Origin: Bacteroidia bacterium
GTDB taxonomy: Bacteria; Bacteroidota; Ignavibacteria; SZUA-365
Reading direction: 5' to 3'
Assembly: GCA_027493955.1 (NCBI GenBank)
Contig: JAOSJT010000001.1
Span: 2,529,131 to 2,593,130, forward strand
Length of the DNA stretch: 64,000 bases
Shown: positions 1 to 64,000 of the stretch, one piece after another
Layout: the number at the start of each line of letters is the position of its first letter
Numbering within the stretch: the stretch's first letter is position 1
Program-made: the position numbers and the translations under genes
The notes under the pieces: generated by a model
The model's database searches: none
Seen by the model: only the letters and a program-made list of their open reading frames with translations
What the model was told of the DNA's origin: nothing

Positions 1-109
1 GCTGCGAGCTGGCATGCTGAAAGTGCAATGTGACCATCTGATCGAGTTCCTGCGCAATGCGCTCCTCGATTTCAGCATTCGTGAGATTCCGGACTTCTGA
101 TGCTTTCAT
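1..109 (-). CDS. rpmC: 50S ribosomal protein L29, partial (C-terminus off window)
   Basis: Only the first 36 residues lie inside the window; the gene continues past base 1. Translation from the ATG at 109 starts MKASEVRNLTNAEIEERI, the usual L29 opening, and continues into a helical Glu/Gln-rich stretch. L29 is a small two-helix protein at the peptide-exit side of the 50S subunit. It sits 18 bases after rplP, the normal S10-operon order, so identity is secure from sequence plus context. Confidence 0.9.
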   Translation of the reverse strand, partial: MKASEVRNLTNAEIEERIAQELDQMVTLHFQHASSQ

Positions 110-127
110 TATCTGCTGCTCCAGCGC

Positions 128-550
128 TTATTCGCCCGAAAAATCGGGGCGGGTAACGATTTTGACCTTCAGGGGAAGTTTGTAGGCCGCAAGTTTGAGG
201 GCCTCGTGTGCAAGTTCCGACGCGACACCGCCCACTTCGAACATGATACGGCCGGGCTTGATGACAGACACCCAGAACTCCGGTGCTCCCTTGCCTTTAC
301 CCATACGGGTTTCGAGCGGCTTTTTGGAAACGGGCTTGTCGGGGAAAATGCGAATCCAGACTTTTCCGTCGCGCTTCATACGGCGCGTGATTGCAATACG
401 CGCGGCTTCGATCTGGCGCGAGGTAATCCAACCCGGCTCCAGGGCCTTGAGGCCGAAGTCGCCGAAGCTCACGCTCGAACCTCTGTACGCCTTGCCGGTC
501 ATGCGGCCGCGCTGCTGTTTTCTGAACTTGACTCGTTTGGGCATTAACAT
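128..550 (-). CDS. rplP: 50S ribosomal protein L16
   Basis: 140 aa, the usual length for L16, which binds 23S rRNA near the A-site tRNA elbow. Recognisable family stretches are [11 protein letters not shown] near the N-terminus, [17 protein letters not shown] around residues 40-56 and [18 protein letters not shown] around residues 84-101. The start could be the ATG at 550 or the one two codons in at 544 (MPKRVKFRK); both are common for this family. It lies between rpsC and rpmC in the S10 operon. Confidence 0.97.
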
Positions 551-590
551 GGTCTATATCCTTCGCTTGCTGTTCTGGTATCGTCCGCCG

Positions 591-1247
591 TTACACCCGG
601 CCCGACTGCATGGCGGATTTTTTACCGATCACTTCACCCTTGCAAATCCACACCTTGACACCGATGGAGCCATAGATGGTTTTCGCGGTCGCTCGGGCAA
701 ACTCGATGTTGGACCGGAGGGTATGCAGAGGGATGCGTCCGTCTTTGTACTGTTCGGTGCGGGACATTTCCGCGCCGCCGAGACGACCCGCACACATGAC
801 ACGGACGCCATCGGCACCCATACGCATGGCCGAGGTGATGGCGGACTTCATGGCGCGACGGAACGAGACACGGCCTTCGAGCTGGCTGGCGATATTCTCG
901 GCCACGAGATAGGCGTCGAGTTCCGGACGTTTAATTTCCGAAATCAGGATTTTCACATCCTTGTTCGTCACTTTCTTGAGCTCTTCTTCCAGCTGCGCGA
1001 TTTCCTTGCCGCTCTTTCCGATCACGACACCGGGACGTGAGGTATGAATGGCGAGAACGACGCGCTTCGGTGTGCGCTCGATGACGATACGCGCGATGCC
1101 AGCTTTTTTCAGACGGTTCCGGACGTAATTGCGGATCATCAGATCCTCGTCCAGCTTCGTCGCGAAATTCCTCTCATCGTACCAATTGGCATCCCACTCT
1201 CTGACGATGCCCAGGCGAATTCCAACGGGATGTGTCTTCTGACCCAA
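591..1247 (-). CDS. rpsC: 30S ribosomal protein S3
   Basis: 218 aa, full length. The N-terminus [14 protein letters not shown] is the S3 signature, and the KH RNA-binding domain shows its GxxG loop in [10 protein letters not shown] near residues 75-84. S3 helps form the mRNA entry channel of the 30S subunit. The start codon is TTG at 1247, supported by AGGAG seven bases upstream; no in-frame ATG would give a normal N-terminus. It is one of several non-ATG starts among the highly expressed genes here. Confidence 0.97.
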
Positions 1248-1265
1248 GATAGTGCTCCTGCTTGC

Positions 1266-1616
1266 CTAGTCTTTTTCGGTTACTACGATTGTAAGATGAT
1301 TCGACCGCTTGCGAACGCGGAACGCCCGGCCCATCGGTGCGGGCAGAATGCGCTTCGCCATGGGACCGCCATCAACGGTGATGGTCTTGACGAAGACGTT
1401 TTCGGGATTGATTCTTCCGCCATCCTTGGCGTTGATGAGATTCGCCACGGCCGAACGGAGTGTCAGCTCACACACTTTCGATGCGTGCTTGGGCGAGTAA
1501 TGCAGAATGTCCAGTGCCTGTTCGACGGATTTCCCGCGGATCAGGTCGGCCAGCAGCCGCATTTTGCGGGGCGACCCCTGGATGTATCGTTTGATAGCGC
1601 GTGCTTCGAGACTCAT
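1266..1616 (-). CDS. rplV: 50S ribosomal protein L22
   Basis: 116 aa. Typical L22 features are the N-terminal MSLEARAIKRYIQGSPRK (helix plus PRKMR loop) and the C-terminal beta-hairpin region around residues 80-105 (GPMAKRILPAPMGRAFRVRK) that lines the peptide exit tunnel. The ATG at 1616 lies 21 bases after the rpsS stop, in the standard S10-operon order rpsS-rplV-rpsC. Confidence 0.97.
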   Translation of the reverse strand: MSLEARAIKRYIQGSPRKMRLLADLIRGKSVEQALDILHYSPKHASKVCELTLRSAVANLINAKDGGRINPENVFVKTITVDGGPMAKRILPAPMGRAFRVRKRSNHLTIVVTEKD

Positions 1617-1637
1617 GGTGTACCTTGACGAATTCGT

Positions 1638-1919
1638 TTATCGGGACGATCTTTCGGCCTTGCCGCCGGGATGGCTCCGGAAAATCCGCGTCGGGGAGAA
1701 CTCGCCAAGTTTGTGGCCGATCATGTTCTCCTGCACGTACACCGGAATGAACTTGTTACCGTTGTGCACCGCGAAGGTGTGTCCAATGAAATCCGGCGGA
1801 ATCGTACTGCGCCGCGCCCACGTTTTGACCACACGCTTCTGGTTCGTCCTGTTCAGTTCCTCGACCTTCCGGGCAAGCTTCTGATCGATGAAGGGTCCTT
1901 TTTTCAGTGAACGTGCCAT
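1638..1919 (-). CDS. rpsS: 30S ribosomal protein S19
   Basis: 93 aa. Contains the family blocks [15 protein letters not shown] at the N-terminus and [18 protein letters not shown] plus [11 protein letters not shown] in the second half, which contact 16S rRNA in the 30S head. Its ATG shares one base with the TAA stop of rplB (TAATG), indicating translational coupling between the two genes. Confidence 0.97.
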
Positions 1920-2755
1920 TACTTCTTCCGCGACTTGATGATGTACTTATTGGACAAATTCTTCTTCTTGCGCGTCTTCAGACCTTTTGCATACTTGCCC
2001 CACGGGGAGACGGGATGCTGACGGCCACCACCCGATTTCGACTTCCCTTCGCCGCCACCATTGGGATGGTCGACGGGGTTCATGCACATACCGCGCACAT
2101 GCGGACGTTTACCGCGCCAGCGGCTGCGACCGGCCTTGCCCCAGCTGATATTCTCATGCGTGCTGTTGCTGACCTTGCCGATGGTGGCGGAGCAGTTGTT
2201 CGGGACCATGCGGACTTCGCCGGAGGGGAGCTTGATCTGTACATGCGGACCATCTTTCGCGACGAGTTGTGCGGCATTGCCGGCGCTGCGCGCGAGCTGG
2301 CCACCCTTGCCGGGGCGCATTTCGATGTTATGCACGAAGGAACCGAGCGGGATATTCTGCAGCGGCATCGTGTTGCCGTCACGGATTTCCGCCTCTGGCC
2401 CATTCATCAGTGTTTCGCCCACTTTGAGGCCATCCGGCGCGAGGATATACCGCTTTTCGCCATCGGCGTACACAAGCAATGCGATGCGTGCGGAACGGTT
2501 GGGATCGTATTCGATGGTGGCGACACGTGCCGGGATACCCAGTTTGTTGCGCTTGAAATCAATGATCCTGTACTTGCGCTTGTGACCGCCGCCGCGGTGC
2601 CGCGATGTAATCCGGCCCTTGTTGTTCCGTCCGCCCGATTTGGACAGCGGTGCAAGCAGGGATTTCTCCGGCGTCGTGCACGTTACTTCTTCGAATGTCG
2701 ATATCGAATAGTACCGTGTCGCAGGCGTCATCGGACGAAGTTTTCTAACAGCCAC
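1919..2755 (-). CDS. rplB: 50S ribosomal protein L2
   Basis: 278 aa, the usual length. L2 helps subunit association and shapes the peptidyl-transferase centre. The conserved region [15 protein letters not shown] near residues 225-239 includes the invariant histidine, and [13 protein letters not shown] is seen around residues 157-169. The start is GTG at 2755 ([14 protein letters not shown]). Its stop overlaps the rpsS ATG by one base. Confidence 0.97.
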
Positions 2756-2788
2756 TGCTCGATTCCTTCTGTAAAATTCGTTTCTCGT

Positions 2789-3076
2789 TTATGCTTCCAG
2801 TAATTCGATCGTTTGACCCTGTTTGAGGGTGACGATCGCCTTTTTCCAGTTAGGGCGATTGCCCGGGATGCGGCCTCGACGGGTAAATTGCGCCTTGCGC
2901 TTCCCTTTATAGCGGATGGTCCGTATGCTTTCGATATCCACGGAAAACCGCTTCTCGATGGCCTTTGCAATCTCGATCTTGTTCGCGTTGATGTCCACCT
3001 CGAAAGCGTACTGATGCTTCTCTCCGAGCATGGTCATCTTTTCCGTAAGGATCGGGCGCTTGATAATGCTGTTCAT
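2789..3076 (-). CDS. rplW: 50S ribosomal protein L23
   Basis: 95 aa, standard length. The RPILTEKMTML motif at residues 7-17 is the family signature, followed by the basic KRKAQFTRRGRIPGNRPNWKK region that inserts into 23S rRNA. L23 sits at the tunnel exit and is the docking point for trigger factor and SRP in bacteria. Lies between rplD and rplB with short gaps. Confidence 0.96.
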   Translation of the reverse strand: MNSIIKRPILTEKMTMLGEKHQYAFEVDINANKIEIAKAIEKRFSVDIESIRTIRYKGKRKAQFTRRGRIPGNRPNWKKAIVTLKQGQTIELLEA

Positions 3077-3091
3077 ATCCTGTCCACCGAA

Positions 3092-3721
3092 TTAGATTTT
3101 CGTGAAGGTCTGTTCGATCACCGGCAGAGCGCTTTTCTGAATCAGAAGCATCTGATTGTTCAGCACGTCGTATGTCGACGCTTGTGCAGCTTCACGGATC
3201 TCGAGTGTCGGAATATTGCGCCCTGCGAGCCAAAGGTTTTTGTCATACGCCGGGACGAGGAGCAAGGTCTTGGTATTTTCCAGCGACAAGGCCTTCAGAA
3301 TCGCCGCCACTTCCCTCGTGCGGGGTTCGTTGACCGTAAAATCGTCAACGATCATGATTTGCTGATCGGCCGCTTTCATGGAGTAGGCGGACTTACGGGC
3401 GAGCTGACGCATTTTGGTTGGGAAGCTTTTGCGGTAGTTCCGCGGGCGCGGGCCAAACACCGTACCGCCACCGACCCACAGCGGAGAGCGGGACGAACCG
3501 GAACGCGCGGTGCCGCGGCCTTTCTGGCGCCAGGGTTTCTTTCCGCCACCGCGGACTTCCGAACGCTCTTTGGCTTTCGAGGTACCCTGACGACGATTCC
3601 CGAGATGGATGCGTACGGCCTGGTACACGAGATGCGCGTTGGGCTCGACGCTGAACACGTTCTCGTTCAAGGCGATCTGATCAGCCTTCTGACCTGTTGT
3701 TGTGTATGCTTGGACGTTCAT
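3092..3721 (-). CDS. rplD: 50S ribosomal protein L4
   Basis: 209 aa. The extended tunnel-lining loop is clear around residues 60-90 (GGGKKPWRQKGRGTARSGSS). The globular part ends with the NIPTLEIREAAQASTYDVL block typical of L4. In some bacteria L4 autoregulates the S10 operon; no leader element for that can be identified here. Starts at ATG 3721, 9 bases after the rplC stop. Confidence 0.97.
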   Translation of the reverse strand: MNVQAYTTTGQKADQIALNENVFSVEPNAHLVYQAVRIHLGNRRQGTSKAKERSEVRGGGKKPWRQKGRGTARSGSSRSPLWVGGGTVFGPRPRNYRKSFPTKMRQLARKSAYSMKAADQQIMIVDDFTVNEPRTREVAAILKALSLENTKTLLLVPAYDKNLWLAGRNIPTLEIREAAQASTYDVLNNQMLLIQKSALPVIEQTFTKI

Positions 3722-3730
3722 GGTTCAGGG

Positions 3731-4360
3731 TTACTTGGCTTGTTTGTGAATCTCGAGGAAGCTCTGCTTCGCTCCCGGAACCGCACCCTTCACGATGATG
3801 AGGTTTGATTCGGGGATGACGCGTACGACGGTGAGGTTTTTGTAGGAGACGCGGGCATTACCCATGCGTCCGGCCATACGCATCCCGCGAAACACGCGTG
3901 ACGGATAGGAGCTCGAACCGATCGAACCTGGTGCGCGGAGGCGGTTGTGCTGGCCGTGCGTGGCGGTACCGACACCACCAAACCCATGACGGCGCATGAC
4001 GCCCTGAAAACCTTTGCCCTTGGTCGTTCCGGACACAGTCACCTTTTCACCGGCTTCAAACATGTCGACGGTCACCGTATCACCGGATTTCATCGCGGAA
4101 ACGTCAAAGCCCTTGAATTCCCGGATTTTGCGCAACGGGCGGGTATTGAATTTCTTGAACTGGCCCATGTCGGGCTTGTTCGTGCTCTTCGGGCGCTTCT
4201 CACCGAAACCGAGCTGTACGGCTTCGTAGCCGTCCTGCTCTTTCGTCCGAAGCTGCAGTACGGTGCAGGGACCGGCTTCGATGACGGTGCATGGAATGTG
4301 CTTGCCATTCTCATCGAAGATGCTCGTCATTCCGAGCTTTTTTCCAAGTATTCCGGGCAT
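3731..4360 (-). CDS. rplC: 50S ribosomal protein L3
   Basis: 209 aa. Starts [15 protein letters not shown], and carries the long central loop motif [15 protein letters not shown] followed by [16 protein letters not shown] around residues 115-152, which reaches the peptidyl-transferase centre. Second gene of the S10 operon, 24 bases after rpsJ. Confidence 0.97.
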
Positions 4361-4384
4361 AATTTCTAACCAGCTAATAGGTCG

Positions 4385-4693
4385 TTACACTTTGATTTCA
4401 ACGTCGACACCAGCGGGCAGCTCCAGCTTCATCAGCGAGTCGACGGTACGCTGCGTGGAATTGAAGATGTCGATGAGTCGTTTGTGCGAACGGGTTTCAA
4501 ATTGCTCGCGGGACTTCTTGTCAACATGCGGCGAGCGCAACACCGTGTACACCGAGCGCTTGGTGGGAAGCGGGATCGGGCCCGATACCACTGCGCCGGT
4601 AGACTTCACTGTCTTGATGATTTTCTCCGCCGACTTGTCGATCAGATTGTGATCGTAGGATTTCAGTTTGATACGGATCTTTTGCTGCGCCAC
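4385..4693 (-). CDS. rpsJ: 30S ribosomal protein S10 (NusE)
   Basis: 102 aa from the GTG at 4693, giving [16 protein letters not shown], almost the textbook S10 N-terminus and length. Another GTG two codons upstream (4699) is possible but sits only three bases from the AAGG ribosome binding site, while 4693 has normal spacing. The [20 protein letters not shown] block around residues 38-57 is diagnostic. S10 also acts as NusE in antitermination. First gene of the S10 cluster, immediately downstream of an intrinsic terminator after tuf. Confidence 0.95.
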
Positions 4694-4720
4694 TGTCACT
4701 AACCTTCTTCTTGGAGAGAG

Positions 4721-4752
4721 AAAAAACAGTGGGTGGCGTTTCCACCCACTGT
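4721..4752 (-). terminator. Intrinsic terminator after tuf
   Basis: A perfect 11-bp inverted repeat (ACAGTGGGTGG / CCACCCACTGT, arms 4726-4736 and 4742-4752) with a 5-base loop. In the minus direction it is followed by six T residues (A at 4721-4726 on the plus strand). It lies 17 bases after the tuf stop and only about 27 bases before the rpsJ start, leaving little room for a separate S10 promoter, so partial read-through (attenuation) is likely. Confidence 0.85.
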
Positions 4753-4768
4753 CCTTATCACATTCTGA

Positions 4769-5980
4769 TTACTCGATAATCTTGGTTACGATACCCGCGC
4801 CTACGGTGCGGCCGCCTTCGCGGACGGCGAAACGGAGACCTTCTTCCATCGCGATTTCGGAAATCAGCTCGATGGTCATACCGTCCACGTTGTCACCGGG
4901 CATAACCATTTCCGTGCCGGCGGGCAGGACGGTGATACCGGTCACGTCCGTCGTGCGGAAATAGAACTGCGGGCGGTAGTTGTTGAAGAACGGAGTGTGA
5001 CGTCCACCTTCCTCTTTCTTCAGCACGTACACCTGCGCGTTGAACTTCTTGTGCGGGGTGATGCTACCGACTTTCGCGAGAACCATGCCGCGCTCGAGTT
5101 CGGTTTTGTCGACACCGCGGAGAAGCAGACCGACGTTGTCACCGGCCATACCTTCGTCCAATTCCTTGCGGAACATTTCCACACCCGTCACGATCGTCTT
5201 CTTGTGGGCGCCGAGACCGACGATTTCCACTTCGTCCTGCACATGGACCTTACCGCGCTCGATACGTCCCGTGCCCACGGTTCCGCGACCGGTGATGGAG
5301 AACACGTCTTCGATCGACATCAGGAAGGGCTTGTCGGTTTCGCGCTCGGGAATGGGAATGTAGGCATCGCACGCATCCATGAGTTCCCAGATGCAGTTCA
5401 GACGGTTGTCATCGACGGGAATGTCGCTGTCGGTACCGGCTTCGAGTGCATGCAGAGCGCTGCCGCGAATGATGGGAATTTCGTCGCCGGGGAATTCATA
5501 AGAACTGAGGAGCTCGCGAAGTTCGAGTTCGACCAGTTCCAGAAGTTCGGCGTCGTCAACCATGTCCACCTTGTTCATGAACACGACGATACGGGGCACA
5601 CCCACCTGACGGGCAAGCAGAATGTGCTCGCGTGTCTGCGGCATGGGGCCGTCGGAGGCTGCAACCACGAGAATGGCACCGTCCATCTGTGCGGCACCGG
5701 TGATCATGTTCTTGACATAGTCAGCGTGGCCCGGGCAGTCGACGTGAGCGTAATGCCGGTTGGCCGTCTGATACTCGACGTGAGCGGTAGCGATGGTGAT
5801 ACCACGCTCGCGCTCTTCCGGTGCGTTGTCGATGGAATCGAAGGTACGCACTGCGGAAAGACCCTTTTTCGCGAGCGCCATGGTGATGGCTGCGGTCAAC
5901 GTGGTTTTACCATGGTCGACGTGACCGATGGTGCCGATGTTGACGTGGGGTTTGGAACGATCGAATTTTTCTTTGGCCAT
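4769..5980 (-). CDS. tuf: Elongation factor Tu
   Basis: 403 aa, complete. GTPase motifs are G1 GHVDHGKT (residues 19-26), [12 protein letters not shown] around residues 81-88, and NKVD near 136-139. Domains II and III follow ([34 protein letters not shown]). EF-Tu delivers aminoacyl-tRNA to the ribosome. The single tuf copy in this window sits at the end of the str operon after fusA; the second position found in enterobacteria (between tRNA-Thr and tRNA-Trp) is occupied here by rpmG. Confidence 0.99.
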
Positions 5981-6040
5981 GGTACTGTAGCTCCTGTGAC
6001 TTGTATGAATGTGAACGTTTTTCTGTGATGTCGTGAACCG

Positions 6041-8125
6041 TTATTTGCCCTTGATCTTCTCGATGATTTTGTCACCGATACTGGACGGCACTTCTTCGTA
6101 ATGACTGAAGTGCATGGTATAAATGGCGCGTCCCTGGGAGAGGGAGCGCAGCGTCGTCGCGTACCCGAACATCTCCGCGAGCGGGACTGTCACCTTCACG
6201 ACCTGTGCGTCACTGCGCGAGCCCATACCTTCGATACGTCCGCGGCGCGAGTTCAGATCGCCCACAATACTACCCATGTACTCTTCCGGTGTGACGACTT
6301 CCACCGAAAACACTGGTTCCAGCAGAACCGGATTCGCCTTGCGCGCAGCTTCCTTGAAAGCCATGGAACCCGCGATCTTGAACGCCATTTCGGACGAATC
6401 CACGTCGTGATAGGATCCGTCATAGAGGCGTACCTTCACATCCTCGATGGGATACCCGGCAAGCAAACCGTTGCGCATCGCTTCCTTGATGCCTTCCGAC
6501 ACGGCGGGAATGTACTCGCGCGGGATGACACCGCCGACGATCGCATCCTCGAATTCGTAACCCTTGCCTTTTTCGTTCGGCATGAGTTCGATATACACAT
6601 GTCCGAACTGGCCACGACCGCCCGATTGCCGCACGAACTTGCCTTCGGCTTTCGCGGCGGTGCGAATGGTTTCCTTGTAGGCCACCTGCGGTTTTCCGAC
6701 GTTGGCCTCGACACCGAATTCACGCTTCATGCGGTCGATCAGGATCTCCAGATGCAACTCGCCCATACCGCTGATGATGGTTTGTCCGGTTTCCTCGTCC
6801 GTACGGATACGGAAGGTCGGATCCTCATCGGCCAGCTTCTGAATCGCTTCGCTGAGATGCTCCTGATCGGATTTGGTCCTGGGCTCGATGGCAACGTCGA
6901 TAACGGGCTCGGGGAATTCCATCTTCTCGAGAACCACAACGTCGCTGTCGCTGCACAGCGTGTCACCGGTCTTGGTGAATTTCAAACCGATAGCGGCGCA
7001 AATGTCGCCGGTGTACGCCGTTTCCACGTCCTCGCGGTGATTGGCGTGCATGCGGAGAATGCGACCGATGCGCTCCTTCTTGCCGCTGACGGAATTGAAC
7101 ACATACGAACCGGCGTTGACGGTGCCGGAATACACACGGAAGAAAATCAATTTGCCGACGTAGGGATCGGTCGCGACCTTGAAGGCCAACGCGGAGAACT
7201 TTTCATCATCGCTCGGCTGGCGCTCGACCTTGTCGTTCAGGTTCACATGATGACCGATGGTGGCACCGACATCGAGAGGCGACGGGAGGAAGTCCACGAT
7301 ACCGTCGAGCAGCTTCTGCACGCCCTTGTTCTTGAACGAGGAGCCGCAGAGCACCGGGATGATGCGCATTTCGAGCGTCGCTTTGCGCAGCACGGCCTGC
7401 ACTTCGACGGGGCTGATGTCTTCTCCGTCGAGGTATTTCACCAGGAGCGAATCATCCACGTCGGCAACCGCTTCGAGCATTTTCGTGCGGTAGTCGTGGG
7501 TGATGTCCTTGAGATCCGCGGGAATATCGATTTCCTCCCAGGTTCCGCCGAAGGTGTCTTCGTGGTAAATGCGCGCCTGCATGGTGATCAGGTCGATGAG
7601 GCCGACAAAGGTCTCACCCTGGCCGATAGGCAGTGCGATGGGAATGGCGTTCGCGCCGAGGCGCGTCCGCATCATATCCACGGCATTGTAGAAGTCCGCG
7701 CCCACGCGGTCCATCTTGTTGACGAAGGCGATGCGGGGAACGCGGTACTTGTCGGCCTGACGCCAGACGGTTTCCGACTGCGGTTCGACGCCGCCCACTG
7801 CACAGAACAGTGCAACGGCGCCGTCGAGCACGCGGAGAGCGCGTTCGACCTCCACGGTAAAGTCCACATGTCCCGGCGTATCGATTATGTTGATGCGATT
7901 GTTGCGCCAGAAGCACGTCGTCGCGGCACTGGTAATAGTGATGCCGCGCTCTTTCTCCTGTTCCATCCAATCCATTGTGGCGGCGCCGTCATGCACTTCG
8001 CCCATGCGGTGCAGCACGCCTGTGTAGAACAGGATACGTTCCGTGGTCGTGGTCTTACCGGCATCGATGTGGGCCATGATGCCGATATTCCGCGTCTTGT
8101 CTAATGTAAATTCCCGCTTTGCCAT
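6041..8125 (-). CDS. fusA: Elongation factor G
   Basis: 694 aa from the ATG at 8125 ([15 protein letters not shown]), the normal EF-G start and length. An upstream in-frame extension to 8239 overlaps rpsG and is not credible. GTPase motifs are [27 protein letters not shown] and NKMD in domain I, followed by domains II to V, including the domain IV segment [13 protein letters not shown] and the C-terminal [13 protein letters not shown]. It translocates tRNA and mRNA. Lies between rpsG and tuf in the str operon. Confidence 0.98.
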
Positions 8126-8156
8126 TCTCTTGATTTCTATACTGATCCGGCGTCTC

Positions 8157-8624
8157 TCACCACTTGAAATGGGCGAACGCCTTGTTTGATTCTGCCATGC
8201 GGTGCACTTCGTCTTTCTTCTTGATTGCTCCGCCTTCATTGTTTGCCGCCGCGATCAATTCCGCCGCGAGACGGCGCATCATGCTTTTGTCTCCGCGCGC
8301 GCGCGCCGCTTTGAGCAGCCAGCGGATGGACAGTGCCGTCCGTCTCTCGGGACGCACTTCCATGGGGACCTGATAGGTGGCGCCGCCGACGCGGCGGGCA
8401 CGGACTTCGATGATCGGCTGCGCGTTGAACAGGGCCTTGCGGAACAGCTCGTAGCCGTTCTGGCCTGTACGGCGCTCGATCTCGTCCATCGCTCCGTAGA
8501 GGATGCGGCGTGCGGTGCTCTTCTTTCCATGCAACATGATGGAGTTCACGAAGCGCGAAACGAGCACATCGTTGAACTTCGGATCCGGGCTCATCGGCCG
8601 GTGGTCTGCGCGTCTTTTTCTCAT
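8157..8624 (-). CDS. rpsG: 30S ribosomal protein S7
   Basis: 155 aa, usual length. Starts [19 protein letters not shown] and contains the helical core [17 protein letters not shown] and [13 protein letters not shown] typical of S7, which nucleates assembly of the 30S head. It is 26 bases after rpsL. In enterobacteria S7 autoregulates the str operon at the rpsL-rpsG gap; no such structure is evident in this short gap. Confidence 0.98.
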
Positions 8625-8650
8625 ATGCGTCTGATCTGAGCTATTGCTGT

Positions 8651-9025
8651 TTACGATTTCGGCCGCTTGGCGCCATACTTGGAACGACCCTGGCGTCGCG
8701 CCTCCACACCCTGCGTGTCGAGCGTTCCGCGGATGATGTGATAGCGCACACCCGGCAGATCCTTCACGCGTCCGCCACGGATGAGCACAATCGAATGCTC
8801 CTGCAGATTGTGGCCTTCACCGGGGATGTAGGCGGTCACCTCCTGCGTATTGGAGAGGCGGATACGGGCGACTTTCCGCAACGCGGAATTCGGCTTCTTG
8901 GGCGTTGTCGTATACACGCGCGTACACACACCGCGTTTCTGCGGACATGCGTCGAGCGCCGGCGCTTTTTTCTTCGCCTTGACGACGGTTCTGCCTTTGC
9001 GGACAAGCTGGCTGATCGTTGGCAC
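8651..9025 (-). CDS. rpsL: 30S ribosomal protein S12
   Basis: 124 aa. The decoding-site loops are intact: [18 protein letters not shown] and [17 protein letters not shown], with both lysines whose substitution gives streptomycin resistance retained. The start is GTG at 9025 with AAAGGA eight bases upstream. First gene of the str operon, with its own promoter about 75-100 bases upstream. Confidence 0.98.
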
Positions 9026-9094
9026 GGTATCGGTCCTTTGAGTGAGAGACTAGAATTTCTCCCGTGAGATCAATAGAACTCACAAGAGCTTATA

Positions 9095-9123
9095 AATTTA
9101 GTGAAATTTACTATATCAGTCAA
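9095..9123 (-). promoter_or_regulatory. Sigma-70-type promoter for the str operon
   Basis: Reading the minus strand, TTGACT (9123-9118) is followed by a 17-base spacer and TAAATT (9100-9095). This is a near-consensus -35/-10 pair in an AT-rich island upstream of rpsL. Transcription would start near 9088, leaving a leader of about 60 bases that contains a short GTGAG/CTCAC hairpin. The -35 hexamer is identical to that before the tRNA cluster. Confidence 0.7.
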
Positions 9124-9152
9124 GCACCAATCTTCTACCTTGCGCAGTTTTT

Positions 9153-9183
9153 CTTCCCGCGCGGTAAAACACCGCGCGGGAAG
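9153..9183 (-). terminator. Strong hairpin after rpoC
   Basis: Perfect 13-bp inverted repeat (CTTCCCGCGCGGT / ACCGCGCGGGAAG) with a 5-base loop, beginning 15 bases after the rpoC stop and just upstream of the rpsL promoter. In the minus direction it is followed by A residues rather than a T tract. It may therefore be a mRNA-stabilising or Rho-linked 3' end rather than a canonical intrinsic terminator. Confidence 0.55.
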
Positions 9184-9198
9184 CATCTGCGCGGGCAT

Positions 9199-13572
<4,374 letters not shown>

Positions 13573-13635
13573 CTTCTATCTCCAGTCATTTCATAATCGA
13601 TAGTCGGGAAGAACCGGTTGTTGCGTCGTGCGCCG

Positions 13636-17466
<3,831 letters not shown>

Positions 17467-17557
17467 TTCCTTGCTCCTTACATGGTGCGTTCGTGTCGGA
17501 AATCCGGGTTGGCCGATCCCTGAATCGTGTCAGGAGATCGCATTGGGAGAGGGCGAC

Positions 17558-17605
17558 AAAACGACAAGTGCGGGTCGAAGAACTCCGACCCGCGTCTTGT
17601 CGTTT
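17558..17605 (-). terminator. Attenuator-like hairpin between rplL and rpoB
   Basis: Two stacked stems: an outer 10-bp arm (AAACGACAAG / CTTGTCGTTT, 17559-17568 and 17596-17605) and an inner 8-bp arm (GCGGGTCG / CGACCCGC). They are separated by a small bulge, with an 8-base loop. In the minus direction the stem ends in TTTT. The position matches the rplL-rpoB attenuator known in enterobacteria, which lowers polymerase synthesis relative to L12. Function here is inferred. Confidence 0.7.
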
Positions 17606-17674
17606 CCAATCTGTGCAACACTGGTGTTCAGATGAAGCTACCGAGGTTGATTCGCTGCACGCCTCGAGTCATCC

Positions 17675-18055
17675 TTACTTCAGTGTGACGGTGGCGCCGG
17701 CCTCTTCGAGTTCCTTCTTCAGTTTCTCGGCTTCTTCCTTCGGGGCGGCTTCCTTCACAATGCTGGGGGCGCCGTCGACGAGGTCTTTGGCTTCCTTCAG
17801 ACCGAGGTTGGTCGCAGCGCGCACAACCTTGATCACGTTGATCTTGTTGCTGCCGACCGTGGTCAGCTCGACGTTGAATTCGGTCTTCTCTTCCACTTCC
17901 GCGGCGGGGGCGGCACCGGCCATCATGCCGGGGGCCATCATCATGGGTGCGGCAGCGGTGACACCGAACTTGTCTTCCAGCGCTTTCTTCAGCTCCGAAG
18001 CTTCGAGCAGCGTCAGTTTCTCGATTTTCTCAACGATTTCATCAATCACGGACAT
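17675..18055 (-). CDS. rplL: 50S ribosomal protein L7/L12
   Basis: 126 aa. The N-terminal dimerisation helices ([22 protein letters not shown]) are followed by an Ala/Pro/Met-rich hinge around residues 37-55. The C-terminal domain contains the factor-binding face ([21 protein letters not shown]). L12 dimers form the ribosomal stalk by binding L10, encoded just upstream. Starts ATG 18055. Confidence 0.98.
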
Positions 18056-18106
18056 TGTATAACTCCTATGGAGAGAATGTTTGTACAGTCGTTATCTGAG
18101 GAGGAA

Positions 18107-18640
18107 TCAGGCAGCCTGTTCCTGTTTTTGTTTCTCGATGGCATCGATCACATTGACGATGCCGGTAATGACGCCGTTGATCGCGCCGACGATTCCGCTC
18201 GCGGGAGCGGCGATCGTGCCGATGATGCCGGCGATGAGTTCATCGCGTGTCGGCAACGAAGCAAGGTCATCGAGGCGTGCGCCGTCGAACACGTCCTTGC
18301 CTATCACGCAGGATTTCACGGAGAAGGTTGCCTCGTTATCCTTGACAAACTTCTTCAACGCGCGTGCGGGCTCGATCGGGTCGTTATAGGCAAACACGAC
18401 GCCGGTCTGGTTGACGAGGTACGGAAATACGTCGTCATACCCTCCGACGGCCTGCATGGCCCGTTTGAGCAGCGTGTTCTTGATGACCTTGTAGTCCACA
18501 CCGATTTTGAAGAATTCGGAGCGGAGCTGATTGGCTTTTTCAACGGTGAGTCCCGAGAAACTGACCAGGTACAGACCTGTCGTCCGCTCAAGACGTCCGA
18601 TCGTGTCGTCAATCACCTGGGTTTTCTGTTCTTTCGTCAT
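18107..18640 (-). CDS. rplJ: 50S ribosomal protein L10
   Basis: 177 aa. The N-terminal rRNA-binding domain is typical (MTKEQKTQVIDDTIGRLER, then GLTVEKANQLRSEF), and the C-terminal helix that carries L12 dimers is seen as a hydrophobic Ile/Ala-rich tail before KQKQEQAA. Forms the stalk base with L11. It is followed after 51 bases by rplL and preceded by a 118-base leader. Confidence 0.97.
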   Translation of the reverse strand: MTKEQKTQVIDDTIGRLERTTGLYLVSFSGLTVEKANQLRSEFFKIGVDYKVIKNTLLKRAMQAVGGYDDVFPYLVNQTGVVFAYNDPIEPARALKKFVKDNEATFSVKSCVIGKDVFDGARLDDLASLPTRDELIAGIIGTIAAPASGIVGAINGVITGIVNVIDAIEKQKQEQAA

Positions 18641-18758
18641 TCGTTCCTCAACGGGACAGTGCGTTGTGAGTCACTGTGAATTAGAGTAGAAGCATTGAGA
18701 GTGCGTTATCGGCGGGATGTTCGCCGAAAAGTAAACGTGTCTATATCATACGATGGGA
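18641..18758 (-). promoter_or_regulatory. rplJ leader, possible L10 autoregulatory region
   Basis: This 118-base gap is the largest inside the rplK-rplL segment. In the minus direction it holds a hairpin TCGGCG / CGCCGA near 18713-18731 and an ACAGTG / CACTGT pair near 18652-18675. L10-L12 leaders in many bacteria fold to bind the stalk complex. The structure here is suggestive only, and no promoter was recognised. Confidence 0.3.
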
Positions 18759-19457
18759 TCAGTGCAGCGCGGCCGCTTCGCTCTTGTCGACGCGAACGCC
18801 GGGGCCCATAGTCGAACTCAACGTCACGCCCTTGATGTACACGCCCTTGGCGGCGGAGGGCTTCATGCGGTTGAGTGTGGTGATAAAGGCCTGCACATTT
18901 TCCACGAGTTGCTGCGCATCGAAATTGGTCTTGCCGATCATCGCATGCACAATGCCGCCCTTGTCGACGCGGAAAGAGATTTTTCCCGCCTTGACTTCCT
19001 TGACGGCCTGGCCGACATCCAGCGTCACGGTGCCGGACTTCGGGTTGGGCATCAGGCCGCGGGGGCCGAGCACCTTGCCGAGCTTGCCCAGTTCGCCCAT
19101 CACATCGGGTGTGGCGATAATCACATCGACTTCGGCCCAGCCCTCTTTGATCTTCTCGAGGTAGTCTTCGAAACCGACATGCTCGGCGCCCGCATCGCGC
19201 GCTTCCTGATCTTTCGGCGCTTTGGCGATGACGAGCACGCGCACTTCCTTGCCGATGCCGTTGGGCAGCGAGGCCGTACCGCGGATCATCTGATCCGATT
19301 TTTTGGGGTCAACACCGAGACGGACGGCGATATCAACGGACTCGTTGAACTTCGCCTTCGAGGTCTGCTTGACGAGGGCGATGCCCTCGGCGATGGAGTA
19401 CTCTTTGTGTTTTTCGACGAGGCTGACGGCCTCTTTCATGCGTTTGTTCAATTTCAT
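18759..19457 (-). CDS. rplA: 50S ribosomal protein L1
   Basis: 232 aa, usual length. Family blocks are [20 protein letters not shown] near residues 37-56, [14 protein letters not shown] near residues 128-141 and [20 protein letters not shown] further on. L1 forms the mobile stalk at the E site. The ATG at 19457 is 9 bases after the rplK stop, the conserved rplK-rplA pair. Confidence 0.98.
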
Positions 19458-19466
19458 GGCGTCACC

Positions 19467-19892
19467 TTATTCCTCGACGGTAATACCCATACTGCGCGCG
19501 GTACCGGCAACCATGCTCATGGCTGCTTCGACGGTATGTGCGTTCAGATCCGGCATTTTCAATTCAGCGATTTCGCGAACCTGTGCGTTGGTCACTTTCG
19601 CCACTTTATTGCGGTGCGGTTCCGCGGAGCCCTTATCGGCCTTGGAGGCCTTCTTCAGCAGGACGGCCGCAGGCGGCGTCTTGGTGATGAACGTAAAGGA
19701 CTTGTCGCCGTACACCGTGATGACGACGGGGATAATGAGCCCCATCTTTTCCTGCGTGCGTGCGTTGAACTGCTTGCAGAACTCCATGATGTTCACGCCC
19801 TTTTGACCGAGCGCGGGGCCGACAGGAGGGGCGGGATTCGCCTGTCCTGCGGGAATCTGGAGCTTGATGTACCCCGTGATTTTCTTTGCCAT
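19467..19892 (-). CDS. rplK: 50S ribosomal protein L11
   Basis: 141 aa. The Pro-rich N-terminal segment [20 protein letters not shown] and the following [14 protein letters not shown] are diagnostic; this domain is the target of thiostrepton-type antibiotics. The C-terminal RNA-binding domain ends [12 protein letters not shown]. Follows nusG by 24 bases. Confidence 0.98.
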
Positions 19893-19916
19893 GATAAATT
19901 GCCTGTATACTGACTA

Positions 19917-20492
19917 TTACGTATCGAATTCCACTTGACTGAAATCCAGCTCGACCGGCGTTTTGCGTCCGAAGATCGAGACCATCACTTTCAGCTTGCT
20001 CTTTTCCTGGTTCACTTCCTGCACAAAACCGCTGAAGGTGTTGAAAGGACCATCGATAACGCGCACGGGGTCGCCCACACGGAAGCGCACTTCCGGTACT
20101 TCGTTGTCGCGGCGCTCCTCCATCCGGCCCAGGATTTTATTCACCTCGTCCTCACGGAGCGGGGCGGGTTGTCCTTTGGGGCCAACGAAGGAAATGACCG
20201 ATGGGGTGTTGAGAATGAGGTGCTTCGTGTCGCGGTCCAGAACACAATGGATCAGGATATAGCCGGGGAAGAAATTCTTGGTCTTCGTGCGCTTCTTCCC
20301 TCCACGGATTTCATACACTTTTTCCGTGGGTACGATAACGTCGACGATCCGCTCCTCCATACGCATGGACGGATCGGATTGCCGGACCTCGTTTTCGATG
20401 TAGGATTTGACCTTATTCTCATGGCCGGAATACGAGCGGATCGCATACCAGCGAAGATGGTCAACCTGTTGCTTTTCTGCTTCCGTCGCCAC
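19917..20492 (-). CDS. nusG: Transcription termination/antitermination factor NusG
   Basis: 191 aa from the GTG at 20492, directly after the secE stop. A longer reading frame reaching 20642 would overlap almost all of secE and is rejected. The NGN domain shows [21 protein letters not shown] and FFPGYILI. The C-terminal KOW domain shows [19 protein letters not shown]. NusG binds the polymerase clamp and couples transcription to Rho or the ribosome. The secE-nusG-rplK order is near-universal. Confidence 0.96.
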
Positions 20493-20512
20493 GAATCGAG
20501 TGCACCTTGCTG

Positions 20513-20701
20513 TCAGCTGCCTAACAGCGTTTCCATCAGTTTTGTGAAGACGACATCGACAAGGGAGATGAACATGCCCACGATGAGGGTGGAGACAAGA
20601 ACGACAACGGTCGATTCTTTGAGCTCTTCCTGCGTCGGCCACGTCACCTTCTTCATTTCCTTGGTAACGCCGTTAAGAAAGTCGATAATTTTTTGTTTCA
20701 T
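20513..20701 (-). CDS. secE: Preprotein translocase subunit SecE
   Basis: 62 aa, the short single-helix form found outside enterobacteria. The amphipathic segment [24 protein letters not shown], holding the conserved KVTWPT, is followed by one transmembrane helix ([21 protein letters not shown]). SecE clamps the SecY channel in the inner membrane. Lies between tRNA-Trp and nusG. Confidence 0.97.
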
Positions 20702-20732
20702 GGTCCGGTCGGGATGGATTCTGAATACCTCG

Positions 20733-20805
20733 CACGAGAGGAGGGACTCGAACCCCCAACCTGCGGTTTTGGAGACCGCTGCTCTACCAATTGAGCTACT
20801 CTCGT
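20733..20805 (-). tRNA. tRNA-Trp (CCA)
   Basis: 73 nt cloverleaf. The acceptor stem ACGAGAG pairs with CTCTCGT with discriminator G. The anticodon stem GCGGT/ACCGC encloses loop CTCCAAA, giving anticodon CCA. The T-arm GGGGGTTCGAGTCCCTC is typical. No CCA tail is encoded. It lies between rpmG and secE, its classical position. Confidence 0.97.
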
Positions 20806-20811
20806 AAACGT

Positions 20812-20979
20812 TTATTTCGTTTCCTTGAAAATGACGTGCTTGCGCACCACGGGATCGTACTTTTTGTGCTCAACCCGCTGAGGATGGAGCTGCTTGTTCT
20901 TTTTCGTGGAGTACCGGTAGCCGGTACCGGCGGTACTTTCCAGCGTGATGATAATGCGGCCTTTGTTGCTCTTTGCCAT
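20812..20979 (-). CDS. rpmG: 50S ribosomal protein L33
   Basis: 55 aa from the ATG at 20979 ([16 protein letters not shown]). A longer in-frame extension upstream would run through tRNA-Thr and is rejected. Typical L33 blocks are [12 protein letters not shown] and the basic C-terminus [17 protein letters not shown]. It lacks the zinc-binding CxxC pairs, so it is the cysteine-free paralogue type. It sits between tRNA-Thr and tRNA-Trp. Confidence 0.96.
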
Positions 20980-21035
20980 GTCGTCTGCACCATTCCTGCA
21001 ATGTGGCGTGTACGTAACAGTACCTGAGTACCTGG

Positions 21036-21108
<73 letters not shown>

Positions 21109-21112
21109 ATGG

Positions 21113-21184
21113 AGCGGGAGACGGGACTCGAACCCGCAACCAACAGCTTGGAAGGCTGTGACTCTACCATTGAGTTACCCCCGC
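21113..21184 (-). tRNA. tRNA-Gly (TCC)
   Basis: 72 nt. The acceptor GCGGGGG pairs with CTCCCGC, including one G-U pair. The anticodon stem ACAGC/GCTGT encloses CTTCCAA, giving anticodon TCC. It lies between tRNA-Thr(GGT) and tRNA-Tyr. Confidence 0.96.
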
Positions 21185-21216
21185 GCGGGGATTCCGCTCA
21201 AGGCGGAAGGAGTCTG

Positions 21217-21299
21217 TGGTGGGGGTAGGATTCGAACCTACGAAGTCGTGTGACAACAGATTTACAGTCTGTCCCGGTTGGCCACTTCGGTACCCCACC
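21217..21299 (-). tRNA. tRNA-Tyr (GTA)
   Basis: 83 nt with a long variable arm, as expected for bacterial tRNA-Tyr. The acceptor GGTGGGG pairs with CCCCACC, discriminator A. The anticodon stem ACAGA/TCTGT encloses CTGTAAA, giving anticodon GTA. It is followed by tRNA-Gly and preceded by tRNA-Thr(TGT). Confidence 0.97.
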
Positions 21300-21311
21300 G
21301 TTTCCCAGTTG

Positions 21312-21384
21312 AGCTGGCGACCAGACTTGAACTGGTGACCTGCTGATTACAAGTCAGCTGCTCTACCAACTGAGCTACGCCAGC
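21312..21384 (-). tRNA. tRNA-Thr (TGT)
   Basis: 73 nt. The acceptor GCTGGCG pairs with CGCCAGC, discriminator T. The anticodon stem GCTGA/TCAGC encloses CTTGTAA, giving anticodon TGT. First transcribed tRNA of the cluster, just downstream of the promoter at 21416-21443 and of a 7-bp hairpin (TGTCCAC/GTGGACA, 21390-21407) that probably forms the 5' leader. Confidence 0.97.
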
Positions 21385-21415
21385 AGGAATGTCCACTCAT
21401 GTGGACAGGATCACA

Positions 21416-21443
21416 AATATATGCAGGTTTTTTGAAAAGTCAA
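21416..21443 (-). promoter_or_regulatory. Sigma-70-type promoter for the tRNA-rpmG-secE-nusG cluster
   Basis: On the minus strand TTGACT (21443-21438) is followed by a 16-base spacer and TATATT (21421-21416), a near-consensus promoter. The expected start near 21409 lies about 25 bases before tRNA-Thr(TGT). It is in the gap after the hydrolase gene, whose stop is followed by a T run that may act as a weak terminator. Confidence 0.7.
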
Positions 21444-21470
21444 ATAGCTGAGTACGCATCTGCAAAAAAC

Positions 21471-22256
21471 TTACAGATTTTTTTTCAGGTGCTGGGCGAT
21501 GAGACCGTCGAGTCCGCGCGCGGAATGGAGCATGTCCGTGCCATGGCCGGCGTTCTCATAGAGCTGTGTTTGCGCACCGGAAGCCAGTTTTGCGTACGCC
21601 TGCAGGGTCTCGACCGAGCGTACATCTTCCGAACTCGCCACCGCCAACAGTGGGCGTGCGCCCCAGGTACGGGCTGCATCTTCGGTGGGAAGTTCGTTGA
21701 AATAATTGAGCCCGGGACTGAGCAGTACCAGTGTTTTGATGCGGCTGTCGGCTGCGGCATACTGGAGGGCATTGCTGCTGCCATACGAGGCGCCGATGAT
21801 ACCTATGCGTGCCGGATCCACCGAGGCATGTTGCCGCATGAAGGCAATGGATGCTTCGACGTCGGCTCTCGCCTTGCGGTCGGGCCGCACGGAAGCGCCT
21901 CCGGAGGTACGCGTCGATCCGCCATAGCCACGCATGTCGATGGCGAGGACGGTTATTCCCGCGGCTTGCAGTGTTCGTGCAAGACCGGCGAAGCTGGCTC
22001 TGTCGCTGCGCCACTGATGCAGGCACAGCACCGCAGGCGCCTTGCTGCCCGCCGTATACAGCGTTCCGCTGATGCGCACGCCGTCGCTGGTGGTGAAGGT
22101 GACCTCCTCCTCGCCTCCTCGTGCGGCGGCCAGTGCGGCACTGTTCCCGCGGGCGGCCGCCGAGACTCCCGCCGTTACGTGACCGTCGCTTTTCGATTGG
22201 CAGTGGACGAGCAGAAATGCGCCCGCCAGAATCAATAGTGCTTTGTAACGCGTCAT
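21471..22256 (-). CDS. Alpha/beta-hydrolase, probable lipoprotein esterase (dienelactone hydrolase-like)
   Basis: 261 aa. An N-terminal hydrophobic segment ends in a lipobox-like FLLVHC (Cys19). Histidine before the cysteine is unusual, so lipidation is uncertain. The alpha/beta-hydrolase triad is visible: nucleophile Ser157 in GASYGS, acid Asp211 in ASSED, and His238 in NAGHGTD, with an oxyanion-side CLHQW near residue 80. The substrate cannot be named. It is the last gene of the folP-cdaA-pcm-miaA run, four bases after miaA, so it is probably co-transcribed. The exported location and hydrolase fold are the supported parts of the call. Confidence 0.8.
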   Translation of the reverse strand: MTRYKALLILAGAFLLVHCQSKSDGHVTAGVSAAARGNSAALAAARGGEEEVTFTTSDGVRISGTLYTAGSKAPAVLCLHQWRSDRASFAGLARTLQAAGITVLAIDMRGYGGSTRTSGGASVRPDRKARADVEASIAFMRQHASVDPARIGIIGASYGSSNALQYAAADSRIKTLVLLSPGLNYFNELPTEDAARTWGARPLLAVASSEDVRSVETLQAYAKLASGAQTQLYENAGHGTDMLHSARGLDGLIAQHLKKNL

Positions 22257-22260
22257 TGTG

Positions 22261-23217
22261 TCACTCCTTCCAGGTCGTTTCTTGCACTTGCCCGCCCTCT
22301 CGCACGATCGCGGCAGCTTTCGCAGCCAGAATTCCCGGATCGTCCTCCGCAGAGATCCATTGCATTCGAGTCTCGCGCCTGAACCATGTCATCTGCCGCT
22401 TCGCAAAATTCCGTGTATGCTGCTGTATCCGTCGTACAGCTTCATCCATCTCGAATGAACCAGAAAAGTACGCCGTCAATTCCTTATAACCAACCGATTG
22501 CATTGCCTGGCAATCGGGACTGACGCCCGCGCTGAGCAGAGCCGCGACTTCATCCGCGAAACCGTGTTCCATCATGGCGCTGACACGGGCGTCGATGCGT
22601 CTGTACAACAGCGGCCGGTCCCAATGAAGTCCGAGAATGACGCTGCGATAGGGGATTGTCGGCATACGTTCGCGCCGGATGTCCGAATACGGCCTTCCGC
22701 TCTGAAGGCAGACCTCCAACGCACGGAGGACACGCGCAGGATTGTCCTGATCGATACTCCGTATGATTTCGGGGTCCAGATCTTGGAGCTGTGTGCGTAA
22801 TGCTGCGAGCCCTTCGTTCTGCAGGCGCCGCAGCAAGTTCTCACGCAGCGCCGGATCAGGTGATGGTCCCTCGAATATCCCGTCCGTGAGTGCCCGAACG
22901 TACAAGCCGGACCCGCCAACCACGAGCACCTTCTTGCCGCGCTCCGTGATGTCGTGCATCCATACCTGGGCTTCACGGTAAAAATCCCCCGCCGTCCAAT
23001 TGTCTTCCGGTCCGCAGATGTCGATTCCGTGGTGGGGTATGCGCCCGAGTTCCTTGGATGAGGGCTTCGCAGTACCGATATCGAAGCCGCGAAAAACCTG
23101 GCGGGAGTCCGCATTGATGATTTCGGCCCCGAGGAGCTCGGCCAGAAGCAACGACACCTCTGTTTTTCCCGAAGCCGTAGGGCCGGTGAGCACCGTGATG
23201 ACCGGAGGGAGTGGCAT
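22261..23217 (-). CDS. miaA: tRNA dimethylallyltransferase MiaA
   Basis: 318 aa from the ATG at 23217, two bases after the pcm stop; a longer frame into pcm is rejected. The P-loop TGPTASGKTEVS lies near residues 9-20, followed by INADSRQVFRGFDIGTAKP and the downstream NRAL-type segment NPARVLRALEV. MiaA adds a dimethylallyl group to A37 of tRNAs reading UNN codons. It is in an operon with pcm and cdaA. Confidence 0.97.
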   Translation of the reverse strand: MPLPPVITVLTGPTASGKTEVSLLLAELLGAEIINADSRQVFRGFDIGTAKPSSKELGRIPHHGIDICGPEDNWTAGDFYREAQVWMHDITERGKKVLVVGGSGLYVRALTDGIFEGPSPDPALRENLLRRLQNEGLAALRTQLQDLDPEIIRSIDQDNPARVLRALEVCLQSGRPYSDIRRERMPTIPYRSVILGLHWDRPLLYRRIDARVSAMMEHGFADEVAALLSAGVSPDCQAMQSVGYKELTAYFSGSFEMDEAVRRIQQHTRNFAKRQMTWFRRETRMQWISAEDDPGILAAKAAAIVREGGQVQETTWKE

Positions 23218-23219
23218 GC

Positions 23220-23879
23220 TCAGCCCTTTTTCCAGCCTTCCTTGCCTATGAGCGGAACGAACTTGAAGCCCGCGCTGCGGGCGGAGGTAAACTCTTCCCC
23301 ATTGCGATGTACGAGCACCATGTCCTGCGTGTTCTCCCCTCCGACAGGAATGACCATGCGTCCGCCATCCGCAAGCTGACGCAGCAGCGACGAGGGGACG
23401 TCGGGAGCTCCCGCTGTGACAATGATGCCGTCGTAGGGCGCAAACTGGGACCACCCGACGCTTCCATCCCCCACCTTTGAAGCGATGTTGAATCCCAATC
23501 GATCAAAACGCACGCGCGCCTCTTCGAGCAGCGCGAAGTGCCTTTCTATGGTGAATACTCTCGCACCCAGCGCGGCAAGAAGGCACGCCTGATACCCGCT
23601 GCCCGTCCCGATCTCAAGCACCTTGTCGCCGCGGCGAACGGCGAGGGCCTGCGTCATAAATGCCACTGTGTACGGTTGCGATATGGTTTGCTGGCAGGAG
23701 ATAGGCAGGGCGCTGTCTTCCCACGCACGGGATTGAAAAACGTCCTGCACAAATTCCTGTCGCGGAACTGCGGCAATCGCTCCGAGCACGGCTTCGTCGG
23801 TGATGCCTTTTTTACGGAGAAGCTCGATGAGCTGTGACCGCGCTACGTCCTGGTGTCTGCCTGTAGGTTTCGCGTTCAT
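23220..23879 (-). CDS. pcm: Protein-L-isoaspartate O-methyltransferase
   Basis: 219 aa. The SAM-binding motif KVLEIGTGSGYQACLLA lies near residues 84-100, with the family segment ISQPYTVAFMTQAL just before it and IIVTAGAPDVPSSLL after it. It repairs isoaspartyl residues by methylation. The start ATG at 23879 overlaps the cdaA stop (ATGA, 4 bases), and it ends two bases before miaA, so the three are translationally linked. Confidence 0.96.
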   Translation of the reverse strand: MNAKPTGRHQDVARSQLIELLRKKGITDEAVLGAIAAVPRQEFVQDVFQSRAWEDSALPISCQQTISQPYTVAFMTQALAVRRGDKVLEIGTGSGYQACLLAALGARVFTIERHFALLEEARVRFDRLGFNIASKVGDGSVGWSQFAPYDGIIVTAGAPDVPSSLLRQLADGGRMVIPVGGENTQDMVLVHRNGEEFTSARSAGFKFVPLIGKEGWKKG

Positions 23880-24697
23880 GCGTCGCTGCTTTCGTTCACT
23901 GTGCGCCTGAGCATTGCGTCAAAATGCGATTTCGATGACACGTTGAGTGCCTGCCGGAGGTGGGTGCGCAGCTGTTCGGGTGCGAAATTGCGCCGCAAGA
24001 TCCCATCCTCCGCAACGGATATTGTCCCGGTCTCCTCGGAAACGACGATGGCCAGAACGTCGGTTTGCTCCGATATGCCCACTGCCGAGCGGTGTCGCAT
24101 GCCCATGATAAAGCCATCTATCTGCAGCTGTGCACTGAGCGGCAGCGTACAGCGGGCGGCCATGACAACACGATCCTTGATCACCACTGCGCCGTCGTGC
24201 AGCGGAGCTTTCGGATTGAAGATGGAGAGGAGGAGCTGTTTACTGACTTCTGCGTTCAGCGGTACTCCCGATTCGATAATCATTCGTATGCCCGTGGTCC
24301 GCGTCATGATGATGAGGGCTCCCGTCTGGCGCTGGGCCATTTCTTCGCACGCCTCGACAACCGCGTCGATGGTCTCGTTCATGCTTCTGCGTACGAGGTT
24401 GGCCATAAGACGCCCGCGTCCCAGGATGACGAGCAGCCTTCGCAACTCGGGTTGAAAAAGGATAATGAAAGCGATAACCCAGATGTCGGTCAGTGTTTTC
24501 AGAATCCACGACACGGCCTGAAGATCCAGTGACGATGCGACGAAGGATCCGGCCACCACGACAAGCAAGCCCAGAAATATTTGTATCGCGATGGTGCCAC
24601 GCATTATGAGATACAGGCGGTAGAAAATGAACGTCACCACCGCCACGTCCAGCAGGTCCGTCCAGCTCAGCGTGAGAAAACCGATGTCAAACAGCAT
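23876..24697 (-). CDS. cdaA: Diadenylate cyclase (CdaA type)
   Basis: 273 aa from the ATG at 24697, which overlaps folP by 11 bases. Three N-terminal hydrophobic helices (about residues 1-85) are followed by the DAC domain with its two nucleotide-binding motifs, HDGAVVIKD and MRHRSAVG. It converts two ATP to the second messenger c-di-AMP, which controls turgor, potassium and wall homeostasis. The usual Firmicutes partner CdaR is absent here; instead the gene lies between folP and pcm. The DAC residues look intact, so activity is expected. Confidence 0.95.
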   Translation of the reverse strand: MLFDIGFLTLSWTDLLDVAVVTFIFYRLYLIMRGTIAIQIFLGLLVVVAGSFVASSLDLQAVSWILKTLTDIWVIAFIILFQPELRRLLVILGRGRLMANLVRRSMNETIDAVVEACEEMAQRQTGALIIMTRTTGIRMIIESGVPLNAEVSKQLLLSIFNPKAPLHDGAVVIKDRVVMAARCTLPLSAQLQIDGFIMGMRHRSAVGISEQTDVLAIVVSEETGTISVAEDGILRRNFAPEQLRTHLRQALNVSSKSHFDAMLRRTVNESSDA

Positions 24698-25553
24698 AGT
24701 GTTGCTCCTCCTCGAGTATCGCTGCGGCGACGTCCAGCGCATCGCGGGTTTCGCGCACGTCGTGCACGCGAAAGACCGACGCACCATACCGCAGGGCGAG
24801 CACCGCCGCTGCGAGGCTGCCTGCAAGGCGCTGGTCCACCGCACGGCCGGTTATCTGACCAATCAGCGATTTTCGTGAGACCCCGACCATCACGGGCGCT
24901 CCGAGGTCACAAAACCGCGGCACGGATCCGATAAGCGCGAGATTATGCCGCAAGGTTTTCCCGAAGCCGATGCCGGGATCCAGAATGACCTGTCGAATTC
25001 CTTTCGCAGTGCATGCGGCCAGGCGTTCGTGGAAAAAATCGGCTACCGCGCTCACGACATCGTGGTACTCCGGATTGTCCTGCATCGTAGCCGGAGTGCC
25101 GGACATGTGCATGATCACCAGCGGCGCCCCGCTTGCCGCCGCGACGTCAATCATCGCTTCGTCGAAGCGTAGCGCGCTGACGTCGTTGATAATATCCGCC
25201 CCCGCCGTCAGTGCCGCCTCGGCTACTGGCGCTTTGCGGGTATCCACGGAGATGGGTATCGGCGACGCCGCCCGGAGTCTTTCGATCAGTGGAATGACGC
25301 GGCGCAACTCCTCGTCGATGGCGACGTCGTGGGCGCCGGGGCGCGTGGATTCCCCTCCCACATCGATAATGTCAGCGCCGTCTTCCACCATACGCAGTGC
25401 GAAGTCGACCGCTTCAGAGCTTGAAGCATGCAGCCCTCCGTCGGAGAACGAATCGGGCGTCGCATTGACAATCCCCATGACGCAGGGTCTCGTACGCAGA
25501 TCGAGCGTTCGCGATGCCAGCCGCAGCAGATATGTCGATTCAGATTTTTGCAT
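24687..25553 (-). CDS. folP: Dihydropteroate synthase
   Basis: 288 aa. Diagnostic motifs are MGIVNATPDSFSDGG near residues 26-40, DIIDVGGESTRPGA near residues 61-74, and DPGIGFGKTLRHN, with the C-terminal RVHDVRET. It condenses p-aminobenzoate with dihydropterin pyrophosphate and is the sulfonamide target. First gene of the operon, with no clear Shine-Dalgarno sequence before the ATG at 25553. The 3' end overlaps cdaA. Confidence 0.97.
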   Translation of the reverse strand: MQKSESTYLLRLASRTLDLRTRPCVMGIVNATPDSFSDGGLHASSSEAVDFALRMVEDGADIIDVGGESTRPGAHDVAIDEELRRVIPLIERLRAASPIPISVDTRKAPVAEAALTAGADIINDVSALRFDEAMIDVAAASGAPLVIMHMSGTPATMQDNPEYHDVVSAVADFFHERLAACTAKGIRQVILDPGIGFGKTLRHNLALIGSVPRFCDLGAPVMVGVSRKSLIGQITGRAVDQRLAGSLAAAVLALRYGASVFRVHDVRETRDALDVAAAILEEEQHYAV

Positions 25554-25957
25554 ACCGTATCACTGCATCTTACAATGCGCGTCGAAAAGATGCAAAAGCG
25601 CTGCGCAGTGCTCTGCGCTGGATTGTCGGGCATGGGATCATACAAGGACACTTTCCGTCTCCACAACAATGGCAATACCGCGCCGTTAATGTCGCCAGCA
25701 TGTGTTGGTTATAACGGCCACCGTGACCGCGATAGTCGGTCGCGAAACACGAAGCGGACGCTTACCCGGCGCTACTCGCAACGACGTCTGACCAGGCATA
25801 CATACGTGTGAAACGTCCTCGATCTCCGGCACTTTCATTGATCACGGAGAGCCCCCTGCAAGAATCCCAGGTCCATCAGAGTTTTCAGGTACAAAGCGGC
25901 GCCTCCCGGCTGCGGCCATGCATGGGTCGTTCTCCCGTATCATTCTTCCGTATCAAG
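25554..25957. other. Intergenic region upstream of folP
   Basis: 404 bases between folP and the terminator of the first large secreted protein. On the minus strand TTGCAT (25595-25590), a 17-base spacer and TAAGAT (25572-25567) form a possible folP promoter that would leave a leader of only about 7 bases. Small open frames here show no recognisable protein. Nothing else was identified. Confidence 0.35.
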
Positions 25958-25987
25958 GAGAAAGCCCCGCTGTTGCGGGGCTTTCTC
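25958..25987 (-). terminator. Intrinsic terminator of the first secreted paralogue
   Basis: Perfect 13-bp stem GAGAAAGCCCCGC / GCGGGGCTTTCTC with loop TGTT, 27 bases after the gene stop. The minus-strand 3' arm ends in TTTCTC. The same core hairpin follows each of the three paralogues. Confidence 0.8.
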
Positions 25988-27232
25988 AGGGTCAGGGTTG
26001 TCGGTGTGATGCGCTTACTTCGAAAGCATCATCTGTATGGTCTTGACATAGTCACCGGCGATCATGCGGCAAATGTACGTGCCGCTCGGCAGATCGCGTG
26101 CGTCAAACAGCGTCGTGTACCGGCCCGCGGGCATCGTCTCGTTGACCAGTTCCGCCACTTCGGCGCCAAGCTGGTTGTACACAACGATGCGCACCGCGCG
26201 CTCTTCCGCTACGCCGAAGCTGATGCTCGTCGAGGGATTGAACGGGTTCGGATAGTTCTGATCCAGAGAGAAGCTCACCGGAACGTCGCCATCGGCCTTC
26301 ACGAATCCGTACGGGTGCGCCAGCGCGATGTTGCCGCCCACGTTGCCCGGATTCAGACTGAACACCTTCACCTGCGAATTCGCCGGATCGGATGCCGACG
26401 TCGTGCCCGCGATCGGATTCTCCCACTGGCCCAGCATCACCGCCTGGCGAACGCCGCGAAGCTGCAGAGGATCCTGCACCATCGCCGCTTCCTGCGGTGC
26501 ATACGGGAAGGTGATGTCCGCCGTCCACGAGCCACCGCTGTGCGTGATCTGCCAGTAGCGCTTGACGTAGTGCATGCGCGCAAGGTTCTGCGGCAGCTGG
26601 TTCGGGAACACCGTGATCGTCATGGAGTTCACCGTGCCACTCGTCATGTGCACCGTGCCGATCGGGTCGCCCGTCGCGGCGTCGGTGAAGATGTAGGTGT
26701 TCGGTGCCGTCATCGGTCCGAGCGTCCGGCTCTGCGACGTCGGCGCATATCCGCCACCGCTGGCGACAACGCGCAGCTCGACCACCACGCGGAACACTTC
26801 GTTCGTCGCGCGCAAGCCGTTCATCGGAGGCGGGAAGTCGTTGTTGAACAGCATGCCGTAGAACTGCAGTTCACCACGATGCACGCCGATGGGCAGGCCC
26901 GACGGATCAATGGTCATGGTGAAGGTCTGGAACTGACGCGGACGCGGCGGGGTGAAGTTGTAGCCCTGCAGCGTCGGATCCGGTGTGGACTTGGTCAGCG
27001 TGATCCACGGGGTCGTGGTCGTCACATCCCAGAGGAAGTCGCCAAGGGTACCGAAGATGTTCGTCGTCGTCGAAACGGCATAGGTCTTGTTGATCAGGCC
27101 CGGTTGTTTGTAGTTGGCCGTGATCTGAATGGGAATGCCCGGATCGTCCACATACGAGGTGATCGGCGAGCCGGGGAAGCCGTAACCGATTTTCGGCGGC
27201 GGCGACGGGTTGTCGTCCATGATGATGTCGTC
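25988..27232 (-). repeat. Repeat module, copy 1 of 3
   Basis: 3' block of the first paralogue plus its short 3' untranslated part. It encodes the last 405 residues. It matches copies 2 and 3 almost base for base, with only scattered third-position differences seen. This copy has a few private silent changes (for example near 26172 and 26214). Confidence 0.9.
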
Positions 27233-29584
27233 GATCGCGACACAACTGTTGGCACCGGACGGGTTGGAAACCTGGAAGGCGATGTAGTAATTCGCCGGTG
27301 CTGATGGATCCGTGTTGAAATACGGAGCCGTACCCGGAATGGTGCCGGCGGCGTCGATGGGCACACCCGTCTGCGGGACCACCCAAGTGTTCACCACCGT
27401 CATCGTGGCGGGATTCGGCGTCTGCCCGACAAGCAGAGCAAGCGTGATCGGTCCCGCTGCACCGGGGCAACCGCCGTACTTGAAGCGCACGCGATAGCTC
27501 GAACCAGCGCGAAGAAGTGCGGGAGGGCTCACGAGGTAATCGTTTGCGTTCAGGTCAGTGAGATACGCGCCAACCTGACTTGAGACTGGTACATAGATGT
27601 ACACACCCCAGGTGTTCGCGCCGCCATTGTTGATGACAGTCCAGCCGCTGCGGAAATTGCTCGGCAGACCGCTAGGAGACAGACCTTCGAAATTCTCGAA
27701 ACCGTACACCTTGTCAATCTGCACGTTCATCAGATAGGAACTGTTGTCATTGCCGGGTGCGCCATCGCCCGTATAGAATGCGCGGACATACACGGTCACC
27801 GGACCGAGTGCGGTTGGTGTGTACGGCGTCGTAAAGGTAACTGTTGCCTGTCCGCCGGCCCAGGTAGGGGTGAAGGTTTGCGACACGCCGTCGCCGGTGC
27901 TGGCCGGCAAACTGCCCGCCTTGTACACCAGAGTCACGGACGTCGGCGGGGTTTCCCAGCCGTTGGTTTTGATCACTGCGCTGACAGTATGCGGCTGACC
28001 CTGCACCTGTGCCCAGCGATTAACAGCGTAACCGACATGCGCGGACACGACTTCGATGTCCTTCTGCGGGAAGTCGCCTACCACGAGGTCATCGATCGCC
28101 ATGCCGGCGTAAATCACCGAACCGTCGGAACTGCCGCGGAAACGGATCTGAACACACTGCTGTCCCGCGAGACCGGTGAGCGTATGCACCGAACGCACCC
28201 ACGTGCTCGCTGCGGTACCGTTCCAGCATGGGCCGGCCCAGGAGATGACGCTGGCGACGTTGTACCAGTTGAGGGAGGACGGCAACGGCGGGAAAGTTCC
28301 GAGAGTCAACCAGGTTGTACCTCCGTTGGTCGTGTATTCCACCCATGCGCCGTCCCAGGAGGACTCGAAATCATACTTGCGAGAAAAGGCAAGTACGGGG
28401 TCATTTACCGCGCCAACAAAGCTCATCGGTGGCGACATGGCCCAGGAATTCTCGCTGTTGTTGTAGGTGTTGGACGTCGTCTGCATAAGCAGCGCGTTGG
28501 GCGGAGAGGCAGCCGTCGTACCGATACTGCCGCCCGGAGTGCCGACGCGCCAACTTGAGTTCGTACCGCCAAAGGTCCAGCCATGACCCACCGCATCGAA
28601 GCTCTGCGAGTACGGCAGAGAGACTGCGATACCATAGGAATTGACAGTAGCTGGCGGTGTCGAACCTGGAGGCGTCGTGCCGCTGCCTCCGAAAGGCGAG
28701 GTCGCGACATTGTTGTTGTTGTCACGGGCACCAATGTACCAGTAGACCACGTCTCCGAGAGCGACGCCGCCAAGCGTTGCGTGGTTGATGGTAAAGGTGT
28801 ACGTGCTGCCAACCACAGACGTGGCTGCGGCATTGAACCATGAACCGGTGTTCTTGCGGAACCAGATCGCCGTCGCAGCGACGGAGTTGTTATCGGTAAT
28901 CGTAGCCGTGACCGTCGTGTTTGCTGAGCCGCCGCAGGAGGGCTGACTCGTCACAGTGATCGTCGGAGGAGGATCGCCTGATGGGCTCAATACCATCTGG
29001 ATATTCGGCAACGAGGTATTTGCGCTCAAACTCGTCGGTGGATTGTTGTCGGCCGCAGCGCTGCGATGCTGCGTGGTCGTGGACGTGGTATAGTAGAAGG
29101 ACGGACCGCTGCCCCAGTTGGTGTCGTCTCGAACCACTCGCACGATAACATTGCCTCCCGAGTAGAGGAAGGGCGTGGTCAATGTGAAGTTCCACCATCC
29201 GGTGACGTTGAACAGTGGATGTGTGCCACTCCAGACCAGGGTACCCGATGTCGAGGGAGCACCGGTCGACATGGTCGTTTGTGTCGTGTTCTCGAGATAG
29301 ATGTACAACATCGATCCGAGTTGCGGCGTGTAAGAACTTGCAGATGCAACATTCCAGCGGAGATTGGTGATGGTACCCGGACCACCGATCCACCCTCCCG
29401 CCGCAAGATTAGCGGCGGTATACACCGCTTCCGAGCGGCTGTACCACCAGACCATATTAACCGGATAGGACTGTGTTGAGGTCCCTGTGCCGATGGTCAC
29501 TGTGATCTGGGCGGATGCGTCTCCCAACCCCAGGATCAACAGCATCGCGAGCGCGAGAACTCGCAGTGAGAAACGTAGCTTCAT
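26015..29584 (-). CDS. Large T9SS-secreted surface protein, paralogue 1
   Basis: 1189 aa. A signal peptide (cleavage after ASA, residue 25) leads into an N-terminal beta-rich domain (residues 27-200, with TSTQSYPVNMVWWYSRSE), unlike its two neighbours. An Ig/Fn3-like segment follows (about 205-315). Next come two adhesin-like beta-sandwich modules (SFDAVGHGWTFGG near 330; NFEGLSPSGLP then RSGWTVINNGG near 630-655), resembling MAM or gingipain cleaved-adhesin domains. The last 405 residues are shared with paralogues 2 and 3. They end in a type A T9SS sorting domain (LDQNYPNPFNPSTSISFGV, then GTYICRMIAGDYVKTIQMML). Predicted to be exported by T9SS and anchored or released at the cell surface; the ligand is unknown. 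Start ATG with AAGGAG upstream. Confidence 0.88.
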   Translation of the reverse strand: MKLRFSLRVLALAMLLILGLGDASAQITVTIGTGTSTQSYPVNMVWWYSRSEAVYTAANLAAGGWIGGPGTITNLRWNVASASSYTPQLGSMLYIYLENTTQTTMSTGAPSTSGTLVWSGTHPLFNVTGWWNFTLTTPFLYSGGNVIVRVVRDDTNWGSGPSFYYTTSTTTQHRSAAADNNPPTSLSANTSLPNIQMVLSPSGDPPPTITVTSQPSCGGSANTTVTATITDNNSVAATAIWFRKNTGSWFNAAATSVVGSTYTFTINHATLGGVALGDVVYWYIGARDNNNNVATSPFGGSGTTPPGSTPPATVNSYGIAVSLPYSQSFDAVGHGWTFGGTNSSWRVGTPGGSIGTTAASPPNALLMQTTSNTYNNSENSWAMSPPMSFVGAVNDPVLAFSRKYDFESSWDGAWVEYTTNGGTTWLTLGTFPPLPSSLNWYNVASVISWAGPCWNGTAASTWVRSVHTLTGLAGQQCVQIRFRGSSDGSVIYAGMAIDDLVVGDFPQKDIEVVSAHVGYAVNRWAQVQGQPHTVSAVIKTNGWETPPTSVTLVYKAGSLPASTGDGVSQTFTPTWAGGQATVTFTTPYTPTALGPVTVYVRAFYTGDGAPGNDNSSYLMNVQIDKVYGFENFEGLSPSGLPSNFRSGWTVINNGGANTWGVYIYVPVSSQVGAYLTDLNANDYLVSPPALLRAGSSYRVRFKYGGCPGAAGPITLALLVGQTPNPATMTVVNTWVVPQTGVPIDAAGTIPGTAPYFNTDPSAPANYYIAFQVSNPSGANSCVAIDDIIMDDNPSPPPKIGYGFPGSPITSYVDDPGIPIQITANYKQPGLINKTYAVSTTTNIFGTLGDFLWDVTTTTPWITLTKSTPDPTLQGYNFTPPRPRQFQTFTMTIDPSGLPIGVHRGELQFYGMLFNNDFPPPMNGLRATNEVFRVVVELRVVASGGGYAPTSQSRTLGPMTAPNTYIFTDAATGDPIGTVHMTSGTVNSMTITVFPNQLPQNLARMHYVKRYWQITHSGGSWTADITFPYAPQEAAMVQDPLQLRGVRQAVMLGQWENPIAGTTSASDPANSQVKVFSLNPGNVGGNIALAHPYGFVKADGDVPVSFSLDQNYPNPFNPSTSISFGVAEERAVRIVVYNQLGAEVAELVNETMPAGRYTTLFDARDLPSGTYICRMIAGDYVKTIQMMLSK

Positions 29585-29905
29585 AACATCTACTCCTTGT
29601 GAAGGTGCGACTACGTGAATGAGGTGATTTTTATCGGATCATACAACCGTATTATCTTTTTAATGGTAAATAAAAGCACAAGTTCCAGACAATACTTGAT
29701 ATGTCTGTTCGTGTTGCATTCACGGTGCGGCGTGTGAATAACCTCCAACAACCCTGTGAATTGGTCGGTGCGAATCGGTCACTTTGGGGCCGGGCTAACT
29801 CTACACTGTGAATCTAGCACCCCGATGTACGAAAAGCAAGGGGGAGGGATAAAAACCGGAAGCGCTTCCGCGGCTGCTCCCATGGTGTTTTTGTGGCGAT
29901 CGCAA
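29585..29905. other. Intergenic region upstream of paralogue 1
   Basis: About 320 bases, relatively AT-rich near the gene start. It holds the AAGGAG ribosome binding site and a block CACCTTCACAAGGAG similar to that before paralogue 2. No convincing -35/-10 pair and no coding sequence were recognised. Confidence 0.4.
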
Positions 29906-29935
29906 GAGAAAGCCCCGCTGTTGCGGGGCCTTCTC
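29906..29935 (-). terminator. Intrinsic terminator of the second secreted paralogue
   Basis: Stem GAGAAAGCCCCGC / GCGGGGCCTTCTC with loop TGTT, one A-C mismatch, 27 bases after the stop at 29963. Same loop and core as the terminators at 25958 and 33861. Confidence 0.75.
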
Positions 29936-31180
29936 ATGGTCAGGATTGTCGGTGTGATGCGCTTACTTCGAAAGCATCATCTGTATGGTCTTGACATAGT
30001 CACCGGCGATCATGCGGCAAATGTACGTGCCGCTCGGCAGATCGCGTGCGTCAAACAGCGTCGTGTACCGGCCCGCGGGCATCGTCTCGTTGACCAGTTC
30101 CGCCACTTCGGCGCCCAGCTGGTTGTACACAACGATGCGCACCGCGCGCTCTTCCGCTACGCCAAAGCTGATGCTCGTCGAGGGATTGAACGGGTTCGGA
30201 TAGTTCTGATCCAGAGAGAAGCTCACCGGAACGTCGCCATCGGCCTTCACGAATCCGTACGGGTGCGCCAACGCGATGTTGCCGCCCACGTTACCCGGAT
30301 TCAGACTGAACACCTTCACCTGCGAATTCGCCGGATCGGATGCCGACGTCGTGCCCGCGATCGGATTCTCCCACTGGCCCAGCATCACCGCCTGGCGAAC
30401 GCCGCGAAGCTGCAGAGGATCCTGCACCATCGCCGCTTCCTGCGGTGCATACGGGAAGGTGATGTCCGCCGTCCACGAGCCGCCGCTGTGCGTGATCTGC
30501 CAGTAGCGCTTGACGTAGTGCATGCGCGCAAGGTTCTGCGGCAGCTGGTTCGGGAACACCGTGATCGTCATGGAGTTCACCGTGCCGCTCGTCATGTGCA
30601 CCGTGCCGATCGGGTCGCCCGTCGCGGCGTCGGTGAAGATGTAGGTGTTCGGTGCCGTCATCGGTCCGAGCGTCCGGCTCTGCGACGTCGGCGCATATCC
30701 GCCACCGCTGGCGACAACGCGCAGCTCGACCACCACGCGGAACACTTCGTTCGTCGCGCGCAAACCGTTCATCGGAGGCGGGAAGTCGTTGTTGAACAGC
30801 ATGCCGTAGAACTGCAGCTCACCACGATGCACGCCGATGGGCAGGCCCGACGGATCAATGGTCATGGTGAAGGTCTGGAACTGACGCGGACGCGGCGGGG
30901 TGAAGTTGTAGCCCTGCAGCGTCGGATCCGGTGTGGACTTGGTCAGCGTGATCCACGGGGTCGTGGTCGTCACATCCCAGAGGAAGTCGCCAAGGGTACC
31001 GAAGATGTTCGTCGTCGTCGAAACGGCATAGGTCTTGTTGATCAGGCCCGGTTGTTTGTAGTTGGCCGTGATCTGAATGGGAATGCCCGGATCGTCCACA
31101 TACGAGGTGATCGGCGAGCCGGGGAAGCCGTAACCGATTTTCGGCGGCGGCGACGGGTTGTCGTCCATGATGATGTCGTC
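29936..31180 (-). repeat. Repeat module, copy 2 of 3
   Basis: 3' block of paralogue 2, encoding its last 405 residues. The amino-acid sequence is identical to copy 1 as far as can be read, and the DNA differs only at a few synonymous sites. The homology stops sharply at the codons before the conserved aspartates (near 31180). Confidence 0.9.
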
Positions 31181-33454
31181 CAGTGCAACGCAGCCATTTC
31201 CGGAAGGATTCGTGGCACGGAAGGCGATGTAGTAGTTCGCAGGAGCCGAAGGATCCGTGTTGAAATACGGCGCGGTGCCGGGTATGACACCGGTTGCATC
31301 CACGTAGTTGCTGACCTGCGGCACGACCCACGTATTGACCACACTCATGGTGGCGGGATTCGGGTTCTGACCATAGAGCAACACCAGCGTTGTCGGAGCG
31401 GTACCCCACGAACATCCGCTATACTTGAAACGAACCCGATAGCTTGAACCGGCACGGAGAAGCGCGGGCGGACTGATCAGATAATCGTTCGCATTGAGGT
31501 CGCTGACATAGGCGCCGACATAGCGCGGACCATCGGTGTACACACCCCAGGTGTTCGCGCCACCATTGTTGACCACCGTCCAGCCGGTACGGAAATTCGG
31601 CAGGCCGGTCGCTGCCAGACCTTCGAATTCTTCGAACCCGTAGACCTTGTCGATCTGGACATTCATTGCATAGGATTTATTGTCGTTGGCGGGTGCGCCG
31701 TCACCCGTGTAGAATGCGCGCACAAACACCGTCACCGGTCCGAGCGCTGTGGGGATGTACGGGGTCGAGAAGGTCACCGTGGCCTGTCCACTGGCCCAGG
31801 TCGGTGTAAAGGTTTGCGACACACCATCGCCGGTGCTGGCCGGCACACTGCCCGCCTTGTACACCAGAGTCACGGACGTCGGCGGGCTTTCCCAGCCGTT
31901 GGTCTTGATCACTGCGCTGACGGTATGCGGCTGACCTTGCACCTGTGCCCAGCGATTAAGAGCATAACCGACATGCGCGGACACGACTTCGATGTCCTTC
32001 TGCGGGAAGTCGCCTACCACCAGGTCATCGATCGCCATGCCGGCGTAAATCACTGAACCGTCGGAACTGCCGCGGAATCGAAGCTGCACACACTGCTGTC
32101 CGGCAAGACCGGTGAGCGTATGCACCGAACGCACCCACGTGCTCGCTGCGGTACCGTTCCAGCATGGGCCGGCCCAGGAGATGACACTGGCGACGTTGTA
32201 CCAGTTCAGGGAGGACGGCAACGGCGGGAAGGTCCCGAGCGTCAGCCAGTTCGTGCCACCGTTCGTGGTGTACTCCACCCATGCGCCGTCCCAGGAGGAC
32301 TCGAAATCATACTTGCGAGAAAAAGCAAGTACGGGGTCATTTACCGCGCCAACAAAGCTCATCGGTGGCGACATGGCCCAGGAATTCTCATTGTTGTTGT
32401 AGGTGTTGGACGTCGTCTGCATCAGCAATGCGTTAGGCGGAGACGCGGCGGTGGTACCGATGCTGCCACCGGGAGTTCCAACTCTCCAACTCGATGCCGT
32501 TCCGCCGAAGGTCCAGCCGTGCCCTACCGCATCGAAGCTCTGCGAATACGGCAGGGACAGGGCAATACCGTAAGAATAGAAAATCGCCGGAGGCGTTGAG
32601 CCGGGAGGCGTCGCACCGCTGCCTCCGGATGGAAGCGTCGCCACGCCGTTGAGGTTGTCCCTTGCGCCCAGGTACCAATAGACCATATCGCCGGGAACGA
32701 CTCCACCCAACGTCGCATGATTGATGATGAAGGTGTACGTAGATCCTACCACCGAGGTCGCGGCGGCATTGAACCAGGAACCGGTGTTCTTGCGGAACCA
32801 GATCGCCGCAGCGGCCACGCTTCCGTTGTCGGTAATCGTAGCAACCACAGTCTGATTGGCGACAGTTCCGCAGCCAGGGGAACTGGTGAGAACGATAGTC
32901 GGCGGCGGATCACCCAGTCCCGTAACTGCTATCGTGTAATCTTCCACTTCACCGAACGTCTCGACACCGCATGAGAGATTGGTCAATGACGGATAATACG
33001 ACACGCGTACACGCATACGCTTGTTACCGGTGAGTGTACCAACAGGGCAGGTAATGCTGCCGGTAAAGAGCGTATTGTTGGTCGTTGTGAGGAGAAACGA
33101 TTCCCCGACATCGGTAAAGACCGAGTTGTTGTTCCAGTCCACCCAGACATTGCACTGATCACCTGAATAGCCGTTGGGATTGGTGACGGAAATGGGGTAG
33201 GACGAACCGGCTGTCATCGCTCCCGGTGCAACCGTTGTCGTAAAATCGGTGTATCCTCCTGTACCGCAGGCATTACTGCTGTTATTGATGCCCGCGACTG
33301 TGACGTTGTAGATTGCTTCATCATATCCTCCGCAATAGGTAGAACCCGCGGTGCAGTACTGCGCCGAGGCAGTGCCGGATAGGACAAGCAACAATGCGGC
33401 CACGAACGGTAAGAACTTTACCGCAACGCAGTGCATGCTGAAACAAGGTTTCAT
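29963..33454 (-). CDS. Large T9SS-secreted GEVED-domain protein, paralogue 2
   Basis: 1163 aa. A signal peptide (LLLVLSGTASAQ, cleavage near residue 31) is followed by a GEVED domain (residues about 32-180; FGEVEDYTIAV near the end, with a DWNNNSVFTDVGE segment). Then come the Ig-like, adhesin-like and common C-terminal modules seen in paralogue 1. Its middle module (SFDAVGHG... to GYALNRWAQVQG) is nearly identical to paralogue 1. Its second adhesin module (SGCSWGTAPTTLVLLYGQNP; GNGCVALDDII) differs from both other copies. Ends in the same type A T9SS sorting domain. Start ATG with AAAAGGAG upstream. Confidence 0.88.
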   Translation of the reverse strand: MKPCFSMHCVAVKFLPFVAALLLVLSGTASAQYCTAGSTYCGGYDEAIYNVTVAGINNSSNACGTGGYTDFTTTVAPGAMTAGSSYPISVTNPNGYSGDQCNVWVDWNNNSVFTDVGESFLLTTTNNTLFTGSITCPVGTLTGNKRMRVRVSYYPSLTNLSCGVETFGEVEDYTIAVTGLGDPPPTIVLTSSPGCGTVANQTVVATITDNGSVAAAAIWFRKNTGSWFNAAATSVVGSTYTFIINHATLGGVVPGDMVYWYLGARDNLNGVATLPSGGSGATPPGSTPPAIFYSYGIALSLPYSQSFDAVGHGWTFGGTASSWRVGTPGGSIGTTAASPPNALLMQTTSNTYNNNENSWAMSPPMSFVGAVNDPVLAFSRKYDFESSWDGAWVEYTTNGGTNWLTLGTFPPLPSSLNWYNVASVISWAGPCWNGTAASTWVRSVHTLTGLAGQQCVQLRFRGSSDGSVIYAGMAIDDLVVGDFPQKDIEVVSAHVGYALNRWAQVQGQPHTVSAVIKTNGWESPPTSVTLVYKAGSVPASTGDGVSQTFTPTWASGQATVTFSTPYIPTALGPVTVFVRAFYTGDGAPANDNKSYAMNVQIDKVYGFEEFEGLAATGLPNFRTGWTVVNNGGANTWGVYTDGPRYVGAYVSDLNANDYLISPPALLRAGSSYRVRFKYSGCSWGTAPTTLVLLYGQNPNPATMSVVNTWVVPQVSNYVDATGVIPGTAPYFNTDPSAPANYYIAFRATNPSGNGCVALDDIIMDDNPSPPPKIGYGFPGSPITSYVDDPGIPIQITANYKQPGLINKTYAVSTTTNIFGTLGDFLWDVTTTTPWITLTKSTPDPTLQGYNFTPPRPRQFQTFTMTIDPSGLPIGVHRGELQFYGMLFNNDFPPPMNGLRATNEVFRVVVELRVVASGGGYAPTSQSRTLGPMTAPNTYIFTDAATGDPIGTVHMTSGTVNSMTITVFPNQLPQNLARMHYVKRYWQITHSGGSWTADITFPYAPQEAAMVQDPLQLRGVRQAVMLGQWENPIAGTTSASDPANSQVKVFSLNPGNVGGNIALAHPYGFVKADGDVPVSFSLDQNYPNPFNPSTSISFGVAEERAVRIVVYNQLGAEVAELVNETMPAGRYTTLFDARDLPSGTYICRMIAGDYVKTIQMMLSK

Positions 33455-33860
33455 GGCGTTTCTCCTTTTGAAGGTACAACTATGTAGGGACTTGAGCTAT
33501 AACAAGACAATATATGAGTGCATTATCTACTTCCCGTCGTGCAACAGGCCGTAGTTCCATCAATCACTCGGTATCGGATTAATCGTAGATGGTTTCCACC
33601 ACGGGATTCTTTGTGGCTTCCATCGACAGACACGCCGACATCATACCGTAAAATTTTCACCGAAACCTACAGTTTTCCTCGCCAAGATGCAACCTCAGTG
33701 AAAATTTGCATCAGAGTCTCCACGATATGCGTCGAGCGTTTGATATCTCTCCGACAGACCATGAGAGACTTCTCCAGCGAGTGATCCCTCCCTTCTACCG
33801 GTACCGATAGGAATGAAGCCATTGACCACAGGTGGGGGGCTAATTGGCCCCATCGATACG
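33455..33860. other. Intergenic region upstream of paralogue 2
   Basis: About 400 bases with no recognisable gene. Short open frames on both strands lack any family signature. The segment next to the gene start (33460-33540) is AT-rich and carries the ribosome binding site AAAAGGAG; it probably contains the promoter, though no clear hexamers stand out. Confidence 0.4.
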
Positions 33861-33888
33861 AAAAGGCCCCGCTGTTGCGGGGCCTTCT
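33861..33888 (-). terminator. Intrinsic terminator of the third secreted paralogue
   Basis: 10-bp perfect stem AAGGCCCCGC / GCGGGGCCTT with loop TGTT. On the minus strand the 3' arm runs into TTTT (A at 33861-33864). It lies 28 bases after the stop at 33917. Confidence 0.8.
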
Positions 33889-35134
33889 CATGGTCAGGAT
33901 TGTCGGTGTGATGCGCTTACTTCGAAAGCATCATCTGTATGGTCTTGACATAGTCACCGGCGATCATGCGGCAAATGTACGTGCCGCTCGGCAGATCGCG
34001 TGCGTCAAACAGCGTCGTGTACCGGCCCGCGGGCATCGTCTCGTTGACCAGTTCCGCCACTTCGGCGCCCAGCTGGTTGTACACAACGATGCGCACCGTG
34101 CGCTCTTCCGCTACGCCAAAGCTGATGCTCGTCGAGGGATTGAACGGGTTCGGATAGTTCTGATCCAGAGAGAAGCTCACCGGAACGTCGCCATCGGCCT
34201 TCACGAATCCGTACGGGTGCGCCAACGCGATGTTGCCGCCCACGTTACCCGGATTCAGACTGAACACCTTCACCTGCGAATTCGCCGGATCGGATGCCGA
34301 CGTCGTGCCCGCGATCGGATTCTCCCACTGGCCCAGCATCACCGCCTGGCGAACGCCGCGAAGCTGCAGAGGATCCTGCACCATCGCCGCTTCCTGCGGT
34401 GCATACGGGAAGGTGATGTCCGCCGTCCACGAGCCGCCGCTGTGCGTGATCTGCCAGTAGCGCTTGACGTAGTGCATGCGCGCAAGGTTCTGCGGCAGCT
34501 GGTTCGGGAACACCGTGATCGTCATGGAGTTCACCGTGCCACTCGTCATGTGCACCGTGCCGATCGGGTCGCCCGTCGCGGCGTCGGTGAAGATGTAGGT
34601 GTTCGGTGCCGTCATCGGTCCGAGCGTCCGGCTCTGCGACGTCGGCGCATATCCGCCGCCGCTGGCCACCACGCGCAGCTCGACCACCACGCGGAAGACT
34701 TCGTTCGTCGCGCGCAAGCCGTTCATCGGAGGCGGGAAGTCGTTGTTGAACAGCATGCCGTAGAACTGCAGTTCACCACGATGCACGCCGATCGGCAGGC
34801 CCGACGGATCAATGGTCATGGTGAAGGTCTGGAACTGACGCGGACGCGGCGGGGTGAAGTTGTAGCCCTGCAGCGTCGGATCCGGTGTGGACTTGGTCAG
34901 CGTGATCCACGGGGTCGTGGTCGTCACATCCCAGAGGAAGTCGCCAAGGGTACCGAAGATGTTCGTCGTCGTCGAGACGGCATAGGTCTTGTTGATCAGG
35001 CCCGGTTGTTTGTAGTTGGCCGTGATCTGAATGGGAATGCCCGGATCGTCCACATACGAGGTGATCGGCGAGCCGGGGAAGCCGTAACCGATTTTCGGCG
35101 GCGGCGACGGGTTGTCGTCCATGATGATGTCGTC
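33889..35134 (-). repeat. Repeat module, copy 3 of 3
   Basis: 3' block of paralogue 3. It encodes the same 405 C-terminal residues with one visible change (Ala to Thr in EERTVRIVVY inside the sorting domain). Unlike copy 2, the homology to copy 1 continues past 35134 for some bases, including the codons for ANSCVAIDD. Confidence 0.9.
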
Positions 35135-37432
35135 GATCGCGACACAACTGTTGGCGCCGGACGGATTCGTTGCATGGAAAGCGATGTAGTAATTCGCCGG
35201 AGCGGAGGGATCGGTATTGAAGTACGGTGCCGTTCCGGGGATTACTCCTGCTGCATCGATAGCGACACCGGTCTGGGGCACAACCCACGTATTCACAACG
35301 GACATCGTTGCCGGATTCGGCGTCTGCCCGACAAGCAGAGCAAGCGTGATCGGTCCCGCTGCACCAGGGCAACCGCCGTACTTGAAGCGCACACGATAGC
35401 TCGAACCGGCACGCAGCAGTGCGGGCGGGCTGATCAGATAATCGTTGGCGTTCAGATCGGTCAGGTAACCGGCGATGGTACTCGCGGTCGGAACGTAGAT
35501 GTACACACCCCAGGTGTTCGCGCCGCCATTGTTGATGACAGTCCAACCTGTGCGGAAATTCGGCAAGCCGGAAGCGGGAAGACCTTCGAAATCCTCGAAG
35601 CCATACACTTTGTCCGTCTGCACGTTCATGATGTAGGATTTGCTGTCGTTGCCCGGGGCACCGTCACCTGTGTAGAAAGCGCGCACGTGGACCGTGACCG
35701 GACCAAGCGCGGTGGGGGTGTACGGTGTGGAGAAGTTCACCGTCGCTTGGCCGCTGGCCCACGTCGGTGAGAAAGTCTGCGACACGCCGTCACCGGTGCT
35801 GGCCGGCACGCTGCCCGCCTTGTACACCAAAGTCACGGACGTTGGCGGGGTTTCCCAGCCATTGGTCTTGATCACCGCGCTGACGGTATGCGGCTGGCCC
35901 TGCACCTGTGCCCAGCGATCAACCGCGTAGCTCACATTTGCGGATACCACCTCGATATCCTTTTGCGGGAAGTCGCCCACGACAAGATCATCGATCGCCA
36001 TGCCGCTATAAACGACCGATCCGTCGGATGCTGCACGAATACGAATACGCACGCAGGACTGGCCTGCGAGACCTGTCAGAGTATGCACGGATCGTACCCA
36101 CGCTGTGTAGGAATCGGCGGTCCAGGATGGTTGATTCGGCGCCGAGTTGAGCGAACCAACGGTGTACCAGTTCAGGGAGCTGGGGCCCGGCGGGAAGGTG
36201 CCGAGAGTAATCCAGTTGGTGCCGTTGTTGGTGGTGTATTCCACCCAGGTACCATCCCACACATTCTCGATATTGCGCTTCTGGCTGAAGGCGATCACGG
36301 GGTCATTGATGAGCCCGGTAAAACTCATCGGCGGAGACATCGCCCACGATTGCTCGTTGTTCGCATACTGACCGGAAGTCGTCTGCCACAGCAGCGCATT
36401 CGGAGGAGATGCGGCCGTCGTACCGATCAGACCAACCGGAGTCCCGACACGCCAGGTTGACGCCGTTCCTCCGAAGGTCCAACCATGACCCACCGCATCA
36501 AAGCTCTGTGAATACGGCAAGGACACGGCGATGCCGTACGAATTCGGCGCCGGGGGTGGCGTGGAACCCGGAGGTGTCGTACCACTGCCGCCGGAGGGCA
36601 AGGTGGCGACGCCGTTAAGATTGTCGCGTGCGCCGATGTACCACCAGATCACATCGCCTGGCACCACACCGCCGACCGTCGCATGGTTGATGGTAAAGGT
36701 GTACGTGCTGCCGACAGTGGACGTCGGGTTTGCATTATACCACGTCCCCGTGTTCTTGCGGAACCAGATGACGGCTGCGGCGACAGTACCGTTGTCCGTG
36801 ATATTGGCGACGACCGTCTGGTTCGCCGTGCTACCGCATGCGGGAGAGCTGGTCAGCGAAATGGTGGGTGGTGGATCGCCAAGCCCTGTCACAGCGATGG
36901 TGTAGTCTTCGACTTCACCGAAGGTTTCAACGCCGCACGAGAGGTTCGTCAGCGTCGGATAATAGGAAAGGCGGACACGCATCCGCTTGTTACCCGTGAG
37001 TGTGCCTACAGGACAGGTGATGTTGCCGGTGAACAATGCGTTGTTCGTTGTGCTGAGCAGGAAGGCCTCCCCCGCATCGGTAAACACATTGTTGTTGTTC
37101 CAGTCAACCCAGACGTTCACCTGATCCCCCGTGTAGGCATACAAGTTGGTGACGGAAATGGGATACGAAGAACCGGCGGTCATGGCCCCCGGAGTCACGG
37201 TTGCGGTATAGTCGGAGTAGCCGCCGGTGCCACAACCACTGTTATTGTTGATGCCGGCAACCGTGACATTGCTGATTTGTTCGTCGCCACCGCCGCAGTA
37301 GGTCGACCCCGCAGTGCAGTACTGGGCCGAGGCGGACGACGTCAGCACCAGAAACAACACGGCAACAGACCCGAGTAATGCTGTGATACTCCGTAGGTTT
37401 GGGGTCGCGACATATGTCGAAGGAGATTTCAT
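33917..37432 (-). CDS. Large T9SS-secreted GEVED-domain protein, paralogue 3
   Basis: 1171 aa, first transcribed of the three. Signal peptide (VLFLVLTSSASAQ, cleavage near residue 36), GEVED domain (DWNNNNVFTDAGEAF; GEVEDYTIAVTG), Ig-like segment, then adhesin-like modules. The middle module is the most divergent (QTTSGQYANNEQSWAMSPP, FSQKRNIENVWDGTW). The second adhesin module (GVYIYVP, CPGAAGPITLALLVGQTP) matches paralogue 1 rather than 2. C-terminal 405 residues and T9SS sorting domain shared. Start ATG with GAGG six bases upstream. Function beyond surface or secreted adhesin-like protein cannot be assigned. Confidence 0.88.
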   Translation of the reverse strand: MKSPSTYVATPNLRSITALLGSVAVLFLVLTSSASAQYCTAGSTYCGGGDEQISNVTVAGINNNSGCGTGGYSDYTATVTPGAMTAGSSYPISVTNLYAYTGDQVNVWVDWNNNNVFTDAGEAFLLSTTNNALFTGNITCPVGTLTGNKRMRVRLSYYPTLTNLSCGVETFGEVEDYTIAVTGLGDPPPTISLTSSPACGSTANQTVVANITDNGTVAAAVIWFRKNTGTWYNANPTSTVGSTYTFTINHATVGGVVPGDVIWWYIGARDNLNGVATLPSGGSGTTPPGSTPPPAPNSYGIAVSLPYSQSFDAVGHGWTFGGTASTWRVGTPVGLIGTTAASPPNALLWQTTSGQYANNEQSWAMSPPMSFTGLINDPVIAFSQKRNIENVWDGTWVEYTTNNGTNWITLGTFPPGPSSLNWYTVGSLNSAPNQPSWTADSYTAWVRSVHTLTGLAGQSCVRIRIRAASDGSVVYSGMAIDDLVVGDFPQKDIEVVSANVSYAVDRWAQVQGQPHTVSAVIKTNGWETPPTSVTLVYKAGSVPASTGDGVSQTFSPTWASGQATVNFSTPYTPTALGPVTVHVRAFYTGDGAPGNDSKSYIMNVQTDKVYGFEDFEGLPASGLPNFRTGWTVINNGGANTWGVYIYVPTASTIAGYLTDLNANDYLISPPALLRAGSSYRVRFKYGGCPGAAGPITLALLVGQTPNPATMSVVNTWVVPQTGVAIDAAGVIPGTAPYFNTDPSAPANYYIAFHATNPSGANSCVAIDDIIMDDNPSPPPKIGYGFPGSPITSYVDDPGIPIQITANYKQPGLINKTYAVSTTTNIFGTLGDFLWDVTTTTPWITLTKSTPDPTLQGYNFTPPRPRQFQTFTMTIDPSGLPIGVHRGELQFYGMLFNNDFPPPMNGLRATNEVFRVVVELRVVASGGGYAPTSQSRTLGPMTAPNTYIFTDAATGDPIGTVHMTSGTVNSMTITVFPNQLPQNLARMHYVKRYWQITHSGGSWTADITFPYAPQEAAMVQDPLQLRGVRQAVMLGQWENPIAGTTSASDPANSQVKVFSLNPGNVGGNIALAHPYGFVKADGDVPVSFSLDQNYPNPFNPSTSISFGVAEERTVRIVVYNQLGAEVAELVNETMPAGRYTTLFDARDLPSGTYICRMIAGDYVKTIQMMLSK

Positions 37433-38163
37433 AAATACCTCGTGTTAATTAAGAGTGATCCGAATATGTACTCGTATTACATGTCCTTCCTTCCGTGTAC
37501 TGGGTGGAAGCACATCTCACCAATCCGCTTTTGTTGTTCGTACGGCCACCGTATATCGCGGCGACCTGTGGATGCCGATGCAAGCAGTTATGGGACGTTC
37601 AGTCCGGTGAGGATGAGAGCAGGTGCGGAACTTCGTTTGCGGCCGCGCAGAGGGCTATGCGGCATTTGAACGAAAGCAATGCGCTTTCAGGGATGATCTG
37701 TGCGGAAATTACACTGTTCCAGCGAGAAACGCAACAAATTGTGGAAGGACCGAAAAAAAACTTGTGGGGACGGGACCCGAGAATCATCGCTGCCGCGTGC
37801 TTCGCGCTCAAATACCCATGGTGCGGGGCCATAAGTCCTTACGCTGGTGCTGTTTCACACCGACACCGTGGAGGATGTCTGCAAGGAGGTCAAAGCAACA
37901 CAATGTACTGGTTTTGGCCTTTTTTCCGCTCGTGTGAGCGATGGCGATGGTCGTATAGCGGTAAGCGAGCGGTGTCTGTACCTCCTCAGCCTGATCTCGC
38001 GGCGGTAAGCGCAGATCGCTTCGTGCGCTTCCTGAGACCGCTTTCTTGTCACGATCATCATGTCCCGACACTTTGTCCGCAGGATTGCATGCGTTGGTTT
38101 GTTACCCTTGCTCCGCCAGCTCCGGGAACGTACTTTTTCCGATAGAAAGGAAGCGGATTTCTG
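37433..38163. other. Intergenic region between divergent secreted-protein genes
   Basis: 731 bases separating paralogue 3 (minus) from the CotH gene (plus). A 216-codon plus-strand frame (37495-38145) and smaller ones lack domains, a signal peptide, or a ribosome binding site, and are rich in Trp, Cys and Arg, so they are probably chance frames. Divergent promoters are expected here but none could be defined. Confidence 0.4.
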
Positions 38164-39936
38164 ATGAATTCAATACTCCAGGCACAGAGTTCCTTCATGT
38201 CACGTCCATCGCAGCAACCCGGTATCCCATTTCTGTCCATTCTGCCGGCATCGGAATATCGCTCTTGCCTGCACAGGTGTTGCCGACGTAGGCTCCGGGC
38301 TCTTACAGCGTTGCATGCGGTGATCATGTTCCTCGGCGTGTTTTCGTGCACCGTGGAGCTCCGGGCACAGAGAGTGGAATTCACCGCATCTTCTCTTCCA
38401 ATTGTGGTCATCAACACCGATGGCGTCGAAATCCCGGACGAGCCCAAAGTTCCGGCGTACATGGGAATTATTCGTTCCTCGTCCGGCGCAAATCACATTG
38501 ACAGCACCTTCACCGACTATGACGGCCTGATTTCCATAGAGCTCCGGGGTAATTCTTCCTTGACCTATGATCAGAAGCAATATCTGTTCAAAACCGTGAG
38601 CTCATCCGGGCAGGACAGCAACGTCGTACTTATGGACTTTCCTGCCGAGCATGAATGGATTCTGTTCGGTCCTGCGGTGGACAAATCGCTGATGCGCAAC
38701 GTGCTCATGTTTCGCATTGCACGTGAACTCGGTTGGTACGCAAGCCGCACACAGTTTTGCGAACTCGTCCTGAATGGCGATTACCGGGGTGTGTATGTGT
38801 TGATGGAAAATGTCAAGCGGGACAAAAGCCGCGTGAACATTTCCAAAATCGCAGGAGACATCACCTCCGGCGAACCCCTCACCGGTGGTTATATTCTTGC
38901 CATTGACCACAACGGCAAACAGAACGACAAAGGCTTCGCGGCCGCGGAGGATTCCCTGGGAACTTTCGTGTATTGGTATATCTATCCCTCTCCGAAAAAC
39001 ATCAATGTACAGCAAGAGTGGTATATACAAGGATACGTCAAATCGTTCGAGGCGCTCATGCGCCATCCCGCATTCAATGACCCGCTTCGCGGGTATGCGG
39101 CATTCCTGAATCTAGATTCTTTTATTGATTACATTTTGCTCAACGAGTGGTCCAACAATGTTGACAGCTATGTCGCCAGTGCCTACCTGCATAAAGACAG
39201 GCAGAGCGCCGGAGGGAAGCTCACGGCGGGCCCGGTGTGGGATTTCAATATCGCCTTCGGGAATGCGAATTATGCGGGAGGCGAGCGCAGCTCCGGATGG
39301 AGAATTCATTACGAGCGAGTGCCTTTTTGGTGGCGCCGACTACTGCAGGATACCGCCTTCGTGTCAAGACTAGAAAAGCGCTGGACGGAACTGCGCGCCT
39401 CATCATTGCACGAGGAGCGGGTCGGACACATCATTGACTCCGTAGCGACCTTGCTTGACGAGGCGCAGGTCAGGCATTTCCTGCGCTGGGACCTCCTCGG
39501 GACGTACATTTGGCCCAACGCCTATGTGGGTGAGAGTTACCTGGATGAGGTTGATTACCTCAAAAACTGGATCCGGGACCGCCTGCACTGGATGGACAGA
39601 AATTTACCATCGATTGCTTTACCGCTGGACAAAGGCATGACCACCGCTGCTGATTTCTCTGTCACAGATGATGCTCCATCAATTACCGTCTATCCCACAC
39701 CGAGTGCGGGAAGTGTTACCGTGCGTTACGAAACAGCTGCAACAGCCGGTGTGGAAGTGGTTGTTCGCGACCTACTCGGGAGGGTGGTACAGAGAGTCAC
39801 GCAGGGAGCAGTCACGGGCGGCACCGCCCATGCTCTGCAAATGCATTTACAGGATCAACCCACAGGGCTGTATCAGATAATCCTGATGCACAATGGTGCG
39901 CCATCCACTTCGACATTGATGCACATCCTCCGTTGA
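38164..39936 (+). CDS. CotH kinase-like protein with T9SS sorting domain
   Basis: 590 aa. After a basic N-terminus, a hydrophobic signal segment (LTALHAVIMFLGVFSCTVELRAQ, about residues 47-69) precedes a CotH-family domain (about 75-480). That domain shows SIELRGNSSLTYDQKQYLFKT, MRNVLMFRIARELG, NGDYRGVYVLMENVKRDK and GPVWDFNIAFGNANY. The C-terminal 85 residues (ITVYPTPSAGSVTVRYE to the end) look like a divergent type A T9SS sorting domain. CotH is a protein kinase in Bacillus spores; in bacteria of this group the target of the secreted form is unknown. The start chosen has AAAGGA about 13 bases upstream; a later ATG (MSRPS) is possible. Confidence 0.88.
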   Translation: MNSILQAQSSFMSRPSQQPGIPFLSILPASEYRSCLHRCCRRRLRALTALHAVIMFLGVFSCTVELRAQRVEFTASSLPIVVINTDGVEIPDEPKVPAYMGIIRSSSGANHIDSTFTDYDGLISIELRGNSSLTYDQKQYLFKTVSSSGQDSNVVLMDFPAEHEWILFGPAVDKSLMRNVLMFRIARELGWYASRTQFCELVLNGDYRGVYVLMENVKRDKSRVNISKIAGDITSGEPLTGGYILAIDHNGKQNDKGFAAAEDSLGTFVYWYIYPSPKNINVQQEWYIQGYVKSFEALMRHPAFNDPLRGYAAFLNLDSFIDYILLNEWSNNVDSYVASAYLHKDRQSAGGKLTAGPVWDFNIAFGNANYAGGERSSGWRIHYERVPFWWRRLLQDTAFVSRLEKRWTELRASSLHEERVGHIIDSVATLLDEAQVRHFLRWDLLGTYIWPNAYVGESYLDEVDYLKNWIRDRLHWMDRNLPSIALPLDKGMTTAADFSVTDDAPSITVYPTPSAGSVTVRYETAATAGVEVVVRDLLGRVVQRVTQGAVTGGTAHALQMHLQDQPTGLYQIILMHNGAPSTSTLMHILR

Positions 39937-39958
39937 CACCTTTGCGCCCGAGGAGAAC

Positions 39959-39977
39959 GAAGGAGAGACTCTCCTTC
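39959..39977. terminator. Hairpin between convergent genes
   Basis: GAAGGAGA / TCTCCTTC with a 3-base loop, lying between the stop of the CotH gene (plus) and the stop of the J-domain gene (minus). There is no T tract in either direction, so a bidirectional terminator role is only a guess. Confidence 0.3.
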
Positions 39978-40449
39978 AGCGAATTCCTCTGCGACGCGCA
40001 ATGATCTGATATGCTTCGTTGATGATTTTCGCCTTTTCGGCCGCTGCGGCTTGCTGCTCAGCGCTGAGCGTTGCGACCCGGTCGGGATGGTACTGCGCCA
40101 TGAGTTTTCGATAGGTTTTTCGTATTTGCTCGTCGGACGCATCCGGGGTGAGCCCGAGTCGAGTGAAATACCAGGCGTCCTCACGCTCTCCCGGTTTACG
40201 TTTTCCCTCGGATCTGTTACCGCCGTGGTGTTCTTGTCGGCCGGAGGAATGGCTTCTCCCAGTGTTGGTGCCGGAGGAGGAGGATTGTGATCGAGGTCCG
40301 GATTCGGGTTCTCCGCCCTGTGCGCCACGCCGGAGTTCCTCATCGAAGTCATGAAGATCTTTGGCTTCCTGTGAAAAATTGTCCAGTACGTCGTTGACAG
40401 TACTTTTCAGGACACGACTGAGTCTGCGAAGAATCTGGGAGTAGGACAT
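39976..40449 (-). CDS. J-domain protein with C-terminal DnaJ domain
   Basis: 157 aa. The N-terminal 45 residues are helical (ILRRLSRVLKSTVNDVLDNF). They are followed by a low-complexity Ser/Gly/His/Arg linker (about 45-90) and a C-terminal J domain (YFTRLGLTPDASDEQIRKTY, then YHPDR with the HPD motif near residue 120). J domains stimulate Hsp70 ATPase. The domain sits at the C-terminus rather than the N-terminus and there is no zinc or substrate-binding region, so this is a specialised co-chaperone, not DnaJ. It follows rsmE by 26 bases. Confidence 0.85.
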   Translation of the reverse strand: MSYSQILRRLSRVLKSTVNDVLDNFSQEAKDLHDFDEELRRGAQGGEPESGPRSQSSSSGTNTGRSHSSGRQEHHGGNRSEGKRKPGEREDAWYFTRLGLTPDASDEQIRKTYRKLMAQYHPDRVATLSAEQQAAAAEKAKIINEAYQIIARRRGIR

Positions 40450-40475
40450 AGTGCGGTGTTGGTGAGTGATCAGAT

Positions 40476-41246
40476 TTACCTACGAGAGCGTTCTTCAGCG
40501 TTGGTGATGTCAGACACCTGGTTGTCCCGCGACGGATTTTGGTGTTCCAGCCGGGCGATGACGCGGGCAAGCGCCGCAATCGCCGCGGTTTCCCCCCGCA
40601 ATCGGCGTGGTCCCAGAGAAAGAATTTCCGCGCCACGATCACGAAACAGAGCGACTTCTTCATCGGCGAATCCACCTTCCGGCCCGATGAACAGGGTAAT
40701 CGGTTTGTCATCGAAGCTGAGGTTTTCCGGAGTACAGGACAGATCTGCGGCTTCGTGACACACGAGCAATCTGTGCTCCGCAGCGGCGTGCAGCGTCTGC
40801 TCGAGTATCAGTGCTTCATGGATTTCCGGAACGACAGCCCGCAAGCATTGTTTCACCGCGGTTTCGGCGAGAGTTCGGAGCCGCGCGATCTTCACTGATG
40901 ATGGTACTGTCCGTTTGGTCAGAAGCGGCTGAAAAGCTGTCATACCCAGTTCCGTACCTTTTTCCACAACCCAGTCCATTTTGCCTGGATTTTTCATGAC
41001 AGCGAGCGCCAGAGTAACCGGGATCGGCGGTTCATTGAAATGGCGGAGTTTCTCTCTGAGCGTACAGATCGTCGCTTCCTTTTCGATCGAGTGAATGACG
41101 GCATCGTACACGGCTCCCTTGAGGTCATTGATCAGAATCGGATCTCCCTCGCGCAGGCGCAGGACACGCGAGAGGTGGAGGTGTTCCTGACCAGATACTC
41201 GCGCGGAGTTTGTGGAGGTGAATTCGCGGGCAAAGAAGAGATTCAT
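40476..41246 (-). CDS. rsmE: 16S rRNA (uracil(1498)-N(3))-methyltransferase
   Basis: 256 aa, usual length. The N-terminal PUA-like part (HLSRVLRLREGDPI) is followed by a SPOUT-type knotted methyltransferase domain with FIGPEGGFADEEV and the C-terminal SLGPRRLRGETAAIAAL. It methylates U1498 of 16S rRNA. Starts at ATG 41246; probably co-transcribed with the J-domain gene downstream. Confidence 0.96.
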   Translation of the reverse strand: MNLFFAREFTSTNSARVSGQEHLHLSRVLRLREGDPILINDLKGAVYDAVIHSIEKEATICTLREKLRHFNEPPIPVTLALAVMKNPGKMDWVVEKGTELGMTAFQPLLTKRTVPSSVKIARLRTLAETAVKQCLRAVVPEIHEALILEQTLHAAAEHRLLVCHEAADLSCTPENLSFDDKPITLFIGPEGGFADEEVALFRDRGAEILSLGPRRLRGETAAIAALARVIARLEHQNPSRDNQVSDITNAEERSRR

Positions 41247-41444
41247 GCTGTTAATGTACGAAGGGATGTGCTAGGGAGAAAAGGCGGGCGTGGTGGATTG
41301 GTGCTTTGTGCCGCCATCGCGTTGTATTGGGAATTGGGTTCATGAATCGCACTGCTCTTTTCTGTGGGGTGGTCGTGGAGGGCAGCGAGCTTCCCCGGGT
41401 TTTTGGGGCTGTGTATGTAGGAAAACCGATATTCAGGGTATAGC

Positions 41445-41468
41445 AATTTCGATTCATGAATCGAAATT
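41445..41468. repeat. 24-bp perfect palindrome, copy 1
   Basis: AATTTCGATTCA followed by its exact reverse complement. Flanked by C on the left and AC on the right, as in copy 2. It could form a 12-bp cruciform or bind a symmetric DNA-binding protein. Lies about 260 bases past the stop of the RAYT-like gene. Confidence 0.9.
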
Positions 41469-41491
41469 ACCGGGGGTGGGCTCTGTGAACC

Positions 41492-41515
41492 AATTTCGAT
41501 TCATGAATCGAAATT
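41492..41515. repeat. 24-bp perfect palindrome, copy 2
   Basis: Identical to the palindrome at 41445-41468, 23 bases away. Such closely spaced palindrome pairs are the arrangement of REP/BIME elements mobilised by RAYT proteins. The half-site contains CGATTCA, the same heptamer found in the tandem array at 50657-50747. Confidence 0.9.
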
Positions 41516-41723
41516 ACTACCTTCAGGATCAGGATATGGTCCTCTGTATCCCTCAGCCTCATCAAACCCAGCCCTGCCATCACCTCCAGCCCCTCCTCCC
41601 TTCCCCGTACACCACCCAATTCATCCGTCACCCCACGCTCCGCCTCCCCGCACAGCCGCTCGCCGACCCGGGATATACGCTTCCCACACCCGCCTTCGCA
41701 GGATTACCACTCAATGCTGCCCG

Positions 41724-42560
41724 TCAACTATCACCGGGCTCTCTCAGAAAAATCCTACCTGGACCCACAGACCAGATCAACCGTACTCGCGTGCGACCTC
41801 CGGGCACACTCTCTCCTCCTGTCGCTTCCCTGTTACCAAAAATTCCGGTCAACGGCCGCAACAACGAGTTGTTCAGAAACAGTGCCCGGCCCAGCAGCAT
41901 CGTGTCGCACGGCAGCTCCACTGCCTCCGGAAGCCCAACCACCTCTGCGCCGCCGCACAACGCCCCGAACACCTTCCGCAAGCCGCTCAACATGGCCGAT
42001 GAAAAGCTTTGCGTCTGTGCGCTCTGTGCGCCAGCTTCCTCGGAGCGCAACGAACACCGCACGCGACGGAAGCGCATATCAAGTCGCGCGCACACGCGAT
42101 CGATCTCATGCTGATCGGTCAAGACCCGATCCTTGTACCCGAGTGTCCAGAAATGCGTCCCGCTCCCGCCGCGCGCGCTGTTGATGCGGCGCGCGCTGTT
42201 CATTTTCACATATCCCGCGAACGCCGAAATGGTCATCTGGCGACGATACAGCCACTTGTCGAACCATTCGATGAAGCGGGAAATGAATGGCTTCCGCCAC
42301 GACTCGATGGTGACCACAAACTCCACGCACCGGGGACGAATGTCCATGGCATCGATGCGCAGGCAGGTGAACACCTGTAAGGCGGTGCCAAGCACGCCCA
42401 GCAGTAACTCGCCAAAGGTGTTGAGCGTCATCACTCCCTTGTTCATCGTGCCGAGTACCGCCCCGTGTTTGTCGACGTCGAAGCGCAGATGATACGTCCC
42501 CGGCTCCGAGTAATCATGATCCGGCAAACGCTTTTGATTGAATTGTCCTGTGCTGTCCAT
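41724..42560 (-). CDS. RAYT/IS200-like transposase-family protein with altered HUH motif
   Basis: 278 aa. The N-terminal 160 residues follow the RAYT (Y1 transposase) pattern: KRLPDHDYSEPGTYHLRF, then GVMTLNTFGEL near 42-52, the LDAF..MPNHVHG-type strand, and FWTLGYKDRVLTD near 137-149, corresponding to the region of the catalytic tyrosine (Tyr142 here). At the HUH site, where active enzymes read PNHVHG, this protein reads PRCVEF: Cys78 and Glu80 replace both histidines. The last 110 residues are a family-atypical tail. Either inactivated or repurposed as a DNA-binding protein. Paired palindromes lie just beyond its 3' end. Confidence 0.72.
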   Translation of the reverse strand: MDSTGQFNQKRLPDHDYSEPGTYHLRFDVDKHGAVLGTMNKGVMTLNTFGELLLGVLGTALQVFTCLRIDAMDIRPRCVEFVVTIESWRKPFISRFIEWFDKWLYRRQMTISAFAGYVKMNSARRINSARGGSGTHFWTLGYKDRVLTDQHEIDRVCARLDMRFRRVRCSLRSEEAGAQSAQTQSFSSAMLSGLRKVFGALCGGAEVVGLPEAVELPCDTMLLGRALFLNNSLLRPLTGIFGNREATGGESVPGGRTRVRLIWSVGPGRIFLREPGDS

Positions 42561-42797
42561 GTAATGCTCCCAAAATGAACATGGTCAGAAAGTATGAACA
42601 AGCAAACTATGCAATACTCCCAATAGTCGAAAGTCAAAAATCCGGGCCCGGCCTATTTTCCCCGAGGAACGAAAAAAACCGACAGTACTTTTCGTATACC
42701 GACCTCAGCTGACTCCGAAATTCAAGCGCACAGGCTCCAACACCCGGCGGTTCGTACAGCGATCAAACCGAATTCCAGATCTTGTCATCGAGGCGCC

Positions 42798-44132
42798 TTA
42801 GAACGATGCCCCCACATCGAATATCCACTGTCCGCGTCCCGCTTCATCCCAGGCACGGTCTATGCGGAACACGGTGCTGTACGGCAAAAGAAAGTGCAAC
42901 CCGGCACCGTATCCCCTGGACGCCGATGCGATGTCAGGATGTTCCTTCCTGTCCCAGACCATGCCGGCATCGGCGAAGAGCGCCGCATACAAACCGAGTT
43001 TCCAGGTACGGAACTGGCGTACCGGTACCTCGGGGACGTGAATGTACAATCGCGGTACGATAGGGATACGCAATTCGGCAAACGCACCGGCGGCATTCTC
43101 ACCCTCGAGCTCCGTATGAAAATGACCGCGGAGACGCTCGGAAAAACCGAAAAAAACATGCTCGTAATTCGGAACGGATGGCCCACTGCTGAGTACCGCA
43201 AATGTGCGAAGTCCCAGGGAAACACCTCCCGGAAGGAGCTGATAGACGCGGACATCAAATGACCACTGTAGAAAATCGACATAGCCGAACCATACGCCTT
43301 TCTTCACGATGTTCGCCATGCCGAAAATGCCGCTCGTGGGATACTCCGCCAGATCACGGGTATCATGCCGCGCTCCGGCACCCACCGTCAGATAGCGGTC
43401 TATCCCGGCGTCGGATAAGGTCCTCCCCGCGCGCTTGTCGGTCACCTCGACGTAATTGTAGCTGGCGGTAATCCAGGCGCTGCGAAACTGGTCTATACGC
43501 TTGCCAAAGCCCTGATGCAGCTTGTAGCGAATCTCGTCGAAGTTGGGTCCTTCACCCTGCGAAATCCTGCTTTTGTTCACCACCCGCGACCAGGCGAAAT
43601 TGCTCTCCATGAACATATGCTCGTCTTCGAGTATCCATGGATTGACATAGCTCAATGATACCCAGGGGTTGTAGCCCAGTACGAATCCCGCAAATAATTT
43701 CTCATTTCTCCCGCGGAAGTTGTCGTGCTTTACGCCCAGGCCGTAATACCAATTGTCCCAGTTTCTTTCCACTATACCGAACATCGGGACAGGATACAGA
43801 TACCAGCGTTCGTCCACCTCGATAATGAGAACCGTGCTGTCGATCGGCGGCCAGGTGATGTCCACGCGATTGAATAAACCCAGACTGTAAATTCTGTTCT
43901 TCGAATATTCGAGCTCCGCAACATCTATCGTATCCCCAACCTGAAGTGTCAGCTCGCGCAGGATGACTTCCGTTTTCGTCAACTCGTTGCCCAGAACTCC
44001 CACCGCTGAAATGACTTGATTCGGACGCGGCGCCAGCGGTGCGGAAGGCTCTCCATCCTGCGCGAACACGGTGGCCGCACATGCGAGCAGGACATCGGCA
44101 AACACAATAATCAGTATGCGAAGGGTCTGCAC
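42798..44132 (-). CDS. Omp85-family outer-membrane protein with one POTRA domain
   Basis: 444 aa from the GTG at 44132, which has AAAGG seven bases upstream and starts just after the preceding gene; longer frames overlap that gene. A signal peptide (RILIIVFADVLLACAATVFAQ) precedes a single POTRA-like domain (about residues 38-115: ISAVGVLGNELTKTEVILREL, YSKNRIYSLGLFNRVDI). It is followed by a beta-barrel ending in a C-terminal Phe (FDVGASF). BamA has five POTRA domains, so this is not BamA; it resembles short surface-antigen (D15) proteins. It could assemble or export specific cargo. Confidence 0.85.
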   Translation of the reverse strand: MQTLRILIIVFADVLLACAATVFAQDGEPSAPLAPRPNQVISAVGVLGNELTKTEVILRELTLQVGDTIDVAELEYSKNRIYSLGLFNRVDITWPPIDSTVLIIEVDERWYLYPVPMFGIVERNWDNWYYGLGVKHDNFRGRNEKLFAGFVLGYNPWVSLSYVNPWILEDEHMFMESNFAWSRVVNKSRISQGEGPNFDEIRYKLHQGFGKRIDQFRSAWITASYNYVEVTDKRAGRTLSDAGIDRYLTVGAGARHDTRDLAEYPTSGIFGMANIVKKGVWFGYVDFLQWSFDVRVYQLLPGGVSLGLRTFAVLSSGPSVPNYEHVFFGFSERLRGHFHTELEGENAAGAFAELRIPIVPRLYIHVPEVPVRQFRTWKLGLYAALFADAGMVWDRKEHPDIASASRGYGAGLHFLLPYSTVFRIDRAWDEAGRGQWIFDVGASF

Positions 44133-44142
44133 TGCCTGCCTT

Positions 44143-45042
44143 TCAGAAGCGGTAGGTAAATCGCGCGGAGGTGACAATATCGGGACGGCCATCGGGCAGG
44201 CGCTGCAAACGTGCGCCGGAGCGCAACTCCACGGCCTGATTGAAACGTGCCGCCGCCCAGGCGGCATCGATGGCGCTGAGAAAATGATTCAGGATCAGAA
44301 GGTTGATGATGGCGCTGGATCTGTCGTAATACCGGTTTGCATCGCCACGGAGACCACTGTAGTACAGGAAATTCGGGGAGGGATTCCAGTAATCCCCTTC
44401 CAATTTGTCATTCCAGCCGTAGGAATACTGGTTATATTTCCCGATCAGTTCGTAGTATTGCTGATCGCCGTAGTCCGGTAGTCTGTGTGAAAACTGCGGT
44501 ACCGCCATTTCCGTCGTGTGCATCTGCTCCCAGTTCACGCGCTGCCAATGTGGCAAGGACTTGTCGGGATTGATGTCGATGTGCACCGCTTTGTCGCCGC
44601 CAGGATAGTTTTTCGCATTCTCGTTCAACCACTGGGCGTATTTGACCACGCTCCAATTCTGATCGGCATAATGTTGATAGATGACCGTCGCATCGTCACC
44701 CCTTCGGTTGGCGTCAATCGAGTAGTACCAACCGGCTCCTTCAAGCGCCGCGAATAATCCCGCCAGCAGATAGCTGCCCGCGTACACTTCGCCCGCTCCG
44801 GGGAGGATCAGGGACAGAGCCCCCGCCAACACGGGACTCTTTCTCGCCGGATTCATCCTCTGTGGCGCGGGGATCATCGGCTGAAATCTCATGCTCTCCG
44901 CAGGATGCATCTGACCGGCATCGAAACCCCGCATCTCTGCGGCGATGGAGAGCGGGACCGTGACGCGTTCTTCCTGATTCTGGGCGATCAGGGTGCCGTA
45001 TACAAAAAATGGGATTGAGAACAGAATACTGAAAAGACGCAT
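44143..45042 (-). CDS. DUF5683-like envelope protein
   Basis: 299 aa. Starts with a signal peptide (LFSILFSIPFFVYGTLIAQ). The conserved part is KSPVLAGALSLILPGAGEVYAGSYLLAG (about residues 68-95), a hydrophobic Gly-rich hairpin found in DUF5683/TM2-like proteins. A polar region with DQQYYELIGKYNQYSYGWND and a second hydrophobic stretch (INLLILNHFLSAIDAAWAA) follow. No enzymatic motif. It is 10 bases before the Omp85-like gene, so the two are probably one envelope operon; the role is unknown. Confidence 0.7.
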   Translation of the reverse strand: MRLFSILFSIPFFVYGTLIAQNQEERVTVPLSIAAEMRGFDAGQMHPAESMRFQPMIPAPQRMNPARKSPVLAGALSLILPGAGEVYAGSYLLAGLFAALEGAGWYYSIDANRRGDDATVIYQHYADQNWSVVKYAQWLNENAKNYPGGDKAVHIDINPDKSLPHWQRVNWEQMHTTEMAVPQFSHRLPDYGDQQYYELIGKYNQYSYGWNDKLEGDYWNPSPNFLYYSGLRGDANRYYDRSSAIINLLILNHFLSAIDAAWAAARFNQAVELRSGARLQRLPDGRPDIVTSARFTYRF

Positions 45043-45174
45043 GTGTCGATTTCCTCGATATCAGGAAAAACTAGAATCGTTGTCTTCGCAAAACAAGACC
45101 ATTCGTAATGCTCCTCCCTTGGTATGCACGTGGCGGAAAACGGCCACGTCGGTTCACATGCCCAAGTGCATGCG

Positions 45175-46587
45175 CTAGAAGCTCGGTTCCTCATCCGGCG
45201 GCGGAAGCATGCTCACCGGCATGCGTGTTTCAAGATTTTCGAAGCGCGCGTATTCGGAAATCCACGCCAGATCAACTTCACCGACCTCGCCGTTTCGCTG
45301 CTTCGCGATGATGACCGAGGCGCGGCCGAGTTCCTCCGGGGGAGCCTCGGCGTCCTTATTCCGGTGAATGAACATCACAACGTCGGCATCCTGCTCGATG
45401 GCGCCGGATTCACGAAGATCGGCAAGCATCGGTTTGCCGCCGGCACGCGTCTCTACGCTTCGGTTGAGCTGCGAAAGCGCAATAACCGGAACATTTAAAT
45501 CTTTTGCCAGTCCCTTGAGCGAACGACTGATCGAGGCGATTTCACGCTCACGGCTCTCGCGTACCAGTGGTGCGCTCATGAGCTGCAGATAGTCGATCAC
45601 GATCAGCTTCACACCATGCTCGTGCACCATGCGACGCGCCTTCGCACGCAGCTCAAGTATGGAAATGCCGGGCGTGTCGTCAATAAGAATGGACGCTCTC
45701 TCCAGTTTCCCCACATAGCGGGCGAGTCGATTGAAATCCTCCTCGCGAATGCGTCCCGTACGAACGAGCTGCATATTGACACGCGCTTCGGCGCAGAGCA
45801 AACGGAGCGCCAACTGCTCGCTGGACATTTCCAGACTGAACACGCCCACTGGCATATCCGCATCGATTGCCGCGTTTCGCGCCATGGAAAGCGCCAACGC
45901 CGTTTTGCCCATGGAGGGACGCGCCGCAAGCACGATAAGATCCGTCGGCTGCCACCCACCAGTCTTGTCATCGAGCATGGTGTATCCTGAAGGTACGCCG
46001 GTAACACCCGAATGCTCCTGGGAGATTTTGTAGACCTTGTTGAGCAGAGGCTTCACGATGACACGTATCTCGGTGAAGCTCTGCTTTATATGTCGCTCGG
46101 AGAGCTTGAATATCTCTTCCTCCGCCCGGTCGATCATCTCGAAGGCGTCGCTGGTCTCGATGTAGCAATCGGTGATCAGGGATGTATTCAGCTCGATCAG
46201 TTGGCGCTTGATGGCCTTTTCGAGTACGATGCGGCAATGATACTCGATATGCGCGGGCGAAATCACTTCACCCGTCAGCTGCGTCAAATACATCATCCCG
46301 CCAATCGTCTCGATGCTGCCCGCTCTGCGCAAATCCTCGCCGACGGTGATGAGATCCACTGGTTGCTGTTTCTCGAAAAGGCGCGCGATGGAATCGAAGA
46401 TCGTGCGGTGTGCGTCTGCGTAAAACGCTTCGCGCGTCAGCAGCGATAACACGTGCGACACCGTAGCTTCCGGCTGCAGCAGCATCGCACCCAGCACGGC
46501 GCGCTCCACATCCAGCGCCTGCGGCGGAACACGGACAGCGGTTGCGCTGCTTCGCTCTGTAACGTACGGAGGGAATGGTGCGTCCAT
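45175..46587 (-). CDS. dnaB: Replicative DNA helicase DnaB
   Basis: 470 aa from the ATG at 46587, four bases after the udg stop. The N-terminal domain (PPQALDVERAVLGAMLLQ) and the RecA-like motor are present. Walker A is AARPSMGKTALALSMARNAA, Walker B is LIVIDYLQLM, and the arginine-finger region is RSVETRAGGKPMLADLRESGAIEQDAD. It unwinds DNA at the fork as a hexamer. No intein is present. Last gene of the yicC operon. Confidence 0.98.
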   Translation of the reverse strand: MDAPFPPYVTERSSATAVRVPPQALDVERAVLGAMLLQPEATVSHVLSLLTREAFYADAHRTIFDSIARLFEKQQPVDLITVGEDLRRAGSIETIGGMMYLTQLTGEVISPAHIEYHCRIVLEKAIKRQLIELNTSLITDCYIETSDAFEMIDRAEEEIFKLSERHIKQSFTEIRVIVKPLLNKVYKISQEHSGVTGVPSGYTMLDDKTGGWQPTDLIVLAARPSMGKTALALSMARNAAIDADMPVGVFSLEMSSEQLALRLLCAEARVNMQLVRTGRIREEDFNRLARYVGKLERASILIDDTPGISILELRAKARRMVHEHGVKLIVIDYLQLMSAPLVRESREREIASISRSLKGLAKDLNVPVIALSQLNRSVETRAGGKPMLADLRESGAIEQDADVVMFIHRNKDAEAPPEELGRASVIIAKQRNGEVGEVDLAWISEYARFENLETRMPVSMLPPPDEEPSF

Positions 46588-46591
46588 GGTA

Positions 46592-47326
46592 TCAGCTCTT
46601 TCTTCCGACAGAAAGCGTATCGTAGAGGGCCCGGAACTTTTGCACATCCTCCCAGGTGGGGCGCTTCCAATTCGGATTGCGAAGAAGCGCGGCAGGATGG
46701 TAGGTCACAACCAGGGGAATACCACGATACTCATGGACGGATGCGCGAAGCTTCGTCAGTGAGTCGTTCGTGCGCAGCAATGTCTGTGCGGCGATGCGTC
46801 CGAGCGCGAGGAGGATTTTCGGTTGAAGGAGTTCCAACTGTTTGTGCAGATACGGTTCGCATTGTTCCACCTCGGAGGCGAGCGGATCGCGATTGTTCGG
46901 CGGACGACACTTCAGGATGTTGCAGATGAAGACTTCCTCACGCGAAAAATGAATCGCCTTGAGGATGTCATTGAGCAACTGCCCGGCACGGCCGACGAAC
47001 GGCTCCCCTTTCTTGTCCTCATCAGCGCCAGGGGCTTCGCCTACTATCACGACGTCGGCGGCTGGATTGCCGACACCAAAGACGAAGCGAGTACGCGTTT
47101 CTCCCAGAGGACACTTGTGGCAATCGCAGATCATGGCATTGAGCGCCCCGAGCGTATCTGCTGTTTTCCACATCTCATCCACGCGCCCATTATCCTCAAC
47201 CAGGCCTTGCGAGGCGAGAGTAACGCGTCGCAGGACCTCGTGCTCGACGTAGAGCAGGTCTCCATACTGTTCTTGCTGCTGCCGGAGATAGCGATGGAGA
47301 TCAGACACTGGCATTACCATGTTCAT
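46592..47326 (-). CDS. Uracil-DNA glycosylase, family 4 (Fe-S)
   Basis: 244 aa. The catalytic motif [20 protein letters not shown] starts near residue 96, and [11 protein letters not shown] is near the C-terminus. The four cluster-binding cysteines fit family 4 (Cys69, Cys72, Cys140, Cys156). It removes uracil from DNA, often as the thermostable-type UDG of bacteria lacking Ung. The 60-residue N-terminal extension is longer than the minimal enzyme. Overlaps the operon between coaBC and dnaB. Confidence 0.95.
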
Positions 47327-47372
47327 GTACGAAGTGGAAAACTACATTCCCCGGGAAATCAATCCAAACCAG

Positions 47373-48587
47373 TCAGCCGGCGCGCGAAGCCAGCACCGAA
47401 GCCGCCCGGTCGAGAATAATCTCCGCGATCCGCCTCTTATCCATCAAAGGCAGAATTTCTTCCGAACCATCGCGCCCGAACAAGGTCACGACATTGGTGT
47501 CGGAACCGAAAGCGGCACCCTCCGTCCGTGGATTGTTCAGAACGATAAGGTCCGCATTTTTCCCGACAAGCTTTTTCCGGGCGTTCTCTTTTTCATTTTC
47601 GGTTTCAAGCGCAAATCCGACAAGCACCGCCCCACCGCGGCTGCCCAGGGCGTGCAGAATATCGGGCGTGCGTACAAGGCGCAGGTCAAGGCCTGTTTCG
47701 TTGCCGTCATCCTTCTTCATCTTCTGCTCTGCGGGGCTGGCAGGACGAAAATCGGCTACCGCGGCGGTGAGTACGCAAATATCGGCACTGTCGGCATGCG
47801 TCATCGCGGCGGCATACATCGCGTCAGCGGTCTCGACGTCCATGCGCTCGACACCTTCCGGCGTCGGGAGATGGACTGGGCCGCTCAACAGTATCACCCG
47901 CGCACCGCGCGCGGCGGCGGCGGCGGCAATGGCATAGCCCATTTTCCCGGAACTTCTGTTCCCGATGAATCGCACAGGATCGATGGGTTCATATGTCGGA
48001 CCGGCTGTGACCAGGACGGTACGTCCCGCTAGGTCGTGAGCCCGGGCAAACATGCGCGTGATCGCATCCATGAGTACGCCGGTTTCGGGAAGTCGCCCGG
48101 GGCCCGACAATCCGGACGCAAGTTCGCCTTCGTCGGGATCAATGATGCCGACACCACGGCGGCGTAGGATGTCCAGATTCTCCTGCGTCGCTGTATGAAC
48201 GAACATGTCGGTATCCATCGCAGGAGCCACCAGCAGCGGACAGCGCAGCGCCAGAACGAGCGAGGTCAGCGCATTGTCCGCCATGCCCTGCGCGATTTTC
48301 GCAATGGAATTCGCAGACGCCGGCGCGATGATCATGAGGTCGGCCCAGAGAGCGAGATGGATATGCCAGGTCCCCTTGGACCGGTCGGCGGGAAACATGT
48401 CCAGGACCACGTCCCCCTGGCTGAGTGTTGCGAGAGTGAGCGGTGTAATGAATTCGCAAGCCGAGGGCGTCATGACGACGCGAACCTCTGCCCCGCATTT
48501 CACGAGCTCACGAACGAGCAGGGCGGACTTATATGCCGCAATACTGCCGGTGACTCCGACGAGAATGTGCTTGCCGCGAAGGCTCAT
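47373..48587 (-). CDS. coaBC: Bifunctional phosphopantothenoylcysteine decarboxylase / phosphopantothenate-cysteine ligase
   Basis: 404 aa. The flavoprotein decarboxylase half (residues 1-185) shows VGVTGSIAAYKSALLVREL, the catalytic-His segment WHIHLALWADLMIIAPASANS, and PAMDTDMF. The ligase half shows VLVTAGPTYEPIDPVRFIGN then RSSGKMGYAIA. Catalyses two steps of coenzyme A synthesis. The ATG overlaps the rpoZ stop by four bases (ATGA); rpoZ-coaBC adjacency is widespread. Confidence 0.97.
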   Translation of the reverse strand: MSLRGKHILVGVTGSIAAYKSALLVRELVKCGAEVRVVMTPSACEFITPLTLATLSQGDVVLDMFPADRSKGTWHIHLALWADLMIIAPASANSIAKIAQGMADNALTSLVLALRCPLLVAPAMDTDMFVHTATQENLDILRRRGVGIIDPDEGELASGLSGPGRLPETGVLMDAITRMFARAHDLAGRTVLVTAGPTYEPIDPVRFIGNRSSGKMGYAIAAAAAARGARVILLSGPVHLPTPEGVERMDVETADAMYAAAMTHADSADICVLTAAVADFRPASPAEQKMKKDDGNETGLDLRLVRTPDILHALGSRGGAVLVGFALETENEKENARKKLVGKNADLIVLNNPRTEGAAFGSDTNVVTLFGRDGSEEILPLMDKRRIAEIILDRAASVLASRAG

Positions 48588-48874
48588 TCTTCCTTGTAGC
48601 GATAGGTTACGCGGTCGTTCATCAGATCCGCTACCGCCTGCTGTGTGGGTTTGGGCATTTTTTCAAATTCTATGCTGATGCGCGCCTGCTCGGGATTGCT
48701 CTCGATTTCCTCATCGGAATCCATGCGCGTGGTGAACATTTCCAGCTCCTGATTGAGCTGGATCTTGATCTCTTCGTTGATCTGCCGTGCACGACGCGAA
48801 AGCACCACGATTGCTTCGTAGATGTTTTCGGCGTGATTGTCGATGACGGAAAGATCCAGAGGTTCGAGGGACAT
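48584..48874 (-). CDS. rpoZ: RNA polymerase omega subunit
   Basis: 96 aa. The core NIYEAIVVLSRRARQINEE (residues 17-35) matches the omega motif that contacts the beta' C-terminus. An acidic C-terminal part follows. The gmk-rpoZ-coaBC context makes the identification secure despite low sequence conservation of omega. Confidence 0.9.
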   Translation of the reverse strand: MSLEPLDLSVIDNHAENIYEAIVVLSRRARQINEEIKIQLNQELEMFTTRMDSDEEIESNPEQARISIEFEKMPKPTQQAVADLMNDRVTYRYKEE

Positions 48875-48895
48875 AGAATGACTCCTGCTGAGTTA

Positions 48896-49462
48896 TTATG
48901 AAACGTGTTCGCTGTTCTGATACGATTCGATGAGCGCCGCAACTTCGGGGATGGAACGCGTCAGATCGTCGTTGATGACCACATGGTCGAAATGCACCGC
49001 TTGTTCCAGTTCCCAGACGGAACGGTCCATGCGGCGTTCGATTACCTCAGCGCCGTCGGTCCCGCGGTGCTCGAGTCTTTGGCGGAGCACCTCCAGGCTT
49101 GGCGGCTTGATGAAAATGAGTACGGCGGAGCTGCCATACAGTCGTTTGATGGCAAGGGCACCTTTGACGTCGATGTCGAACAGCATGTGCCCGTTCTCAC
49201 GCAGCACCTCGTCCACCTGCGAACGCAGGGTGCCGTAGAGATTGCCGTATATCTCTTCCCACTCCACGACGTCTCCGCCGGCAACGCGGCGTTCGAATTC
49301 TTCGCGTGTGAGAAAATAATAATCCTTGCCCTCGGTCTCGCGCGGTCTCTGCGCACGCGTCGTAGCCGAAACGGAGAAGCGCAGTGCCGGAAAGCGCTGG
49401 AGGATGCCGCGGGCAATGGTCGTTTTTCCCGCGCCGCTCGGGGCTGAAAGGACGAAAAGCAT
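48896..49462 (-). CDS. gmk: Guanylate kinase
   Basis: 188 aa. The P-loop LSAPSGAGKTTIARGIL lies at residues 5-21, with the GMP-binding block FSVSATTRAQRPRETEGKDYYF and a lid segment GDVVEWEEIYGNLYGT. It phosphorylates GMP to GDP. The ATG follows the yicC stop with no gap, and rpoZ follows by 21 bases. Confidence 0.98.
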   Translation of the reverse strand: MLFVLSAPSGAGKTTIARGILQRFPALRFSVSATTRAQRPRETEGKDYYFLTREEFERRVAGGDVVEWEEIYGNLYGTLRSQVDEVLRENGHMLFDIDVKGALAIKRLYGSSAVLIFIKPPSLEVLRQRLEHRGTDGAEVIERRMDRSVWELEQAVHFDHVVINDDLTRSIPEVAALIESYQNSEHVS

Positions 49463-50341
49463 TTACTCGATATTCTGTATCTGTTCGCGGATGCGCTCGA
49501 GTTCTTCCTTGATGGAAACGACGATATGCGCGATTTCCGCATCATAGCTTTTGGAGCTGATGGTGTTGGCTTCCCGATTCATCTCCTGCAGGAGAAAAGA
49601 AAGCTTCCTCCCTTCCGACTCGCCGGAGTCGAGATTCTCGAGGAAGAATTTTGTGTGACTACGGAAGCGCACGAGCTCTTCGGTGATGTCCATTTTATCT
49701 GCAAGCAGCACGATTTCGAGTTCCAGACGTTCGCGATCAATTCTCTCGTCCGCCATCACGGCCTGAAGACGCTCGACGAGCCGTTCGCGCTCCAGATCCG
49801 CGCGCCCGGCGGCCAGCTTCTCGATGGCGTCGATGCCGGCGCTCATCACGCCAGCCCGCTGTGCGAGATCATCCGAAAGCTCCCGCCCTTCCTTTTCCTT
49901 CATGCTGAGCATATTGTCCACGGCGGCGGTAACCGCATCGGTGACCAGCGTCCATTCCTCATCGGAAATCGCTTCCTGCTCATCCACCGCGAATACGTCC
50001 GGAAATTTCATCAGCGTATCGAGCGTGATACCGCCTTCAAGCCCGAGGGCATCACGGAGAGAAATCAGCATGGCGTGGTAATCACGGGCGGCCTCCTCGT
50101 TGATACGCGCCGGGGCGGCCTCGATTGCGGCCCGGTCCACTGCCACGTTGAGATTGACCTTGCCCCTGCGTACGCGGGGACGTATCAATTCCTTCAGATC
50201 CAGTTCCCTGTTCTGCAGATGCTTGGGCAACCGCACCGAGAACTCGTAATAGCGGTTGTTGACCGAGCGAATTTCGGCCGTGACTGTGGTCGATTCATTC
50301 GCCGCCGTCCCGCTTCCATATCCAGTCATACTTATGAGCAT
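49463..50341 (-). CDS. yicC: YicC family endoribonuclease
   Basis: 292 aa from the ATG at 50341 (MLISMTGYGSG); the MTGYG N-terminus is the family hallmark. A TTG two codons earlier is less likely. The long charged helical middle and the C-terminal REANTISSKSYDAEIAHIVV block are typical; members have been shown to act as RNases. First gene of the operon yicC-gmk-rpoZ-coaBC-udg-dnaB, a conserved gene group. Confidence 0.94.
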   Translation of the reverse strand: MLISMTGYGSGTAANESTTVTAEIRSVNNRYYEFSVRLPKHLQNRELDLKELIRPRVRRGKVNLNVAVDRAAIEAAPARINEEAARDYHAMLISLRDALGLEGGITLDTLMKFPDVFAVDEQEAISDEEWTLVTDAVTAAVDNMLSMKEKEGRELSDDLAQRAGVMSAGIDAIEKLAAGRADLERERLVERLQAVMADERIDRERLELEIVLLADKMDITEELVRFRSHTKFFLENLDSGESEGRKLSFLLQEMNREANTISSKSYDAEIAHIVVSIKEELERIREQIQNIE

Positions 50342-50374
50342 ATACAAACCGCCTTTTACTCGTTCCGAACCTTA

Positions 50375-50402
50375 AATGTACGGAGAGTTCTGGCTTTATC
50401 AA
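50375..50402 (-). promoter_or_regulatory. Probable promoter of the yicC operon
   Basis: On the minus strand TTGATA (50402-50397), a 16-base spacer and TACATT (50380-50375). It lies 34 bases before the yicC start and just downstream of the 14-bp tandem repeat. Moderately good match to sigma-70 hexamers; not as strong as the two TTGACT promoters. Confidence 0.4.
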
Positions 50403-50437
50403 AACAATTGCACGGCAATACGGCCGCAGGCAAGACC

Positions 50438-50487
50438 ATCGGGAATCGTTAATCGGGAATCGTTAATCGGGAATCGTTAATCGGGAA
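50438..50487. repeat. 14-bp tandem repeat (two alternating heptamers)
   Basis: Unit ATCGGGA+ATCGTTA, three perfect copies followed by a partial fourth. Each unit is two related heptamers. The array sits upstream of the yicC promoter and is a possible site of slippage variation. Confidence 0.9.
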
Positions 50488-50656
50488 GGAGAAGCGGGAA
50501 AGGGGCGGGGAGCCTCACGTTGAGTGTGCCACCCGGCTGTCCAGATTCAGGATCGTGGACACCGATCTATTTCCTGGGACGCATCAGGTCCTGGTGGTTT
50601 CGGTCCATGATCTGAAACCTCCGGGACCTATTGTAACCAACGAATGGATCGGTGCC

Positions 50657-50747
50657 CGATTCTCGATTCACGATTCTCGATTCACGATTCTCGATTCACG
50701 ATTCACGATTCTCGATTCTCGATCCCCGTTTCCCGTTTCCCGTTTCC
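50657..50747. repeat. Heptamer tandem array (13 units)
   Basis: Thirteen consecutive 7-bp units: nine of CGATTCT or CGATTCA in mixed order, one transitional CGATCCC, then three CGTTTCC. The reverse complement core GAATCG also occurs in the 14-bp array at 50438. This is a short tandemly repeated heptamer (STRR-like) element; no protein is encoded across it. Confidence 0.9.
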
Positions 50748-50773
50748 CAGACCAACATTCTGTATTTTCTGTT

Positions 50774-50806
50774 CCTTCTGTGTTCTGTCCCTTCTGTGTT
50801 CTGCGT
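50774..50806. repeat. Short direct repeat
   Basis: CCTTCTGTGTTCTG occurs twice in close succession, immediately before the terminator of the RRM gene. Part of the same repeat-rich interval 50438-50810. Confidence 0.6.
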
Positions 50807-50811
50807 TCAAC

Positions 50812-50838
50812 AAAACGTCCCGCCGGTGTGGCGGGACG
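50812..50838 (-). terminator. Intrinsic terminator of the RRM protein gene
   Basis: Perfect 9-bp GC-rich stem CGTCCCGCC / GGCGGGACG with a 5-base loop. On the minus strand it is followed by TTTT. It lies 32 bases after the stop at 50871. Confidence 0.8.
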
Positions 50839-50870
50839 GGTTCAAAGGGAGACGGACGAGATTCTGATAA

Positions 50871-51146
50871 TCAGAAGCGCGACCTTGACCGGGGTGCGTC
50901 ATCCGTGCGGGGACGCGCCTGATTCACCTTTACGTTCCTGCCGCCTATTTGTGCGTTATCCAGCGCCTTGATCGCTTCCTCTGCGTCGCTATCGTTGGGC
51001 ATCTCAACGAAGCCGAAGCCTTTGGAACGACCGGTCTCCTTATCGCGGAGAACGCGTGCGCTGCTCACCTCACCGTAAGGCTCGAATGCTGCCCGGAGGT
51101 CATCATCCGTCATTTGGTACGAAAGGTTGCCGACATAGATGTTCAT
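50871..51146 (-). CDS. Small RRM-domain RNA-binding protein
   Basis: 91 aa from the ATG at 51146 (MNIYVGNLSYQMTDDDLRAAF); a longer frame lacks support. A single RRM has RNP2 IYVGNL at residues 3-8 and RNP1 KGFGFVEM around 42-49. A short basic tail RPRTDDAPRSRSRF follows. Such single-RRM proteins are common in this group and cyanobacteria and bind RNA. The specific RNA is unknown. Confidence 0.93.
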   Translation of the reverse strand: MNIYVGNLSYQMTDDDLRAAFEPYGEVSSARVLRDKETGRSKGFGFVEMPNDSDAEEAIKALDNAQIGGRNVKVNQARPRTDDAPRSRSRF

Positions 51147-51747
51147 ACAACAGACCTTGAAACTGATAACATGCCATTTCGTGCAATGGGAAGCGGGAGG
51201 CGCCAATGGCATTGAAACGCGTTCCAGCTACGCCGCGACCGTGCGACGATTTCTGCCTCCACCTTTGAACCTCGGACCGGCCGCTCCCGAAGGAATGGCC
51301 AACGCACCTTCAGCACTTGGGGCACGCAGCGCAATCTCTCCGGAAGTGCCGAACCACAGCATACCGCAAGCGGCACACTTCGGATTTCAGGAGAAATATG
51401 CGTGCAAATTGGCGCATGAAATGCGGAAAAGCAAGGGTTTTGACGAGGAGAAGGGATTTTTTTTCACACGTTGCAGAATTCGCTCCCGACACCCTCGACA
51501 CCCCGCATCAGATTCTGCCGCGCCGGTTGACGCAACGAAGCTGCAGTGCGGAACTCCGGAAAGGCGCGGCATAACTGCGACAACGCATATCCGAATTTGC
51601 ATTGTCGGATTTTTTTCTCTACCTTATCTGTCAATAAAGACTGTTGTCTCTTTAATGCCCGTCCATCACGTTTGAGTCTTTCGGCTATCGCAGTATTTGA
51701 TACAGTGCATCAACGCATTCCCAAAATCTAGAGAAAGAGGATAAGCT
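51147..51747. other. Intergenic region upstream of the respiratory operon
   Basis: 601 bases between the divergent RRM and actA genes. No credible protein. At 51589-51616 ATCCGA / TCGGAT with a 10-base loop runs into six T residues on the plus strand, which looks like an intrinsic terminator although no plus-strand gene precedes it. In the same place TTGCAT-N17-TACCTT could instead be a promoter for the act operon. Confidence 0.4.
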
Positions 51748-52395
51748 TTGGCGCAAATCTTTCCAAAGTGGACCAACTCCTTGCCCCGTAACATCGTAGT
51801 TTCCGGTGGCATTCTCATCATCCTCATCGTCGCGGGGATATGGTACTACTGGTCCCCGAAATTTACCGATGTGGGATACGCGCCGGCGCAACCCGTACCC
51901 TACAGCCATGCCTTGCACGTGGGCGAATTGGGCCTCGACTGCCGGTACTGCCACGTCGGCGCAGAGACGTCTCCGGTAGCCATGGTGCCGCCCACGCAAA
52001 CCTGCATGAACTGCCACACGCTCATCAAAACCGAGAGCGAGAAGCTCGCTCCCGTGCGCGCCAGTTGGGAGTCGCGTGAGCCACTGCGCTGGGTGCGCCT
52101 GCACAAAGTACCGGATTACGCGTATTTCGATCATAGTGCGCATCTGCGTGCCGGCGTGGGCTGTGAAAGCTGCCACGGGGATGTCGCCGCCATGGAGGTG
52201 ATGGAACTCAGGGAACCTCTCAGTATGGGTTGGTGCCTGGACTGCCACCGCAACCCCGATCCCCATCTGCGCTCGCCTCAGGACATCACCGTTATGGGTT
52301 GGGTACCCCCGGATAATCAGGCGGAGCGCGCCGCGGAGATCAAGAAAACACTCAATCTTAATCCACCAGAAACCTGCTCGGGATGCCATCGATGA
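51748..52395 (+). CDS. actA: Alternative Complex III subunit ActA, pentaheme cytochrome c
   Basis: 215 aa. The start is TTG at 51748, with AGAGG seven bases upstream; no ATG gives the N-terminus. One transmembrane helix (IVVSGGILIILIVAGIWYYW) anchors a periplasmic domain with five CxxCH heme sites (CRYCH, CMNCH, CESCH, CLDCH, CSGCH). In ACIII, ActA passes electrons from the quinol oxidising core to a soluble or tethered cytochrome. First gene of actABCDEF; its stop overlaps actB by four bases (ATGA). Confidence 0.93.
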   Translation: MAQIFPKWTNSLPRNIVVSGGILIILIVAGIWYYWSPKFTDVGYAPAQPVPYSHALHVGELGLDCRYCHVGAETSPVAMVPPTQTCMNCHTLIKTESEKLAPVRASWESREPLRWVRLHKVPDYAYFDHSAHLRAGVGCESCHGDVAAMEVMELREPLSMGWCLDCHRNPDPHLRSPQDITVMGWVPPDNQAERAAEIKKTLNLNPPETCSGCHR

Positions 52396-55300
52396 AACAC
52401 CGGCCATTTGTCGACTCTGACGACTCCACGCACAGTAAAGAGTACTGGCTGAGCTTCCGCGACAAGACGGGCGAGCCGGAGTACCGCGTTCTCCAACAAG
52501 GGGAGTTCCCTTCCCCACCACTGACGGCGGGAATGGACCGACGCAGTTTCCTCACGGTTATGGGCGCATCCATGGCCCTTGCGGGCTTGACAAGCTGCCG
52601 GCGTCCGGAAGAGCATATCGTCCCGTACGTCTCGCGTCCGGAAGAAATCACCCCGGGCAACAGTCTGTCGTACGCGACAAGTATGCCCCTGGGCACGGAA
52701 AATGAATCCCTTCTGGTGGAAACCCGCGAAGGACGACCATACAAGATTGCCGGCAACCCGCTTCGCGACTCCATGGGCAGCGCGTCCGGCGTGTGGGCCA
52801 ATGCCTCCATTCTCGGCCTCTACGACCCCGATCGTTCCATGCATGCCCGACGTGCAGGTGAAGCATCCACTGTCGCCGCCTTCGCCGAAGTCTGGAAAGT
52901 CCAGCGCGAGACATTTCTGAAAAATGGCGGCGAGGGTCTCGGCTTGCTGCTCTCGCCTTTCGCCTCTCCCACGCTGTGGCGTCTCGTCGGCGAGTTTCAA
53001 AGCGCGTATCCCAACGCGCGCATGGTCTGCTACGATCCCGTCTCCGACCGCAACATCCTCGATGGCAGCGCGGCAGCATTCGCCGCTCCGTTGCGGCCTG
53101 TCTATGACTATAGCAAGGCCAACGTGGTGCTGGCGCTGGATGCGGATTGCTTCGGCACCGAACGGGACGCATTCGTGCATGCGAAAGCCTTCACCGCGAA
53201 GCGCAAGCCCGACAATGCGAAACCCGGCATGAACCGCCTGTATCTCGTGGAAAGCAGCCTCACGCAAACCACCGCCATGGCGGATCATCGTTTGCGCCTC
53301 CCCGCGGGCCGCATCCCGGCCCTGCTCGCTACACTGACGCATACACTCGCCGGCAAGGGGCTTGGCATTTCATCCGATCTGCTGACAAAGCTTCCCTCCC
53401 CCGCTGTGGAGAGCACCTGGGTCAATGCTGTCGCGGACGATTTGCTCGCGCAGAAGGGAGCGGGACTGATCGTCGCCGGACGCGGACAATCCAAGGCTGT
53501 ACATGCCGTCGTGGCTGCGCTGAATCACGCATTGGGGAACGCCGGCGCCACTGTCTCGTACCTCACGCAACCGTACGCCATGGAAAGCGAACCGTCGCAG
53601 CTCCGGGATTTCACGGCCGCGATGAAAGATGCCAAGCTGCAAGCGCTGATCATGCTCGGAGGCAACGGCGCGTACACCATGCCAGCCGATCTCGAATTCC
53701 GCACCGCGCTGGAGAATGTCGGCCTCAGTGTACACCTCTCTCTCTACGTCGATGAAACGTCCACCTCGTCCACCTGGCATCTGCCCATGCGTCACTACCT
53801 GGAGAGCTGGGGAGATGTGAGCGGGACGGACGGTCGTCTGGGAGTGATACAACCGCTGATCGCGCCCCTCTACGAAGATGGGGTCAGTGATGTCGAACTC
53901 CTCCATCTGCTCGTCAGCGGGGAGCTGGCAAAAGGATCCGACCTGGTGAAGGCCACATGGCAAACCCTCATCCCCGGTATGGCCAAACGAAGCTGGCGCG
54001 GCATATTGCACGACGGTGTATATCCCTGGCAGGTGACCACTTCGACACCCGCGCCCAATACCGCCAGCATCGCGGGGCTGATAGATGCGCGCCATTTCGA
54101 CGCGGCACCACCGCGCAGGGACGCGATGGAAATCGTGTTCCGCCTCTCTCCCGCCGTGCATGACGGTCGTTTCGCCAACAATGCCTGGTTGCAGGAATTT
54201 CCCGATCCGGTCACCAAGCTGACCTGGGATAATGCCGCACTTATCAGCCGGTCCAACGCAAAAGCCCTCGGACTGAAAGACGGTGATCTGGTGCGACTCG
54301 CCCTGTTCGGGCGCGAGACCCCGATGCCGGTGTGGATCGTTCCCGGCCAGGCGGACTGGTCCGTGACCGTTTTGCTGGGATACGGACGACGCAGAGCCGG
54401 CCGTGTGGGGTCCGGCGTGGGCTTCAATGCGTATCGCCTTCGTACGACGGGCGCCATGTACCTGGCGCAGGGATTGACGTTGGGCGCGAAATTCGGCACG
54501 CATGCGCTTGCCTGTGTACAGGATCATCACGGACTCGATGAAGAGCGCATGGCGCGGGACGGTGTGACGGAGCGGCTTCCGCAGATTTTCCGCGAAGCGA
54601 CGCTGGACGAATTCCGTGAGCATCCCGACTTCGCCCAACATGTTGTGCACATGCCGAAACTGCGAAGCATGTGGAATGATCATCGCTACGACACTGGAAT
54701 GCAGTGGGGCATGAGCATCGATCTCAACGCCTGCATCGGCTGCGGCGCCTGCACCATCGCCTGTCAAAGCGAGAATAACATCCCCGTGGTCGGCAAGGAA
54801 CAGGTCCTCAACGGACGCGAAATGCACTGGATACGCATCGACCGCTATTACAAAGGCGACGAAAACGATCCCGGCGTACGCGTCATGCCGCTCGCGTGTC
54901 ATCACTGTGAAATGGCCCCCTGCGAACAAGTGTGCCCCGTGGCCGCAACCTCGCACGACGAAGAAGGTCTCAATGTGATGACCTACAACCGCTGCATCGG
55001 TACGCGGTATTGCTCCAACAACTGTCCCTACAAGGCCCGCCGTTTCAACTTCCTCAACTATACGGGCGATTTGCCCGAGGTGATGAAGATGGCGCAGAAT
55101 CCCGACGTTTCGGTACGCTTCCGCGGTGTGATGGAAAAATGCACCTACTGCACTCAGCGCATCGAACGCGGGAAAATCCATGCAAAGGTCGAAGGTCGCG
55201 AGTTGCGGGACGGCGACATCCGCTCCGCGTGTCAGGATGCGTGTCCGACGCAGGCCATTGTCTTTGGCGACATCAACGACCGGAACAGCGCCGTGGCGAA

Positions 55301-55421
55301 GGAAAAGGACTCACCCCGCACCTATCAGTTGCTGGGCGAATTCAATCTTCGTCCGCGCACGACCTTCCTCGCGAAAGTGAGTAACCCGAATCCGGCGCTG
55401 CGTGGCAAGGGCTCCGTCTGA
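52392..55421 (+). CDS. actB: Alternative Complex III subunit ActB, molybdopterin-like/ferredoxin fusion
   Basis: 1009 aa from the ATG at 52392; another ATG three codons upstream is possible. A Tat signal is seen near residues 50-70 (DRRSFLTVMGASMALAGL). The large middle part has the MopB fold typical of ActB, which binds no molybdenum. The C-terminal 250 residues hold four cysteine clusters (CIGCGACTIAC; CHHCEMAPCEQVCP; CIGTRYCSNNCP; CTYC...CQDACP), matching three [4Fe-4S] and one [3Fe-4S]. Forms the periplasmic iron-sulfur arm of the complex. A 56-base gap separates it from actC. Confidence 0.94.
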   Translation: MKHRPFVDSDDSTHSKEYWLSFRDKTGEPEYRVLQQGEFPSPPLTAGMDRRSFLTVMGASMALAGLTSCRRPEEHIVPYVSRPEEITPGNSLSYATSMPLGTENESLLVETREGRPYKIAGNPLRDSMGSASGVWANASILGLYDPDRSMHARRAGEASTVAAFAEVWKVQRETFLKNGGEGLGLLLSPFASPTLWRLVGEFQSAYPNARMVCYDPVSDRNILDGSAAAFAAPLRPVYDYSKANVVLALDADCFGTERDAFVHAKAFTAKRKPDNAKPGMNRLYLVESSLTQTTAMADHRLRLPAGRIPALLATLTHTLAGKGLGISSDLLTKLPSPAVESTWVNAVADDLLAQKGAGLIVAGRGQSKAVHAVVAALNHALGNAGATVSYLTQPYAMESEPSQLRDFTAAMKDAKLQALIMLGGNGAYTMPADLEFRTALENVGLSVHLSLYVDETSTSSTWHLPMRHYLESWGDVSGTDGRLGVIQPLIAPLYEDGVSDVELLHLLVSGELAKGSDLVKATWQTLIPGMAKRSWRGILHDGVYPWQVTTSTPAPNTASIAGLIDARHFDAAPPRRDAMEIVFRLSPAVHDGRFANNAWLQEFPDPVTKLTWDNAALISRSNAKALGLKDGDLVRLALFGRETPMPVWIVPGQADWSVTVLLGYGRRRAGRVGSGVGFNAYRLRTTGAMYLAQGLTLGAKFGTHALACVQDHHGLDEERMARDGVTERLPQIFREATLDEFREHPDFAQHVVHMPKLRSMWNDHRYDTGMQWGMSIDLNACIGCGACTIACQSENNIPVVGKEQVLNGREMHWIRIDRYYKGDENDPGVRVMPLACHHCEMAPCEQVCPVAATSHDEEGLNVMTYNRCIGTRYCSNNCPYKARRFNFLNYTGDLPEVMKMAQNPDVSVRFRGVMEKCTYCTQRIERGKIHAKVEGRELRDGDIRSACQDACPTQAIVFGDINDRNSAVAKEKDSPRTYQLLGEFNLRPRTTFLAKVSNPNPALRGKGSV

Positions 55422-55477
55422 CCGGATAACGCAACATCGTAATTGACTATTCTACATCACCAACACGCAGAAGCAAC

Positions 55478-56892
<1,415 letters not shown>

Positions 56893-56896
<4 letters not shown>

Positions 56897-57426
56897 CCAC
56901 GCATGCATTGATCGCTCAGTTTTCCTCTCCCGCATCGCTGATGGACGCGGCGAAAAAGGTACGCGATGCAGGATACTCGCATTTCGACTGCCACTCGCCC
57001 TTCCCCATTCACGGCATGGACGATGCCATGGGTCTTGGCCGCTCGCCTGTCGGCTTCATTGTCGGAGGCATGGCGGCGTTGGGCGCAGCGATGGAATTTT
57101 TCGTTGCAGACCGGGTCGCGACATCGGCATACCCGTTAATCATCAGCGGCAAGCCGCTGTTCAGCTGGCAGGCCTTCATCATCATCACCTTCGCGCTGTT
57201 CGTTCTGTTCGGCGCCTTCGGTGCGGTGGTCGGTATGCTGCGTCTGAACAAGCTCCCGCGTTTTCATCAGCCGCTGTTTTATTCCGACATGCTGAGTAAA
57301 GCCAGCGACGACGGTTTTCTCGTGAGCATTGACGCGCAGGATCCGAAATTCGACGAAGCGGGCACCCGCGCCTTTCTTGAATCGCTCGGAGCGCAGAGTA
57401 TCGAAATCGTACGGGGGGACGCATGA
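56893..57426 (+). CDS. actD: Alternative Complex III subunit ActD (DUF3341)
   Basis: 177 aa. The N-terminal domain ([24 protein letters not shown]) is followed by [18 protein letters not shown]. Two transmembrane helices follow ([19 protein letters not shown] region and [21 protein letters not shown]). No cofactor motifs, as expected. The ATG overlaps actC and its stop overlaps the actE ATG by four bases. Confidence 0.92.
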
Positions 57427-58046
57427 ACTCGGCAAGCAGCATTTCGCACATGATTTCCCGGGCACTCGTCATAGCCTCCGCAGTGGTGTTTCTGGGAGGA
57501 TGCAGAGGAATGACTTCGGAAAATCCTCCCATCCATCCCAATCCGAACATGGACAATCAGGCCAAGTACATCGCGCAGCGTGAGAGCGGCTTTTTCGCCG
57601 ACGGCGCCGCCATGCGCACACCGCCTGAAGGAACGGTCGCCCGCGGGCAACTGCACGAGGACGTCGGGTATTTCAACGGACGCTACGAGGACTCGACGCT
57701 GGTTGCGGCGATTCCCTTTACCGTTGACGCGGCGGTACTCAAGCGCGGCGAAGAACGCTATACCATCTACTGCTCACCGTGCCACGGCGTCAAAGGAGAC
57801 GGACAGGGAAAAATCATGAAGTACAAGTATCCCATACCGCCGAACAACCTCATGGAGCAACGCATCCGCGACCTCGCGGACGGAGCCCTGTTCGAAGTCA
57901 TTTCCAACGGTATCCGGAACATGCCATCGTATCGTCAACAGATTCCGGCGGAAGACCGCTGGAATATCGTCGCACACGTTCGCGAGTTGCAGAGCAAGAG
58001 CCCTGTCGCTCCTCCGCCTTCCAACACGACACCGCCACAACAGTAA
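57423..58046 (+). CDS. actE: Alternative Complex III subunit ActE, monoheme cytochrome c lipoprotein
   Basis: 207 aa. A signal peptide with lipobox VVFLGGC (Cys27) indicates lipid anchoring. One heme c site CSPCH lies near residue 117, with a downstream Met in IRNMPSYRQQIP as likely axial ligand. A Pro/Thr-rich tail follows. It takes electrons from ActA. In frame overlap with actD; actF follows 11 bases later. Confidence 0.92.
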   Translation: MNSASSISHMISRALVIASAVVFLGGCRGMTSENPPIHPNPNMDNQAKYIAQRESGFFADGAAMRTPPEGTVARGQLHEDVGYFNGRYEDSTLVAAIPFTVDAAVLKRGEERYTIYCSPCHGVKGDGQGKIMKYKYPIPPNNLMEQRIRDLADGALFEVISNGIRNMPSYRQQIPAEDRWNIVAHVRELQSKSPVAPPPSNTTPPQQ

Positions 58047-58057
58047 CACCCAGCACC

Positions 58058-59243
58058 ATGGCAGCAATCGACACGACAACCTACAGATTCACCGACAAAG
58101 GACGCTTCGGTGTCATCGCGCTCGCGATCGGAGCGGTCGGAACCGTATTGACTCTGATCGGCTATTTCGTCGACAGCCATCAGTTCCTTGCATCATGGCT
58201 CATGGCCTTCGCGCGACTGGACCACGATAGCGCTGGGAGCCCTGTTCTTCGTGATGCTGCAACATGCCACCGGCGCGGTGTGGAGTGTCACAACACGGCG
58301 CGCGGCGGAAGCCATGACGCAGACACTCCCGCTGTTGCTGTTGTTCTTCGTTCCCGTCGTCATTGGCGCACATACGCTGTTTCACTGGTCACACGCAGAC
58401 GCCGTCGCGAGCGATCATCTGCTCGCCTCGAAAGCACCCTATCTGAACATCGCGTTTTTCAGCATTCGCGGGCTGGTATTTTTTGCGATCTGGATCGTGC
58501 TGGGCTGGCTGCTGACGAGGCACTCCCTGCGCCAGGATGTGGACGGGGATCCCGGACATACTGTTTCACTGCGGAAAATCAGCGCAGGCGGACTCTTCCT
58601 GTTTGCGTTTACCATGACGTTCGCCGCTTTCGATTGGCTGATGAGTCTCGAACCGCATTGGTACTCAACCATCTTCGGCGTGTACGTGTTCGCCGGCGGA
58701 TTCCTCGCGGCGCTGGCATTGCTGAGTCTGTTCTTCCAGTCCATGGGCCGCGGAGGCCTGCTCACGAAGGAAGTGGGTATCGATCACCATCATGACTTCG
58801 GTCGCATGCTTTTCGCGTTCACCGTCTTCTGGGCGTATATCGGCGGCTCCCAGTACTATCTCATCTGGTATGCGAACATTCCGGAGGAGACAGTCTGGTA
58901 TCTTGCGCGCTGGGACAACGGCTGGTGGGTGGTGAGCGTCCTGCTCATCTTCTTCCGCTTCGCGGTGCCGTTTTTCACCTTGATCTTCTATCGTATGAAG
59001 CGGACGCCCGCGGTATTGCGTGCCGTCACCATTCTGATGCTCGTCATGCACGCGGTGGATATGTACTGGCTGGTCATGCCGACCTTTCGTGCCGGCTCGC
59101 CCCTGCCCGCGTGGACGGATATAACCGCATTGCTCGGCATCGGCGGATTGGTGCTCTGGTTGTTCTGGCAGCGCTACACTGCGCATGCCGCTGTTCCTAT
59201 CAAGGATCCGAAATTTCACGATTCCGTCGCGCACAACGTCTAG
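58058..59243 (+). pseudogene. actF: Alternative Complex III subunit ActF, frameshifted
   Basis: The ATG at 58058 opens MAAIDTTTYRFTDKGRFG and the first helix. The frame is lost near 58211-58215, and the rest (TTIALGALFFVMLQHATGAVWS onwards) continues in the +1 frame to the stop at 59243. Skipping one base restores an ActF-like protein of about 394 aa with around ten helices (ten in the family). The quinone-domain homology continues smoothly across the join, so a one-base insertion, either sequencing error or genuine mutation, is the simplest explanation. The other act genes are intact, which argues for error. Confidence 0.85.
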
Positions 59244-59267
59244 CTCGAGGAAAGGTCCCGCGTTTCA

Positions 59268-61712
59268 ATGATTGAATCTGGTCCCCTACGGTATTCCGGA
59301 CAGACGGGCGAGCGCAAGGCGCCGTTGGTCTGTTTTCACTGCGGTGACGTCTGCTTCAGTGACGAAATCGCATTGGGGGACAAGTATTTTTGCTGCAACG
59401 GATGCAAGGCGGTGTACGAGCTGTTGCACGCCAATGACCTCTGTGCGTATTACGATGTGGACGAGGCGGTCCGCGGAAAAAGTCCCCACGATCAGATTTA
59501 CGGCAGCAGGTACGCCTATCTCGACGATCCGGCAATCGAGGAGCAATTGTTGGAGTTCACCGATGGCGATGTACGCATGGCCACCTTCAGCATCCCCTCC
59601 ATGCATTGCAGTTCCTGCATCTGGCTGCTGGAGCGACTGAACGCGCTCAATCCCGGAATCGTCAGCTCACGCGTGGATTTCACCCGCCGCGAGGCGGCCA
59701 TCACATGGAAGGCTTCCATGATCACGCTCAAGGGCGTGGTAACGCTGCTGGCTTCGGTGGGGTACGAACCGCATATCAGCTTGCAAAGTGTCGCAGAAAA
59801 GCGCCGCGGCAGCAGCAACAAACGGCTGTACTACAAGATCGGCATCGCGGGTTTCGCTTTCGGGAATGTGATGCTTCTGAGCTTTCCGGAATACCTGGCC
59901 GGAGAGGGAGGCATCGATCCGCTGTTTGCGCGCATCTTCAGCTACATCAACATCGGGCTGTCGCTACCGGTTTTTTTCTATAGCAGTCTCGAATATTTTC
60001 AGTCGGCCTGGGCCGGATTGCGTCAGCGTTTCCTGAACATTGACGTCCCGCTCTCCCTCGGCATCAGTATGCTGTTTTTCCGCAGCATATACGACATTCT
60101 GAGCGGAACAGGTCCGGGGTATCTCGACAGCTTCACGGGACTGGTGTTTTTCCTGCTCATAGGAAAAATCTTCCAGAAGAAAACATACGACGCGCTGTCC
60201 TTCGAACGAGATTTTCGTTCGTACTTCCCGCTCTCCGTTGCGGTCAAAGAGCAGCATCACGAAACCACAATTCCTCTCACACGCCTGAGAGTCGGACAGC
60301 GCATCGTGGTGCGGAATCAGGAATTGATCCCCGCCGACGCCATTCTCCTCAATGGCGAGGCGAATATTGACTACAGCTTCGTGACCGGCGAAGCGGAACT
60401 CATCCGCAAATTCAGCGGCGACCGCATTCACGCCGGTGGCAGACAGGTGGGGCAGGCGATAGAGCTCGAAGTTGTAAAGGAAATCGAGCAAAGCTATCTG
60501 ACCCGGCTGTGGAACAACGACGTGTTCACCAAGGAGCGCCGGGCGCCGCTCACAGCACTCGTGGATCGCATCAGCGCACGCTTTACCTACGCGGTGTTGA
60601 GTATCGCGCTTGTCGCATCCGTCGTCTGGCTCGTGCTCGAGCCGGGTATGGTGACCTTCGTGTTCACTTCGGTCCTGATCGTGGCCTGTCCCTGCGCGCT
60701 CGCGCTCGCTTCCCCGTTCGCGCTGGGATCGGCGCAGCGTGTGTATGGCTACAACGAATTCTTTGTGAAGAGCACCGACACCGTCGAAATGCTCTCCCAT
60801 ATCGACACGATCGTCTTCGACAAAACCGGCACGCTCACGAGAAGCGGTGCCGGCGGTGTGCGCTTCCACGGACCCGGATTGAATGAGCAGGAGCGCTTGC
60901 TCATCAAGTCCGTTCTGCGGCAAAGCACACACACGCTCAGTCGACAGGTTTTCGCATTCCTTGCCGATGTCCCGACGGCTGACGTTGAGGGATACTCGGA
61001 AATTCCCGGAAAAGGTATAGAAGGGAGTGTGCAAGGACGTCGCGTGCTCATCGGCTCGGCGGACTGGGCCTGGCGCGATCACGACGCACCCATTGACACC
61101 GCAACCACATCGGTGTACGTATCGATCGATAGTCAACCACGGGGACATTTCACCGTGCCGAATGTGTACCGCGACGGACTCCCCGAGCTTGTCGCCCGCC
61201 TGCGTTCCCGTTATCGCCTGGCGATACTCTCCGGCGATTCCCCGCGCGAGGAAGCACGGCTCAAAGCGCTGTTCGGCGAGGATGTTCCGATGCGTTTCCT
61301 CCAGACCCCGGCGGATAAACTGGGGTATGTCGAGACCTTGCGCAGCCAGGGGCGGCATGTATTGATGTTGGGCGATGGCCTCAACGACGCAGGTGCGCTC
61401 AAGGCAGCGGACGTCGGCGTCTCCCTCACCGAGGATATCAATGCCTTCTCTCCGGCCTGTGACGGTATTTTGTCCGCGGACCGCTTTCATACGTTTGATC
61501 GTATGCTGGACTTCGCGCGCAACAGTCACGCCATTGTCCGCGCGAGTTTCATTCTCTCACTGACATACAATGTGATCGGCATTTCCTTCGCGGTGGCCGG
61601 TTTGCTGACACCGTTGGTGTCCGCAGTGTTGATGCCGGTGAGTTCGGTCAGTGTTGTTGCCTTCACCACTTTGCTCACACGCTGGTATGCCCGGAAGCGG
61701 AGGCTGGCCTGA
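59268..61712 (+). CDS. ccoI: Copper-translocating P-type ATPase CcoI (cbb3 oxidase assembly)
   Basis: 814 aa. The N-terminal metal-binding part has CFHCGD, CCNGC, then an HMA domain with SMHCSSC near residues 116-122. Eight helices include the CPC motif (Cys474-Pro-Cys476), the phosphorylation site DKTGTLT at Asp518 and hinge GDGLNDAGALK. CcoI exports copper across the inner membrane for the CuB centre of cbb3 oxidases. Followed by ccoS and ccoNO, and preceded by the ACIII operon. Confidence 0.95.
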   Translation: MIESGPLRYSGQTGERKAPLVCFHCGDVCFSDEIALGDKYFCCNGCKAVYELLHANDLCAYYDVDEAVRGKSPHDQIYGSRYAYLDDPAIEEQLLEFTDGDVRMATFSIPSMHCSSCIWLLERLNALNPGIVSSRVDFTRREAAITWKASMITLKGVVTLLASVGYEPHISLQSVAEKRRGSSNKRLYYKIGIAGFAFGNVMLLSFPEYLAGEGGIDPLFARIFSYINIGLSLPVFFYSSLEYFQSAWAGLRQRFLNIDVPLSLGISMLFFRSIYDILSGTGPGYLDSFTGLVFFLLIGKIFQKKTYDALSFERDFRSYFPLSVAVKEQHHETTIPLTRLRVGQRIVVRNQELIPADAILLNGEANIDYSFVTGEAELIRKFSGDRIHAGGRQVGQAIELEVVKEIEQSYLTRLWNNDVFTKERRAPLTALVDRISARFTYAVLSIALVASVVWLVLEPGMVTFVFTSVLIVACPCALALASPFALGSAQRVYGYNEFFVKSTDTVEMLSHIDTIVFDKTGTLTRSGAGGVRFHGPGLNEQERLLIKSVLRQSTHTLSRQVFAFLADVPTADVEGYSEIPGKGIEGSVQGRRVLIGSADWAWRDHDAPIDTATTSVYVSIDSQPRGHFTVPNVYRDGLPELVARLRSRYRLAILSGDSPREEARLKALFGEDVPMRFLQTPADKLGYVETLRSQGRHVLMLGDGLNDAGALKAADVGVSLTEDINAFSPACDGILSADRFHTFDRMLDFARNSHAIVRASFILSLTYNVIGISFAVAGLLTPLVSAVLMPVSSVSVVAFTTLLTRWYARKRRLA

Positions 61713-61722
61713 CGTGGAGGTG

Positions 61723-61926
61723 ATGTTCATTCTCATAGGCTTCAGCCTGCTTGTTGCACTCATCTTTCTTGGATTGTATCTGTGGGCTGTGCGCAACGGG
61801 CAATACGACGATAAAGTAACGCCGTCCATACGCATGCTTTTTGATGACGGCACACGCGGAAAGCGCGACCGCGACAACGACGAACATGATCATACGAATA
61901 TAGGAGATCCATCGAATGGACGTTGA
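61723..61926 (+). CDS. ccoS: cbb3 oxidase assembly protein CcoS
   Basis: 67 aa from the ATG at 61723, which has GGAGG upstream; a longer frame is rejected. One transmembrane helix (MFILIGFSLLVALIFLGLYL) is followed by WAVRNGQYDD, the family signature, and a polar His/Asp/Arg-rich tail. CcoS is needed for cofactor insertion into cbb3 oxidase. Its 3' end overlaps ccoNO by 11 bases. Confidence 0.92.
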   Translation: MFILIGFSLLVALIFLGLYLWAVRNGQYDDKVTPSIRMLFDDGTRGKRDRDNDEHDHTNIGDPSNGR

Positions 61927-64000
61927 AAAATTCAGGTACGACAATCAGATCGTCCGACTGTTCTTTTTGGCGACGATGTTCTGGGGTATTGTCGGCTTTC
62001 TCGTCGGGCTGGTCATCGCGCTGGAACTGCCGTTTCCGGGATTGAACTTCGCTCCCGCCACAACGTTTGGACGGCTACGGCCAATCCATACGAACGCGGT
62101 CATATTCGCCTTTGTGGGTAACGGCATATTCCTTGGGTACTATTACTCGATACAACGCCTTCTGAAAACACGCAATTTCAGCGACCTGCTCGGAAGAATT
62201 CACTTTTGGGGCTGGCAGCTCATCATCGTTGCGGCGGCGCTCTCCTTGTTCGCGGGATACACCACGTCGAAAGAGTACGCCGAACTTGAGTGGCCGATCG
62301 ACATCGCCATTGCCGTCATCTGGGTCGTCTGGGGCTGGAATATGATAGGCACCATACTCAAGCGGCGTGAAAAACACATGTATGTTGCCATCTGGTTTTA
62401 CATATCCACTCTGGTGACCGTCGCGGTGCTGCATATCGTGAATTCCTTCGAGGTCCCGGTAAGCTTCATGAAAAGTTACTCGCTGTACGCTGGCGTACAG
62501 GATGCGCTGGTACAGTGGTGGTACGGACACAATGCGGTCGCATTCTTCCTGACCACACCGTATCTCGGCCTCATGTATTACTTTATTCCGAAGGCTTCCA
62601 ACCGCCCCGTGTACTCGTACAAGCTGTCCATCATTCACTTTTGGGCGCTGATTTTCATTTACATCTGGGCGGGACCGCATCACCTTCTGTACTCCGCCAC
62701 ACCGGATTGGGCGCAGTCGCTGGGCACGGTGTTCTCGCTCATGCTTATCGCCCCGAGCTGGGGTGGCATGCTCAACGGCCTGCTGACGCTCCGCGGTGCC
62801 TGGGACACCGTGCGCAAGGATCCTGTCCTCAAATTCCTCGTCGTCGCGATCACCGCCTACGGCATGGCGACGTTCGAGGGGCCGATGCTGTCCATCAAGA
62901 GCGTGAACGCCTTGTCGCATTTCACGGACTGGACCATCGCACACGTCCACGTGGGTGCTCTGGGCTGGAACGGTTTTTTGACCTTCGGTATGATCTACTG
63001 GCTGGTACCCAGGCTATGGAAGACCAAGTTGTTCTCCGTGAAGTTGGCCAACTGGCATTTCTGGCTGGGTACGCTGGGCATTCTCTTCTATGCTATCCCG
63101 ATGTACTGGGCCGGAATCACACAAGGCTTGATGTGGAAGCAGTTCACTCCGGACGGTGTGCTCCAGTATCCGAATTTCCTCGAGACGGTATTGCAATTGG
63201 TACCCATGTACATCATGCGCGCCATCGGCGGCGGTATTTACCTCGTCGGAGCGATCCTGATGGTGTTTAATCTGATAAAGACCGTGAAATCAGGCTCCTT
63301 CCAGGCCGAGGAAGAGGCGGAAGCGCCGCCCCTCCGGGCGCAGATCGCGCATGAGGACAAAACCTATTGGGGTCATCGCTGGCTTGAGAGCCGCCCCATT
63401 CGTTTCACGATTCTGTCCGCGGTGGCTATCCTGATCGGCTCCGTTATCGGCAATCTTCCGCTTTTCGTCGTTGAGTCGAACATCCCGACCATCACCAACG
63501 TCAAGCCGTACACACCGCTTGAACTCGAGGGACGTGATCTGTACATTCGTGAGGGCTGCGTCGGTTGCCATTCGCAGATGGTGCGTCCTTTCCGCTCTGA
63601 AACAGAACGCTACGGAGAATATTCGAAAGCGGGCGAGTACGTGTACGATCACCCCTTCCTCTGGGGCTCCAAGCGTACCGGCCCCGATCTCTGGCGCGTC
63701 GGCCGGAAATATCCCGATGCGTGGCATTACAATCACATGTACGATCCCACCTCCATGTCACCGGGATCCATCATGCCGCCATACCCCTGGATGATCGAAA
63801 ACGATCTGGATTATTCCGATCTGCAATCAAAAATCGGCGCACTCCGCAGTATCGGCGTCCCCTATCCGGAAGGCTATGAAAGCCAGGCGGCAAAAGACCT
63901 TGAGGCGCAGGCGCGCACCATCGCCGAGGGGCTCGATGCCGCCGGCATCAAAACCCGTTGGAACAAGGAAATCATCGCGCTCATCGCGTACTTGCAGCGT
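61916..64000 (+). CDS. ccoNO: cbb3-type cytochrome c oxidase, fused CcoN-CcoO (partial at right edge)
   Basis: 695 codons are inside the window and the gene continues beyond it. The start ATG at 61916 has AGGAG nine bases upstream. The CcoN part has about twelve helices and its metal ligands: His58 (IHTNAV, low-spin heme), His205 (YGHNAVAF, CuB), His255-256 (GPHHLLY), and His343/His345 (HVHVGALG). After a charged linker the CcoO part follows with a heme c site CVGCH at residues 548-552. N-O fusion is common in Bacteroidota/Chlorobiota. High-affinity oxygen reduction, fed by ACIII through a cytochrome. Confidence 0.95.
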   Translation, partial: MDVEKFRYDNQIVRLFFLATMFWGIVGFLVGLVIALELPFPGLNFAPATTFGRLRPIHTNAVIFAFVGNGIFLGYYYSIQRLLKTRNFSDLLGRIHFWGWQLIIVAAALSLFAGYTTSKEYAELEWPIDIAIAVIWVVWGWNMIGTILKRREKHMYVAIWFYISTLVTVAVLHIVNSFEVPVSFMKSYSLYAGVQDALVQWWYGHNAVAFFLTTPYLGLMYYFIPKASNRPVYSYKLSIIHFWALIFIYIWAGPHHLLYSATPDWAQSLGTVFSLMLIAPSWGGMLNGLLTLRGAWDTVRKDPVLKFLVVAITAYGMATFEGPMLSIKSVNALSHFTDWTIAHVHVGALGWNGFLTFGMIYWLVPRLWKTKLFSVKLANWHFWLGTLGILFYAIPMYWAGITQGLMWKQFTPDGVLQYPNFLETVLQLVPMYIMRAIGGGIYLVGAILMVFNLIKTVKSGSFQAEEEAEAPPLRAQIAHEDKTYWGHRWLESRPIRFTILSAVAILIGSVIGNLPLFVVESNIPTITNVKPYTPLELEGRDLYIREGCVGCHSQMVRPFRSETERYGEYSKAGEYVYDHPFLWGSKRTGPDLWRVGRKYPDAWHYNHMYDPTSMSPGSIMPPYPWMIENDLDYSDLQSKIGALRSIGVPYPEGYESQAAKDLEAQARTIAEGLDAAGIKTRWNKEIIALIAYLQR

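Follow-up and report, generated by a model that had tools for sequence, protein, structure and literature searches.

Segmental exchange and domain-wise homogenisation among three tandem T9SS cargo genes in a Bacteroidota genome

Introduction

How have three neighbouring genes come to be nearly identical at their 3' ends and, further upstream, to resemble one another in pairs that change from segment to segment? The question is raised by a window of 64,000 nucleotides (the whole stretch of DNA analysed, to which the positions below refer), which is part of the single-contig 5.24 Mb genome of assembly GCA_027493955.1. Here three tandem genes, termed c1 (26015..29584), c2 (29963..33454) and c3 (33917..37432), follow one another in the same orientation (minus strand) at a copy spacing of ~3.95 kb, and their open reading frames encode T9SS cargo proteins of 1189, 1163 and 1171 aa, respectively. 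An earlier, sequence-only reading had the region begin at 26900, a start that cuts off the end of c1, and proposed that segments had been exchanged between the neighbours, potentially generating surface-protein variants.

Domain architecture of the three proteins

The proteins are composed, in order, of an N-terminal domain, a linker that is probably Ig/FN-like, module 1, module 2 and a C-terminal beta-rich block. All three have hydrophobic N-termini visible in their translations and a C-terminal sorting domain scoring above the curated cut-off (Por_Secre_tail, PF18962, 27.7-28.1 bits against a cut-off of 27), with TIGR04183 likewise matching each of them at 28-29 bits (cut-off 23). Since the genome additionally encodes SprA (TIGR04189, 989 bits, cut-off 200, at C1:3852646-3859554), they are classified as T9SS type A cargo. 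The sorting tail is the sole part of the C-terminal block with a Pfam match. At the other end, the N-terminal regions of c2 (32963..33454) and c3 (36929..37432) contain a GEVED domain (E 4e-18 and 1e-18, respectively), which is missing from c1, where the corresponding region (28997..29584) comprises a signal-like segment and a domain common to the orthologues in genomes G006-G009. These regions, as well as all further gene segments and hairpins given below, are on the minus strand.

Module 1 has a weak match to the MAM domain, below the cut-off, and NF038128 (cleaved adhesin / choice-of-anchor J) is detected in c3 at 42 bits (cut-off 30), with its best stretch at residues 613-769. The structure model of c1 has a mean pLDDT of 64, with values of mostly 60-94 starting at residue 505; ahead of this residue, in the N-terminus and module 1, it is weak, with much of the pLDDT under 60, and the fold comparison hence covers module 2. 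In the same model, module 2 (residues 623-795) aligns with the Kgp K1-K3 domains at Z 14.8-15.3 and an rmsd of 2.2-2.4 over 145-147 residues, tied with the meprin MAM domain (Z 15.3) and CBM4-2 (Z 14.6). The predicted structure thus places module 2 in the MAM / cleaved-adhesin / CBM4 jelly-roll fold, which, on account of these ties, is common beyond the cleaved adhesins. Overall, c1-c3 are modular surface or secreted proteins, which probably have an adhesive or glycan-binding role.

A mosaic of pairwise identity along the genes

Sliding-window comparison of the copies reproduced every similarity described in the sequence-only reading. In the N-terminal region c2 and c3 are 71% identical in nucleotides and 77% in amino acids and c1 is unrelated, such that sliding identity and domain matches agree on a GEVED front common to copies 2 and 3. 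The near-identity noted for c1 and c2 in the first adhesin module falls in a tract at 28031..28486 of c1 and 31967..32422 of c2, which are 89-98% identical in nucleotides, as against 59-70% to the divergent counterpart in c3 (35930..36388). In the second module the partners change, again as noted, and a short tract of c1 (27392..27514) is 92% identical to that of c3 (35294..35416) over alignment columns 720-760, as opposed to 68-69% to the counterpart in c2 (31337..31459). Finally, a common C-terminal block of ~400 codons with the T9SS sorting domain at its end (26018..27220 in c1, 29966..31168 in c2 and 33920..35122 in c3) shows 96-100% nucleotide identity in every pair.

The aligned genes have 905 variable sites, 786 of which group two copies against the third. 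Change-point segmentation of these informative sites identifies breakpoints at alignment columns 255, 395, 548 and 640 (p=0.003 each, the floor of 300 permutations), with those at 395 and 548 delimiting the module-1 tract. The longest agreeing runs, i.e., c1-c2 at columns 474-499 in module 1 and c1-c3 at columns 737-751 in module 2, are both beyond all 2000 permutations, as is also the case with third codon positions only; chance similarity is thereby rejected as the source of the pattern.

The silent sites follow the same divisions. In the C-terminal block dS is 0.03-0.04 for all pairs; in module 1 it is 0.27 for c1-c2 and 1.50 and 1.76 for the other pairs; and in module 2b it is 0.78 for c1-c3, the other pairs being at 3 or saturation. 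The linker has values of 1.2-2.2 and the N-terminus values above 2 (2.3 for c2-c3), and in most segments outside the C-terminal block dS is 1.0 or more. Segments of one and the same gene pair are therefore up to 50-fold apart in silent-site divergence. The dS of the exchange tracts (0.03 in the C-terminal block, 0.27 in module 1 of c1-c2 and 0.78 in module 2b of c1-c3) shows that they differ in age. Pairwise dN/dS is low, at about 0.1-0.2 (in module 1 of c1-c3, 0.26/1.50).

AU tests with four outgroup genes reject the alternatives to the c1-c2 grouping in module 1 (p 0.005 and 0.010). In module 2b the c1+c3 grouping is the best, with the alternatives staying in the set (p 0.09 and 0.27), and exchange in this module is a weaker case that draws its support from the run tests and from a short tract (~120 nt at 92% identity, with a 53-nt identical run) rather than from a resolved rooted tree. 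The contention that no single branching order explains the copies stands in three regions (N-terminus, module 1 and 3' block), with the module 1 and C-terminal phylogenies being incongruent, and is less secure for module 2.

Homogenisation rather than conservation of the C-terminal block

The protein sequence of the C-terminal block is the same in all copies, apart from one substitution in c3. Relatives of the block occur in 14 of the 16 genomes of the order, and it is 70-72% identical in amino acids to the genes of genus g5 and 50% to those of G006 and G007, with a dS between genera of 0.85-0.96. This level of divergence indicates that the block is under no unusual constraint. Further, paralogues within the genome are closer at silent sites than orthologues, with a dS of 0.03-0.04 as compared with 0.85-0.92 to G008. 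As the silent sites vary between genera and are near-identical within the genome, the identity of the block is explained by homogenisation. Long plus-strand open reading frames do extend over the block in each copy (25808-27304, 29756-31447 and 33875-35770); however, the possibility that they are real antisense genes constraining the silent sites is countered by the dS of about 0.9 between genera in the same block.

The identity continues for 57 nt past the stop codon and stops directly behind a terminator-like hairpin, located at 25958..25987 behind c1, 29906..29935 behind c2 and 33860..33889 behind c3. These hairpins, recognised by eye, by intergenic comparison and by folding, have fold energies of -26.6 (behind c1) to -28.7 kcal/mol; they are absent from the list of a promoter/terminator scan, which returned nothing above chance expectation. 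The remaining intergenic DNA is unrelated between the copies, which argues that whole units were not recently duplicated, and the end of identity right behind the hairpin fits conversion bounded by the reach of homology. With incongruent trees, uneven dS, intergenic regions that are unrelated outside the tracts, and tracts bounded inside the genes, there is good support for the neighbours having exchanged segments.

Polarity of the N-terminal replacement

The c1-type N-terminal domain is present in G006, in G007, in both full genes of G008 and in a fragment from G009, all in the same taxonomic family. Its presence in these relatives, including single-copy ones, indicates that the c1 type is ancestral. 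The genes of the same type as c1-c3 (A-type) number one in G006, one in G007 and at least three in G008, a comparison at the family level in which the genus itself is sampled by one genome. By the same token, the GEVED domain is a later replacement in the lineage of c2 and c3, and an old one, since the 77% amino acid identity of their N-termini is accompanied by saturated silent sites. The GEVED front is accordingly to be withdrawn from the exchanges among the three copies, with which the sequence-only reading had counted it. A search for its donor did not find one, the nearest relatives being 40% identical and in G006, where a GEVED-containing T9SS gene adjoins the single A-type orthologue. 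In module 1, c1 and c2 are slightly nearer to the outgroups than is c3.

The same gradient in other arrays and genomes

The metagenome-assembled genome G008 (SZUA-365) has a tandem pair of A-type genes with 63% nucleotide identity in the N-terminus and 91% in the C-terminal block. One gene (G8bc) was read from the minus-strand frame of contig C125 joined to C147, two contigs that terminate within an A-type gene with an exact 144-nt overlap. In the N-terminus tree the grouping of c1 with G8bc is favoured over that of G8a with G8bc (AU p 0.0375 in nucleotides and 0.098 in amino acids), whereas in the C-terminal tree both G008 copies come together and the reverse grouping is rejected (p 7e-6).

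Two further arrays are found in the window's genome. Cluster B (b1-b5, at C1:2606-2624 kb and 2761 kb) has the A-type C-terminal 680 aa in common with the window genes, at 50-54% amino acid identity, with the upstream parts matching bodies of a separate 13-gene array, as though both families had been fused in it. Within it, the last 1620 nt of b1 and b2 are 97-100% identical, after which identity falls to 64-82%. The 13-gene array itself (C1:2208629-2258646) has five N-terminal types that are 28-51% identical in nucleotides between types, and yet across different N-terminal types the bodies are 99-100% identical in m8-m13 and 95-99% in m3-m5; likewise, m10 and m11 are 91-97% identical in body 2 and the C-terminus and have different N-terminal types. 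The N-terminal and body trees reject each other (AU p 1e-6 and 5e-56). Recent transfers in this array have thus placed one body behind different N-terminal types, and new combinations do arise in this genome.

In another genus, a pair of genes in G003 (a 30-contig assembly) is 94% identical over the last 360 codons and 49% in the front parts, the front parts of a second pair being 73% identical; in G009, several copies are 94-96% identical over the last 600 nt. By contrast, the genes of A/B type in G003 and G005 are uniformly divergent and show little homogenisation, which is hence not universal.

Gene conversion and the alternatives

The sequences show a mosaic, homogenised silent sites, bounded tracts and a like pattern in further arrays and genera. 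The best explanation is very probably gene conversion between old tandem copies, acting most strongly at the 3' end; the locus would be a clear case of this process, which is known between neighbouring copies. Under this model, c1-c3 would be old tandem paralogues of one modular, T9SS-secreted cell-surface protein. RecA-dependent conversion, for which the genome has a recA gene, would keep overwriting the 3' part, i.e., ~1.2 kb of coding sequence together with the terminator; shorter tracts in the adhesin modules would be converted more rarely; and each N-terminal module would either stay or be replaced in one piece. Within the genome, the stalk and sorting cassette at the C-terminus would thereby evolve in concert as the front modules diverge. 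A feedback is likely, in that diverged or replaced fronts would cease to recombine and the 3' block, staying homologous, would go on converting, to which selection for different front modules may add.

Repeated unequal crossing over followed by loss is not separable from gene conversion for every tract. An unlikely scenario is a recent tandem triplication in which the 3' identity reflects recent descent and the fronts were subsequently replaced by divergent outside DNA. It would account for the near-identical 3' block, and the unrelated N-termini of c1 and of c2/c3 mean that a front was indeed replaced at least once. However, the DNA between the copies is unrelated, and the middle segments are alignable with silent sites near saturation in the linker and intermediate in modules 1 and 2, such that homologous middle segments would have to have been imported several times over, each time independently. 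Moreover, G008, cluster B, G009, the 13-gene array and G003 each show the 3' gradient independently.

Even less probable is a dedicated diversification system, be it a diversity-generating retroelement (DGR), an invertible shufflon or programmed antigenic variation with an expression site, despite the occurrence of tandem surface-protein genes with reassorted modules and of the 13-gene array, with one body joined to different N-terminal types at 99-100% identity. The reverse transcriptase domain (RVT_1, PF00078) has no match in the complete genome and matches in three control genomes, thereby ruling out a DGR. No inverted repeats of at least 40 nt were found within 24-40 kb at the locus and no recombinase domains among the ten flanking open reading frames scanned. 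Further, upstream region and terminator are separate for every copy, silent partial cassettes are absent, and dN/dS is low. Finally, the notion that purifying selection on the secretion end yields rate differences mimicking a mosaic on one tree, which could appeal to the functional sorting domain and the general conservation of the C-termini of T9SS proteins, is refuted to the point of being scarcely credible by silent sites that are themselves nearly identical (dS 0.03, against ~0.9 between genera), by a C-terminal block that is only 50-72% identical to that of other genera in amino acids, and by identity continuing beyond the stop codon.

Possible generation of surface variants

The suggestion that gene conversion of this kind generates surface variants is partly supported. 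At c1-c3 themselves the module swaps are old and the recent exchange homogenises a C-terminus that is already identical; as the recently exchanged block is the same protein in all copies and dN/dS is low (0.1-0.2), the locus alone gives no sign of rapid antigenic diversification, and a role here in generating variants would be conjectural. The 13-gene array, with its new pairs of N-terminus and body, does lend the suggestion support. One may tentatively envisage a 'variable front, common back' organisation across the order, in which conversion via the homogenised C-terminal cassette continually joins N-terminal binding modules to shared stalks in new pairs and carries the cassette from one family to another (A-type on bodies of the 13-gene-array type, as in cluster B), thus varying the surface repertoires of individuals or strains; on present evidence this broader proposal is rather doubtful. 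Were recombinants between strains shown, it would amount to a mechanism of surface-protein variation like that of host-adapted bacteria.

In these T9SS cargo genes concerted evolution proceeds domain by domain and can be quantified, and it recurs across arrays and genera in a Bacteroidota lineage known mainly from metagenome-assembled genomes. The locus also counsels caution, in that trees of the C-termini of such families report homogenisation within a genome rather than descent, and short-read assemblies break within such genes.

Comparison with known systems

The rgpA, kgp and hagA genes of Porphyromonas gingivalis have internal repeats within the genes and are not known to form a tandem array, unlike the present locus, a tandem of whole genes with a variable front and with homogenisation at the 3' end, which includes the sorting domain. 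The two systems are alike in that both involve T9SS cargo with adhesin modules of the same fold (Z ~15 between module 2 and Kgp K1-K3), near-identical stretches between genes, rearrangement of modules and assembly breaks at shared repeats. Domain rearrangement among the P. gingivalis genes is known, with the variation described between strains (Dashper et al. 2017, PMC5266723). Among the papers searched on gene conversion and type IX secretion, also in combination with tandem genes, no relevant case came up besides P. gingivalis.

Recombination between paralogues via shared blocks has been described for the tandem esaG and tipC T7SS immunity genes (Garrett et al. 2022, PMC9484751). As at c1-c3, these are tandem paralogues with blocks of high similarity, which there mediate recombination and copy-number change; unlike c1-c3, they are small immunity genes of Firmicutes in which recombination is documented between strains. 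The rhs genes, with a conserved core, a variable C-terminal tip and orphan tips, represent a case of displaced C-termini (Jackson et al. 2009, PMC2935791). They similarly have one conserved and one variable part that evolve independently, although at the present locus it is the N-terminal front that varies and no orphan cassettes are seen.

In Helicobacter pylori, babA, babB and babC undergo segmental, RecA-dependent gene conversion, which has been shown experimentally and in vivo. Like c1-c3, they are paralogous surface adhesins with conserved ends in common that exchange segments; unlike them, they encode dispersed outer-membrane proteins with a variable middle and shared ends. The process itself is thus a known one, and it is the order-wide, multi-array pattern of a variable front with a common back that could go further.

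Genomic setting of the triplet

The tandem minus-strand T9SS cargo genes c1-c3 have folP and cdaA (23876-25553) directly downstream, and beyond c3 lies a divergently oriented plus-strand gene (38164-39936) for a CotH kinase-domain protein with a T9SS tail. In the related genomes G003, G005, G007, G008 and G009, too, a gene related to those of the window adjoins folP and/or cdaA. This neighbourhood is a conserved site for the family.

Long plus-strand open frames (25808-27304, 29756-31447 and 33875-35770) lie antisense to the C block, i.e., the homogenised last ~400 codons, in all three window copies, and another is present in one G008 homologue. The most likely explanation for these frames is that they arise incidentally from codon usage.

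Related clusters elsewhere in the genome

When the c2 protein was compared with the whole genome, 149 matches were obtained, nearly all confined to the T9SS sorting tail, which points to a very large set of T9SS cargo proteins. Outside the window, a second cluster, b1-b5 (loci L031:13186-17001, L032:1054-15522 and L033:6282-10799), encodes proteins that combine bodies of the type found in a 13-gene array described below with a 680-aa C-terminus of the window-gene type; their 3' ends are homogenised. The minus-strand b2 (L032:1054-5509) is in two frames (1084 and 383 aa), broken within the shared 3' part, which reflects either a sequencing error or a broken gene.

The array itself comprises 13 tandem T9SS genes on the window's own contig but outside the window (G000:C1:2208629-2258646; loci L034-L036), with a period of ~3.9 kb. 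Its five N-terminal types are reassorted relative to the bodies behind them, which cluster differently. For example, the array genes m8 and m13 have bodies that are 99-100% identical, but differ in N-terminal type. The array presents a stronger mosaic than the c1-c3 triplet.
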